Shown: positions 1-48,171 of the stretch, in pieces | Numbering within the stretch: position 1 is the stretch's first letter | How the letters are laid out: every line of letters starts with the position of its first letter | Source: Ignavibacteria bacterium | GTDB taxonomy: Bacteria; Bacteroidota; Ignavibacteria; Kapaibacteriales; UBA961 | DNA length: 48,171 nucleotides | Direction: 5' to 3' | Assembly: GCA_016873735.1 (NCBI GenBank) | Contig: VGWD01000018.1 | Location: forward strand, 1-48,171 | Notes under the pieces: generated by a model | Told to the model about the DNA's origin: nothing | The model's database searches: none | The model's input: the letters and a program-made list of their open reading frames with translations, nothing else | Translations under genes and position numbers: made by a program

Positions 1-2004
1 ATCTTCCCGAATCACATGAGCATAACCACGAAGTGAATCACCCTTCAATTGCTTCCAGGTACGACCATAATCAGTGGAGCGAAGAAGATAGGTTTGATGA
101 TCACCTCTTGTGTGATTGTCAAGAGTAACATATACTGTTCCTTTATCAAAATGCCCTGATTCAACACAAGATACCCATGTGTTTTTTTGAATAGTTGATG
201 GCAAATTGAGTGAGGTATTCGTCCATTGCTTACCGCCATTTGTAGTCACTTGAATCTTGCCATCATCGGTTCCAACCCAGATGATTTGTTGATCCAAGGG
301 AGATTCGCTTATGGAATAAATTGTGCAATGATTTTCAGCGCTTGTCACATCTCGCGTCACACCGCCGGAATTGACCGGATTATATTTAGTGGAATCATTT
401 GTTGTGAGATCCGGAGACAATCGCACCCAAGTATCTCCATGATCATATGATCTATGCAAATATTGCGAACCGATATAGAGTGTTTTTGGATTCAGGATGG
501 ATTGCACCATCGGGGTATTCCAATTGAATCGCAATTTTTTTTCTCCTTCTTCTTCAAATGGGGCAATTGGTTTTGTCTCTCCCGAATTCAGATGTCTACG
601 AACAGCAGAACCGCCTTGTGATTCGAAATACATGATCTCTTTATTCACACGATCACGCAAAACAGCAAATCCATCACCCCAGCCGGTTGGAGACCAGTCG
701 CGGTTTTGAATTCCACCACCACCGGGAATTCTACTTGGTGTCATCCATGAACCATTGTCTTGTAATCCGCCGAATACATTATATGGTTCTTCCATATCAT
801 AAGAAACGCGATAAAATTGAGCAAGCGGAAGATTTCTAAACATGGACCATGTTACACCGCGATCATAAGAGCGATAGACACCACCATCGGTTCCAAGCAA
901 AAGATGCTGCGTATTTTCAGGATCTATCCATAATGCATGATGATCTGGATGAGTGCCACCTCCATAATTGAAGCCATTGAATGTTTTGCCTCCGTCATTG
1001 GACATCCCCAATTGAAAAGAAGGACGGTATACTCGTTCTGGATCGTTTGGATCAACAACAAGTTGAGCAAAATAAAATGGTCTTGCCGTAACACTCACTG
1101 CATTTGACGTTTTTGTCCAGGTTTCACCTCGGTCATCAGAGCGATACAATCCACTCTCTTTGGACTCCATCATGGCATAAATCGTGCTTGGTTTCGATGG
1201 CGCAATCGTAAGAATGATTCTCCCCAAATCTCCTTCCGGCATGGACTTTGTCATCTTGTTCCATGTTTTTCCGGCATCTGTGCTTTTATACAAACCCGAA
1301 CCGGAACCACCGGATGAAAAACTCCATGCTTTTCTGCGAAACTCCCACATTGATGCATAACAAATGGAAGGATTTTCAGGATCGATGTCAACATCGGCAC
1401 ATCCTGTTTGTTCATTCACATATAAAACTTTGGTAAATGTTTTTCCGCCATCTTCGGTGCGATATAAACCTCGATCTTCACTATCGCCCCATAGCGCTCC
1501 CAAACCTGCAACCAATGCGATGTCGGGATTACTTGGATTGAGAACCACTTTTGCTATGCGTTCCACTTTTTCAAGACCGAGGAATGTCCATGTTTCGCCA
1601 CCATCAGTGGTTTTATATAAACCTCCACCGATTGAAACACTATTGCGGACATTTGATTCACCCGTGCCTACCCACAAGACTGAATCGTGATGATTTGGGT
1701 CGAGTGCAATGGATCCAATCGAATGTTGATTGACTTTCGTGAAAATTTGCTTGAATGAATTTCCATTGTCTTTTGATTTCCATAGGCCACCGGCTGCCGA
1801 ACCTACATAGATGACAAGTCTTTTCTCACTTGGTGATCCCGGTACCGGAACTCGCAGTGCTTGCACTGTTGTGACTCGTCCGCTGCTTGTTGCAGGGCCG
1901 ATTTCACGAGCGCGCATTGAACCAAATGTGAATGAAGAATATTGAGCCTGCATGATGCATGAGCTCAAAAGAAAAAGACCGATAATTGACAGTCTGATAT
2001 TCAT
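1..2004 (-). CDS. VPS10/sortilin-like Asp-box beta-propeller protein (partial, C-terminus off window)
   Basis: Reading the minus strand from the ATG at 2004 gives 668 codons without a stop to the window edge, so the gene is cut and the C-terminus is missing. An N-terminal signal sequence (residues 1-20, ending MQAQ, with a possible lipobox LSSC) implies export. The body is a ladder of Asp-box hairpins of the S/T-x-D-x-G-x-T-W type: LYKTTDGGETW, LYRTEDGGKTF, LYKSTDAGKTW, LYRSDDRGETW, VYRSYDRGVTW, LHRSYDHGDTW and LLRSTDYGRTW. These repeats are typical of the large VPS10/sortilin-like 'glycosyl hydrolase' family, usually about 1000 residues, folded as multi-bladed propellers. GGAG lies 6 bases upstream of the ATG. 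The LolA-like gene ends 14 bases upstream on the same strand, suggesting one transcript. The enzymatic label common for this family is not supported by any catalytic motif I can see; a binding or scaffold role is equally likely. Confidence 0.9.
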   Translation of the reverse strand, partial: MNIRLSIIGLFLLSSCIMQAQYSSFTFGSMRAREIGPATSSGRVTTVQALRVPVPGSPSEKRLVIYVGSAAGGLWKSKDNGNSFKQIFTKVNQHSIGSIALDPNHHDSVLWVGTGESNVRNSVSIGGGLYKTTDGGETWTFLGLEKVERIAKVVLNPSNPDIALVAGLGALWGDSEDRGLYRTEDGGKTFTKVLYVNEQTGCADVDIDPENPSICYASMWEFRRKAWSFSSGGSGSGLYKSTDAGKTWNKMTKSMPEGDLGRIILTIAPSKPSTIYAMMESKESGLYRSDDRGETWTKTSNAVSVTARPFYFAQLVVDPNDPERVYRPSFQLGMSNDGGKTFNGFNYGGGTHPDHHALWIDPENTQHLLLGTDGGVYRSYDRGVTWSMFRNLPLAQFYRVSYDMEEPYNVFGGLQDNGSWMTPSRIPGGGGIQNRDWSPTGWGDGFAVLRDRVNKEIMYFESQGGSAVRRHLNSGETKPIAPFEEEGEKKLRFNWNTPMVQSILNPKTLYIGSQYLHRSYDHGDTWVRLSPDLTTNDSTKYNPVNSGGVTRDVTSAENHCTIYSISESPLDQQIIWVGTDDGKIQVTTNGGKQWTNTSLNLPSTIQKNTWVSCVESGHFDKGTVYVTLDNHTRGDHQTYLLRSTDYGRTWKQLKGDSLRGYAHVIRED

Positions 2005-2018
2005 GTGAGTCTCCGTGA

Positions 2019-2750
2019 TTATTGTTTAGCAGGCATTGAAAAGAGGGCATCCGATACAGATGCATTGAATTGATATTCTTTGATATATGTGGAACTCATT
2101 GTTTCGCCATTCATTTTTTGTTCAAAAACATATGGAAGAGTTCTGCCATCTATCACTTGATATTCTCCAAGAAACATATCGCTTTCATCCAGAACGCCTG
2201 AATTCATTGAACGAGTTGTCCATTTGATGATGAGATAAGAATCCACATCCAAATAATAGATGATTTCTGTCCCATCTGCGTATCTTGATTTCACTTTATA
2301 CACTTCCGATCCTTCGATTTCATCCTTTCCTTCATATGTAAGGGAAGATCCATCATTTCCGGAAGACATAAGATCATTCCATAATAACTTGATTGTTCTT
2401 CCTGCATCTCTTGCATCGTCGGCATTCATTGGCTGAGGATCCATGGAGCCGGTCCACGGTTGAATGCTCCATCCTTGTTTGCCATCATAAGCCATTGTAT
2501 ATGTCAATCCGGCTTGTATAACAAGATCCATGCGGGAACTTTTTGGTGCTTTCAAGGTGAATGTCATTGGTCTTTTCTGACCACCACCACCGCCTTGTGT
2601 CTGTGCTTTGATAATGACTGCTTGTTGTTGTGGATACTTGTCCAGTCCTCCAATTGCAGCATGATATCCTTTCAGAATGGATTCAAGCGTCTGTGCTTGC
2701 ATGATGCCCGGCAATACGAGCAGCAGCAATAGGAATAAGAATCTGTTCAT
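2019..2750 (-). CDS. LolA-like outer membrane lipoprotein-sorting family protein
   Basis: A 243-residue exported protein with a clear signal peptide (residues 1-19, a leucine-rich core ending MQAQ). The mature part looks like the LolA/LolB-type half-barrel family of Bacteroidota: an early LKGYHAAIGG helix, a basic MTFTLKAPKSSRMDL strand, the GKQGWSIQP segment, and a late strand-rich part ending in a predicted exposed hairpin. Such proteins bind lipid or lipoprotein acyl chains in the periplasm. The family is inferred from overall pattern, not from a diagnostic motif. AAGG lies 8 bases upstream of the ATG. It precedes the VPS10-like gene by 14 bases and is probably co-transcribed with it. Confidence 0.75.
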   Translation of the reverse strand: MNRFLFLLLLLVLPGIMQAQTLESILKGYHAAIGGLDKYPQQQAVIIKAQTQGGGGGQKRPMTFTLKAPKSSRMDLVIQAGLTYTMAYDGKQGWSIQPWTGSMDPQPMNADDARDAGRTIKLLWNDLMSSGNDGSSLTYEGKDEIEGSEVYKVKSRYADGTEIIYYLDVDSYLIIKWTTRSMNSGVLDESDMFLGEYQVIDGRTLPYVFEQKMNGETMSSTYIKEYQFNASVSDALFSMPAKQ

Positions 2751-2843
2751 GGTTTAACCTTAGGTTGATATTATGAAGTTCTATATTACGTGAAATGTGT
2801 AGTTTGGTTTCAGACATGTATCAATAATCTCAATGAATCACTT

Positions 2844-3317
2844 ATGAATGATGCTCATATTCACTTGCTTGTCAATCACCTTCCGATTATCCTTCCAATC
2901 ATTGCGATCATTGCAAGAATAGTCGCTTTTTTCATGGATTCAGATGCATTGAAGCGCTTTGCCATGATCATCCTCATATTGAGCGGAATATGTGCTTTCG
3001 CATCCATGCAATCAGGTGAAAGAGCCGAAGAAATGATTGAATCAACAGTATTCTTTAGTGAAACACATATTGAAGCACATGAAGAAGCGGCTGAAACTTT
3101 TGCCATCTTTTCTTATGTGATTGCAGTGATGGCCATCGTGAGTCTATGGGCTGATTTCAAGAAAAAATCTTTTGCTGTGATATTGACTGAAATCACGCTC
3201 GGATTATGTATCGTGTCATTCTATTTTGCACAAAAGACAGGTACAACCGGTGGCGAAATCAGACATGAAGAAATTCGCAAGGGTTTTGTTGCTCCGGAAA
3301 GCAATCATCATGAATGA
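2844..3317 (+). CDS. small integral membrane protein (DUF2231-like)
   Basis: I chose the ATG at 2844 (157 residues) because the protein then starts with MNDAHIHLLVNHLPI, typical of a family of four-helix membrane proteins in Bacteroidota; the longer reading frame to 2790 adds an unlikely polar leader. Four hydrophobic segments are visible: about residues 10-30, 38-56, 85-105 and 112-132. A histidine-rich start (H5, H7, H12) and a conserved loop ESxxxxSETHIEAHEEAAETF between helices 2 and 3 might bind a metal or haem, which is inference. The last 10 bases overlap the end of the convergent AlkD-like gene. Function unknown. Confidence 0.75.
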   Translation: MNDAHIHLLVNHLPIILPIIAIIARIVAFFMDSDALKRFAMIILILSGICAFASMQSGERAEEMIESTVFFSETHIEAHEEAAETFAIFSYVIAVMAIVSLWADFKKKSFAVILTEITLGLCIVSFYFAQKTGTTGGEIRHEEIRKGFVAPESNHHE

Positions 3318-3988
3318 TATGTTCTTTCAATGACCTTCAATGCCTCTTTCTTGGTGAGCGGGCTGAGTGGTGATGAAAGAACAAATTGTTTAACATCTTT
3401 GGGATTGACATATGAATATTCTCTCAAAGCCCATCCCATTCCCTTTCGAATGAAGAATTCTTTTTCCTTTGCCAATCGAAGACAAAGTGAAAAGAGAAGT
3501 TCCTTGTCTGTATAGGATTTATATCGTTTCTGAAAGAGCAGGCATAGTCTCTGCAACCAAAAATTGCCTGAGTGCATCCACTCTTCAATAAATGAGTTTC
3601 TTTTGTCGGGGTATTTCTCAAAATAGATACCGATCAATGGGGCAATGGCATCAATCGTATCCCACCATGAGTGATGCAAAGCCAATTCAAGCAATGTGTC
3701 GATTGCCTTCAAATCCCAGTGTTTATGAGCTTTTTGAGCAATGTCAATCGCTGCATACATTGCCTCTCTCTTTCCTTTCTTCATCAAATCCTTCACAATG
3801 ATTTGCCAATCCGAAAGGATGGTTTTAGGGAATTGAGCAAGAATATTGTTACAGAGTTGTTTGCGATCCGGCGAAGAGATGCCATAAAATGCATCGATGT
3901 TTTTCATGTAAGCGCGCATTGGCAATGCCCGATTGGAATCCGCATGTTCATCAAATGCGGAAAGCAGAGCTTGCGAACAAGCATGCAT
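3308..3988 (-). CDS. DNA alkylation repair protein, AlkD-type HEAT-repeat glycosylase
   Basis: A 226-residue all-helical protein of the AlkD family, which excises positively charged N3/N7-alkylated purines from DNA without flipping the base. The known active-site residues are present: the motif SWWDTID gives W109 and D113, R147 lies in FWLQRLCLL, and W186 lies in RKGMGWALREY. The C-terminal LSPLTKKEALKVI segment is also typical, so the protein is full length. The ATG at 3988 shares its A with the TGA stop of scpA (TGATG), so translation is probably coupled to scpA; a TTG one codon earlier is a weaker start. The 3' end overlaps the convergent membrane-protein gene. Confidence 0.92.
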   Translation of the reverse strand: MHACSQALLSAFDEHADSNRALPMRAYMKNIDAFYGISSPDRKQLCNNILAQFPKTILSDWQIIVKDLMKKGKREAMYAAIDIAQKAHKHWDLKAIDTLLELALHHSWWDTIDAIAPLIGIYFEKYPDKRNSFIEEWMHSGNFWLQRLCLLFQKRYKSYTDKELLFSLCLRLAKEKEFFIRKGMGWALREYSYVNPKDVKQFVLSSPLSPLTKKEALKVIERTYHS

Positions 3989-4758
3989 CAAGCGATTCCG
4001 GGCGAAGGTGAATCATCAATATCAGGAACTTCTATGAATTCACCTACCACGATATCATCTTCTCCACTCGCATTATCCTGAGAAATACTGATGATTTTTT
4101 GTTTAACCATTTCGAGCAGCGCAAGGAATGTGACAACAATCATTTGTCTGCTTTGCTCACGCACCAAATGGAAAAAGCTTAATTGTTTATGTTCCTTCAT
4201 CAGATTGATAATCTCATCAACACGATGTTCGACGGTTAATTGTCTTCGTTCAATATCATAATGTTTTTGAGCATCGAGATTTCTATCCAGTGCCTTTTTC
4301 AATGCACGCATCAAGTCGAACAGGGTGGTATTCTTCAATGCATCATTGCTTCCAAGATGAAGACTTTCGGCATCAAAAAATGTACGGTAATAATGATACC
4401 TTTCTCTTTCGGCTCTATCAGATAGATTCCCCGCCGCTTCTTTGAATTGCTTATAAATGAGAAGTCGATTCAATAATTCAGCTCTTGGGTCTATCTCTTC
4501 CACTTCACCATCGGCATTTACTTTTTCTCTTGGAAGCAGCATAAGAGCTTTGATTTGCATCAATGATGCAGCCATGACCATGAATTCACCGGCAAGTTCA
4601 AGGTCGAACATTTCCATGAGACGCACATAATCCAAAAAATCTCCGGTGATTTTTGCGATCGGTATATCATATATGTTCAGTTCATCTCTTCGGATGAAAT
4701 ACAACAATAAATCGAGTGGACCCTCAAAATTTGGTAATTGTATGGTATAAGTGGACAT
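3988..4758 (-). CDS. scpA: segregation and condensation protein A (kleisin)
   Basis: A 256-residue ScpA kleisin, the subunit that bridges the SMC heads and ScpB in the bacterial condensin complex for chromosome segregation. The N-terminus (QLPNFEGPLDLLLYFI, then the LNIYDIPIAKIT segment) and the helix FMVMAASLMQIKALMLLP are hallmarks of the family. The C-terminal part carries a helical winged-helix-like segment ending near LLEMVKQKIISISQ. An acidic tail follows. scpB and smc are not in the window. The gene starts 124 bases from the divergent DUF4412 gene and overlaps the AlkD-like gene by one base. Confidence 0.95.
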   Translation of the reverse strand: MSTYTIQLPNFEGPLDLLLYFIRRDELNIYDIPIAKITGDFLDYVRLMEMFDLELAGEFMVMAASLMQIKALMLLPREKVNADGEVEEIDPRAELLNRLLIYKQFKEAAGNLSDRAERERYHYYRTFFDAESLHLGSNDALKNTTLFDLMRALKKALDRNLDAQKHYDIERRQLTVEHRVDEIINLMKEHKQLSFFHLVREQSRQMIVVTFLALLEMVKQKIISISQDNASGEDDIVVGEFIEVPDIDDSPSPGIA

Positions 4759-4783
4759 ATTGCTTACATAGATTGAATGATTG

Positions 4784-4791
4784 CAAACTTA
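4784..4791 (-). promoter_or_regulatory. possible -7 box for scpA
   Basis: TAAGTTTG on the minus strand matches the Bacteroidota -7 consensus TAnnTTTG and lies 25 bases upstream of the scpA ATG. I see no TTTG at the expected 19-20 base distance, so this is weak. Confidence 0.3.
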
Positions 4792-4816
4792 TGCAGTTTT
4801 ACGGAAATTATAGGTC

Positions 4817-4848
4817 TTTGGGAATGCTTGGCAACCTCAGTATGTTTG
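4817..4848 (+). promoter_or_regulatory. Bacteroidota-type promoter of the DUF4412 gene
   Basis: TTTG at 4817-4820, a 20-base spacer, then TATGTTTG at 4841-4848. This fits the Bacteroidota sigma factor consensus (TTTG, about 19 bases, TAnnTTTG). It places the transcript start around 4855 and supports translation from the ATG at 4883 rather than the upstream one at 4850. Confidence 0.6.
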
Positions 4849-4882
4849 CATGTATGTATTTGTACACAATTCTGGAAAGAAC

Positions 4883-5551
4883 ATGAAATCTCTCTTGAGC
4901 ATCATCTTTCTGATATCCCTTATGACATATCCCTCTGTCAGCGGTAGGGCTCAGGAAGCATTCAAAGGCAGCGTGACTTATGAATTATCCACCGATGATG
5001 CGGATATGCCCTTGAAAATATCCACAAATGGAAGCAAATTCAAGGCAAGTATTACCATGGCCATGGGCACAATGGACGTCATCATGGACAATCAGGCAAA
5101 AGATCAAACCATGATCATGCATTCACAAAAAATGTATATGCAATTGACTGCAAAGCGCTTGGAACGGTTGAAATCCATGATGGGATCCATGGGAAAAGGC
5201 TTTGAAGCACCATTGATCACCGAACCGGTCAGGACAGGTGAAACCAAGAAAATTTTGAATTATGTCTGTGAAAAGTTGATTGACAAAAGCGATGGAAATA
5301 CCACCGAAATTTGGGTAACAGACAAAGTAGGATATCTTGCCTTTTCAGGCTCACCTCTGCTACCTATGCCTTCTCTATTGAATTCCGATGCGGCAACATT
5401 TTTTCCTTTGGAAATTCAAAGCAAAGACAAAGATGGCGAAACAGTCATGAAACTCACTGCAAAAGAAGTCTCATTGACAGCTCCCGGTGAGGCGGATTTT
5501 TCAGTCCCGGCTGATTATGCCCCCTTTTCCTTCCCCGGTGGCGGAAATTAA
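4883..5551 (+). CDS. DUF4412-type exported protein
   Basis: A 222-residue protein with a signal peptide (MKSLLSIIFLISLMTYPSVS, then GRAQ before EAFKG). The mature domain begins FKGSVTYEL and contains the strand pair around MDVIMDNQAKDQTMIMHSQKMYM, typical of DUF4412 proteins, which are periplasmic or surface beta-sandwich/half-barrel proteins of unknown function common in Bacteroidota. The protein is methionine-rich in the first half (SMMGSMGKGF), which may reflect an exposed hydrophobic ligand surface. GGAAAG lies just upstream of the ATG at 4883. A Bacteroidota-type promoter precedes it and a strong hairpin terminator follows, so it is probably monocistronic. Confidence 0.85.
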   Translation: MKSLLSIIFLISLMTYPSVSGRAQEAFKGSVTYELSTDDADMPLKISTNGSKFKASITMAMGTMDVIMDNQAKDQTMIMHSQKMYMQLTAKRLERLKSMMGSMGKGFEAPLITEPVRTGETKKILNYVCEKLIDKSDGNTTEIWVTDKVGYLAFSGSPLLPMPSLLNSDAATFFPLEIQSKDKDGETVMKLTAKEVSLTAPGEADFSVPADYAPFSFPGGGN

Positions 5552-5568
5552 ACATCGATGTTTTCATT

Positions 5569-5599
5569 AAAAACCGAGTTCTCAACTCGGTTTTTTTTT
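5569..5599 (+). terminator. intrinsic terminator after the DUF4412 gene
   Basis: A perfect 10-base stem AAACCGAGTT / AACTCGGTTT (5571-5580 and 5584-5593) with a 3-base loop, followed by an uninterrupted T-run to 5599. It begins about 18 bases after the stop codon. Confidence 0.9.
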
Positions 5600-5721
5600 G
5601 CTTAAGATTCCATGTTTTCATCAATGTGATGTCTTATCCACATTCGGTAAGAAGCATTGGTCAATCAAGCGCAATCCACTAAATTGTGATATTCTTATTG
5701 GGTTCATCCTGGACAATATCC

Positions 5722-8700
5722 ATGCGCAACATTTCCACTCTTTTCAACCCTGTTTTTTTAAAACTCTTCCTTGCCATTGCATGTGCTGTTTGCATAAGCG
5801 ATATCCAAGCTCAGGATGTGGTGATCAGTGAATATAAAAACATAGTTGCTGTTCCAACAGGTGAGTATACCGAACTATTGGTCATTAAGGATAATACTGA
5901 TTTAGTGGGATTTACTCTGCGAGACAATAGTGCCGGCGGCACATGGCAAGGGGGCATTACATTCAAAAATATTCCTCTGTTCAAAAATCTTCGTGCCGGT
6001 ACGGTAATGCTAATCTTTCACAGAGGCATAAATGGAAATCCTGATGTGAATACAAATGATGGGTCGATTATCCTTTCAGCCGAAGAGACAGCCTACTTTG
6101 ATAAAGTGGTATTTGCAACATCCGATTGGTCGGCAAATGCTTTGAATATTGCTCAAAGTGGCGACATGATGCAATTGACTGACCCGAGCGGAAACAATCA
6201 CCATACTTTGGGACATGGCCCTGCTTCCTATAGACTGAACTACTTTGATGGAATCAATGGTCCAAAATTATTCCATGAAATTTCTTCCATTTCATTCAAT
6301 GTGTTTGTGTACCCGGCAAAGGCAATTGAAGACTATAATATGCCTAATCCAGGGAATGCAAAAACTTTGCATTCTGCAATTGAAACACCCACTTTGCCGA
6401 ATTATAGCTTATTACCCCAAGCTTCCGAGAACAGTCAATATTGGCGTCAGATTAGAGCTCCACTATGGAATGCACCTTCCTTGACAGGAACGATATCACA
6501 GGCGGGTGTGAATCTCTCATGGAATCAATTGGTGGATCCTTATCCTGCCGATCAATTTCAGGGATATCTCATCATGAGAGGGGCAAAAACTCCTAGTGCT
6601 TTACCTCAAGACGGGCGTAATTATGTACGAGGTGACATGATTGGAGTTTGGGAGGTTGTTGCTTCAATCAATGGAACCACGAATACCACATATCTCGACA
6701 TCAATCCTCTCCCATGTGGTGATACCATTAATTACAGAATATATGGCTTCCGTTACGGCGCTCCTAATATAACTGTTGATAGCATTGCTTGTGCTCAATT
6801 GCCATATCTCGCAAAAGGGAGATCATACAATGAAACATTATTTGCAACTTTTTCAGCCACAAGGCCATTGCCTCCGGCTCCAACAATCACTTCGCTTGGA
6901 ACTACTGCTATCTGCGAAGGAACTGATGTCACGTTGAAAGTCACCTCTTCTTATCCGAATGGAACAGGATATCAGTGGTTCAAGGATGGTGCTCCGATAA
7001 ATGGTGCAATAGCAAATGAATTCAAAGCGAATGCCAGTGGCTCATATCGCGTTCGGATCAATGGATCGAATGGTTGCTCGATTGAATCTAACTCGCTTGC
7101 AGTTTCTACACTCCCCAAGCCGCTCGCAGTCATCAGTCAAGGAAAAGAAGTACGTATATGCACAGGCGATACCATATTGCTTCAGGCAGGTCCTTCAGGT
7201 TCTACATTTACTTGGTTGTTAAATGGCGTTCTAACACCCATAACATCTGCAACATATCCGGCCACAATTGCTGGAAATTATCAGGTTATCGCAAAAAATG
7301 GCAATGGTTGCATAGACTCATCTGATATCACAACGGTTGTTTTGAAAACAGTGACAATCGCTTTTCCGGATCCTAAGATAGATTTCGGTAATCTTGATGG
7401 ATGTAAATCCTCCAAGTCTGCTTCAAACCTTGTGCGAAATACAGGAAAGGACACAGCCATCATTACAAAGATTGATGCTCCAAATGGTTTTCAATATGTA
7501 TCACCCTCATTGCCAATCATTCTTGCTCCTGGAAAATCGGCAACGCTCACATTTGCTTTCACTCCCTTACAACCGGGAGAAAGCAAAGGGGATGCATTGC
7601 TTCAAACATCATCATGCAATGCATTCACAACAATCAATTTACGTGGTTTCAAAGAGCAAGCAAGTGTTTCGCAATCGCTTTCCAACATAAATTATGGGAT
7701 TTCTTTGGGATGCAATGTGCAAACCAAGGATACAATCATCATCATTGAGAACAAAGGAAATGCAGACTTGACAATCACCAAAGGGCTGATTAAATCTCCA
7801 TTCCAGATCATATCACCATCAACTTTTCCTTTGACCATAAAACCCGGTACCAATGCTGCGATTTCTCTTCGATATACACCGGCCACAATAGAAAACATTT
7901 ATACGGAAACAATGCTGCTTCCATATACTTCCGGTACATGCATCGACACATTACGATTTTCACTCATTGGTGAAGTACGAGTTCCTGCATTTGATATTCC
8001 TACAACTGAATTGAATGTTTCTCCTTTGCTGGGATGCACAATTTCAAAAGACTCCCTCTTCCCGATCACCAATACAGGCAAAATGGATCTTACCATCAAT
8101 GCACAACCATCTGCAGGTCTGACAATTCTCACTCCATTACCGATCACTATCAAAGCGGGTGAAACGATCATGGTAAGCGTTCGCATCGAACCTCCAACAG
8201 ATGGTCAGTATAAAGGATTTATCTCATTCATTTCAAATGAATGTGCGCTAAAGAAAGATTATGTGATCAGAACGAGCAAAGAATCAGCTTCTTATACATT
8301 ATCGAAACCCACGCATCAATTCAAAAAGCTGATTCGCTGTGATGCACAAACAATGTTGAAAGATAGCATCATGATCACGGCAAAGGCGCTTGGCATTTTG
8401 GGTGAAGCAACAATCTCCGATATGCAAATCGATGGACCATTCACCACAAGCATTGTCAAAGGAGACGTATTGACCGGTGGTAGCAAAGATTTCTTGATCA
8501 CGTTCGCTCCCAATCAAGAAGGAACATTTACCGGAAAACTTACTGTCACATTCGAACCATGTGCAATCACCAAAACCATAGATCTTTCAGGGTCGCTGTC
8601 TTCGACAACTTTTGAGTTGAATCAAACGGCAATTGCATTCCCTGTAACTGATAGTGGAATTGTTGAACAAAGAACGATCACATTGACGAATACAGGTAAA

Positions 8701-9624
8701 GAGGCAATCACTATCTCTTCCATACTTGGCTTTTCTTCTCCATTCACCTATGTCTCCACAAAGCAACCTTTAGAAGTCATTGCTCCGGGTGAAACAGCTA
8801 CAATCACAGTTTCATATGCCCCGAATTCAAATAGCAAGGATTCAATCTTGGTTGCTTTACTTATTGACGGAGGAGAATGTTCTCAACAAATCAATATACC
8901 TATCACCGGAATCGGCAATCAACCAAAACCAAAGGATGTGAATGGATCATTCGATATCATCGGAGAAAGTAGAATTGCAGCTCCGGGTGAAACAGTGAAT
9001 TTTCCCTTCAACATTGCATCCACCACGATCAAAGACATGAATATTGAATCTCTGTCGATGAACATTGCTTATAATCATACATTGCTTCTTCCCAAAACAA
9101 TGCGTATAAAGCAGCAAGGAATCACCGGAACAATGTCTGAAAGCACACCCGGCATTCTTACAATCACCACAACCTCAAAAGATACAAATGCACGAATTCT
9201 TTCGGGCGACTTTCTTGACATTGAATGCATGGCATTGCTTGGCGATGCAATGAATACGCCATTAACCATGAGTAATCTTGCATTCACGAAGCGCACAACA
9301 GGTACTTGCTCTTTGACAGTGAATACACCAACATTCACATTGACTGATATTTGCGATTTACCCAATCGACTGATAAAAGTGAGAGGACAAATTGCATTAG
9401 CCAAGAAGCAACATGTACTGAGTATCGACATCGTCAGCCAGGACAGAACCACTCTTGATCTTTATGGTATGGATGGATCTCTATTCGGTCATTTGGTGGA
9501 TGGCGTCATATCATCAGGAAATCATGAAATAGCCTTACCTCAAGATCTTCCTTCGGGTATGTATCTTGCTGTGTTGCGTTCAGGAAGGCATATTCGTACA
9601 TTGTCATTCGGTCATGTGCAATAA
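5722..9624 (+). CDS. large T9SS-exported protein with Ig-like and ASH/choice-of-anchor-D repeats
   Basis: A 1300-residue secreted protein. I chose the ATG at 5722 because it gives a clean signal peptide ending DIQAQ. Order of parts: a lamin-tail-like N-domain (about 33-180); a fibronectin-like region (about 255-375); two Ig/PKD-like domains (about 387-457 and 467-540, with the YQWFKDG and FTWLLNG motifs); five ASH-like repeats (about 553-1065) with the NTGK/NKGNADLTI and PGxxATxxxxFxP patterns; a cohesin-like domain (about 1075-1197); and a T9SS type A sorting tail (about 1222-1300: LDLYGMDGSLFG, then LPSGMYLAVLRSG). It is probably anchored to or released from the cell surface by T9SS. It begins the long plus-strand run and ends 21 bases before a glycosyltransferase gene. 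Ligand unknown. Confidence 0.88.
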   Translation: MRNISTLFNPVFLKLFLAIACAVCISDIQAQDVVISEYKNIVAVPTGEYTELLVIKDNTDLVGFTLRDNSAGGTWQGGITFKNIPLFKNLRAGTVMLIFHRGINGNPDVNTNDGSIILSAEETAYFDKVVFATSDWSANALNIAQSGDMMQLTDPSGNNHHTLGHGPASYRLNYFDGINGPKLFHEISSISFNVFVYPAKAIEDYNMPNPGNAKTLHSAIETPTLPNYSLLPQASENSQYWRQIRAPLWNAPSLTGTISQAGVNLSWNQLVDPYPADQFQGYLIMRGAKTPSALPQDGRNYVRGDMIGVWEVVASINGTTNTTYLDINPLPCGDTINYRIYGFRYGAPNITVDSIACAQLPYLAKGRSYNETLFATFSATRPLPPAPTITSLGTTAICEGTDVTLKVTSSYPNGTGYQWFKDGAPINGAIANEFKANASGSYRVRINGSNGCSIESNSLAVSTLPKPLAVISQGKEVRICTGDTILLQAGPSGSTFTWLLNGVLTPITSATYPATIAGNYQVIAKNGNGCIDSSDITTVVLKTVTIAFPDPKIDFGNLDGCKSSKSASNLVRNTGKDTAIITKIDAPNGFQYVSPSLPIILAPGKSATLTFAFTPLQPGESKGDALLQTSSCNAFTTINLRGFKEQASVSQSLSNINYGISLGCNVQTKDTIIIIENKGNADLTITKGLIKSPFQIISPSTFPLTIKPGTNAAISLRYTPATIENIYTETMLLPYTSGTCIDTLRFSLIGEVRVPAFDIPTTELNVSPLLGCTISKDSLFPITNTGKMDLTINAQPSAGLTILTPLPITIKAGETIMVSVRIEPPTDGQYKGFISFISNECALKKDYVIRTSKESASYTLSKPTHQFKKLIRCDAQTMLKDSIMITAKALGILGEATISDMQIDGPFTTSIVKGDVLTGGSKDFLITFAPNQEGTFTGKLTVTFEPCAITKTIDLSGSLSSTTFELNQTAIAFPVTDSGIVEQRTITLTNTGKEAITISSILGFSSPFTYVSTKQPLEVIAPGETATITVSYAPNSNSKDSILVALLIDGGECSQQINIPITGIGNQPKPKDVNGSFDIIGESRIAAPGETVNFPFNIASTTIKDMNIESLSMNIAYNHTLLLPKTMRIKQQGITGTMSESTPGILTITTTSKDTNARILSGDFLDIECMALLGDAMNTPLTMSNLAFTKRTTGTCSLTVNTPTFTLTDICDLPNRLIKVRGQIALAKKQHVLSIDIVSQDRTTLDLYGMDGSLFGHLVDGVISSGNHEIALPQDLPSGMYLAVLRSGRHIRTLSFGHVQ

Positions 9625-9645
9625 GGATGAATATTCAGATTTGTC

Positions 9646-10905
9646 ATGAAAAAAACCGTTCTCATCATTTCATATTCTTTTCCGCCAATGGGATTAAGCG
9701 GAGTTGTCCGCACATCCAAAATGGCAAAGGCGCTTGCAAAGAATGGATGGAATGTTGTGGTATTGTCTGCAACACCCAAAGTGTATCTCACTTATGATGA
9801 AACATTACTGCAAGAATTGATCGAAACAGGCGTTCACATTTACAGTACGCCTTCGAAGACACCCCCAAAACAAGATTCTTCTTCTCCCGGATGGTTCGAG
9901 AGAACGATCATGAGGCCGATGTTAGGACAAGTCTATTTTCCGGATTCCGCAATCAGATGGAAGCGCATGGCAATAGCTGCCGCAGATGGAATCATGAATG
10001 AATATGATGTCAGTGTCATTCTTTCAGTTTCTCCACCACTCAGCAATTTTGTCATAGCAGACACCATCGCGGAACGTCATCAGATTCCTTTCATTCTTGA
10101 TTATCAAGATGCCTGGACAAAAGGCATCACCATAGATCAACCACAAAAACAACGTTCTTCCGCCCATATGAAATTGGAACATCATTTGCTCAATCGTGCA
10201 GCCCGCATCTTTGTGCCTTCACGCATTGCCAAAGAGCAAATGATAAAAGATTATAGGTTTTTGGAGCATGAAGACGTCATGATCATCCCTGCAGGTTTTG
10301 ATCGTGATGATCTATCGGGTATCAATCTATCTTCACATACTACATCAAAGCTTGTGATCATGCATACCGGAAAAGCAGATTTGACCGGTCATTTACCTGC
10401 ATTTTTACAAGGGTTTGCAGAGGTTATCAAAACTTCACCTGAATTACAGAGAGACATCATCATATCTTTACCCGGAATTGTGGATGGCGCTCTTACAACC
10501 TTGATTGAAAAACTTGGAATTCGTGATTCAGTACATCAACCCGGATATATCGCACATCGTGCATTGTTTGATGCAATGAGCAAGGCCGACATATTATTTG
10601 CGGATACCGGAAGCATGTATCAGATTCCGCGAAAGATATATGAATATATTGCCATGCAAAAACCTATTGCAATCATTGCTCCAGAGCAATCAGCATTGTC
10701 AAGGCTTGTGCATGAAAGTGGAGCCGGTTTATTATTGCATGATTCCGGTAATGCATCGGTGGGTTCATTTATAAGATCCATACATGCATCATGGAAATCC
10801 GGGAAACTTCCCAAACAAAAAACAGGTTTTGCAGATGACTATGCGATGGACAATTTCGTTGAAGATATTTCTATTGCATTAACAAAAGCCATCCGGATTT
10901 CATAA
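9646..10905 (+). CDS. glycosyltransferase, GT4-type (GT-B fold)
   Basis: A 419-residue cytoplasmic glycosyltransferase. The N-terminal Rossmann half starts IISYSFPPMGLSGVVRTSKMAKAL, where the glycine-rich loop and early arginine are typical of GT4 enzymes of the WcaI-like type. The C-terminal half has GYIAHRALFDAMSKADILF and the donor-binding region MYQIPRKIYEYIAMQKPI, where the usual (P/S)-x-K-x-(Y/F)-E-Y pattern is visible. It probably adds a sugar to a surface glycan or lipid-linked oligosaccharide; donor and acceptor cannot be read from the sequence. It follows the ASH-repeat gene by 21 bases but is not in a recognisable polysaccharide cluster. Confidence 0.88.
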   Translation: MKKTVLIISYSFPPMGLSGVVRTSKMAKALAKNGWNVVVLSATPKVYLTYDETLLQELIETGVHIYSTPSKTPPKQDSSSPGWFERTIMRPMLGQVYFPDSAIRWKRMAIAAADGIMNEYDVSVILSVSPPLSNFVIADTIAERHQIPFILDYQDAWTKGITIDQPQKQRSSAHMKLEHHLLNRAARIFVPSRIAKEQMIKDYRFLEHEDVMIIPAGFDRDDLSGINLSSHTTSKLVIMHTGKADLTGHLPAFLQGFAEVIKTSPELQRDIIISLPGIVDGALTTLIEKLGIRDSVHQPGYIAHRALFDAMSKADILFADTGSMYQIPRKIYEYIAMQKPIAIIAPEQSALSRLVHESGAGLLLHDSGNASVGSFIRSIHASWKSGKLPKQKTGFADDYAMDNFVEDISIALTKAIRIS

Positions 10906-10943
10906 TTGACAGATATGCTGTCATCACTTATTCGCATATTGCC

Positions 10944-11597
10944 ATGCGTCGCTCACAAGTTCAAGACATGATAAGCACCGGTGAATCTACAACCGTGGAA
11001 TTCAAAAGGAAATGCACAGCTCCTGAAAAAATGGCAAAAGAACTCACCGCATTCGCAAATACCAAAGGCGGTTATCTGCTCATAGGCATTGATGATGATA
11101 GAAGAATCATCGGAATACCAAGTGAAAAAACAATCATGTCGGAAGTGGAAAGAGCTTGCATATTTTATTGCGATCCCCCACTGAATTATGAATTATACAT
11201 CATGCCTTTTGATAGATTGGATATTGCAATCGTTCATGTGAATGAGAGCAATGAAAAACCCCATGCCGTAAAAGATCCTCAAACTCCTGATGAACAAAAA
11301 GTGTATATCAGACAAGGCGAAGAATCTGTTTCGGCAAGCAAAGAAATGATTCGCATTCTACGGGGCATGCGTGCTGATGCAAAACCATTGATGATCAGCA
11401 TAAGTGATAAAGAACGACGCCTTTTCGACTTCATTGAAAAAAAAGGGAGAGCAACAGTCAAAGATTTTTCTACATTGGTCAATATATCCGATAGAAGGGC
11501 AGCCAGACTTCTTGTTCGACTGGTAAGAGCCGGTGTATTGAATATTCATACCAATGAACAGCATGACTATTATACCTTGGTTGAAAGACCCAATTAA
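10944..11597 (+). CDS. AlbA_2 (Schlafen-like) domain protein with C-terminal winged helix
   Basis: A 217-residue protein. The N-terminal part is an AlbA_2 domain: ESTTVEFKRKCTAPEKMAKELTAFANTKGGYLLIGIDDDRRIIGI, here broken into the core motifs E-F-K and FANTKGGYLLIGIDDD. The mid-region VYIRQGEESVSASKEM is also family-typical. Residues about 150-210 form a predicted winged helix (DKERRLFDFIEKKGRATVKDF, NISDRRAARLLVRLV). Proteins of this kind are usually called transcriptional regulators or DNA-binding ATPase-like proteins. It lies directly upstream of the alpha-2-macroglobulin gene (29 bases), so local regulation of the envelope block is possible but unproven. No defence genes are adjacent. Confidence 0.85.
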   Translation: MRRSQVQDMISTGESTTVEFKRKCTAPEKMAKELTAFANTKGGYLLIGIDDDRRIIGIPSEKTIMSEVERACIFYCDPPLNYELYIMPFDRLDIAIVHVNESNEKPHAVKDPQTPDEQKVYIRQGEESVSASKEMIRILRGMRADAKPLMISISDKERRLFDFIEKKGRATVKDFSTLVNISDRRAARLLVRLVRAGVLNIHTNEQHDYYTLVERPN

Positions 11598-11626
11598 TTG
11601 AACATCGCCTCACAGCATCGGATTGA

Positions 11627-14600
11627 ATGAACATGAATTTCACTCGTATCATACTTTTTCTTTTGTTCCTGATCCCGGCACAATTGATAATGCTTCAGGC
11701 TCAAACATTTGAATCTGAATGGAATCTCATCAATAAAGAATTGGATAGCGGTAAAGTCCGATCAGCAGAGTCTTTAATCAAAGATCTTTTCGCAAAAGCA
11801 AATAGTCAAGAGCATATTCCTACAAAGCTGAAATGCATACTCCATCTTTCCGTACTCACCGGTAAATCAGGAGAACCTGATGATAGAACTATCATTCAAG
11901 CCATAGTTCGATATTCCGATAGCGTTGAGACAGAGCCCGAAATGGCTCTGATGAACATGTACTTAGCGCAATCACTTCGCAATTATTATCATTATCATCT
12001 TGCTGAAATAAGAAAACGGTCATTTGATGAATATCCGCTTGATGATTATTCATCAGTCATGTATTGGACAGAATCGCAATTTTTACAAGTCATTGCTTCT
12101 CTCATCAATTCTTCATTGAAAAATCCAGGATTATTGCTTTCTATTCCTGCACGATCCTATGCTGATTTATTGAATGTGAAAGAATCTTCAGACAAGTATC
12201 GTCCGACTCTCTATGATATCATTAGCCATGCCGGCATTGCTCTCTTTGAATCATTGGAACAAGACATTGCAGATATATATCGACCAACTTGTATAGATCC
12301 AAGAGTATTTGCTCGAGCCAATGAATTCATGGATCTTGATATTGAATCCATCCGAGGATATGATTTGTCTCATGGGATGTTAAAGCAAAGGATAGCTTTA
12401 TATCAGTCCTTATTGCGATATCATGCATCTGACAAAGATCAGACTGCCTTCACCGATGCAAATATTCAGAGAATTCTTGGCCTTACAGCCGGATTCGATC
12501 ATGTCTTTAAAGATTCACTATTGATTTCTGCATTGATTGTAATTGGTAATGATGCACGTGTCAACAATGCCACGCCACATGCTTTGTATGAGGCAGCATT
12601 ATATTGTTCTAACAAGGATCAAAACAAAAGAGCTGTTGCATTATGCCAAGAAATCATTGCGCGATTCCCCGGATCATTCGCAACCGAACAAAGCATTGCT
12701 TTACTTGGGCGCTTGCAAAACAAAGCATTGAATCTGACCTTGCAAAAACAAATCATTCCTAATAAACCATTTCTTTTCAGAACTGAATTCACGAATGTCG
12801 ATAAAATCTTTTGTCGTATTTTCATGTTGAACGAATCCATCGAGCAACAATTGAAACAACGGCGATATCGGGATCAGTTTTGGGATGAATCTGGGATTCA
12901 AGCATTGCTTGCCACGCAGCCCGTTCAAGCCTGGAAACAAGAACTTCCGAAAGCGGATGATTATCGAGATCATAGCACTTGGAAAAAAGGCCCGCCTTTG
13001 AGGCAAGGAAGATATGTCATGGTCTTGAGTAATGCACCTGTCTTCACTCAAACAAAAGACAATGTAGTAGTCTATTCCGAGTTCACTGTCTCCCCCATTA
13101 CTGCCATCTTGCAAAAGGAAGCAGAAGGCGGGATGCATCTCCATATTATGGAGAGTGTTCAGGGTACGCCCGTAAAAGCCAATGTACAGATATTGGAAAG
13201 CATCTTTGATCAAAACAACAATACTTATTCAGACATCATAGCCGAAACATTCTCGACAAATACTCTTGGTGCTGTGTTTATTCCACCAATCGAGAATGAA
13301 GCATATACAAGAGATCGCTCTTTTCGCGTGATTTCACAAACAGATACACTCAACATTGATTATCCCGTCAGCAGATACAAAATCGCTAAGCCTCAAAAGA
13401 GAGATGAAATCGCATTGTTTACCGATAGATCATTATACAGGCCAAATCAAATCATTCAATTCAAGGGAATCATTCTTGATTATGAATCAGACGAAAAAGC
13501 CGAGGCAATATCCGGCAAGCGAATTCTCATTCGATTTCTTGATGCACGCGGTAAAATGCTTGATTCAATGTATTGCATATCCAATGAAATGGGATCTATT
13601 TCCGGATCATTCACTATTCCACAAGAGATCGTGACCGGACATTGTTCTTTGCAAACCGATATCGGTGCATTGACAATAAAGATTGAAGAGTATAAAAGGC
13701 CAACATTCGAAGTACTGTTCAAGCAATCCAATTCCAATCTAAAACTCGGTGAGAATGTGGATGTTTTTGGGCTTGCTCAATCTTATTCAGGTAGCAATTT
13801 AACCGGATCAACTGTTCGATACACCATTCATCGTAGCACGCTTTCATTCCCATTTCTATCATATTATCTTTACTCTGATCCATATTCCCGTGATCGTGAA
13901 ATAGCACATGGTTCAACAATCGTGGATGCATCTGGTTCATTTTCCATTCAATTCAATGCTGAACCAGATCCTACGATATCAAGTTTGGAAAGCCCTTTGT
14001 TCTCTTTTCGCGTTTCAGTTGATGTGATAGCACCAAATGGGGAATTGCAAAGAGCGGACACCTCCATCAGAGTGGGAATTCTCAATGCCGTTTATTCTTT
14101 CGAACATCCCGGCATTCAATTCCGCTCAAAGCAGCAAGATATCAAGCTCATGTGTATCAAAAACAATGGTAAACCCGCAAAGGACATGAAAGGGAAGATT
14201 ATTGTGGAAGCCATGCGAAACAATCCCTTGAAGCTAACATTACCATTTGAACTTGGCGACATGGATGGAATCTCAGACAAAGACAAAGAACTCTTATTCC
14301 CCTATGATCAATGTAGTCGAGGAGACGCTTCGAACAATAGATCTGTGGAATCCATCATATATTCCGCACAGCATGTCAGTGATGAAAAAGGTGAGATCAT
14401 TCCCACATTACCTCGATTGAAGGCCGGAAGATATCGCATTCGTTTTATTGCTGAAAGTGAATCAACTCCTTATACCATTGAGTCCAATTGGTCAGTCATC
14501 GATGAAACATCGTCAATCATGCCCATAGATGAGCATCTGTTCCTGCATTCGGAAACGCAATCAGCAGCCATTGGTGACACCATTACATATTTGATCGGTA

Positions 14601-17557
14601 CTGCTTGGGACAATGCATCAGTATTGGTACAAGTTGAATCAAAGGGCAAGATCATATCTCAAGAGCGTGTGCAATTGTCACATTCATTGCGATCATATAC
14701 ACTTCCCGTATTGGCTTCTTATCGAGGTGGGATTTCTATTCATTGCTCGCTAATCAAACATGGCAGACTGATTACAGAAACTGCATTGATTGATGTACCA
14801 TGGAAAGAAAAAGCAATAAAGATTCAGGCAGCAGTACTGCGGAACAAAACTCGTCCCGGATCAAAAGAGGAATGGTCATTCAATGTGATATATCCGTCGA
14901 AACAGCACAAACCAGAAGTGATGGGCATAGTATATGATGCAGCATTGGATGCTCTGTATCCAAAACAATCGCTTAGCATTTCGAATCTCTGGAATAGACA
15001 TTTTCCGCAAGCACAACCATTTGCCCCGACAAGCGGCATTGCTTATGGATCGGCAATATTTGGAGATGCATGGAATGAAGCAAGAGTCAAAAATGTAGGT
15101 CTGCGTGAATTTGATGCATTGAATGTGGATCTTCTACTCGGAGGAATTTTTGGTAGAACCGAATTGATGTATGTTCAGGACATGATCGATACCAGAACAT
15201 CAATGCGTTCCGCAAAAATGGTAACGCATAATTCATCGTCATTTATGGCTGCCTCACTAGCGGTGGAGTCAGAATCTTATGAGGATGTTTCAGCTCCGCA
15301 AAAGCAAGACATTACACCAAGAATTTCATTTCAGGAAACTGCGTATTTCAATCCATTCATGCGATTGGAGAATGATATTGCAACAATGAAATGTACAATG
15401 CCTGATGGATTGACACGCTGGAATATTCGGCTTTTCGCACATGATAAAGAAATAAGTTTCGGCTCATTGGATACATTTGTGATCTCACAAAAACCATTCA
15501 TGGTTTCAACGCATGTTCCTCGATTTGTACGGATTGGAGACAGCTTGCAAATCAGAGCGATGATTCATGCATTGGAAGCAGACAAAATTACTCCGGTGAA
15601 AGCATATCTTCGATATTTTTTCGATGATGACTCCACAAAAATGCGTGAGTTACAAACAAGTGCCACTGCCTCAGCATCCGCTCCGGGACTTGTCACTTGG
15701 TCAGTGAGTATTTCAAAGTCTTCAAAACTACATCTCATCATCGGAGCATATTCAGATGTATTGAATGATGCTGAATCATATGAAGTACCAATACTTCCCA
15801 ATAAGCAATCAGTTACGGACAGATATCCTTTTTGGATTGATGGAACAAAGCAAAACAATGCATCCATCATATTGGAATCAGCTCAGGACATTGACGCCTT
15901 TTCCTACACAATCGCCACCGAGCCATTCTGGTTCGCCGTTGAATCATTGCCGAATCTTCTCAAACCCGGATATGGTTCTGCATTGGATCAAACATATCGT
16001 TTGCTTTCATCACAACTTGCTCAATCCTATGTTCTTACAAATCCGATGCTTCGTTCGGCATTGAAAGACTCAGCATTTCAAGGAAGACTACAACAGAATG
16101 CTCGTCAATTTGGTGATATCGAAATCGGACCATGGGAAGCTGACATGATGGAACTAGCAGATCAAGCAAATAATGTGAATGTCTATGCAAATGAAGCGGA
16201 AATTAGCCGAATATTCGATCATGCATTGCAAGCATTGCAAACCATGCAATCAAGTGAAGGAGGCTTTCCATGGTTTGGACAGATGCCCTCTAGTACTTTC
16301 ATCACGCGTCAGGTGCTCAGTATATTGGGTATTTGTGAATCACTCCAACAAGCTGAAGCAAGAAATCGCGATATGTCTTATATGATCGGGAGGGCAATTA
16401 GATGGCTGGATAATGAACAGAACAAAGAGATAAATCTTGCTTTGAAAAGTACTTCTATGCAAGGTATCAGTCAATTGAACATGGCAGACATACATTATTT
16501 CTATGCGCGCTCATTCTTCATGAAACAATATCCATTACCAACAGAACAATGGGTTTCAACACTATTGGATTCCATGTGGTCCAAACGCATGACATTCGGA
16601 CTGCAAGCAGAAGCAATGATTGCATTGATTCAATTTAGATTGGGAAATATTCAAAAAGCTGAAGCAATGCTCAGATCATTGCAAGAGCGATCAATATTCG
16701 ATCAACAAGGAATTCATTGGCCAATTCAGTCCACATCATGGCATGATGCAGATATCGAAACGCATGCTTTGCTATTTGCAGCTTTCAAGGAAATACAATC
16801 GAAATCAGAAATCCCAAATGGCATCATCACTTATCTGCTGAGACAAAAGCAGACGAGAGATTGGTCCACGAGATCGGCTACATTGCATGCGGTGATGAGC
16901 ATATTGAAAATGTCCGAACGCTGCACGGGAAATGCAAGAAATGTCTCTGTATTGATCAATGATGAGTTAACCATTCCTCAATATTCCCCGTTTCCGGGAG
17001 TTCAGTCATATGTAAGCCCGGTACCTGCCGATATAAAGCAAGCAAAGATTTCACTTACAGGGTCTTGCCCAATTTGGGGAGGAGCATTTCGTAAGCGCTC
17101 AGTTGAACTCACAGAGCAATTCTCAACTGCAGAATCCGAGTTCAGCGTAAAAAGAGATGCATTTAGAGTGATCTTCGAACCCGAAAAGCGAATAATACCA
17201 ATCAAAGATGGTGAAATCATTCAGCTTGGCGAAACATTGCTGATTCGCATTCGCGTGAACAGTCCACTCGCGATGAATTATGTCCACATTCAAGATCAAT
17301 TCCCTTCTTGCTTTGATTTAATGTCGAATAACTCAGAATATCGCCATTATCATCAACTTTGGGCTTATGCCATTCCTCGAGATTCAGGCATGAATTTCTT
17401 CATAGATTATCTTCCAAAAGGGAATTCGATGTTGGAGTACGAAGTAAAAGTTGACAAAGCAGGAATATTTTCGAAAGGGATGGTGAAGGCATACTCAGTA
17501 TTCGCTCCCGAATTCGGTGTTACAAAGGGTGGCGGGAAGGTGATTATCACCCCTTAA
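11627..17557 (+). CDS. alpha-2-macroglobulin family protein lacking the thioester
   Basis: A 1976-residue exported protein with a signal peptide ending LQAQ (residue about 26). The first 400 residues are helical and repeat-like. From about residue 598 the MG2/MG3 region is recognisable (FTDRSLYRPNQIIQFKGI, then IEEYKRPTFEVLF), followed by the A2M domain (LTRWNIRLFAHD near 1265), a thioester-type helical domain (GGFPWFGQMPSSTFITRQ) and a C-terminal receptor-like domain (FFIDYLPKG). Bacterial members trap invading proteases in the periplasm or at the surface. In Bacteroidota the helical domain normally carries CAEQ; here the aligned segment is YGSALDQTY (residues 1449-1457), so the cysteine and glutamate are gone. 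ATG at 11627 or 11633 are both possible starts. pbpC, the usual partner in proteobacteria, is not adjacent. Confidence 0.92.
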   Translation: MNMNFTRIILFLLFLIPAQLIMLQAQTFESEWNLINKELDSGKVRSAESLIKDLFAKANSQEHIPTKLKCILHLSVLTGKSGEPDDRTIIQAIVRYSDSVETEPEMALMNMYLAQSLRNYYHYHLAEIRKRSFDEYPLDDYSSVMYWTESQFLQVIASLINSSLKNPGLLLSIPARSYADLLNVKESSDKYRPTLYDIISHAGIALFESLEQDIADIYRPTCIDPRVFARANEFMDLDIESIRGYDLSHGMLKQRIALYQSLLRYHASDKDQTAFTDANIQRILGLTAGFDHVFKDSLLISALIVIGNDARVNNATPHALYEAALYCSNKDQNKRAVALCQEIIARFPGSFATEQSIALLGRLQNKALNLTLQKQIIPNKPFLFRTEFTNVDKIFCRIFMLNESIEQQLKQRRYRDQFWDESGIQALLATQPVQAWKQELPKADDYRDHSTWKKGPPLRQGRYVMVLSNAPVFTQTKDNVVVYSEFTVSPITAILQKEAEGGMHLHIMESVQGTPVKANVQILESIFDQNNNTYSDIIAETFSTNTLGAVFIPPIENEAYTRDRSFRVISQTDTLNIDYPVSRYKIAKPQKRDEIALFTDRSLYRPNQIIQFKGIILDYESDEKAEAISGKRILIRFLDARGKMLDSMYCISNEMGSISGSFTIPQEIVTGHCSLQTDIGALTIKIEEYKRPTFEVLFKQSNSNLKLGENVDVFGLAQSYSGSNLTGSTVRYTIHRSTLSFPFLSYYLYSDPYSRDREIAHGSTIVDASGSFSIQFNAEPDPTISSLESPLFSFRVSVDVIAPNGELQRADTSIRVGILNAVYSFEHPGIQFRSKQQDIKLMCIKNNGKPAKDMKGKIIVEAMRNNPLKLTLPFELGDMDGISDKDKELLFPYDQCSRGDASNNRSVESIIYSAQHVSDEKGEIIPTLPRLKAGRYRIRFIAESESTPYTIESNWSVIDETSSIMPIDEHLFLHSETQSAAIGDTITYLIGTAWDNASVLVQVESKGKIISQERVQLSHSLRSYTLPVLASYRGGISIHCSLIKHGRLITETALIDVPWKEKAIKIQAAVLRNKTRPGSKEEWSFNVIYPSKQHKPEVMGIVYDAALDALYPKQSLSISNLWNRHFPQAQPFAPTSGIAYGSAIFGDAWNEARVKNVGLREFDALNVDLLLGGIFGRTELMYVQDMIDTRTSMRSAKMVTHNSSSFMAASLAVESESYEDVSAPQKQDITPRISFQETAYFNPFMRLENDIATMKCTMPDGLTRWNIRLFAHDKEISFGSLDTFVISQKPFMVSTHVPRFVRIGDSLQIRAMIHALEADKITPVKAYLRYFFDDDSTKMRELQTSATASASAPGLVTWSVSISKSSKLHLIIGAYSDVLNDAESYEVPILPNKQSVTDRYPFWIDGTKQNNASIILESAQDIDAFSYTIATEPFWFAVESLPNLLKPGYGSALDQTYRLLSSQLAQSYVLTNPMLRSALKDSAFQGRLQQNARQFGDIEIGPWEADMMELADQANNVNVYANEAEISRIFDHALQALQTMQSSEGGFPWFGQMPSSTFITRQVLSILGICESLQQAEARNRDMSYMIGRAIRWLDNEQNKEINLALKSTSMQGISQLNMADIHYFYARSFFMKQYPLPTEQWVSTLLDSMWSKRMTFGLQAEAMIALIQFRLGNIQKAEAMLRSLQERSIFDQQGIHWPIQSTSWHDADIETHALLFAAFKEIQSKSEIPNGIITYLLRQKQTRDWSTRSATLHAVMSILKMSERCTGNARNVSVLINDELTIPQYSPFPGVQSYVSPVPADIKQAKISLTGSCPIWGGAFRKRSVELTEQFSTAESEFSVKRDAFRVIFEPEKRIIPIKDGEIIQLGETLLIRIRVNSPLAMNYVHIQDQFPSCFDLMSNNSEYRHYHQLWAYAIPRDSGMNFFIDYLPKGNSMLEYEVKVDKAGIFSKGMVKAYSVFAPEFGVTKGGGKVIITP

Positions 17558-17585
17558 AAACAGGGCAAAATCTCTCGGAAAAGTC

Positions 17586-17606
17586 GCAAAAAATCGCCAT
17601 TTTTGC
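17586..17606 (+). other. short hairpin just before the TamB-like start codon
   Basis: GCAAAAA at 17586-17592 pairs with TTTTTGC at 17600-17606 around a 7-base loop. It lies 3 bases upstream of the ATG, in the place of a ribosome binding site. It might tune translation or reduce readthrough from the upstream gene, but an AT-rich chance hairpin is possible. Confidence 0.4.
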
Positions 17607-17609
17607 AGC

Positions 17610-20600
17610 ATGGATAATTCTAATCAAAACATAGATTCCATGCCCCTTTTGATTGAAAAACCGAGCCTTGCAACACGCATTTCTCGCTTTATAGGTCAAT
17701 TGATTTCCGGAATATTCCTCTTAGTCATTTTGGGGATGGTCGGACTATATGTGATTGTACAGACAGACGCCTTCAGGGAATGGTTTCGGCCTGTGCTGAT
17801 TGAACAGATTAATAAGCAAATAAAGGGAAAGGTATATTTTTCTGATGTGCGGCTGGACATATTCAAGGGAGTCATTCTTCATGATGTATGTTTAACCGCC
17901 GCAGGTGACACCGTATTAAAGGCCGGTGATCTTGCTGTTTCCTATACGCTTGAGGCTTTTCTCAAGAAGTCTATAAGTATCGGGACTCTCACATTAGATC
18001 ATCCCACGATCAAGATAGTTCGCTCGAAAGATGGAACCTGGAATGTGGAGCATATTCTATATCCTGTTCCGGAAGATCCAACAAAACCTCCATTTGATTG
18101 GCAAATTACATTGGGTAATCTTGAACTATGCGGCGGTTCGATTCGCATAGTTGATTCATTGAATATGATTGCCAAACCCGGAATATTCAATGTTTCTGAT
18201 CTAGACATACGGAATGTGAATCTCATAATGTCGGGCAAAGCATTTCCGGGGATTCACCGCTATGAAGTGGATATTGCATCATTCACTTCACATGATATTC
18301 GCAGCGGTTTGGATATTCGAGACTTTTCATTGAATGCTGTGCATCATGATCAGGGTATCATTCTCAAATCTTGCAATATCATCACATCAGGAAGCAACCT
18401 TTCAATGAATGGCAGAGTCAATGATGTTGATCTCCTCAATGAACAATTCTCTGAAAAACTGTTAACTGCTCCAATCTCACTCACTCTTCTTTCCGATCGA
18501 TTCGATTCACAAGATCTCCGGCGTTTTCTTCCCGACTTGGGAATATTCGGGGTCTATGACATTGATTTGGAAGCCGAGGGAAAGCTTCGTGATATTTCCA
18601 TTGCTCATCTGGACATAGCAACCGGTAATTCCACTTTACGACTCACCGGTAAGCTGAATGATGTAGATGATACAAAACGACTCTTTTTTTTAGCAGAATC
18701 AAATGGTCAATCCATCATCGATTATGATCTTGTACTCAAACAAATTCCTGCACTTTCACTTCCTTCTCTTCCCTATTTGGGGACAGTCACTTTCAGATCA
18801 TTGCTCGTAAAGGGCAGACCATCCGATTCACTGAACATTCAACTTGATGCAACAACAAAATCCGGAACCGTGCAAGGATATACGAATTTAGTATTTCGTG
18901 GAAAAGACCTCGGCTATGATGGCGATCTTCGCTTTACCGATTTCAATCCGGGGGCCATTGTGCAAAATGAACAATTTAATGGCATGGTCAATATGCAACT
19001 CAATATAGCAGGTAAAGGCACCACGCTTCCAACACTTGATGCACAAATCAAAATATTTGCAGGGCCTTCACGCTTGGGTGAATATGCTATATCCGGTCTC
19101 ATCCTTAATTGCAAAACATCTGAAGCCGGTTTGATTTCGATTGATACTGCAGACATCATTTTCAAAGAAGCCCAGAAAGGCATCGATGAATTTGAAAATG
19201 TGAATCGATCTGCATTGCACATATCCGGCATCATAGATGCTCGCCAAGAAAATCCACTTTTCGATCTTGAAGCGGAATGCGAAAATCTTGCACCATCAGC
19301 ATTGTTCAATACAAAGAAACTACCATCACAATTTGATGGATCGCTTACAATGGTGATGCGCGGCATGTATCTTGACAGCTTGGAAGGCGATATGCATATT
19401 CATGCACGACAGCTCATATTCAATGATAGAACAGTGCGACCTCAAAACATTGATATCAGCATCAGAAGAGAAAATCCTGAAGTACGTCATGCAATCATAC
19501 ATTCAGGACTGTATGCTATCAAAGCCGATGGAAGATTTAGATTCATTCCACTCATCACTGCAATTGACCATACAGTGAGCAGCATCATTCTTGAAGGTGA
19601 GAAAAAATATAAAGGCATGTCAGGACTGGACATCACCAATCTTCCATTGATGCCTATCATGGATACATCCTTACTTGATGCGACGATTACTGTGAATGCA
19701 AAAGATCTTGCACCCGTCAATTTGTTCATGGATGGCATACATACAACCGGCGAGGTGAAGATGAGTCTTCGACTGACTTCCGATAAGAATGGGACAATCA
19801 TGAATATCGATTCATTGCATGCTTTGAACGGACATATATTCGGTCCGGACAATGATGGAGCCAGTTCCCCTTTCTTCCTCAAAGGGTATGTGAAAACACA
19901 ACCTGGAATTGATGGAAGAAGAATTCTTAGTGATGTGAGCATTGAAGCAAAAGCAGAAGATTGGCTCACGATAAATGATCTCATGCTGAAACAACCCTCT
20001 ATATCAATTACAATGAACAATGAAGATGTTCATGGGGAGTTCTCCGGTTCGATTGGCGATGAGATTCTTGTTGACATGAATACAGACGCTCAATTCACTG
20101 ATACATCTTTTCGATATTCAGCAAGCTATTTCAGTTTGACTTATGGCCAATTGAATTGGAAAAACATTGTTCCATTGAAAGGAACATTTTCCAGAAGTGG
20201 AATTTATGTTGATGACTTCAAAGTAAAACGCGTGCTTGCCGAAACAATATCGGCTAAAGGAAAGATTTCGGCTCGAGTTTTTCATGGGATGAATGTTACA
20301 TTGAGTGATTTCCCGCTTAAGGATGTGAAAAAATTACCATTCATTCCAAAAGACATTCGTGAAGTGCTTGCAACATTGAAAGGAAATGCCAAGGAGGCAA
20401 TCATCACTGCTGAAGGCTCATTCAAAAATCCGACATATACCTGCAATGGGTATATGGATAGCATCTATTACAATGATGTTGCAGTCGGTAATCAGCGCTT
20501 TACTCTCAATCATGTCGATTCAATGATCACGGGGTCTTTCACTGTAACAGATTTGAAATCTTCCTTGTCAAAAACATTGAACATAGACATTGAACAAATT

Positions 20601-22277
20601 CCATACAATCTTGCAATTGACAATCCTGGGAAAGCAATGCGAAGTGATGAGCCATTTGTTGTGATTGCTCAAGCAAATGGTTTATCCATAGCTACAATTG
20701 CTCCATTCATACCTGGGGTAACAGATCTTCGTGGCAAAGCTGACGCTACCATAACATTGGGAGGTTATGCACCCGATCGAATAAATTATGGAGGAAAGGC
20801 AAAACTTAAGGATATGACTTTTGTTTTGGATGCGACCAATATTCGCTATTTCGCAGAAGGCAATGTATTTCTAAAGAATGCTACTGCAACCCTTGATTCT
20901 GTTTTCGTACGTAATGATAAATTGGATATCCCCAATGGTGAAGCAATTGTAACAGGAAATCTCAATCTCTATGACATCATTTATATCAAGAATTTTGATT
21001 TGAATATCGTTTCGAAGCAATTATTGGTATTAAGCGATGCATCTGTTACGACAATGCCAACAATGTATGGTAAGTTCATCATTGCCTCAGGAGAACAGCC
21101 ATTACGATTTTACGGAACCTTCAAAAAGCCATTTTTGAGAGGCGATGTAAAAGTGATGCAGGCATCAATAACAATGCCGCCAGAAGAAGAGCAAGTGAGT
21201 GCCTCGGGTGTTCGATACACCGTTCTGAATAATGATCAACGAAATTTACTGCAAACAAGGGAGAATCCGGTCACAGATTTGCTGAAGGCCATAACACAGG
21301 GAAAAAGTGATAAGACCATTGCACCTGTCAAGAGTAAATCTGATGAAGATATTGATGAAAATGAATTGCTGAGAAGAAAGAGAGCGGGATTCAATGATCT
21401 TCTGGATTATGATTTGAATGTACTCATGCCGGGTAAATTCCTATTGAAAATGATTCTCGGTACATTTGAAGAAATCAGAGCCAATGTTGAACCCACAAAT
21501 AAGCAAACCATATTGCGCTTTCAAAAAGAAGCATTCAAATTACCACGGCTCTTTGGTGATATAAAATTACTCGAAGGATCGCAATATAAATTTCTCAAAG
21601 TATTTGATGCATCGGGTACGCTCCTTTTCAATACAGGGGAATTGACAAATCCCACATTGGATTTATTAGCCGTGTACAAAGGTCAGACACGATATGATGA
21701 TGAACTGCAGAATTTCAGAGTCATCATGAAAATCACCGGTACAAAGAATCTTCCTCAAGTTGCCATCACTTGGGAAAGAAATGGCATCGAAGCTACAGGA
21801 GACTCTGCCCAAATCAGAAATGATGCACTCATGAAATTGATTGTTGGAAGAACTCAAGCCGAATTATTTGGAAGAGGTTCGGGCGGTGGGATCGGAACGC
21901 GAGATCTCGGCAATCAATTATCGAATTCATTGTCTGCAGCAGCATCGCAACTCTTCTCCGGATTGCTCGAAGGTACAGGTCTACTTACAAATGCCACAAT
22001 AAGTTTGCAGGAAGGTTTATCCGATTTATCACAAGCGCGATTGAATCTAAGCGGACAATTATTCAGTGATGTTGCTTGGAGGGCCGCCGGGACAATCGGC
22101 GATCTTTCAGGAAATTATGAATTCAGCGTAGATGTTCCTATTACTATTCTCGGTGACTATGATGCATTGCGAAATCTTCTTCTTCAATTGACAAGAGCAT
22201 CGGCTCCCGCTAATGCAATTTCCACCAGACAACAAAAAGAATGGGAAATGAAAATTAGTTGGAGATATGCATTTTAA
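17610..22277 (+). CDS. TamB-like translocation/assembly module or lipid-bridge protein
   Basis: A 1555-residue protein with one N-terminal membrane anchor (about residues 35-52, GIFLLVILGMVGLYVIV) and a very long beta-rich periplasmic body. It is an AsmA/TamB superfamily member: the N-terminal segment INKQIKGKVYFSDVRLDIFKG is AsmA-like, and the last 370 residues match the TamB (DUF490) C-terminal domain, with LPRLFGDIKLLEGSQYKF, NPTLDLLAVYKG and a glycine-rich GRGSGGGIGTRDLGNQ stretch, ending in an aromatic residue (WRYAF). Such proteins form hydrophobic grooves that carry phospholipids to, or aid assembly of, the outer membrane. No TamA/BamA gene is adjacent. It lies 52 bases after the macroglobulin and 14 bases before an MlaF-like ATPase, which supports a lipid-transport setting. 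Confidence 0.9.
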   Translation: MDNSNQNIDSMPLLIEKPSLATRISRFIGQLISGIFLLVILGMVGLYVIVQTDAFREWFRPVLIEQINKQIKGKVYFSDVRLDIFKGVILHDVCLTAAGDTVLKAGDLAVSYTLEAFLKKSISIGTLTLDHPTIKIVRSKDGTWNVEHILYPVPEDPTKPPFDWQITLGNLELCGGSIRIVDSLNMIAKPGIFNVSDLDIRNVNLIMSGKAFPGIHRYEVDIASFTSHDIRSGLDIRDFSLNAVHHDQGIILKSCNIITSGSNLSMNGRVNDVDLLNEQFSEKLLTAPISLTLLSDRFDSQDLRRFLPDLGIFGVYDIDLEAEGKLRDISIAHLDIATGNSTLRLTGKLNDVDDTKRLFFLAESNGQSIIDYDLVLKQIPALSLPSLPYLGTVTFRSLLVKGRPSDSLNIQLDATTKSGTVQGYTNLVFRGKDLGYDGDLRFTDFNPGAIVQNEQFNGMVNMQLNIAGKGTTLPTLDAQIKIFAGPSRLGEYAISGLILNCKTSEAGLISIDTADIIFKEAQKGIDEFENVNRSALHISGIIDARQENPLFDLEAECENLAPSALFNTKKLPSQFDGSLTMVMRGMYLDSLEGDMHIHARQLIFNDRTVRPQNIDISIRRENPEVRHAIIHSGLYAIKADGRFRFIPLITAIDHTVSSIILEGEKKYKGMSGLDITNLPLMPIMDTSLLDATITVNAKDLAPVNLFMDGIHTTGEVKMSLRLTSDKNGTIMNIDSLHALNGHIFGPDNDGASSPFFLKGYVKTQPGIDGRRILSDVSIEAKAEDWLTINDLMLKQPSISITMNNEDVHGEFSGSIGDEILVDMNTDAQFTDTSFRYSASYFSLTYGQLNWKNIVPLKGTFSRSGIYVDDFKVKRVLAETISAKGKISARVFHGMNVTLSDFPLKDVKKLPFIPKDIREVLATLKGNAKEAIITAEGSFKNPTYTCNGYMDSIYYNDVAVGNQRFTLNHVDSMITGSFTVTDLKSSLSKTLNIDIEQIPYNLAIDNPGKAMRSDEPFVVIAQANGLSIATIAPFIPGVTDLRGKADATITLGGYAPDRINYGGKAKLKDMTFVLDATNIRYFAEGNVFLKNATATLDSVFVRNDKLDIPNGEAIVTGNLNLYDIIYIKNFDLNIVSKQLLVLSDASVTTMPTMYGKFIIASGEQPLRFYGTFKKPFLRGDVKVMQASITMPPEEEQVSASGVRYTVLNNDQRNLLQTRENPVTDLLKAITQGKSDKTIAPVKSKSDEDIDENELLRRKRAGFNDLLDYDLNVLMPGKFLLKMILGTFEEIRANVEPTNKQTILRFQKEAFKLPRLFGDIKLLEGSQYKFLKVFDASGTLLFNTGELTNPTLDLLAVYKGQTRYDDELQNFRVIMKITGTKNLPQVAITWERNGIEATGDSAQIRNDALMKLIVGRTQAELFGRGSGGGIGTRDLGNQLSNSLSAAASQLFSGLLEGTGLLTNATISLQEGLSDLSQARLNLSGQLFSDVAWRAAGTIGDLSGNYEFSVDVPITILGDYDALRNLLLQLTRASAPANAISTRQQKEWEMKISWRYAF

Positions 22278-22291
22278 TACAAGAAAATTCC

Positions 22292-23083
22292 ATGATTTCA
22301 TTACAAAATCTCCATAAATCCTTCGGATCCAAACATGTATTGCAGGGCATAGACCTACAAATACCCAATGGACAAATTACTTGCATAATCGGAAAATCCG
22401 GATGCGGAAAGAGTGTATTGCTCAAACATATCGTTGGATTGTTAACCCAAGATAAAGGAGAGGTTCTAATCGATGATGTTTCCATTGCATCGATGACAAA
22501 ACAAGAATTGTTTGAAGTACGAAGAAATATCGGTTATGTATTTCAAGGTGCCGCACTCTTTGATTCGCTTACCGTTTATGAAAACGTGATCATTGGTCTT
22601 TATGAACATGGTAAGCGAGATATGGCATTGCTAAATAGTGAGTCAAGAAGAGTCCTTTCTGCTGTAGGATTGCTTCCTGATATCTCTGAATCCGGTACCT
22701 CCTACTTTGAGAAAGAATTTTCATTGCTCAGTTCAAAAAAACCAAGTGATTTATCCGGAGGAATGAAAAAGCGAGTTGGTGTTGCTCGGGCCCTTGTGGG
22801 AAGTCCGTCATATATTTTTTACGATGAGCCAACAACCGGCTTGGACCCTGTCAATTCAGAGCAGATTGATAGTATGATTCTCGAATTGTCAAAAAAATTA
22901 TCCATCACATCTCTTGTAATCACGCATGACATGTTCTCTGTATTCAATATAGCCGATCATGTTGCAATGTTGGATAATGGTAAAGTGTGTTTTGAAGGTG
23001 ATGCTCATAATCTTAAACATACATCTGATTCTCGGGTATCGGAATTCATAAGCCGATTCCAACCCGGCTCAAGAATGCAATAA
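22292..23083 (+). CDS. ABC transporter ATP-binding protein, MlaF-like
   Basis: A 263-residue ABC ATPase. Walker A GKSGCGKS (near residue 37), Q-loop in GYVFQGAALFDSLTVYENV, signature LSGGMKKRVGVARAL, Walker B YIFYDEPTTGLDP and the switch histidine in VITHDMFSV are all intact. The QGAALFDSLTVYENV and LSGGMKKR combination is typical of MlaF, the ATPase of the MCE phospholipid transporter between the inner and outer membranes. The usual MlaE permease and MlaD-like MCE protein are not next to it in this window. I chose the ATG at 22292 because it gives MISLQNLHKSFG; the longer frame would overlap the TamB-like gene by 19 bases. Confidence 0.9.
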   Translation: MISLQNLHKSFGSKHVLQGIDLQIPNGQITCIIGKSGCGKSVLLKHIVGLLTQDKGEVLIDDVSIASMTKQELFEVRRNIGYVFQGAALFDSLTVYENVIIGLYEHGKRDMALLNSESRRVLSAVGLLPDISESGTSYFEKEFSLLSSKKPSDLSGGMKKRVGVARALVGSPSYIFYDEPTTGLDPVNSEQIDSMILELSKKLSITSLVITHDMFSVFNIADHVAMLDNGKVCFEGDAHNLKHTSDSRVSEFISRFQPGSRMQ

Positions 23084-23176
23084 ATTTGACTTCACCACAT
23101 TGTTTCATAGTCAAGAAATTATCACGACGAAAAGAACCATAAAAACAGAAGATACACTTGCAAAAGTTAGAGGCAA

Positions 23177-24862
23177 ATGATGAATAAACAAAGAATGATC
23201 ATATTACCGTTGATGCAATCCATTGTATTTGCATTGGTGATGATCATTCTACAAAGTTGTGCAAATCCATTGCCACCTTCCGGCGGGCCTCGCGATACTG
23301 AAGGTCCGCTTATTGTACGAACAATCCCAAATGATAGAACTATCGGTTTCAATGAAGAAACCATCACCATTGAATTCAATGAATATGTCGATAGGAATAA
23401 GGTATTGCAGTGTATACATTTCACGCCAACCATTGCTTATGAAGCTTCTTGGAGTGGACGTGAGTTGGAACTCTCATTCACAGAGTCTTTACAAAGCAAC
23501 TTAACATATTCTTTTACAATCGGTACCGATTATACCGATTATGCCGGGAATAGACCTTCGGAATCAAGGACAATCATTTTCTCCACAGGAAGCAAATTGG
23601 ATACCGGCACCATTTCAGGAATGGTTGCCGGACAATCAATAGGTGTTTCAGTGTTTCTATTGTCGGTCAATGATACCATTAATTCATTCAATCCAACGAA
23701 ATCAATTTCAATATATAAAACTCAAATTGGGTCCAATGGACAATTCACATTCTCGGCTTTATCCAATGGTCGATATCGGATCTTTGCCATACAGGACATG
23801 TTCAAGGATGGTCTCTATGATATTGGCACAGATGGTTATGCAATGTCATCGAGAGATATAACTGTTCCTGAGAATAATGCACCGGTAATGATGAATATCT
23901 CGAAGCCAAAGGATACCACAGCTCCCCTTGCCATGCAGGCATTTTTACAAGGTCCGGGTTTCATTGAAATTCGTTGTTCTGAAATCATGCTTGAACAAAG
24001 CATCAATGCTTCGCAATTCATCCTTGTTTCCAATGATGGAACAAAGCAGCAATCTCGTGCTGCATATTCTTTTCCGGGGAGATCTACTTCGATAATGATC
24101 GAACATGATACATTAATGGCTATCAAAGAAGTACGATTGAATGCAGAGATTGCACAAGCAACCGATAGCTCCGGAAATCAATGCAGGGATGGATTAAGAT
24201 CAACAGAATTGCTCAATGCCGAAATACGATCGAAAACTCCGAATATCTTTTCACTTTCGGTGAAGGATAGTTCAGTCATCGACATTATGCCCATCATTGA
24301 ACTGGTTTTTTCACATTCATTTGAATCTGATTCTTTGCCTGCAAGATTGACTCTTCGAGATGGAAAAGGATTAATTCCACTTTCAATCAGAAAAGTCTCT
24401 GATAATCATGTGTCCATATCAACCATGCAACCATTGCAACCGGATGCATGGCATACATTGAGAATCAATACAAAAGGGCTTAAGGATAAAAGAGGCGCAC
24501 TCTATGCAGATACTTCAATCATATTGCAGTTAAAATCAATTGATAGCAGATTATTTGGTTCTATCAAAGGTGAGATTCGCGATAAGACGAAAGGTGGTCC
24601 TTATATCATATCGATGAAGAGTGATAAGGGAAAAACCATCACAAGAAGCATCGAACAATCCGGTTTATTCACAGTAAACGATATTCCATCTGCTTCCTAT
24701 ATGATTCAGATCTTTGAAGATAAAAACAAAGACGGAGAATATGATTTTGGATCAATAGCTCCATTTCGATATTCGGAGCGTTTTACTACATTGAAAGATT
24801 CAGTCACTGTTCGTCCTCGTTGGACGATAGACGGCATATTATTACAATTCAGAGAACCATGA
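23177..24862 (+). CDS. lipoprotein with SbsA-type Ig-like domain
   Basis: A 561-residue predicted outer-membrane lipoprotein: the lipobox LQSC ends a hydrophobic leader, so mature Cys is near residue 28, followed by ANPLPPSGGPRDTEGP, a start typical for a common Bacteroidota Ig-like lipoprotein. Residues about 40-140 are an SbsA-type Ig domain (ITIEFNEYVDRNKV), about 145-225 a carboxypeptidase-regulatory-like fold, and the C-terminus (DKNKDGEYDFGSIAPFRYSERF) another such module with a calcium-loop-like D-x-N-x-D-G. The family has no assigned function. The stop overlaps the start of the TolC gene (ATGA), so the two are translation-coupled. Confidence 0.87.
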   Translation: MMNKQRMIILPLMQSIVFALVMIILQSCANPLPPSGGPRDTEGPLIVRTIPNDRTIGFNEETITIEFNEYVDRNKVLQCIHFTPTIAYEASWSGRELELSFTESLQSNLTYSFTIGTDYTDYAGNRPSESRTIIFSTGSKLDTGTISGMVAGQSIGVSVFLLSVNDTINSFNPTKSISIYKTQIGSNGQFTFSALSNGRYRIFAIQDMFKDGLYDIGTDGYAMSSRDITVPENNAPVMMNISKPKDTTAPLAMQAFLQGPGFIEIRCSEIMLEQSINASQFILVSNDGTKQQSRAAYSFPGRSTSIMIEHDTLMAIKEVRLNAEIAQATDSSGNQCRDGLRSTELLNAEIRSKTPNIFSLSVKDSSVIDIMPIIELVFSHSFESDSLPARLTLRDGKGLIPLSIRKVSDNHVSISTMQPLQPDAWHTLRINTKGLKDKRGALYADTSIILQLKSIDSRLFGSIKGEIRDKTKGGPYIISMKSDKGKTITRSIEQSGLFTVNDIPSASYMIQIFEDKNKDGEYDFGSIAPFRYSERFTTLKDSVTVRPRWTIDGILLQFREP

Positions 24863-26169
24863 AACACACATTCATTGTCAGCCTATTTTTTACAGCATGC
24901 ATAAGCATGTTTGCAGACACGCTCACGGTCAATCAAGCAATTTCGCTTGCACTTGAGCAATCATATGCAATCAAGATTGCAAAAAATGAAGCACAGATTG
25001 CGGAAGTAAACACCGGCTATGCCGCGGCAGGCATGCTACCAATCATCAGTGCATCGGCAGGACAGGAAGGTGGGGTGAACACGATCAATCAATCATTGCT
25101 GAGTGGGCAAGAGATCATTAGAGAATCAGCCGGAAATACAGGAACGAATGTCGGCATAGCATTGAATTGGACACTCTTTGATGGTTTTGGCATGTTTGCA
25201 TCCTATGATCGTTTACAAGCTTTGAAAGAAGTCGGCGAATTACGATTGCGCGCATCCATGCAACAAACCATAGGATCTGTTTTGAGGTCATATTGCGCAA
25301 TGGTTCGCAATCAGTTATTGATTCGTGCTGCAATTGAAAGAGTCGATCTTTCACGAGAAGGTTTGCGTCTTGCTTCTCTCAGATATTCAGTAGGGCGATC
25401 AGGTGAACAAGAGCAATTGCAAGCCAGCGTTGAATTGCATGCAGATAGCACCGCACTCATGCGATTGCAAGAACAGTTACGACAATCCCGCTTGCAATTG
25501 AATAATGCTATCGGGGGTTATAAAGACACACTCTATGTAGTCAGCATGGATTTTCCTTCATTTGAGATTAATGATGATATTCTCAATGGCAATCTTATTC
25601 ATTTAAGGAATCCCGAATTGTTGGCAGTTAAAACCGGGACTATTGCAGCAGATGCAATGCTGAAACAAATGGAAGCAAGGGCATATCCCAGATTATCACT
25701 CAATTCCGAATATAATTTCAATCAAGCTAGCAATGATGGATCCTTTGTGACATCAAGCCGAGTCAGAGGTGCAAGTTTCGCCCTCACCGCTCAGTATTCA
25801 TTATTGGATGGATTTAGACTTGGGCAGCAAATTGAATCAGCAAACATCGAGAAACAAAACACAGAACTTCAAACCGCTCAGATTCTGGATAATCTCATGG
25901 CTTCGCATGCAATTGCAAAAGGAGCATACCATACAGGAACATCAATCGTCACTTTGCAGGAACAAAATATTTTGCTGGCGGAAAAGAATGCGAATATTGC
26001 ACTTGAACGATATAAGCAAGGTGCTTTGAGCAATTTTGATTTTAGAATCTCTGCACAGTCTGTCTTTGATGCCAGATCAACACTAGCACAAGCACGTTTT
26101 GAAAAAGCAATTTCTGCTTTGGATCTTCTACTCCTAACCGGCACGCTTCAAGATATTCTCAAAAAATGA
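24859..26169 (+). CDS. TolC family outer membrane efflux protein
   Basis: A 436-residue exported protein with a signal peptide (MKHTFIVSLFFTACISMFAD). It has the two-repeat TolC architecture: LTVNQAISLALEQSYAIKIAKNEAQIA at the first repeat, broken here into its motifs VNQAISLALEQ and KNEAQIAE, then long coiled coils (RLRASMQQTIGSVLRSY, LRQSRLQLNNAIGGYKD), a second barrel part (YPRLSLNSEYNFN, QYSLLDGFRLGQQIE) and the final RYKQGALSNFDF motif. It would form the outer-membrane exit duct. No membrane-fusion protein, RND pump or export ABC permease is adjacent. ATG at 24859 overlaps the previous stop by 4 bases; the stop overlaps the sensor kinase start by 4 bases. Confidence 0.93.
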   Translation: MKHTFIVSLFFTACISMFADTLTVNQAISLALEQSYAIKIAKNEAQIAEVNTGYAAAGMLPIISASAGQEGGVNTINQSLLSGQEIIRESAGNTGTNVGIALNWTLFDGFGMFASYDRLQALKEVGELRLRASMQQTIGSVLRSYCAMVRNQLLIRAAIERVDLSREGLRLASLRYSVGRSGEQEQLQASVELHADSTALMRLQEQLRQSRLQLNNAIGGYKDTLYVVSMDFPSFEINDDILNGNLIHLRNPELLAVKTGTIAADAMLKQMEARAYPRLSLNSEYNFNQASNDGSFVTSSRVRGASFALTAQYSLLDGFRLGQQIESANIEKQNTELQTAQILDNLMASHAIAKGAYHTGTSIVTLQEQNILLAEKNANIALERYKQGALSNFDFRISAQSVFDARSTLAQARFEKAISALDLLLLTGTLQDILKK

Positions 26170-28397
26170 TGAAACGATGCAATGCTCATATAGTGTATTG
26201 GATTTGCAAATTCCTTTCGGTATGGAGTACAGGAATTGCTGAAGAGTATTATCCCAAAGTCTATACAGCAAGGGGAAGAATCGATGAACAAACAGTGCAT
26301 GTTGATAAACGTTTCGACAGAATAATCAAAGTCAAACGCTCTTCTTTGCTTGCCGATGGCAATTCGCAAGTATATATATCAAACACGTTTTCATCAGAAA
26401 AAGGATCGTCACTTTCATTTCCCTATGCCATTCAGGATATCATATCAATTGATAAACAGCATTGTTTGATTTCAATTGATAGGCAAAGTCCAAGAGTATT
26501 ACTCATTGATTTGCAAGGAAATGTACTATCCTCCATAGATCTTCCATTTTCTTCAAATAGAAAGAAGTCCATGTTTCTTGGCATTCATGACTCATTGGCC
26601 TTCATTGCTCAGGATGACAATGTATTTGGCATCTCATTTACAAAGAATATATTGACTTCAAGATTATTGGCCGATCAAACGCTTGCCATGCAGCATATTG
26701 CAAATGGATTTCATTGCATACGCAAAAGTGGTGGTGGGCATGTATTGAGAACTGTGAATGACAAAGGAGATATCATTCGGGAAATCCCCTTTTCACCTTT
26801 GGGAGTTTCATATAGCATACATTCTTCCAATTATGCCATTTTGGTGCTTTCCACAGCCACCGGAACAAGTACAAATGCTTTTCTGCTTGATATAAAGACA
26901 GGAAAGCAAACCATGATGTTTTTTCCCGGAACAATGAAAACTATCGCCATGTGGGAAAAAGACTCAATACCGATGATTTCATGGCTTACAGAAAATGACA
27001 AAAGCGAAAAGACAATCAATATCAAACAACAAGGCGGATCAACCACATCAATTACCATTCCCGGTTTTTTTACAAAAACATTATCTGCATCCGGAAATGG
27101 AACAACTTTACAATATCTATTCGACAATGGTATATGTCTGATCAATTGCAATGCTCTAGCAATAGAAAGTGCATCACGTATAGGAAACATGAGGGATTTT
27201 TCGGATACTGATCCTCAACTCATAATGTTTAAATCAGACAACATCATTGTATCACCAAAAGGATATATGATGCTCAGTATGTTAGAAGATCCATTTTGGT
27301 GGCTACGCCGATTTGCGGAGACTTCAGGCAAACTGATTTTCTTGATTTTGATATGCATTGTGATATTCCTGTTCTATCGGCATTATTCCAGACAAAAACG
27401 ATTTTTGGAAGCCGGACTCGAGTTAAGCGGCATGGGTCTTATTCTATATCTCGATGATGAAGGACGCTTGAGCAAAGTAAATTCAACAGCCAAATCAGTT
27501 CTGCAGCTATCTTCAGATGTACCGCTTCTTAGGCCAATCAGATACTATGTGAATAAGCAGCACATGACAGAATTATTGAATTTCTTTCAAGAAGCTTTCC
27601 AAACACGTAAACCGATGCAACAGAGAATCACCTTGATAGAAGGTGATTCGATAAAAGAATACATTTGGTCAACAACACCATTATTTGGTTTTGCAGGAAC
27701 CTTTGCCGGATGCATTTTTTCCGGTATCGACATTACGGCAGAATTGGAAAAGAAAAGACTTACAAATTGGGCGCAATTGGCCCATGATATGCAAACAAAT
27801 CTCTCCATCATTCTGCTGAACGCGCAGCAATTGCAAATCATCGATGAAAAAAATGTACAAAGGCAAAAGAAGATCTTGGGTCAAATCACACTTCTCATGC
27901 AAAGAGTTCGAGACATTGTCACCGTTGGACGTGATGAGGATGCGCAATTATCTCTGAATGATGCCTTGGTGATTTGTAGAAATGCCATTCAAGAATTTGA
28001 TGATCAATTATATCCTAATGCTCATTTGAGTTATGGTGGAAAACAAGTCATGTTTCTTTGTGATCCCATGATATTGACCAGAGGTCTTCGAAATGCAGTT
28101 GAAAATGGAATAAGGGCATTACAAAAAGAAGAAGGGAAAGTTGATCTCAGTTGCACTTTCGATGATAATAATGTCTATTTCAGAATCAAAGATTCGGGTA
28201 TTGGCATGGATGAATTCACTCGTGTCAATATGATGAAGCCCTACTTCACAACAAAAAGAAGTCATGGCGGATATGGCATAGGAACAATGGTGATGCAAAA
28301 AGTTGCTGAGCTTCATCATGGTCGCATAGACATCATTTCTGAACCGGGAAAAGGCACTGTGATCACGTTCACCATTCCCAAAATCATTTCCGAGTAA
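26166..28397 (+). CDS. sensor histidine kinase with large periplasmic propeller-like sensor
   Basis: A 743-residue membrane kinase. A weak N-terminal signal or anchor is followed by about 350 strand-rich residues that look propeller-like (repeated short strands such as CLISIDRQSPRVLLIDLQGNV), then one membrane span at about 387-407 (LIFLILICIVIFLFY). The cytoplasmic part has a PAS-like domain (about 415-520), an H-box with H540 in AQLAHDMQTNLS, and a HATPase domain with N-box RGLRNAVENGIRAL, G1 DSGIGMD, F-box YFTTKR and G2 GGYGIGTMVMQK. It autophosphorylates in response to an envelope signal. No response regulator is adjacent, so it is an orphan. Start codon overlaps the TolC stop (ATGA). Confidence 0.9.
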   Translation: MMKRCNAHIVYWICKFLSVWSTGIAEEYYPKVYTARGRIDEQTVHVDKRFDRIIKVKRSSLLADGNSQVYISNTFSSEKGSSLSFPYAIQDIISIDKQHCLISIDRQSPRVLLIDLQGNVLSSIDLPFSSNRKKSMFLGIHDSLAFIAQDDNVFGISFTKNILTSRLLADQTLAMQHIANGFHCIRKSGGGHVLRTVNDKGDIIREIPFSPLGVSYSIHSSNYAILVLSTATGTSTNAFLLDIKTGKQTMMFFPGTMKTIAMWEKDSIPMISWLTENDKSEKTINIKQQGGSTTSITIPGFFTKTLSASGNGTTLQYLFDNGICLINCNALAIESASRIGNMRDFSDTDPQLIMFKSDNIIVSPKGYMMLSMLEDPFWWLRRFAETSGKLIFLILICIVIFLFYRHYSRQKRFLEAGLELSGMGLILYLDDEGRLSKVNSTAKSVLQLSSDVPLLRPIRYYVNKQHMTELLNFFQEAFQTRKPMQQRITLIEGDSIKEYIWSTTPLFGFAGTFAGCIFSGIDITAELEKKRLTNWAQLAHDMQTNLSIILLNAQQLQIIDEKNVQRQKKILGQITLLMQRVRDIVTVGRDEDAQLSLNDALVICRNAIQEFDDQLYPNAHLSYGGKQVMFLCDPMILTRGLRNAVENGIRALQKEEGKVDLSCTFDDNNVYFRIKDSGIGMDEFTRVNMMKPYFTTKRSHGGYGIGTMVMQKVAELHHGRIDIISEPGKGTVITFTIPKIISE

Positions 28398-28506
28398 GCA
28401 GAATTGCAGTGATTCATGGTAGATATTGCTATGGCAAATGGCATAATGCAATTGAGTAAGTTACCAGCAAGTCAAGCAGTTAATTCTTAACATATATCCT
28501 ATTATC

Positions 28507-29646
28507 ATGACAATCATACCTGCACTTACCGGAATACGAGCTTTGGCTGCAGGTGCTGTCTTTTTCGGTCATGTATTCCAGCAACATCATCATGAAGTTT
28601 TGCCCATATTCAAATATGGCTGGATGGGTGTCAATATGTTTTTTGCATTAAGTGGGTATCTATTTTATCATTTATATGCAGATTCAATTGAAGACCATTC
28701 ATTTTCATGGAGACGATATCTTTCAAAGAGATTCATCAGAATTTATCCTCTCACGATATTTGTTACAGTATTAACCATTGCGATCTCTCCATCGACCTTT
28801 GAATTTTTAGATATACTCTCTCATTTGACATTGTTGCACGGCTTTATCCCGGATTATAGATTATCACTCAATACTCCCATGTGGACATTGACAGTGGAAC
28901 TATGTTTTTATCTTATAGCACCGATATTGATTACATATGTAACGGCTTTGTACAGAGAAAAAACAAAAGGCATACAACAGGCGGGTACATTGTCTGCAAA
29001 TTCATTCATTGTCTTATTTGCACTAGCTCTATGGGTTCTCATCGTAGCTAGTTGCAATGGTTTCACTCAATTTTATCAGAATATCACTTTTTTCTTTACC
29101 GGGTACTGGGATAAGGGCGCAGGTACGCTCACCATCTTCGGAAGACTTGATGATTTTTTTGCAGGAATGTTGATTGCAGGTTATGGCAGAAGCATCAAAA
29201 AAGTATTCGTGAAAGGTGACGTATTGGTATTGCTTGGAGCCATTATCATGGGCTCGGCTTTGACTTTCACGGAAATGCAAGGTGGCTCTGATTTGGTAGG
29301 CAAGCATAAATTATCTGATTTCGTATATCCTTCTCTTGCGCTTGGCTCTTCAATCATCTATTTGGGATTGCATCGAGGTGGATATATTGCCAATATTCTG
29401 TCTTCACGTTTCATGGTATTGCTTGGCAATATATCTTTTGGACTATATCTCATCCACTTCATCACATTGCCCGGCTATGCTCAGGCAGCTTTGGAAACAC
29501 AAGTATACATTGAATCAAAGGGATTAGGGATTACATTTTCGGGTATTCTGAATTATGTATGCTATTCCGTCTTGGCTTATGCATCATATCTTTTCTATGA
29601 AAAACCAATAGGTATATTCTTATCAAAACGCATGTTATCAAAGTAG
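28507..29646 (+). CDS. membrane acyltransferase family 3 (OafA/YrhL type)
   Basis: A 379-residue integral membrane O-acyltransferase with about ten hydrophobic segments. The family motif is at the N-terminus: LTGIRALAAGAVFFGHVF, with the conserved arginine and catalytic-site histidine ten residues later, followed by GWMGVNMFFALSGYLF and the RRYLSKRFIRIYPL motif. TPMWTLTVELCFYLIAPI is also conserved. Such enzymes add acetyl or other acyl groups to surface sugars, LPS or peptidoglycan from the cytoplasmic acyl-CoA pool. It lies 31 bases before the first of three secreted-protein genes, and 109 bases after the kinase. Confidence 0.93.
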   Translation: MTIIPALTGIRALAAGAVFFGHVFQQHHHEVLPIFKYGWMGVNMFFALSGYLFYHLYADSIEDHSFSWRRYLSKRFIRIYPLTIFVTVLTIAISPSTFEFLDILSHLTLLHGFIPDYRLSLNTPMWTLTVELCFYLIAPILITYVTALYREKTKGIQQAGTLSANSFIVLFALALWVLIVASCNGFTQFYQNITFFFTGYWDKGAGTLTIFGRLDDFFAGMLIAGYGRSIKKVFVKGDVLVLLGAIIMGSALTFTEMQGGSDLVGKHKLSDFVYPSLALGSSIIYLGLHRGGYIANILSSRFMVLLGNISFGLYLIHFITLPGYAQAALETQVYIESKGLGITFSGILNYVCYSVLAYASYLFYEKPIGIFLSKRMLSK

Positions 29647-29665
29647 GGATTTCAATTTTCGACGA

Positions 29666-29670
29666 GGGGG
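29666..29670 (+). promoter_or_regulatory. G-run ribosome binding site
   Basis: GGGGG, 7 bases before the ATG at 29678. It can pair with the 16S anti-SD CCUCC with one G-U wobble. The next gene has the same element. Confidence 0.55.
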
Positions 29671-29677
29671 TAATTTC

Positions 29678-31540
29678 ATGTATCAATATTCCAGTCACCG
29701 GACTGTTGCTGTGTCCACTCACATCTACATTTTCCTTATCTCATTGTTATTGTGTGTAATGAGCCGTATATCGGGTCAAACTCCTCCCTATTCTTGGGGA
29801 TTCTATCATCGTGCTGAACCATTGGTGAATGCTCATCCGCATGATTATTTTCATGCAACAGGAGAACAAATGCCATTTTCAGGCATTGGAGCTTTTTCCA
29901 TTCAACCAAGAAGCATACTTCCAAAAACACTATTTCATCTATATGCTTTTCATGATGATATCACACATCACTTGAATGGTCATTCGGCAGTACTGCGATT
30001 GCAAACAGCCGGCAAGTCAACAAATGAAAGACCCGAGCATAAAACTTCTTCAATAGAATTCAGAGTGGGAGAAATTTCACATCCCTTTGGTTTGGAGGAG
30101 CAAGTATGTGCATTGCAAAATGTGGAGTCAAGTCGAAAAGTCGGTTCATCACATGCATTGCCAAAGCAACGTGGATTATCCATTTCCGTACAGAAACAAG
30201 GAAAATCAGGCACAGAGCAAGATGGCATGCTCGATGCATTATATGTATTCTCCGAACGCAGAACCGGGTTGATGGGTCAGGCACTGAATGAATGGTATCC
30301 TAGAATCGGCATTGGCAATGCTCAACCACTCGAACATCTTCAACTTGGAAGCAAATTTACATTTCATGCCGGTGGGGCCAGCAGAATTGGTGATAATATC
30401 TATTATGACATGCATGAACAACAATCAAAACGCATAGTGCATGGGGCTGCCTCATCTATTGGCATGCATCAAGGAAGCATCATCTTAAGTAATGCATTAC
30501 CTGGAACAATAAGCGAACCGGTCAGTTTTGAATGGGGTGACATACATACATTGCGTGGAATAGAAATAGATTCCCATAATGGCATGAGCATTGGAAAGCG
30601 ATATCCTCAAACAACATTGGATATCATGTCGAGAACTAGTGATGAACAATCCGGAGCCCTAAGAATTCAAAATAGCAATCATTCCACTTTATTATATCTC
30701 ACTTCTCACGGATCATTGGGAATTTACAATGCACAGCCAAAAGAACGAGTGCATATAGGTGAAACCTTCACGATTCATGCTGGAGGGGCCAGCGTGCTTG
30801 GTGACAATGTCTATGTAGATTCAGTGCCAAAATCAATTCAATCCGGCAGAACAGCATCATTGATCTTCCAAGATGGATTGATTCAATTAGCCAATACTGA
30901 TTCGAATCCTGCAAATAGTCAAATCTCATATCGATCACTCCCTCTGCAAGACAATACAGTCCGAGGATTGATCATTGAGAATAAGCAAGGACATTGCGGA
31001 ATTGGCATAACATCACCCAAAGCAAGACTGGACATACTTGCAACTCCGCTTGATACATTCTCTCCGGCATTGAGAGTTGCAACAATTGACCAAGAGGCGT
31101 TTTTCACGGTCAATGGACAAGGAAATGTTGGAATAGGCATTCCGGACCCAAAACATATGTTACAAGTTGCCGGAAATGTCATGATCGGAAAACAATGGAA
31201 TGATGCACCCGAATGTTCTGCAATCGAACATAAACTAATTGTTGATGGCGCAATTATCGCAAGAGAATTACTGATTACCAGTGATTATTGGGCAGATGAA
31301 GTATTTGAAGATTCATATCAATTGATGACATTGCACGAATTGGAACGCTATATCAAGACAAATAAGCATTTACCGAATATGCCCACCGAATCAGAGATTC
31401 ATGATTCAGGGATGAATGTCTCGAAAGTCACGGTTGCATTATTGAGAAAAATCGAAGAATTGACATTACATGTACTCACGTTGAACAAAGACATTGCCAG
31501 AATGAATAGCATCATCGATACATTACCATTCAATGATTAA
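29678..31540 (+). CDS. secreted stalk-like protein with tail-fibre-type repeats
   Basis: A 620-residue exported protein (hydrophobic leader about 17-35, then SGQTPPYSW). It holds tail-fibre-like repeats of the GIG-x-x-x-P-x-x-x-L-x-I type (RIGIGNAQP, LGIYNAQP, CGIGITSP, VGIGIPDP), each followed by ALRI/ALRV, and two near-identical 34-residue blocks carrying HAGGAS and GDN. The C-terminus (YWADEVFEDSYQLMTLHELERYI, in part) with a final coiled coil IEELTLHVLTLNKDIARM matches the end of common Bacteroidota surface proteins related to phage tail-fibre chaperone domains, which probably trimerise. No catalytic motif is visible. No T9SS tail is evident. It stands 11 bases before a T9SS propeller gene. 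Confidence 0.8.
   Translation: MYQYSSHRTVAVSTHIYIFLISLLLCVMSRISGQTPPYSWGFYHRAEPLVNAHPHDYFHATGEQMPFSGIGAFSIQPRSILPKTLFHLYAFHDDITHHLNGHSAVLRLQTAGKSTNERPEHKTSSIEFRVGEISHPFGLEEQVCALQNVESSRKVGSSHALPKQRGLSISVQKQGKSGTEQDGMLDALYVFSERRTGLMGQALNEWYPRIGIGNAQPLEHLQLGSKFTFHAGGASRIGDNIYYDMHEQQSKRIVHGAASSIGMHQGSIILSNALPGTISEPVSFEWGDIHTLRGIEIDSHNGMSIGKRYPQTTLDIMSRTSDEQSGALRIQNSNHSTLLYLTSHGSLGIYNAQPKERVHIGETFTIHAGGASVLGDNVYVDSVPKSIQSGRTASLIFQDGLIQLANTDSNPANSQISYRSLPLQDNTVRGLIIENKQGHCGIGITSPKARLDILATPLDTFSPALRVATIDQEAFFTVNGQGNVGIGIPDPKHMLQVAGNVMIGKQWNDAPECSAIEHKLIVDGAIIARELLITSDYWADEVFEDSYQLMTLHELERYIKTNKHLPNMPTESEIHDSGMNVSKVTVALLRKIEELTLHVLTLNKDIARMNSIIDTLPFND
30308..30409 (+). repeat. 102-bp in-frame repeat, copy 1
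   Basis: Encodes the block starting GIGNAQPLEHLQLG and containing FHAGGASRIGDNIYYD. It aligns without gaps to the copy at 30719-30820; the nucleotide spacing between copies is 411 bases. Confidence 0.8.
30719..30820 (+). repeat. 102-bp in-frame repeat, copy 2
   Basis: Encodes the block starting GIYNAQPKERVHIG and containing IHAGGASVLGDNVYVD. Divergent second copy of 30308-30409, within the same protein. Confidence 0.8.
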
Positions 31541-31545
31541 GGGGG
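31541..31545 (+). promoter_or_regulatory. G-run ribosome binding site
   Basis: GGGGG directly after the stop codon of the stalk-like gene and 6 bases before the ATG at 31552. Same type as at 29666-29670. Confidence 0.55.
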
Positions 31546-31551
31546 AATATC

Positions 31552-32949
31552 ATGAAAGCGCGCTTACTGTTTTTGACCGGACTTTGCTTATTCTTTCAAT
31601 CCGGTAGGGCTCAAATATACTATTGGGATATTTCTTATGGGAAAAACTTGATTGGTCCGGAATCTGCTCCTGCGGCCATGGCAATCTATGATGATGCATT
31701 GTATATAGGCGGACAATTCAGACGACTGAATAGCAATACACAGGACATATTGCAAACCGGATATATCGCATTCATGAAAAATGGAAAATGGAATGGCCTT
31801 AATGGCGGCGTGAATGCTCCCATTACTGCAATGTGTAGCGGTTCGAATTCTATACTCCATACAGCCGGTCCATTCTCAAGATGCATCGATGCTCAATTGC
31901 AAGGCATCGCTTCATGGAATGGAATGCGCTGGTCTGCAATCAAAGGATTATCGGCAGGAAGCATCAATGCACTTATCACTCATGATAATATTCTGTATGC
32001 CGCCGGAATATTTGATACAATAGGACATGTTCCTGCTGCTTCAATCGCGGCATTGATTCAAGGAGAGTGGCATCCGTTAGGACATGGTTTTAAAAAAACA
32101 AAGATGAATCCAACGTCAAATCTGCTACCGGAAATCAAAGCACTTGCAAAACATAATGGCTACATATATGCCGGAGGGGATTTTGATACCGCCGGGATTA
32201 TACCGGCGCAAAATATAGCATACTGGGATGGAATTCGATGGAACAGCATGGGCCCCGGAATTCAGGGTGAAGTAGATGCCATAACCGTACTCAATAATGG
32301 TCATGTGATAGTTGCATCAACAATCACAAAAGGCAATGTAATTTTGCCCGCAAATCTAATGTCATGGAATGGGAATAAGTGGAAGGAGCTTGGACTTCCA
32401 CCGGGATGTATTTCCATCAATGCACTCGAAACAGATGGCAGACAGATTTTTGTGGGAGGTGATTTCATCATGGATTCAACACGCAATGACTATGGTTTGG
32501 CGATATTGGATGAATCTGGTTTCAGAAGCTTGGGGGGAGGTGTAAGAGGAATCATCACAAAATTGCTGTATGACAATGGCACATTGTATTGCGCAGGCAA
32601 CTTTCTTAGAGTAGCAGATTCGATGGCTTGCAGAAATGTAGCCGCATATGTGTTTGAACAAAAAGCAGAACCAAACAAAAGCACATCAACATCTATTTCT
32701 ATATATCCAAACCCAAATCAGCAAGATTTTGTCTCTATTTCTTTCAAATTGGAAGATGCCGGACAAGTTGAATTATGTCTTACAATGACAGATGGAAGAG
32801 TATTGGAATGCTTCGCTCAAGGAAAATATGAAAAAGGAATCCATGAAATCACAAAGGTGCTTCATGATGGAATTCCATCGGGTCATTATCAGTGCATGTT
32901 GAAACATAATGGACAAATCATATCGGTGCCAATGAACATCATACATTAA
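31552..32949 (+). CDS. secreted beta-propeller protein with T9SS type A sorting tail
   Basis: A 465-residue protein. Signal peptide (MKARLLFLTGLCLFFQSGRAQ) is clear. The body has repeated blades of the pattern YIGGQF / YAAGIF / YAGGDF / FVGGDF / YCAGNF, each followed after a variable stretch by IA-x-W-x-G-x-x-W or a similar strand (GIASWNGMRWSA, NIAYWDGIRWNSMG, NLMSWNGNKWKELG). This is a propeller family common in secreted proteins of Bacteroidota. The last 80 residues are a T9SS type A sorting domain (SISIYPNPNQQDFV, IPSGHYQCMLKHNG), so the protein leaves by T9SS. It lies between the stalk-like and phospholipase-like genes, 11 and 14 bases away. The ligand is unknown. Confidence 0.88.
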   Translation: MKARLLFLTGLCLFFQSGRAQIYYWDISYGKNLIGPESAPAAMAIYDDALYIGGQFRRLNSNTQDILQTGYIAFMKNGKWNGLNGGVNAPITAMCSGSNSILHTAGPFSRCIDAQLQGIASWNGMRWSAIKGLSAGSINALITHDNILYAAGIFDTIGHVPAASIAALIQGEWHPLGHGFKKTKMNPTSNLLPEIKALAKHNGYIYAGGDFDTAGIIPAQNIAYWDGIRWNSMGPGIQGEVDAITVLNNGHVIVASTITKGNVILPANLMSWNGNKWKELGLPPGCISINALETDGRQIFVGGDFIMDSTRNDYGLAILDESGFRSLGGGVRGIITKLLYDNGTLYCAGNFLRVADSMACRNVAAYVFEQKAEPNKSTSTSISIYPNPNQQDFVSISFKLEDAGQVELCLTMTDGRVLECFAQGKYEKGIHEITKVLHDGIPSGHYQCMLKHNGQIISVPMNIIH

Positions 32950-32963
32950 TCAAGGGAACATAT

Positions 32964-34757
32964 ATGTTTGGATTGTACAGCAATAAGAGCTTTGCATGTA
33001 TTTGCATTTTCGTATTCTTCTGTTTCATGAAACAAAACATGCTTGCTCATAAAGAACCAACACATCAATACATCATCAGAGAAGCATATGCTTTATTGAA
33101 AAAACATATTGGTACATCAATCCCTGAATTCGACACCTATATACTCGGATTGAATGGTCTTGGACGAGAAGGAGAATTTGATGATGGACATGTGAATCCA
33201 TGGTCATATACAACCGTGTGTGGCGGAGCATGGAGTGAAGATCATCATGATCCTGTGCGGAATATGCATGAGATTGAATTACTCTTCAGAAAAGGCATGT
33301 TTACAAGCATCAATCATTTTTGGGACCCTGATAACCATGCAAACGGTTTCAATAATCAATTTGAATTACATCTGCCATGGAATCCATGGCCTACAGGAGT
33401 TTTGGAATGGAATGCATGTTCACTTGCCAGAACATATCTCTCTGATTATGAACATGATTTGATGGCATATAAAAAAGCAATGATCTATCTATCAAGCAAA
33501 GACTATTCACCTCGTTTGCATGAAACATTCACTATGCATCATAATGGCAAGGAATATCCTTCACCGGGTGCATTTAATTTCTCGCTCTTTGATTGGTATC
33601 ATGGAAACTTCTCCTATGATGATGATGGTATTGAATCAAGAAAAAAAGAATTCATCTATTCAATCATTGGGAGGATTGTACATTTGCTTGGAGACATGAG
33701 CATTCCAGCTCATGTGAAATGTGATGAGCATGGTCTTTGGCATGATCCATATGAAGATGCAATGAATTATGTTGAATGGGAAGGAAACAAAGAATCTCCG
33801 TGCATAGACATGGATAAAAATATCCCGGCTTCACCACAAAGAGTTGAATTTTGGGATCATGAAAAAGTCTTTTCTGAAAAAGGTTCCATCGTACTTCCTT
33901 CATGCACCATGTTTACAGAGAATCCTTATTGGACATACTTTTACAGCATGGCACAAATCTCGGATCACTTTGCAAGCAACCGCTTTAATGGAGATGATGA
34001 ATATCTACCTATAGGCGAAATCGCATCAATCATCAATTCTTCCGAGAATGGTCCGACAATCACACATTTTATTAATGGACTGCCGGAACTTAGCGGATAT
34101 GCTAGAGATGAGTCACAACTCAATGCCATTCGAGACATGACATTCCCTTATGTGATAAGGGCAACAGCAGGATTGCTTTACAATATTGCATTGGAATGTG
34201 CATTGATAAATCCAAAAGGATCGCGATGTCCTACAATGCTTGCAATCAATAATGGAATCTTGAATGCCCCTAGATATAGATTTGAAGCTTCCGACAGCAT
34301 CATTGTTGGAGACAAAGTTCGACCGCTATTCATCTCATCATCTGCGGGACCGATACAATTCAGAGCCGGAAAAACCATACGATTCGTTCCTGGCATGCAT
34401 GCTCGGTCCAAATCTACTGTCCATGCTACAATTGAGGAATGCACAAATTGCTATGATGATCCTCCAGGACAATTCATAAAACAAAAGAATGAACATGTTA
34501 TTGAACTAAGTCCGGAATTTGATGTCCTGTTTTCGTGGAATAATCAAAGCATAAGCAATTGCTGCATGTCCGACCCAATCATTTCTTTGACTTGCATGAA
34601 TGAAAAGGAACAAACAGTCTATGCTTCATCAACCGGTGATTTAATTTCCGAACAAGATATCAATGAGTGGATTCATACCCAACAGAGCGGACTTTACAAG
34701 ATTCACCTTGAAAGCAAAAGAGGAAGAAAAGAGATAAGAGTCATAGCTAGATTATAG
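32964..34757 (+). CDS. zinc phospholipase C / P1-nuclease-like secreted protein
   Basis: A 597-residue exported protein. The early AHKEPTHQYIIREAYALL (H29, H34) and the central HLLGDMSIPAHV (H240, D244, H250), followed by CDEHGLWHDPYEDAM, resemble the metal-binding helices of zinc-dependent phospholipase C and S1/P1 nucleases (H-x-x-x-D and later H). The region about 435-500 (FEASDSIIVG, IQFRAGKTIRFVPGMHARS) looks like the 3-coathanger stack module of Bacteroidota secreted proteins. Substrate (phospholipid or nucleic acid) is undecided. GGG lies 7 bases before the ATG. The gene ends the four-gene unit and overlaps radA by 6 bases, tail to tail. Confidence 0.72.
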   Translation: MFGLYSNKSFACICIFVFFCFMKQNMLAHKEPTHQYIIREAYALLKKHIGTSIPEFDTYILGLNGLGREGEFDDGHVNPWSYTTVCGGAWSEDHHDPVRNMHEIELLFRKGMFTSINHFWDPDNHANGFNNQFELHLPWNPWPTGVLEWNACSLARTYLSDYEHDLMAYKKAMIYLSSKDYSPRLHETFTMHHNGKEYPSPGAFNFSLFDWYHGNFSYDDDGIESRKKEFIYSIIGRIVHLLGDMSIPAHVKCDEHGLWHDPYEDAMNYVEWEGNKESPCIDMDKNIPASPQRVEFWDHEKVFSEKGSIVLPSCTMFTENPYWTYFYSMAQISDHFASNRFNGDDEYLPIGEIASIINSSENGPTITHFINGLPELSGYARDESQLNAIRDMTFPYVIRATAGLLYNIALECALINPKGSRCPTMLAINNGILNAPRYRFEASDSIIVGDKVRPLFISSSAGPIQFRAGKTIRFVPGMHARSKSTVHATIEECTNCYDDPPGQFIKQKNEHVIELSPEFDVLFSWNNQSISNCCMSDPIISLTCMNEKEQTVYASSTGDLISEQDINEWIHTQQSGLYKIHLESKRGRKEIRVIARL

Positions 34758-36110
34758 GACTGATTCTGCCAATGCAATTGCAATTCGGTCCGCGGGAATC
34801 AAATGGACTCCATCAAATGTGCGAGAGAGTTTTGCGACATTCCCCTTTGGTAACAATACGCGAGTAAAACCGAGTTTTTGGATTTCAGACAATCGTTGTT
34901 CTATTGATGAAATTGACCGAACTTCGCCTGTCAATCCGATCTCTCCCATGATGACCATGTCTTTTTCCAATGGATTGTCTCTTAATGAACTCACAAGTGC
35001 TGCTGCCATTGCCAAATCGACCGCAGGATCATTGAGTGTCATGCCTCCTGCAATATTGACAAATACATCAACTTCACGAAAGCTGATGCCAAGTCTCTTT
35101 TCCAATACTGCAATGATCATCTGCAAACGTCGATTGTCAAAACCGGTGGCTGTCCTTTGAGGATTGCTATACCCCGTGGAGGTTACCAATGCCTGTACTT
35201 CAATCAATAAAGGCCTCGTTCCTTCGATGGTGGCAACAATGGCAGTACCGGATTGATTGTCTGTTCTTTGGGATAAGAATATCTCCGAAGGATTTGGCAC
35301 CTCGCGCAATCCTTGTTCATCCATATCAAAAATGCCTATCTCATTTGTCGAGCCGAATCGATTCTTAACAGCTCGCAGAATGCGATATGAATATGTTTTT
35401 TCACCTTCGAATTGAAGAACTGTATCAACTGTGTGCTCAAGAACTTTGGGACCTGCAAGAACACCTTCTTTTGTCACATGACCAACAATGAAAATTGCAG
35501 TACCTGTTTTCTTTGCGATTTGCATCAGTAACGATGTGCATTCGCGTACTTGCGTTATGCTTCCGGCAGTTGCGTCAATATTCTCGCTTCTTGATGTCTG
35601 TATGGAATCTATGATTGCCACGCTTGGCTTTAAAGTTTTGATTGCCGCTGCAATTGTATCAATGTCAGTTTCAGCCATTACTTGCAGAGTATCGGGAATA
35701 TTCTGCAATCGCGATGCACGCAATCTGATTTGTTGCAATGACTCTTCACCTGTCACATACAATGTTTCATCCGGAATAAGATGCCTACACATTTGCAACA
35801 TCAATGTTGACTTTCCAACTCCGGGATCCCCGCCCACTAAAATCAATGATCCGGGAATGATGCCGCCACCAAGCACTCTGTCAAATTCAAGAATACCTGT
35901 GGTGATGCGCTTGTCTGACAATATCTCTACTGATCCCAATTGTTTTGCAACAATACCGGATGAGCCGGACTTCTTTAAAGAAATAGACTTTTGATCCGAA
36001 ACCGTTTCTTCAATGAAGCTATTCCATTCACCGCAATTATGACATTTCCCTTGCCAGCGAGAACTGACGGCTGAACATTGTTGGCAAACAAATCGCGTAC
36101 GTATCTTCAC
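34752..36110 (-). CDS. radA: DNA repair protein RadA (Sms)
   Basis: A 452-residue RecA-like branch-migration ATPase that helps process recombination intermediates. It has the N-terminal C4 zinc finger (CQQC and CHNC, ending GEWNSF), Walker A GGDPGVGKST, the RadA-specific KNRFGSTNE motif and the Lon-protease-like C-terminal domain (DVFVNIAGGMTLNDPAVDLA, GEIGLTGEVRS). I chose the GTG at 36110, which gives VKIRTRFVCQQC as in other RadA proteins and has GGAG 9 bases upstream; a TTG at 36125 would add five residues. It is convergent with, and overlaps, the phospholipase-like gene at TTATAG. Confidence 0.96.
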   Translation of the reverse strand: MKIRTRFVCQQCSAVSSRWQGKCHNCGEWNSFIEETVSDQKSISLKKSGSSGIVAKQLGSVEILSDKRITTGILEFDRVLGGGIIPGSLILVGGDPGVGKSTLMLQMCRHLIPDETLYVTGEESLQQIRLRASRLQNIPDTLQVMAETDIDTIAAAIKTLKPSVAIIDSIQTSRSENIDATAGSITQVRECTSLLMQIAKKTGTAIFIVGHVTKEGVLAGPKVLEHTVDTVLQFEGEKTYSYRILRAVKNRFGSTNEIGIFDMDEQGLREVPNPSEIFLSQRTDNQSGTAIVATIEGTRPLLIEVQALVTSTGYSNPQRTATGFDNRRLQMIIAVLEKRLGISFREVDVFVNIAGGMTLNDPAVDLAMAAALVSSLRDNPLEKDMVIMGEIGLTGEVRSISSIEQRLSEIQKLGFTRVLLPKGNVAKLSRTFDGVHLIPADRIAIALAESVL

Positions 36111-36203
36111 AACAAACCGCTCCAATTTTTCTGGAAATTAGTCAATTCCGAGGATAAGTCCGTGCTGCAAATCCACCACGGTCTCAACAAGAAAGAACTT
36201 CCG

Positions 36204-36211
36204 TATCTTTG
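36204..36211 (+). promoter_or_regulatory. possible -7 box for the DUF2461 gene
   Basis: TATCTTTG matches TAnnTTTG and lies 23 bases upstream of the ATG at 36235. The -33 element is not evident. Confidence 0.4.
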
Positions 36212-36234
36212 TACTATCACACTGTCTAAGGTAA

Positions 36235-36933
36235 ATGATGTTTCAAGGATTTGACAATAAGGCCTTTCAATTTCTCAAGCATCTCAAGAACAACAATTCA
36301 AGAGAATGGTTCACTGAGAATAAATCCATTTATGAAAACGCCCTGCGTGAGCCATCAAAGTTATTACTGAACGAGATTGATCAGCTTTTCATAAAGCATC
36401 GATTACCCTATGAAGCAAATCCTAAGAAATCATTGTTTCGGATAAATAGAGATACACGATTCAGCAAAGACAAAACGCCATATAAAACAAATGTGGGTAT
36501 AACATTTCCGGTTCATCGCAAGCAGGATCATATAGTACATGCAACAAAAACCGAAAAACCAGGCATGTATCTGCACATTGAGCCCGGAGCTTGTTTTATT
36601 GCAGGCGGTTTGTATATGCCAGATGGGCAACAATTGAAATCAATTCGAGAAAGAATAGAATCAGATTGGACCATTTTACACAAGATTCAACAACAACGTG
36701 CATTCAAAAAAGAATTTCCGAAGGGACTTCTTGGAGAAAAGCTAAAGACGATGCCAAGAGGCTATGACCCCGAGCATCTGGGTAAAGAGTATTTACGAAT
36801 GAAACAATTCATCGTAATGGAAAGCATTCAGGATTCTGCGGTAAAAAGTGATACACTAATCAAAGCATTACTTGCAAAAGCAAGCGCAATGTCTGCATTG
36901 ATTGTGTTTCTTGATGAAGCGATTACAGATTAA
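36235..36933 (+). CDS. DUF2461 family protein (TIGR02453)
   Basis: A 232-residue soluble protein that matches DUF2461/TIGR02453 throughout: FLKHLKNNNSREWFTENKSIY at the start, then RINRDTRFSKDKTPYKTNVGI, GMYLHIEPGACFIAGGLYMPD and PRGYDPEHLGKEYLRMKQFIV, here in part. The function of the family is unknown. The pattern NNxxREWFxxNK with a following R-D-x-R-F-x-K-D-K-x-P-Y-K suggests a nucleic-acid or nucleotide-binding surface, which is inference. Two adjacent ATGs (36235 and 36238) are possible starts. It overlaps the STAS gene tail to tail at TTAA. Confidence 0.92.
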   Translation: MMFQGFDNKAFQFLKHLKNNNSREWFTENKSIYENALREPSKLLLNEIDQLFIKHRLPYEANPKKSLFRINRDTRFSKDKTPYKTNVGITFPVHRKQDHIVHATKTEKPGMYLHIEPGACFIAGGLYMPDGQQLKSIRERIESDWTILHKIQQQRAFKKEFPKGLLGEKLKTMPRGYDPEHLGKEYLRMKQFIVMESIQDSAVKSDTLIKALLAKASAMSALIVFLDEAITD

Positions 36934-37286
36934 GAATCCCCTGAATCATCTTCCAACATGGAAAGAGCATCTTCGACTGTCGGTGCATGCTCAAAAAGCC
37001 AATCTAATTGAGAGATGCGGAGCAAACTCATGATTCTGTCACTTGCTCCAACAAGAATCACAGGAGCCTCATATTCATTCATTTGTCTGTGCGCAAGTAG
37101 CAAAGCACCCAAACCGGCACTGTCACTTTGCTTGACATTTGAAAGATCGATGATCAATGCCTCAACATCAGGTTGACAAAGAATGAGAAATTCAGCTTTG
37201 ATTTCAGGAGCATTCTGCGCATCAAGAATATCTTCTTTTAATGTGAAGATCGTGATGGCATCCTGATGTTCTATAGAAAAACGCAT
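36930..37286 (-). CDS. STAS-domain anti-anti-sigma factor-like protein
   Basis: A 118-residue single STAS domain. The phosphorylation motif is present: LIIDLSNVKQSDSAGLGALL, with S56 in D-S-A-G-L as the expected target. Such proteins bind or release a partner kinase/anti-sigma factor in partner-switching control, or act with a PP2C phosphatase. No kinase, phosphatase or sigma gene is adjacent. A second strand-helix segment (APVILVGASDRIMSLLRISQL) completes the fold. The tail ends in acidic residues. Convergent with DUF2461; both stops share TTAA. Confidence 0.92.
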   Translation of the reverse strand: MRFSIEHQDAITIFTLKEDILDAQNAPEIKAEFLILCQPDVEALIIDLSNVKQSDSAGLGALLLAHRQMNEYEAPVILVGASDRIMSLLRISQLDWLFEHAPTVEDALSMLEDDSGDS

Positions 37287-37369
37287 GTTTGTTCCGATTG
37301 ATAATATTCATGCAAAATTCAACAAAATGCGTGATTTGACAAAACAACGGCAATCTTATTCAGGCAATC

Positions 37370-38398
37370 ATGAAGAGCCCGCAATCAATATGCATCATCC
37401 GACTCACTTCGCTGGGTGATATTCTCTTGCTAAGTCCTCTCATACGAGTGCTCAGGACAACTTGGCCTGATGCCCGTATAGACATGGTTATAGCCGAGCA
37501 TTGTGCTGAAATCATGAGATTTAATCCCGGAATTGATAATCTCCATGTGATCAATACAAAGTCAGGTACACTTGATGTTCTCAAACAATGGTTGAATATC
37601 AAAAAAACGATGCCTGTTTATGATCTTGCTATTGATGTCCATGATTCAATTCGAAGTAGATTCATGCGTATTGGCCTAGCAAAAAAAACATGCGTTTATG
37701 ATTCAGCAAGAACCTATAAGCGTGATTTGGTCAAAAACAAAACACGTATTCCCTTACAAACTGTAGTGCCTGTCCCAATTCGGTATTTCTCTGCTGTACA
37801 AGAATTTCCGGAGATACAACTTGATGACAAAGGATTGGAATTTTGGTTGGAAGAAGAAAGAGCACAATTATCATATCCCTTACATGCTTCTACATCACCC
37901 AAGCATATTCTCATTGCCCCCGGTGCAGGGCATGAAACGAAGCGCTGGCCGATGGAATATTTCACTGAGCTCATTCAATCCCTTAATAAGAGACATCCGG
38001 CACCAATAGCATTGATAGGTGGACCTGACGATGCGGCCCTATGCAATGAAATTCAAAAGTCCTCGAATGTTCATGTTGAACAATATGCCGGAAAGATGAG
38101 TCTTCATGAAATCGCTTCATTCATGGATTCGGCTTATTGTATCATCGGAAATGATTCAGGATTAATGCATGTTGCCGCTGCAAGACATATTCCCGTCTTC
38201 ACCCTTTTTGGCAGTACAGTCCCTGAATTTGGATTCATGCCCTATCATACTCCCCATGAGATCATTTCTCTTGACCTTCCGTGCAAACCTTGCACGCATA
38301 TAGGCAAAGAGAAATGCCCACTTGGACATTTCTCTTGCATGAAAGACATAACACCTGAAATGGTATTGAATCGCGTACTGAAGTTGATCGGAGATTAA
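37370..38398 (+). CDS. glycosyltransferase family 9 (LPS heptosyltransferase-like)
   Basis: A 342-residue GT-B enzyme of family GT9. The N-terminus IRLTSLGDILLLSPLIRVLR is the family signature. The C-terminal donor-binding half shows APGAGHETKRWPMEYFTELI, ALIGGPDDAAL, the GNDSGLMHVAAA motif and GSTVPEFGF. A cysteine-rich C-terminal segment (LPCKPCTHIGKEKCPLGHFSCM) is usual in GT9 proteins. It transfers heptose or a related sugar to the lipopolysaccharide core at the cytoplasmic face. No waa cluster is adjacent. It stands alone, overlapping the outer-membrane-barrel gene at TTAA. Confidence 0.94.
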   Translation: MKSPQSICIIRLTSLGDILLLSPLIRVLRTTWPDARIDMVIAEHCAEIMRFNPGIDNLHVINTKSGTLDVLKQWLNIKKTMPVYDLAIDVHDSIRSRFMRIGLAKKTCVYDSARTYKRDLVKNKTRIPLQTVVPVPIRYFSAVQEFPEIQLDDKGLEFWLEEERAQLSYPLHASTSPKHILIAPGAGHETKRWPMEYFTELIQSLNKRHPAPIALIGGPDDAALCNEIQKSSNVHVEQYAGKMSLHEIASFMDSAYCIIGNDSGLMHVAAARHIPVFTLFGSTVPEFGFMPYHTPHEIISLDLPCKPCTHIGKEKCPLGHFSCMKDITPEMVLNRVLKLIGD

Positions 38399-39081
38399 AG
38401 ACCGATCATATACTGAATGCCCAATGAAAATGAAAGCATTGTCCCATTCAAACTTTGAAGATTCGATGTTGGATAATATTCATCTTTGAATACTTTGCTT
38501 AACATCAATCCAATATGACCATTCACATTCAATTGCGAACCTCCTGAATTCATCACCGGATATGAATAACCCAGCCTTGGTTCAATGATCATGTTCATGC
38601 CATTTTTTCCATCACCAACAGTGACTGTCGGTGTCTGGCTTGAACCCTGAAAATATGACCATGTCTCTTCCTCTTCAATATCCTTTGTATTATTGTGTCG
38701 ATGATAATTCATCGGCAACCCGATAGCCACACCCAATGTTGCATTTTCAAAATTGACTCCGGGCGTGATCATCAAATAATTGAATGTTCTGGAATATTCA
38801 TTGACACCAGAAGTATAGGTATTCTTATAATTTGCGAGCGAGATATCTGCAGTTAGACCAACATTACCTTTCTTTTTGATCGGATGATATACGCTTAAGC
38901 CAAGATCAGGTACACCGGAAAAGGTCATTCCATGTTCTTCATTTCTGGAATCATTAGAAAATGAAGACATGCGAGACCATGCATGAACACCTATTTTGAA
39001 GTATTTTTTAGCAGGTGGTTCTTGAGCAATTGCGAAGTCAAAGAGACAACAGGCAGTGAGGATGGCAAAGAGAAATCTCAT
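38395..39081 (-). CDS. outer membrane beta-barrel protein
   Basis: A 228-residue exported protein, signal peptide MRFLFAILTACCLFDFAIAQ. The rest alternates short polar loops with amphipathic strands (YFKIGVHAWSRM, GNVGLTADISLANY, YLMITPGVNFENATLGVAIGL, NGHIGLMLSKVF) and ends with GTMLSFSLGIQYMIGL, consistent with an 8-10-strand barrel. I chose the ATG at 39081 because it starts the signal peptide, has AAGG upstream and lies downstream of a promoter-like box that falls inside the longer frame. Function unknown. It is divergent from another barrel gene. Confidence 0.82.
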   Translation of the reverse strand: MRFLFAILTACCLFDFAIAQEPPAKKYFKIGVHAWSRMSSFSNDSRNEEHGMTFSGVPDLGLSVYHPIKKKGNVGLTADISLANYKNTYTSGVNEYSRTFNYLMITPGVNFENATLGVAIGLPMNYHRHNNTKDIEEEETWSYFQGSSQTPTVTVGDGKNGMNMIIEPRLGYSYPVMNSGGSQLNVNGHIGLMLSKVFKDEYYPTSNLQSLNGTMLSFSLGIQYMIGL

Positions 39082-39130
39082 ATCATGAACCTTTGGAAAC
39101 ATTGAAAATTGAAGTATTTTTGTGTTATGA

Positions 39131-39161
39131 CAAAAATACACTCAAAAAGACAATTCACAAT
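39131..39161 (-). promoter_or_regulatory. Bacteroidota-type promoter for the barrel gene at 39081
   Basis: On the minus strand ATTG, a 19-base spacer, then TATTTTTG (39138-39131). This matches TTG-N19-TAnnTTTG and leaves a leader of about 45 bases. Confidence 0.55.
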
Positions 39162-39174
39162 TAAATTTATGCTG

Positions 39175-39182
39175 TATTTTTG
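39175..39182 (+). promoter_or_regulatory. possible -7 box for the barrel gene at 39239
   Basis: TATTTTTG, identical to the divergent -7 box at 39131-39138. No TTTG at 19 bases upstream, so the assignment rests on the -7 alone. Confidence 0.45.
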
Positions 39183-39238
39183 CTTTTGATTGAATCTATT
39201 ATCCTACAAAAAAATATGTTGATACGGGGAAATCGCAC

Positions 39239-40024
39239 ATGAATATCCAAAGAGTAGTAATCGTAATATTGGTATTGACAATGCAATCACCATTGGTCAA
39301 GTCTCAAGGATTTGATTGGGTATACTCATGGAATTCTCCTTTCAAAACTCCTACCCTATTCATTGGTGGTTATATAGGTACCGGAACATCAACTGAAACC
39401 ATTGGAAAAAACTCATTTTCCGAAGTGGTTGCTTGTTGCGCTTTCAATGATGGTACAGGAAAGGCATTCCGAGTGGGGTTCAATGCTGAATATTGGATCC
39501 TCGGGGATTATTCAATTCAAGCACAGGTGGGTTATGCATCCGAATCAATGGAATCGAGAAGTGAAAGCAAACCCAGCACCATTCTTGTCCGAGAAAATGA
39601 CAGGCATGTCCCAAAAATAATGAATCGTACTTATTCATTGTCGAACTCCGGATCCACTCTCGACATCGGATTCATCGGCAAGAGAAGATTGTTTTCAACT
39701 CATGTTTCAATTGCAACCGGTTTTTCCCTTTCCATGATCATGCCGAAATCAAATGAAACAAAGGTCACAACTGAGTACTCATTGGAATCATCAACCATTG
39801 AATCGAAGTCATATCCCACAATTATCCCTGATGATAATATCATCCGATCTTCCGTTCTTATCAGGCCTTTGATTCGATGCGAGTATGATCTTTCATTGGC
39901 AAAAGGGATCTATGCCAAACCATTTATCCAAACAGACTATACAATCAATTCTCGTGTGACAAATTCTGATCCTTGGCGGTCCTTGACAATAATGGGCGGG
40001 ATTGCCTTCATGTTTGGATCATGA
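39239..40024 (+). CDS. predicted outer membrane beta-barrel protein
   Basis: A 261-residue exported protein with signal peptide MNIQRVVIVILVLTMQSPLVKSQ. The mature part is strand-rich, with amphipathic segments (TLFIGGYIGTGTST, AFRVGFNAEYWILGDYSIQAQVGYA, HVSIATGFSLSMIM, IYAKPFIQTDYTINSRV) and ends IMGGIAFMFGS, a barrel-like C-terminus. A repeated serine-rich exposed region (ESMESRSESKPST, SLESSTIESKSY) is likely loop. I do not recognise the family. GGGG lies 9 bases before the ATG. Divergent from the barrel gene at 38395-39081; about 60 bases before the first DUF1573 gene. Confidence 0.75.
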   Translation: MNIQRVVIVILVLTMQSPLVKSQGFDWVYSWNSPFKTPTLFIGGYIGTGTSTETIGKNSFSEVVACCAFNDGTGKAFRVGFNAEYWILGDYSIQAQVGYASESMESRSESKPSTILVRENDRHVPKIMNRTYSLSNSGSTLDIGFIGKRRLFSTHVSIATGFSLSMIMPKSNETKVTTEYSLESSTIESKSYPTIIPDDNIIRSSVLIRPLIRCEYDLSLAKGIYAKPFIQTDYTINSRVTNSDPWRSLTIMGGIAFMFGS

Positions 40025-40084
40025 GGCATACAATCAACTGTTCGTTCATACGTTATAGCCGCGGATTCAATACATTCTATTCTC

Positions 40085-40765
40085 ATGAATTTCATCATCA
40101 CGCTTTGCATCATTACCCTTTTCGGCTTCTCGGAATCAATGGCTCAACCCAAGCTGGAAGTCATTGGAGGAAGTACATATGATTGGGGAAAAGTCCCATT
40201 TTCAAAAGGGCCTCTGAAAGGTTCCATCAAATTGAAGAATACCGGCAATCAACCATTGAAAATAAACGAAGTAAAGCCGGGATGTGGCTGTACTACAGCA
40301 CCATTGGACAAGAAATATCTTAAACCGGGTGAGTTTGCAACCATGAATGTCACGCTTAATCCGGGATCAAGCTCAGGTGAATTGGTCAAGGGTTTAACCA
40401 TATCAAGCAATGACCCCAAAGTCCCCATTAAAGCCGTAACACTCAAAGCATATATCATCAAACCAATTCAAGTATTGCCTCAGCCCTATATTGCGATCCC
40501 GCAGTCCAAAGTTGGGACAAACTCTGATGCAACCATAACTTTGAAGAATACAACCGACATTCCAATCAAAATAACCCAATTCATTCCATCCAAAGGAATT
40601 ACGGTTCTTTCAAAGGCCAAGAACATACCTCCGGGAGGTCAGATTACGGTTCCAATTCGTGTGAAACCAACAGCGAAAGGGTATTGGAATGGCTCAATAA
40701 CGTGCAAAACCAATCATCCCGATCTGGCCGAGATGGATGTGATTGTCTATGGCAATGCTTTGTAA
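40085..40765 (+). CDS. DUF1573 domain protein, paralog 1
   Basis: A 226-residue exported protein (signal peptide to SESMAQ). DUF1573 is an ASH/MSP-like beta-sandwich; the diagnostic motif PGCGCTTAPLDKK follows KNTGNQPLKINEV, and TISSNDPK is the other hallmark. A second, degenerate copy of the fold (residues about 125-225) has ITLKNTTDIPIKI and ends KTNHPD. The CGC pair may form a disulfide or bind metal. It is a tandem paralog of the next gene, with 13 identical residues around CGC. Function is unknown, periplasmic or surface. Confidence 0.92.
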   Translation: MNFIITLCIITLFGFSESMAQPKLEVIGGSTYDWGKVPFSKGPLKGSIKLKNTGNQPLKINEVKPGCGCTTAPLDKKYLKPGEFATMNVTLNPGSSSGELVKGLTISSNDPKVPIKAVTLKAYIIKPIQVLPQPYIAIPQSKVGTNSDATITLKNTTDIPIKITQFIPSKGITVLSKAKNIPPGGQITVPIRVKPTAKGYWNGSITCKTNHPDLAEMDVIVYGNAL

Positions 40766-40787
40766 TTCTGGATTTTCCGTATTTTTG
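40759..40787 (+). promoter_or_regulatory. promoter for the second DUF1573 gene
   Basis: TTTG at 40759-40762 (overlapping the stop of the first DUF1573 gene), 17-base spacer, TATTTTTG at 40780-40787. It suggests the second paralog can be transcribed on its own. Confidence 0.5.
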
Positions 40788-40834
40788 AATAATTTATTTT
40801 TCCGGTTTTTCACCGTTTAAAGACAGGTGCACAC

Positions 40835-41542
40835 ATGAAACGATATACCGCTATATGCTTGGCTCTGCTTGTTTGCGCAGGGACATTTGCATTTGCACAA
40901 CCCAAAATCACCATCATTGGTGGAGATACACAAGATTGGGGCAAAGTAAAACCAAAAGATGATCCTTTGAAGGCTACAATCAAGATCAAGAATGAAGGCA
41001 ATGAAATGCTGAAAATAACTGATGTTCGTCCCGGTTGTGGATGTACAACAGCTCCACTTGACAAAAAAGAACTCAATCCGGGTGAAATGGCATCGATGGA
41101 TGTCACATTGAAACTTGGAGCAACTTCCGGCATGATGACAAAGAGCATCACAATCAGCAGCAATGACCCTCAAAATGCTACAAAGGTCTTATACCTTAAA
41201 GCTGATGTGGTCCGTCCGATTCAGATTCTTCCCACACAATATTTCTCATTTGGAGAAATGACTGTTGGGACAAAGTCCGAAGCGAAGCTCATCATAAAAA
41301 ACACTTCAACTCAGGAAATAGTATTGTCCGACTTCGAGACTGTTGCAGGAATCAGCTTGAATTTAACGAAACCAACAACCATTCCGGGTGGCGGAGAAGT
41401 TGAACTCATCGCAAAAGTAACACCGAATGAAAAAGGATATTTCAATGGTGTGGTTAAAATGAAAACAAATCACCCTGACTATTCTTCTCTGGACATCATT
41501 GCTTATGGCAATGTGAAACCATCAGTGGTAGACCCAAAGTGA
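40835..41542 (+). CDS. DUF1573 domain protein, paralog 2
   Basis: A 235-residue exported protein, signal peptide ending FAFAQ. Same architecture as paralog 1: KPKDDPLKATIKIKNEGNEM in part, PGCGCTTAPLDKKELNPGE, ITISSNDPQ, then a second sandwich (FSFGEMTVGTKSEAKLIIKN) ending MKTNHPDY. The shared VIGGSTYDWGKV/IIGGDTQDWGKV start shows a tandem duplication. A bidirectional terminator follows. Confidence 0.92.
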   Translation: MKRYTAICLALLVCAGTFAFAQPKITIIGGDTQDWGKVKPKDDPLKATIKIKNEGNEMLKITDVRPGCGCTTAPLDKKELNPGEMASMDVTLKLGATSGMMTKSITISSNDPQNATKVLYLKADVVRPIQILPTQYFSFGEMTVGTKSEAKLIIKNTSTQEIVLSDFETVAGISLNLTKPTTIPGGGEVELIAKVTPNEKGYFNGVVKMKTNHPDYSSLDIIAYGNVKPSVVDPK

Positions 41543-41560
41543 TATGACGCATATACAATG

Positions 41561-41590
41561 AAAAAGGCGACCATTGGTCGCTTTTTTTTT
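41561..41590. terminator. bidirectional intrinsic terminator
   Basis: GCGACC (41567-41572), loop ATT, GGTCGC (41576-41581), with AAAAA before and nine T after. It can end transcripts from both the DUF1573 gene and the convergent DUF4870 gene. Confidence 0.85.
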
Positions 41591-41933
41591 AGAGTATGCG
41601 GATATGTCCAATGATGGGTAATGGGTTCATCTTTCCCTGAAGAACATTGATGATTCCAATGATCGAGAAGATGATGGCCGAGAAATATGCTATTCCACTG
41701 ATTAGCCCATCAAATGGCAGAAATGGAATATAGCTCACCACTCCGGAAATCAGATAGAGCAAGAATACATTCAATCCTTGCTTTGCATGAAACTTTGCAT
41801 AAGATGAATCTCCCCCCAACAACAGTGGGATGAGAATCAATATTCCAAGATATGAACATATAGCTTTCCATTTGTTTGCGGCTATATCCGCAGGGTCTGC
41901 ATAGGAAAGTGATTCATTGTCAAAAGCATTCAT
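41589..41933 (-). CDS. DUF4870-type membrane protein
   Basis: A 114-residue membrane protein matching DUF4870 (Tic20-like fold): the segment ANKWKAICSYLGILILIPLLLGGDS, in part, then YAKFHAKQGLNVFLLYLI and the final GLISGIAYFSAIIFSIIGIINVLQGK. Three or four membrane helices. The motif FHAKQGLNVF is characteristic. I chose ATG at 41933 (MNAFDNES); the longer frame adds an unlikely leader. Function unknown. Ends at the T-tract of the shared terminator. Confidence 0.88.
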   Translation of the reverse strand: MNAFDNESLSYADPADIAANKWKAICSYLGILILIPLLLGGDSSYAKFHAKQGLNVFLLYLISGVVSYIPFLPFDGLISGIAYFSAIIFSIIGIINVLQGKMNPLPIIGHIRIL

Positions 41934-42059
41934 GATGCAATAACTCCAAGATTGTGTATGCCAAGATACATGAAACATCGAGGATTAGCAAACCGCTCTT
42001 GTTGTATTGTTGATTTTTCGCGAAGTTTGTCATTATCACTTAATCATAGCGGTCTTTCC

Positions 42060-42713
42060 ATGGAACGGTTTCAATCTTTTGGTCAACTTCTTTTACGATT
42101 GGTCATTGGCTCTTCTTTTGCCTTTGCAGGAATCGTCAAAATCGGCACTGCAAATCCAAAACCACCTTCATTTGCTTTGACTGCAAATCTCCCAATTGCT
42201 TTATTCGGCATTGCACTTCCATGGATTGAATTGATTTGCGGACTCGCATTGCTCATTGGCATGCAATTGTCCGATCCTAGATTACGCACTCTTGCAAAAA
42301 TGTTGATTGGATCAATTTTCATCGCAGCGGCAATTGATAAAATTGCCAATCCGGACGCATTCGCAAAAAGCATCAACAATTTTCATCTTCTTCCCTATGC
42401 TGCACTTAATATTCCGGCTTTGATTTTGCCCTGGGTGGAATTGATTACGGGTGGCATGCTTATCTTTTCATACAAAGAAAAGGCAGCATCATTTCTCATA
42501 TCGGGCATGTTGATAGTGTTCATCATCGCAATTCTGACTGCAATTGCGCGAGGCTATAATATTGATTGCGGATGTTTTGGTGAAAGCTCACCTGCCGCGG
42601 CAGCTGAAGTGACAAAAGTCGGATGGGCAAAAGTGCTCGAAGATACACGTTGGCTCATTGCCTCTTTGTTCATCTTCCTCACATCTACCGCTCCGGGAAG
42701 TTCAGAGGAATAA
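42060..42713 (+). CDS. MauE/DoxX-type membrane protein with CGCFG motif
   Basis: A 217-residue integral membrane protein. It looks like MauE of the DoxX superfamily: LLLRLVIGSSFAFAGIVKIG, the LPWIELICGLALLIG segment, and a second set IAAAIDKIANPDAFAKSI with LPWVELITGG, then a helix and the motif NIDCGCFGES (near residue 185). The CGCFG pair is known in MauE-type redox/vitamin K-reductase relatives. The half repeat is detailed in the findings. ATG at 42060 gives MERFQSFGQLLLRL; the longer frame adds a polar leader. It abuts the pth ATG with no gap. Confidence 0.85.
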   Translation: MERFQSFGQLLLRLVIGSSFAFAGIVKIGTANPKPPSFALTANLPIALFGIALPWIELICGLALLIGMQLSDPRLRTLAKMLIGSIFIAAAIDKIANPDAFAKSINNFHLLPYAALNIPALILPWVELITGGMLIFSYKEKAASFLISGMLIVFIIAILTAIARGYNIDCGCFGESSPAAAAEVTKVGWAKVLEDTRWLIASLFIFLTSTAPGSSEE

Positions 42714-43289
42714 ATGTCTCATTGGCTCATAGTTGGTCTGGGAAATCCGGGAGAACGCTATCATTTCACAAGACACAATATTGGAAGAATGATTGCGGAA
42801 GCTTTTGCAGAAACAAAACGATTGCAATTCAAAAAAGGTCGAGGCAATTGGTTGGAATCTGAATGTACTGTAAAAGGGGAAAAAGTATCACTCATGCTTC
42901 CGGAAACATATATGAACAATTCCGGACAAGCCGTTGGGGAATTCATTCGCTATTATAAAATTCCAACCGAACATGTGATCATGCTTGTGGATGAGTATAA
43001 TTTTCCTGTTGGTAAAATGCAGTTGAAACAGGGTGGTTCCGATGGAGGTCATAATGGTACATCATCGATGATGGCTCATATAGGGCCGGCATTTTGGCGA
43101 TTCAGATTCGGAATAGACAAACAGTTTGGACCCGGGGAAATGGCAGATTATGTACTCGCACCATTTCGGCAAGATGAAATCGAGCAAAGAAACAGGATGA
43201 TTGAACGTGGAGTAAAAGCGCTGAATCTGTTTCTATCCGGAAATCCTTCCAGAGCACTTCAACAAATCAATGCGGATAAAGAGTTATAA
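42714..43289 (+). CDS. pth: peptidyl-tRNA hydrolase
   Basis: A 191-residue Pth, which frees tRNA from prematurely released peptidyl-tRNA. Conserved motifs are intact: VGLGNPG (substrate Asn), RHNIG (catalytic His), PETYMNNSG (Asn), VDEYNFPVGK (Asp) and GGSDGGHNG (Asn). The ATG at 42714 directly follows the TAA of the MauE-like gene. In many bacteria pth follows rplY/ctc; here it does not. It is convergent with the VIT gene and shares the TTATAA at the stop codons. Confidence 0.97.
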   Translation: MSHWLIVGLGNPGERYHFTRHNIGRMIAEAFAETKRLQFKKGRGNWLESECTVKGEKVSLMLPETYMNNSGQAVGEFIRYYKIPTEHVIMLVDEYNFPVGKMQLKQGGSDGGHNGTSSMMAHIGPAFWRFRFGIDKQFGPGEMADYVLAPFRQDEIEQRNRMIERGVKALNLFLSGNPSRALQQINADKEL

Positions 43290-45548
43290 CACTTCAAGTA
43301 GGAATGAGATTTGCACCATGCCTTCCATCGTATTCGGATATTTGATTTCTTGAACTGCTTTTAATAAACATTCATCCACTTCAGGAATATTCAATTCAGA
43401 ATCCGCAAGTGAAATCTCCGTGATAACCCCTTCCTCCCCGTAAATCACAAGTATTTGCACTGTGCCCTGCAAATGAAAATACTTTGGAAGAGCTTCTGCA
43501 TAACATCCAAGCATAGTTGACAATTGCTGTTCCACAGAAAGTTTATATGCTTCAAGAATGGCATTATCGGTAACTTTTTCAGTCATTACAGATCCAACAC
43601 TGATCAAGCCCTCCTCATCATGCGCTCCGGCATCTTGATAATTGCATGCCGCTTCCACCTCAACTTCATTTGTTCTGGCAAGTTGCATACCGGAAGAACT
43701 TGTTACCATTGTTCCACCGATGGACAAATTCAAGGGTTGATACATGATAGCGGGATTAAGTTTTTTTCCAATGACGCTTCCTACGATTCCAAATGCAGTA
43801 TAAGGTGTTTGTACACCATAGCGTTTACCAAGTTTTGTGATTTCCGTAATGCGTTGATTGGTTCTTTCATATACATTGTAATCGATCAATAAAGCTATGC
43901 GCTGTTTGGCCCAAAGATATGGCAGAGCAGAATGTACACTTGACTGTTTTATTGAAGAAACATCAATTGTTTTTACAAAAGGAATGTCACCCATCATACC
44001 GGTGATCACTATGCGACCTTTGGGTTTACCCTTGAATTTTCCAAAAATCATGACAGGTCTTTCGGAATATAAATCCGGATAGCTTGCCGGTTCCAATTCA
44101 ATTGCATTGAACCCGTCAAATCCCACTTTCAGTTTTGTCAATGAAGGATGTTGCAAGACCTTCACAATCTGTTCTGCCTGTGCATCCATCGCAGAATGAG
44201 ATCCTCCGATGATCATGGGCTCAGACATCGTCAAACGAGAGATCGCATCAAAAAAACGTTCATTGTAATCTTTGCCTGTGGCAATGGCAAAGATATTTGC
44301 ATCCTGCAATTGCTTTGAAACCTGCTCGAAAATATCTGTGCTTGCATCTACGAAACCATTTGAAAGAATGATGATCGTTCGCGCAGACATATTTTCCGAA
44401 TGCGGCTGAGAGAGAATATTGGACAATCTGTCTATCAATGCTATTGATTCAAAGCCCTCGGTTTCCTGAACGCGATTGACATAGGCATTTGCTCGGGATA
44501 TGACATTATCATTGCAATAAACAGAGGTATCGCTCAATTGTATATTCTCATTTCCATAGTGCTGAATATTGATGCGATCGCCTGCATATAATCCTTTGGA
44601 AAATGCCTTCCAGAAAGATGCCGCAGCACCCGTTTCCAACGATGAAGAATCACACAGAATGATATACTCATGCGCATGCATTGAATCACGCATTTTTTTA
44701 ATTGTGGGCGGGTGAAGAGTGAGCAAAAAGAACTTGTCATTATTGTCTTCATAAAGCATCAAGTTCTCTCGTGGCTCTGCATTCGCAAATTGATATGATA
44801 CCGATAGTTGTTCACCTACATATACTTTACTCAAAGTGCATGTGTATTCGCTTTCAGAATCTTTTACATCCATTCCCTTAGCTGTGCATGCATGCATCAT
44901 GCCTCCCTTGCTAACTCTTACGATTGAAGAGAATCTTCCTGCAGGATAATCCGTCATTTCTGCAAAACTTGTATCACTGAATGTATCACGATAGAGGGGA
45001 ACTACATCAAGAATCTTCAAGTAATAGGGCTTAAGTGGTTTTGGCAAGGAAAGAGTGTAAACACCTTCAACCGGCTTCATGATTTGTGTATAGCGTATCT
45101 CATAGTGTACAGTCATACCTGGTTGAATACCTGAGACATGCATTTGAAAAGCATTGGCCTCATTCCAATTCAAAAAGAAAGGATCAACTTTTTTCTTGGC
45201 TTGATCATATAATTCACGGACTTTTTCTTTATCCTGCATTTCTGCTTTATAAGATTGATTCCCCACTTTCACCAAGCCGCCATGAATCATGATGGAGGGA
45301 TGCGCCGGCATGAGCAAGGATGCCTCAAGCGTCATTGTACCTTTGTATACGAAACTTTGTTTGATGATGCATTCCGTGATCACACCATTCACATGTGCTT
45401 GTATATGAGTAGAATCGGGAATGAGTGAATCAATGTCTGAAGCATCACTATTGACAATGAAACGCGGGAAAGGAATGTCTTGAGCCGATATTCGATTGGG
45501 CATCGAACACATGCACATGAACAAAAGCAGTATGTACAATCGGATCAT
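43284..45548 (-). CDS. VIT-VWA protein with AgmX/PglI-type C-terminal domain
   Basis: A 754-residue exported protein, signal peptide MIRLYILLLFMCMCSMPNRISAQ. Residues about 35-155 form a VIT (inter-alpha-trypsin inhibitor) domain (ECIIKQSFVYKGTMTLEASLLMPAHP, in part; EKVRELYDQAKKK; GIQPGMTVHYEIRYTQ). Residues about 265-450 are a VWA domain; the last 95 residues (GCYAEALPKYFHLQGTVQILVIYGEEG, in part; VDECLLKAVQEIKYP) match the AgmX/PglI C-terminal domain found in gliding-motility and Ton-type proteins. MIDAS residues are degenerate (see findings). I chose the ATG at 45548 because a -7 box lies between it and the longer frame's start. No gliding genes are adjacent. Ends over pth. Confidence 0.87.
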   Translation of the reverse strand: MIRLYILLLFMCMCSMPNRISAQDIPFPRFIVNSDASDIDSLIPDSTHIQAHVNGVITECIIKQSFVYKGTMTLEASLLMPAHPSIMIHGGLVKVGNQSYKAEMQDKEKVRELYDQAKKKVDPFFLNWNEANAFQMHVSGIQPGMTVHYEIRYTQIMKPVEGVYTLSLPKPLKPYYLKILDVVPLYRDTFSDTSFAEMTDYPAGRFSSIVRVSKGGMMHACTAKGMDVKDSESEYTCTLSKVYVGEQLSVSYQFANAEPRENLMLYEDNNDKFFLLTLHPPTIKKMRDSMHAHEYIILCDSSSLETGAAASFWKAFSKGLYAGDRINIQHYGNENIQLSDTSVYCNDNVISRANAYVNRVQETEGFESIALIDRLSNILSQPHSENMSARTIIILSNGFVDASTDIFEQVSKQLQDANIFAIATGKDYNERFFDAISRLTMSEPMIIGGSHSAMDAQAEQIVKVLQHPSLTKLKVGFDGFNAIELEPASYPDLYSERPVMIFGKFKGKPKGRIVITGMMGDIPFVKTIDVSSIKQSSVHSALPYLWAKQRIALLIDYNVYERTNQRITEITKLGKRYGVQTPYTAFGIVGSVIGKKLNPAIMYQPLNLSIGGTMVTSSSGMQLARTNEVEVEAACNYQDAGAHDEEGLISVGSVMTEKVTDNAILEAYKLSVEQQLSTMLGCYAEALPKYFHLQGTVQILVIYGEEGVITEISLADSELNIPEVDECLLKAVQEIKYPNTMEGMVQISFLLEVL

Positions 45549-45578
45549 AAAAATGCAAAAATGGGTTGAATTGCCGGA

Positions 45579-45586
45579 CAAATATA
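45579..45586 (-). promoter_or_regulatory. -7 box of the VIT-VWA gene
   Basis: TATATTTG on the minus strand fits TAnnTTTG and lies 30 bases upstream of the ATG at 45548. The position where TTTG is expected reads AATG. It excludes translation from the ORF start at 45608. Confidence 0.4.
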
Positions 45587-45630
45587 CCCATTCCGCATGG
45601 GAAGCCATTGATTTTGCCTGTTCTTCACAC

Positions 45631-47937
45631 TCAAATTCTTATCTCCCAGTGGATATCTTGTGTTTTGGCATCAACTTCCATACGTATGATCGTTGATTCT
45701 TCCACTCTGCCATAAGCTCGAGAATAGACGGCAGGTAGGATTTCCCAAGCAAATCCTGAAAGTGAATTGAGAGTGATGGTATTTCCAAGCGGGCTTTTCA
45801 ATTGAACCGTGCCGGCTTTTTCCTGACTTGCCTCTATGCCCGGAACGCAATGGAATTGAACGATTTTTCGAATCTCCACCGCACATGTATCATGCCCTTT
45901 GATTCCAAGTGGTGAACATATCATGCTGCGCATATGCGGTTCGCCATAAGCATGATGAATACCTCTCCAAACCGTATCATTGAACATGCCGTCTGCCTTA
46001 GCCTGATCCGGCTTCATCCAAAACAGCACATCTCCATGACCTTCAATCCAAGTGTTTTGTTCTTTACCGGGTATGATCAATGTAGAATGCATCGTGACTG
46101 ATCTTCCTATATTTCTCATCAATGGAGAAGCCGTATACCAGAATGTTCCCGGATCACCAAGAAATTCTTCTCCTTGCACGCTGAGCACAAATGACAATTG
46201 ATCATTATGTGCATGACCTCCCTTCCCTTTTTGTCCGGTTGAACCGGCCCGCATGATTGCAGTATATCGCTCTTGTTTGATACACCAAATACCAAAACCT
46301 GCATATGCATGCAACCGCGGATATGATTCAGAAAATGGAATCGGCAATAATGATGAATTCAATGGAGTATGTTCTTCGGGTTGAAAGATGGAAGACATTA
46401 TCTGATATTCAATCGCTCCATTTCTCAAAAGAAATTCAGGCAATTGCATTTGCAGTGCTCCACAAATCAATCCCAGAGAAGTTCTATAATCCAATGTATC
46501 TATTATCCATTCATAGGGCTCATCTGCTTTTTTTGGTGGATACATGGAATCCACATCCGGTAATTCATATCGTGGATTGAGATTGATATATGTTTTTGGC
46601 GCATCGGATGCATCAACCCATGTTCCATGTGGCGTAATGCGTATGCAATAGCCACTATCATTATCTCCGATATTTGGTAGATGCATATCATCAATCAATA
46701 CATGCACCATTCCTTCATAGGCCTTATGCACATGGTGTTTGATATCATGCAGGGCTTTTGTGAATTCAGATGGAGTAGCAGGTTGTATCGATGCAGACAA
46801 TGATGCATGATGTACGGGGCTGGTACAAATTTTCTGTCTTTCATCCTCAGTAAACGAAGTGGATACAGCCAGAATGAAGGAAATCATTTCGGATGAAAAT
46901 CCATGATATGGAAGCGATGCCTCGAAATTCAATCCATCAGGAAGAAATTGTTGTTGCACTTCTGCGGCGGCTTCCGCTATTGCAAATCGAATCATTGCGC
47001 AATGTTCATCACTAAGAGGAAGTCCGCGAAGTGCTATCAGCATGCCGGCCAGATTTGCCAAATAATGATTTCCACGATTTGTGGGCGACCATTCAAGATG
47101 CTGCATGATATGCAATGCATGCTCATGGAGCGATCTTCTGAAGATGAACGTGAATTCTTCATCCCAAACAATTCCGATGCTTCGGAATAAGTCAAAAGCA
47201 ATAAGCAAATTCATGATGCGCAAGCCGCAATCCATCGAGCTTTTCCATTGAACTCCGAATCTTGGAGGATTGAATGCAATGAAATCCAATGCTTGGGTGC
47301 GAAAAACATGAGCATAAAATTCTTTGCTTCTCATCGGAGATTCCTCTTGCTCGGACAATACCGCAGCACATGCCAAACCGGGTGCATGAGTGAATCTTCC
47401 CAATTCCCAAGGCACCTTTATGTCCGAACCGTGTTTTGTACCATATCCGATTTCACTGTAATGACTCATGGCATCCCAGCGATAACCGGACTTGCAATCA
47501 TATTGCCAATCAATTGGATGAAATTGCATGCGGTCCGAACCCTGCTTCATGGCAAAAGGTGAAGAAAGCAATACATCCAAAATTCTGGCAGATTCAGGAT
47601 AATTTGATGAAGAAACAGCATCTTTCAGTCTTGCATGATGATCTTTGCCGAGAATAGACATCTTCACCCAACCACTGTCAAGAATTGTAAATATGGATTG
47701 ACAATGATTATCTGCCAAGGCCTTGATTGACAATGCATGTGCAAATAAGGTCTCACCCTCGGGCATGCGCACAATCGGCGGAATATCCGGAAAAGGATAG
47801 GTCTCAGCATATGTACACACTCTTTTGTCTTTCATTGCCTCGAACCATGCTCCACCCTCTTTGGCTAGTCTCCTATACACTTTGGAGGCCAATTGGCTTA
47901 TGGGTACCATGCGAAGTTGCTTCAAGAGTTGCTGCAT
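45631..47937 (-). CDS. heparinase II/III family polysaccharide lyase-like protein
   Basis: A 768-residue protein of the heparinase II/III fold: an N-terminal alpha/alpha-toroid (about 80-440, with the motifs GLRIMNLLIAFDLF, the NRGNHYLANLAGMLIALRGLPL segment, in part) and a beta-sandwich C-domain (about 480-768) with the conserved GGHAHNDQLSFVLSVQGEEF, DPGTFWYTASP and MRNIGRSVTMHSTL. Family members eliminate uronic acid polysaccharides (heparin, alginate) or modify exopolysaccharide. It has no signal peptide (MQQLLKQLRMVPISQLASKVYRRL), as in many EPS-cluster homologues, so it acts in the cytoplasm or is exported unusually. Substrate unknown; no EPS cluster adjoins it. Confidence 0.88.
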   Translation of the reverse strand: MQQLLKQLRMVPISQLASKVYRRLAKEGGAWFEAMKDKRVCTYAETYPFPDIPPIVRMPEGETLFAHALSIKALADNHCQSIFTILDSGWVKMSILGKDHHARLKDAVSSSNYPESARILDVLLSSPFAMKQGSDRMQFHPIDWQYDCKSGYRWDAMSHYSEIGYGTKHGSDIKVPWELGRFTHAPGLACAAVLSEQEESPMRSKEFYAHVFRTQALDFIAFNPPRFGVQWKSSMDCGLRIMNLLIAFDLFRSIGIVWDEEFTFIFRRSLHEHALHIMQHLEWSPTNRGNHYLANLAGMLIALRGLPLSDEHCAMIRFAIAEAAAEVQQQFLPDGLNFEASLPYHGFSSEMISFILAVSTSFTEDERQKICTSPVHHASLSASIQPATPSEFTKALHDIKHHVHKAYEGMVHVLIDDMHLPNIGDNDSGYCIRITPHGTWVDASDAPKTYINLNPRYELPDVDSMYPPKKADEPYEWIIDTLDYRTSLGLICGALQMQLPEFLLRNGAIEYQIMSSIFQPEEHTPLNSSLLPIPFSESYPRLHAYAGFGIWCIKQERYTAIMRAGSTGQKGKGGHAHNDQLSFVLSVQGEEFLGDPGTFWYTASPLMRNIGRSVTMHSTLIIPGKEQNTWIEGHGDVLFWMKPDQAKADGMFNDTVWRGIHHAYGEPHMRSMICSPLGIKGHDTCAVEIRKIVQFHCVPGIEASQEKAGTVQLKSPLGNTITLNSLSGFAWEILPAVYSRAYGRVEESTIIRMEVDAKTQDIHWEIRI

Positions 47938-48087
47938 ATGTTCATTATCTATGCTGAATGGGAGGAATTCTTACCTATTTCATTATCCGTTTTCGTGCCA
48001 TTTTTTTTGATTTCTGAAACTTAGAAAGACAAATAATGTGTTTTACATGATAACTGTTTTTTCGGATATGCAATTTGGTAATTCCTC

Positions 48088-48171
48088 ATGGCTCACCCCC
48101 ACATAGAAGAACTTCGCGAACAACTTATTCACCACCCATTATACACGGCACTTTCAAATGGCGATGATATC
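48088..48171 (+). CDS. DUF3050 family protein (partial, C-terminus off window)
   Basis: The final 84 bases read MAHPHIEELREQLIHHPLYT then ALSNGDDI in frame, with no stop before the edge. This beginning (ELREQLxxHPLY) is typical of DUF3050 proteins, a haem-oxygenase-like helical family often found in biosynthetic or regulatory settings. Only 28 residues are visible, so the family is provisional. It is divergent from the heparinase-like gene across a 150-base spacer. Confidence 0.6.
   Translation, partial: MAHPHIEELREQLIHHPLYTALSNGDDI

What the first reader, a model, noticed from the sequence alone, without database searches (positions are those of the whole stretch)
28507..34757. Operon of a membrane acyltransferase and three secreted proteins
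Seen: OafA-type acyltransferase, tail-fibre-like stalk protein, T9SS beta-propeller and zinc-phospholipase-like protein with gaps of only 31, 11 and 14 bases. None has an assigned partner. Inference: a secreted or surface-displayed structure with a lipase or nuclease end and a modified glycan, possibly used in attachment, predation or lysis of other cells.
Basis: partly seen in the sequence, partly recalled or inferred. Interest (0 to 1): 0.55.

Follow-up and report, generated by a model that had tools for sequence, protein, structure and literature searches.

The report
Fibre-and-enzyme secretion cassette in Kapaibacterium
A bacterium carries, side by side, genes for a phage-tail-like fibre and a secreted enzyme; the same pairing, with different enzymes or toxin-like proteins in the second place, recurs in related bacteria, which suggests a shared way of displaying tools on or beyond the cell surface.

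Summary
The four genes are real, in order, with gaps of 31, 11 and 14 bases. Their order is kept in the seven Candidatus Kapaibacterium genomes searched, as far as contigs reach. The recurring unit is not four genes wide. The acyltransferase belongs to it only in this genus; five relatives elsewhere have other neighbours. What recurs is a pair: a fibre-like gene followed, on the same strand, by a secreted protein with a '3-coathanger stack' domain (NF045639). A fibre lies upstream of 29 of 43 coathanger hits in an order sample against 0 of 39 sorting-domain controls (0 of the 14 from fibre-bearing genomes), and of 16 of 20 in a phylum sample against 0.04 expected. The partner varies: several protease families, glycosidase, phosphatase, RHS/DUF6443 proteins and, here, a phospholipase-C/P1-nuclease-like protein. 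Coathanger-free relatives of that enzyme have no fibre nearby in 12 of 12 stretches, 11 with enough room to judge: linkage follows the domain. The fibre shaft carries a repeat known from Bdellovibrio prey-binding fibres. Docking, substrate and predation are inferred; a co-evolution test gave no support for docking.

The parts
28507..29646 (+). OafA-type membrane acyltransferase (Acyl_transf_3), genus-level member of the cluster
   Evidence: PF01757 80.8 bits; beside the fibre gene in 7 of 7 genus genomes; not beside a fibre gene in 5 of 5 other-family loci looked at
29678..31540 (+). Fibre-like 'stalk' protein, 620 aa, probably trimeric
   Evidence: Hydrophobic signal-like N-terminus (by eye), five capping-loop motifs, two tandem ~137-aa units; C-terminal domain matched in 34 of 119 genomes of the order (rows as counted)
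30305..31168 (+). Fibre shaft with capping-loop motifs at residues 210, 303, 347, 440, 484
   Evidence: profile match of fibre C-termini to Bdellovibrio Bd2133 8ond_A, E 1.2e-4
31226..31537 (+). Conserved C-terminal fibre domain ending in a long helix (likely coiled coil); borders approximate
   Evidence: Alignments A1, A4; AlphaFold2 pLDDT 84.4, pTM 0.69 for the last 165 residues
31552..32949 (+). Secreted beta-propeller with weak T9SS sorting domain
   Evidence: PF12768 35.9 bits; Por_Secre_tail under cut-off; also between fibre and enzyme genes in G072 and next to a fibre in G018
32964..34757 (+). PLC/P1-nuclease-like secreted protein with coathanger domain
33042..34217 (+). Candidate catalytic part: H29, H34, D93, D96, H118, H240, D244, H250, H256, E264
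   Evidence: 17 or 18 of 18 rows each
34350..34445 (+). 3-coathanger stack domain
   Evidence: NF045639 at 23.8 bits, under the 26-bit cut-off, in the window; 36.2, 32.3 and 30.5 bits in orthologues of G032, G067, G038; 21.7 in G062

Best explanation
The cluster is one instance of a modular secreted system. A fibre gene makes a trimeric, tail-fibre-like shaft with a conserved C-terminal helical domain. The downstream gene makes a protein carried out by the type IX secretion system and tagged with a coathanger domain that marks it as the fibre's partner. The partner place is exchangeable; here it holds a zinc-dependent phosphodiesterase-like protein of phospholipase C / P1 nuclease type, probably acting on phospholipid or nucleic acid at the contact site or close to the cell. 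The beta-propeller between them is likely an accessory binding part. Shown: gene order, linkage, linkage that follows the coathanger domain, exchangeable partners, presence of the SprA translocon gene. Inferred: trimer, surface display, physical docking, catalysis, target.
For: A fibre lies upstream on the same strand within 6 kb of 29 of 43 coathanger hits (E <= 0.001, some under the curated cut-off) in 119 genomes of the order; 0 of 39 T9SS sorting-domain controls, of which 14 come from genomes with a fibre (Fisher within fibre genomes 1.4e-6). Phylum sample of 148 genomes: 16 of 20 hits within 8 kb, 0.04 expected; 14 of 15 coathanger genomes have a fibre against 10 of 133 others, Fisher 1.9e-12 (with the three genomes of weak fibre rows kept, 13 of 133, 1.9e-11). 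Direction: a coathanger gene among the next three downstream genes in 16 of 65 named loci against 1 of 61 upstream. Domain specificity: no fibre in 12 of 12 stretches round coathanger-free relatives of the enzyme, 11 of them with 7.7 kb or more upstream, while coathanger-bearing relatives have one in 7 of 7 cases where the contig reaches far enough. Exchangeable partners. Shaft motif shared with MAT fibres. SprA over its cut-off in 7 of 7 genus genomes.
Against: Distances of fibre C-terminus and coathanger correlate no better (rho 0.14) than fibre and sorting domain (0.14), so co-evolution gives no support for docking. Many fibres have no coathanger gene downstream: only 29 of 63 in the order sample and 21 of 80 in the named set do, so the fibre is not dedicated to it; sorting-domain genes of any kind also follow fibres more often than they precede them (23 of 65 against 9 of 61). 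Hits are not independent: fibres with a coathanger neighbour cluster by descent. The window protein itself scores under the coathanger cut-off. No sorting domain is found on the fibre, so its export route is unknown. The enzyme has no significant match to any PLC/P1 family or structure and its predicted structure was poor.
Confidence: 0.5

Rival explanations
1. A shared secretion regulon only: fibre, propeller and hydrolase are separate surface and scavenging proteins expressed together, with no complex. The coathanger is a structural spacer.
For: Sorting-domain genes, with or without a coathanger, stand downstream of fibres in 23 of 65 named loci against 9 of 61 upstream. No co-evolution signal.
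Against: Linkage follows the coathanger rather than the enzyme or, in a small control, the sorting domain. In six RHS-type proteins (L125, L128, L146, L150, L160, L177) the coathanger starts within the first 60 residues, so it is not merely a spacer before a sorting domain.
Confidence: 0.3
2. A contact weapon: the fibre binds another cell and the enzyme or toxin damages it, as in predation or competition.
For: Shaft like the prey-binding MAT fibres; RHS/DUF6443 proteins stand downstream of fibres in Pedobacter and relatives.
Against: No immunity gene or target was looked for; most identified partners are proteases or glycosidases that fit nutrient release as well.
Confidence: 0.15
3. Plain synteny: the four genes stay together because the whole chromosomal stretch is conserved in the genus.
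For: Flanking TolC, histidine-kinase and RadA genes are also conserved in order.
Against: The fibre-coathanger pair recurs in 13 genera of the order sample and 12 of the phylum sample, in different surroundings in the loci mapped. Synteny does explain the acyltransferase.
Confidence: 0.05

Closest known systems
Mosaic adhesive trimer (MAT) fibres of Bdellovibrio bacteriovorus (PMC10769870; abstract, passages and Discussion seen)
   Same: Beta-helical shaft with the capping-loop motif; a C-terminal domain other than S74, as in the NS74 group; profile match in the shaft
   Different: In MATs the N-terminus is conserved and the C-terminus varies; here the C-terminal domain is the widely conserved part. 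The parts of the paper seen do not mention a paired coathanger enzyme.
Type IX secretion system cargo, incl. type B cargo with a PorP-like partner such as SprB-SprF (PMC9143113; one Discussion passage seen)
   Same: Secreted proteins with a C-terminal sorting domain; a surface partner encoded next door
   Different: The partner here is a fibre, not a PorP-like barrel, and the shared mark is the coathanger domain
NF045639 GCX_COOH, 3-coathanger stack domain (NCBIfam)
   Same: The domain near the enzyme's C-terminus
   Different: No paper naming the domain was found in the library searched; its link to fibres is the point made here
Bacteroidetes polymorphic toxins (PMC7073777 and PMC3482391; passages seen)
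   Same: Exchangeable effector part on a constant delivery part, T9SS neighbourhoods; PMC3482391 lists tail-fibre repeats within toxins
   Different: Here fibre and payload are separate genes and most identified payloads are hydrolases; PMC7073777 does not contain the word 'fiber' ('fibre' not searched)
Zn-dependent phospholipase C / S1-P1 nuclease superfamily
   Same: Order of candidate zinc ligands, including H-x3-D-x5-H and a conserved His next to the apparent signal-cleavage site (reference pattern recalled)
   Different: His in place of Trp at the apparent mature N-terminus; last His-Glu spacing differs; no family match

Membership tests
Coathanger domain NF045639 | Score over 26 bits in the window protein itself | tested here: not met
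   20.1 bits, 23.8 bits
Coathanger domain NF045639 | Score over 26 bits in same-genus orthologues | tested here: met
   36.2, 32.3, 30.5 bits in G032, G067, G038; G062 at 21.7 is not over it
T9SS cargo, type A sorting domain | C-terminal sorting domain on propeller and enzyme | tested here: inconclusive
   Propeller under both cut-offs; enzyme no match; clear domains in many relatives
T9SS cargo, type A sorting domain | Secretion machinery in the genome | tested here: met
   SprA TIGR04189 in 7 of 7 genus genomes; other components not searched
Zn-PLC / S1-P1 nuclease | Match to PF00882 or PF02265 | tested here: not met
   own genome without a match
Zn-PLC / S1-P1 nuclease | Ordered set of metal ligands (pattern recalled) | tested here: met
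   H29, H34, D93/D96, H118, H240, D244, H250, H256, E264 in 17 or 18 of 18 rows; the last His-Glu spacing differs
Zn-PLC / S1-P1 nuclease | All-alpha PLC fold | tested here: inconclusive
   pLDDT 44.6, not searched; profile comparison E 0.011, probability 4%
MAT fibre superfamily | Capping-loop shaft repeats | tested here: met
   Five motifs; 8ond_A E 1.2e-4 by profile of fibre C-termini, no hit with the single protein
MAT fibre superfamily | Conserved ~130-aa beta-rich N-terminal domain | not tested
   No Bdellovibrio N-terminal sequence was fetched
MAT fibre superfamily | Trimer | not testable with these tools
   Only single chains can be predicted
Acyl_transf_3 (OafA type) | PF01757 over cut-off | tested here: met
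   80.8 bits vs 31

The most novel reading that the evidence does not exclude
A 'fibre plus exchangeable warhead' system spread over Bacteroidota-like phyla: the coathanger domain is a docking tag that mounts proteases, phosphodiesterases, glycosidases and RHS-type proteins on trimeric surface fibres, so that a bound neighbour, prey or particle is digested where the fibre touches it.
Probability: 0.22. Interest if true: 0.82.

Novelty: new variant of a known kind. Interest (0 to 1): 0.6.

Why it matters
It gives a domain of unknown purpose a specific, testable partner and turns scattered tail-fibre-like genes of Bacteroidota-like bacteria into half of a recognisable pair. If the pair is physical, it is a further route, beside PorP-like anchors, for placing T9SS enzymes, and a simple neighbour rule would predict many more effectors.

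Tried and rejected
Four-gene operon as the wider unit: rejected, because acyltransferase relatives in five loci of other families have no fibre, coathanger, TolC or kinase neighbour.

Enzyme family by search: no Pfam or NCBIfam match to a PLC/nuclease family and no credible solved-structure match (one unrelated row at E 0.18). Profile comparison with S1/P1 and Zn-PLC-like sets picks the H-x3-D-x5-H stretch but is not significant. The structure model was too poor to search.

Fibre C-terminal fold: Foldseek found nothing at E <= 0.001; its first eight rows are Bdellovibrio fibres at E 0.63 to 2.4. VIA: Z 4.2 at most, for a cohesin helical chain. Phmmer with the whole fibre protein found no solved structure.

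Co-evolution of fibre and coathanger: no support. Label clustering on the fibre tree: 24 changes against 34 or more in 200 shuffles, so fibres with a coathanger neighbour cluster by descent, and hits are not independent.

Viral contigs: no enzyme relative; six fibre relatives, mixed contexts. Small proteins lying between fibre and enzyme in other genera: 1 of 9 has a weak, sub-threshold outer-membrane-barrel match. Promoter and terminator scan: no more sites than in shuffles, uninformative.

Rows dropped before counts: 9 of 72 fibre rows (shaft-only or second fragments) and 9 of 60 (weak or fragments; this lowers fibre genomes from 27 to 24). The sorting-domain control used 39 rows visible in a truncated listing, 14 of them from genomes with a fibre. 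In one search four duplicate loci were left out of 80, and loci with under 2.5 kb of room. Of the enzyme matches, the G010 and G017 rows cover only the coathanger end and the G098 row is a short fragment; they were not counted as enzyme genes. The G012 enzyme's coathanger is seen only by the profile built here (E 2.9e-4), not among the NF045639 hits.

Full report
WHAT IS THERE. Four + strand ORFs lie at 28507-29646, 29678-31540, 31552-32949 and 32964-34757, with gaps of 31, 11 and 14 bases. Upstream are a TolC-like gene and a histidine kinase ending 109 bases before; downstream the convergent RadA-like gene overlaps by six bases. The contig lies in a 2.26-Mb, 99.9% complete genome. A same-genus genome, G070, has a contig of 18,843 bases, the length of JALRHN010000024.1 'Candidatus Kapaibacterium sp. 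isolate MYJ.27' found by the named scan; I therefore call the genus Candidatus Kapaibacterium.

GENUS LEVEL. In all seven genomes of the genus searched, the acyltransferase and fibre genes are adjacent (gaps 28-31). The propeller follows in six of six whose contig continues, and the enzyme gene is found in five of seven. It is contiguous in G000, G038 and G032; in G067 it is cut by a contig end; in G062 it opens another contig, with RadA after it. G065 and G070 gave no enzyme match; they are 86% and 85% complete and their contigs stop at this place. Protein identities to the window run from 33% to 89% for the four genes, while RadA keeps 82-99% in the four relatives that show it: the four evolve fast but stay together. 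Flanking genes are conserved too, so genus synteny alone proves little.

BEYOND THE GENUS. In other genera the acyltransferase is not at this place, but a fibre gene is followed by a relative of the enzyme with a small gene between (G072, G026, G009, G012; in G072 also a propeller). In G010, G017 and G118 the fibre is followed instead by what read as a subtilisin-like, a metalloprotease-like and a papain-like protein (by eye). The common feature of the downstream proteins was the NCBIfam domain NF045639, '3-coathanger stack'.

LINKAGE TESTS. Order sample, 119 genomes: 43 coathanger hits (E <= 0.001, some under the curated cut-off) in 25 genomes were set against 63 of the 72 fibre rows. A fibre lies upstream on the same strand within 6 kb of 29 of 43; of 39 T9SS sorting-domain rows used as control, 0. 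Only 14 of the 39 controls come from genomes with a fibre; 0 of 14 against 29 of 40 hits gives Fisher 1.4e-6. Several of the 14 misses start at contig ends. Phylum sample, 148 genomes: 20 hits in 15 genomes against 51 of 60 fibre rows: 16 of 20 within 8 kb, 0.04 expected by random placement; 14 of 15 coathanger genomes have a fibre against 10 of 133 others. Named set of 80 fibre loci: 21 of 80 have a coathanger gene within 4 kb downstream by a profile built here; counting the next three genes, 16 of 65 downstream against 1 of 61 upstream. Related genomes are not independent, and fibres with a coathanger neighbour cluster on the fibre tree (24 changes, shuffles 34 or more). Still, the pair is seen in 13 genera of the order sample and 12 of the phylum sample (genus labels).

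THE DOMAIN, NOT THE ENZYME. A profile of the enzyme's catalytic part found matches in 16 of 296 genomes of the phylum. Twelve stretches from the nine genomes outside the order were fetched; these proteins end in a sorting-domain-like tail (by eye) or are fragments, no coathanger was found, and no fibre lies in the stretch. In 11 of the 12 there are 7.7 kb or more upstream; in the twelfth, L204, only 0.6 kb. Coathanger-bearing relatives in the order have a fibre upstream in 7 of 7 cases where the contig reaches far enough (G000, G038, G032, G072, G026, G009, G012; the G012 coathanger only by my profile). G062 and G067 fit across contig ends; G044 and G118 cannot be judged (0.2 and 1.3 kb upstream).

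EXCHANGEABLE PARTNERS. Pfam scan of 30 coathanger proteins from fibre loci, of which L103 and L121 lie upstream rather than downstream of the fibre: subtilase 2, thermolysin-like 3, reprolysin-like 5, C10 peptidase 1, trypsin-like 2 (one under cut-off), GH16 2 (one under cut-off), metallophosphatase 1, BNR-like 2 (one under cut-off), DUF6443/RHS 3, BAR-like 1 (under cut-off), only a sorting domain or nothing 8. In six RHS-type proteins the coathanger starts within the first 60 residues; in two (L121, L143) it is internal.

THE FIBRE. Five capping-loop motifs at residues 210, 303, 347, 440 and 484 (0.0025 expected in shuffles; pattern written after seeing the sequence) and two tandem units of about 137 residues (alignment score 176, shuffled maximum 57). 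The motif resembles the capping-loop consensus described for MAT fibres (PMC10769870, passages and Discussion). A profile of fibre C-termini matches the shaft of Bdellovibrio Bd2133 (8ond_A, E 1.2e-4 for the whole sequence), though the window protein alone finds nothing. The last 165 residues are predicted well (pLDDT 84.4, pTM 0.69): a beta shaft, two short helices and a final helix of 35 residues. No fold match was found for the tip. Unlike in MATs, the C-terminal domain is here the widely conserved part, found in records named Kapaibacterium, Chitinophaga, Pedobacter and others, a few outside Bacteroidota-like groups.

THE ENZYME. Ten positions stand out: H29 in 17 of 18 rows, and H34, D93, D96, H118, H240, D244, H250, H256 and E264 in 18 of 18. 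H29 follows the apparent signal peptide directly (by eye). Order and spacing (second His five residues after the first; H-x3-D-x5-H) match what I recall of the Zn-PLC/P1 nuclease family, with His for the usual N-terminal Trp. Family and structure searches do not confirm it, so I say it probably works like that family and do not file it there.

MECHANISM. Shown: linkage, direction, domain specificity, exchangeable partners, SprA gene in 7 of 7 genus genomes. Inferred: export of the enzyme and propeller by T9SS (weak or no sorting-domain score here, clear in relatives), a trimeric fibre on the surface, coathanger-mediated pairing, cleavage of phospholipid or nucleic acid near the cell. Against: no co-evolution signal, many fibres without a coathanger neighbour, sorting-domain genes in general also more frequent downstream of fibres, no known export signal on the fibre.

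NOVELTY. Searches for the coathanger name, NF045639 and DUF6443 found no paper on them (the hits for 'coathanger' were unrelated), and searches joining T9SS with tail fibres, fibre proteins or RHS toxins listed none whose title or displayed abstract start describes this pairing; the library lacks most subscription journals. Parts are known kinds; the pairing is the new element.

Noticed in passing
23100-23162: Remnant of a malic enzyme-phosphotransacetylase gene: relatives G062, G065 and G070 have a 760-768 aa gene here, between the ABC ATPase and the Ig-like protein; the window matches only its first 21 codons. Gene loss or assembly collapse; whether a copy lies elsewhere in the genome was not searched.
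   Followed up: partly
L146, L150, L128, L160, L177, L125 (RHS-type genes): RHS-type proteins, mostly of Pedobacter and relatives, carry a coathanger near the N-terminus; those of L128, L146 and L150 lie beyond arrays of 2 to 5 fibre genes, that of L160 on the opposite strand.
   Followed up: partly
L135: A fibre gene with a coathanger gene 116 bases downstream in Candidatus Uabimicrobium amorphum, a planctomycete as I recall.
   Followed up: no
L211-L216: Six viral-collection contigs carry fibre-domain genes; one is followed by an RHS-type gene (L213), one by a coathanger gene with sorting domain (L214).
   Followed up: partly
40085-41542: Two tandem, similar secreted-looking proteins (226 and 235 aa) (by eye).
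   Followed up: no
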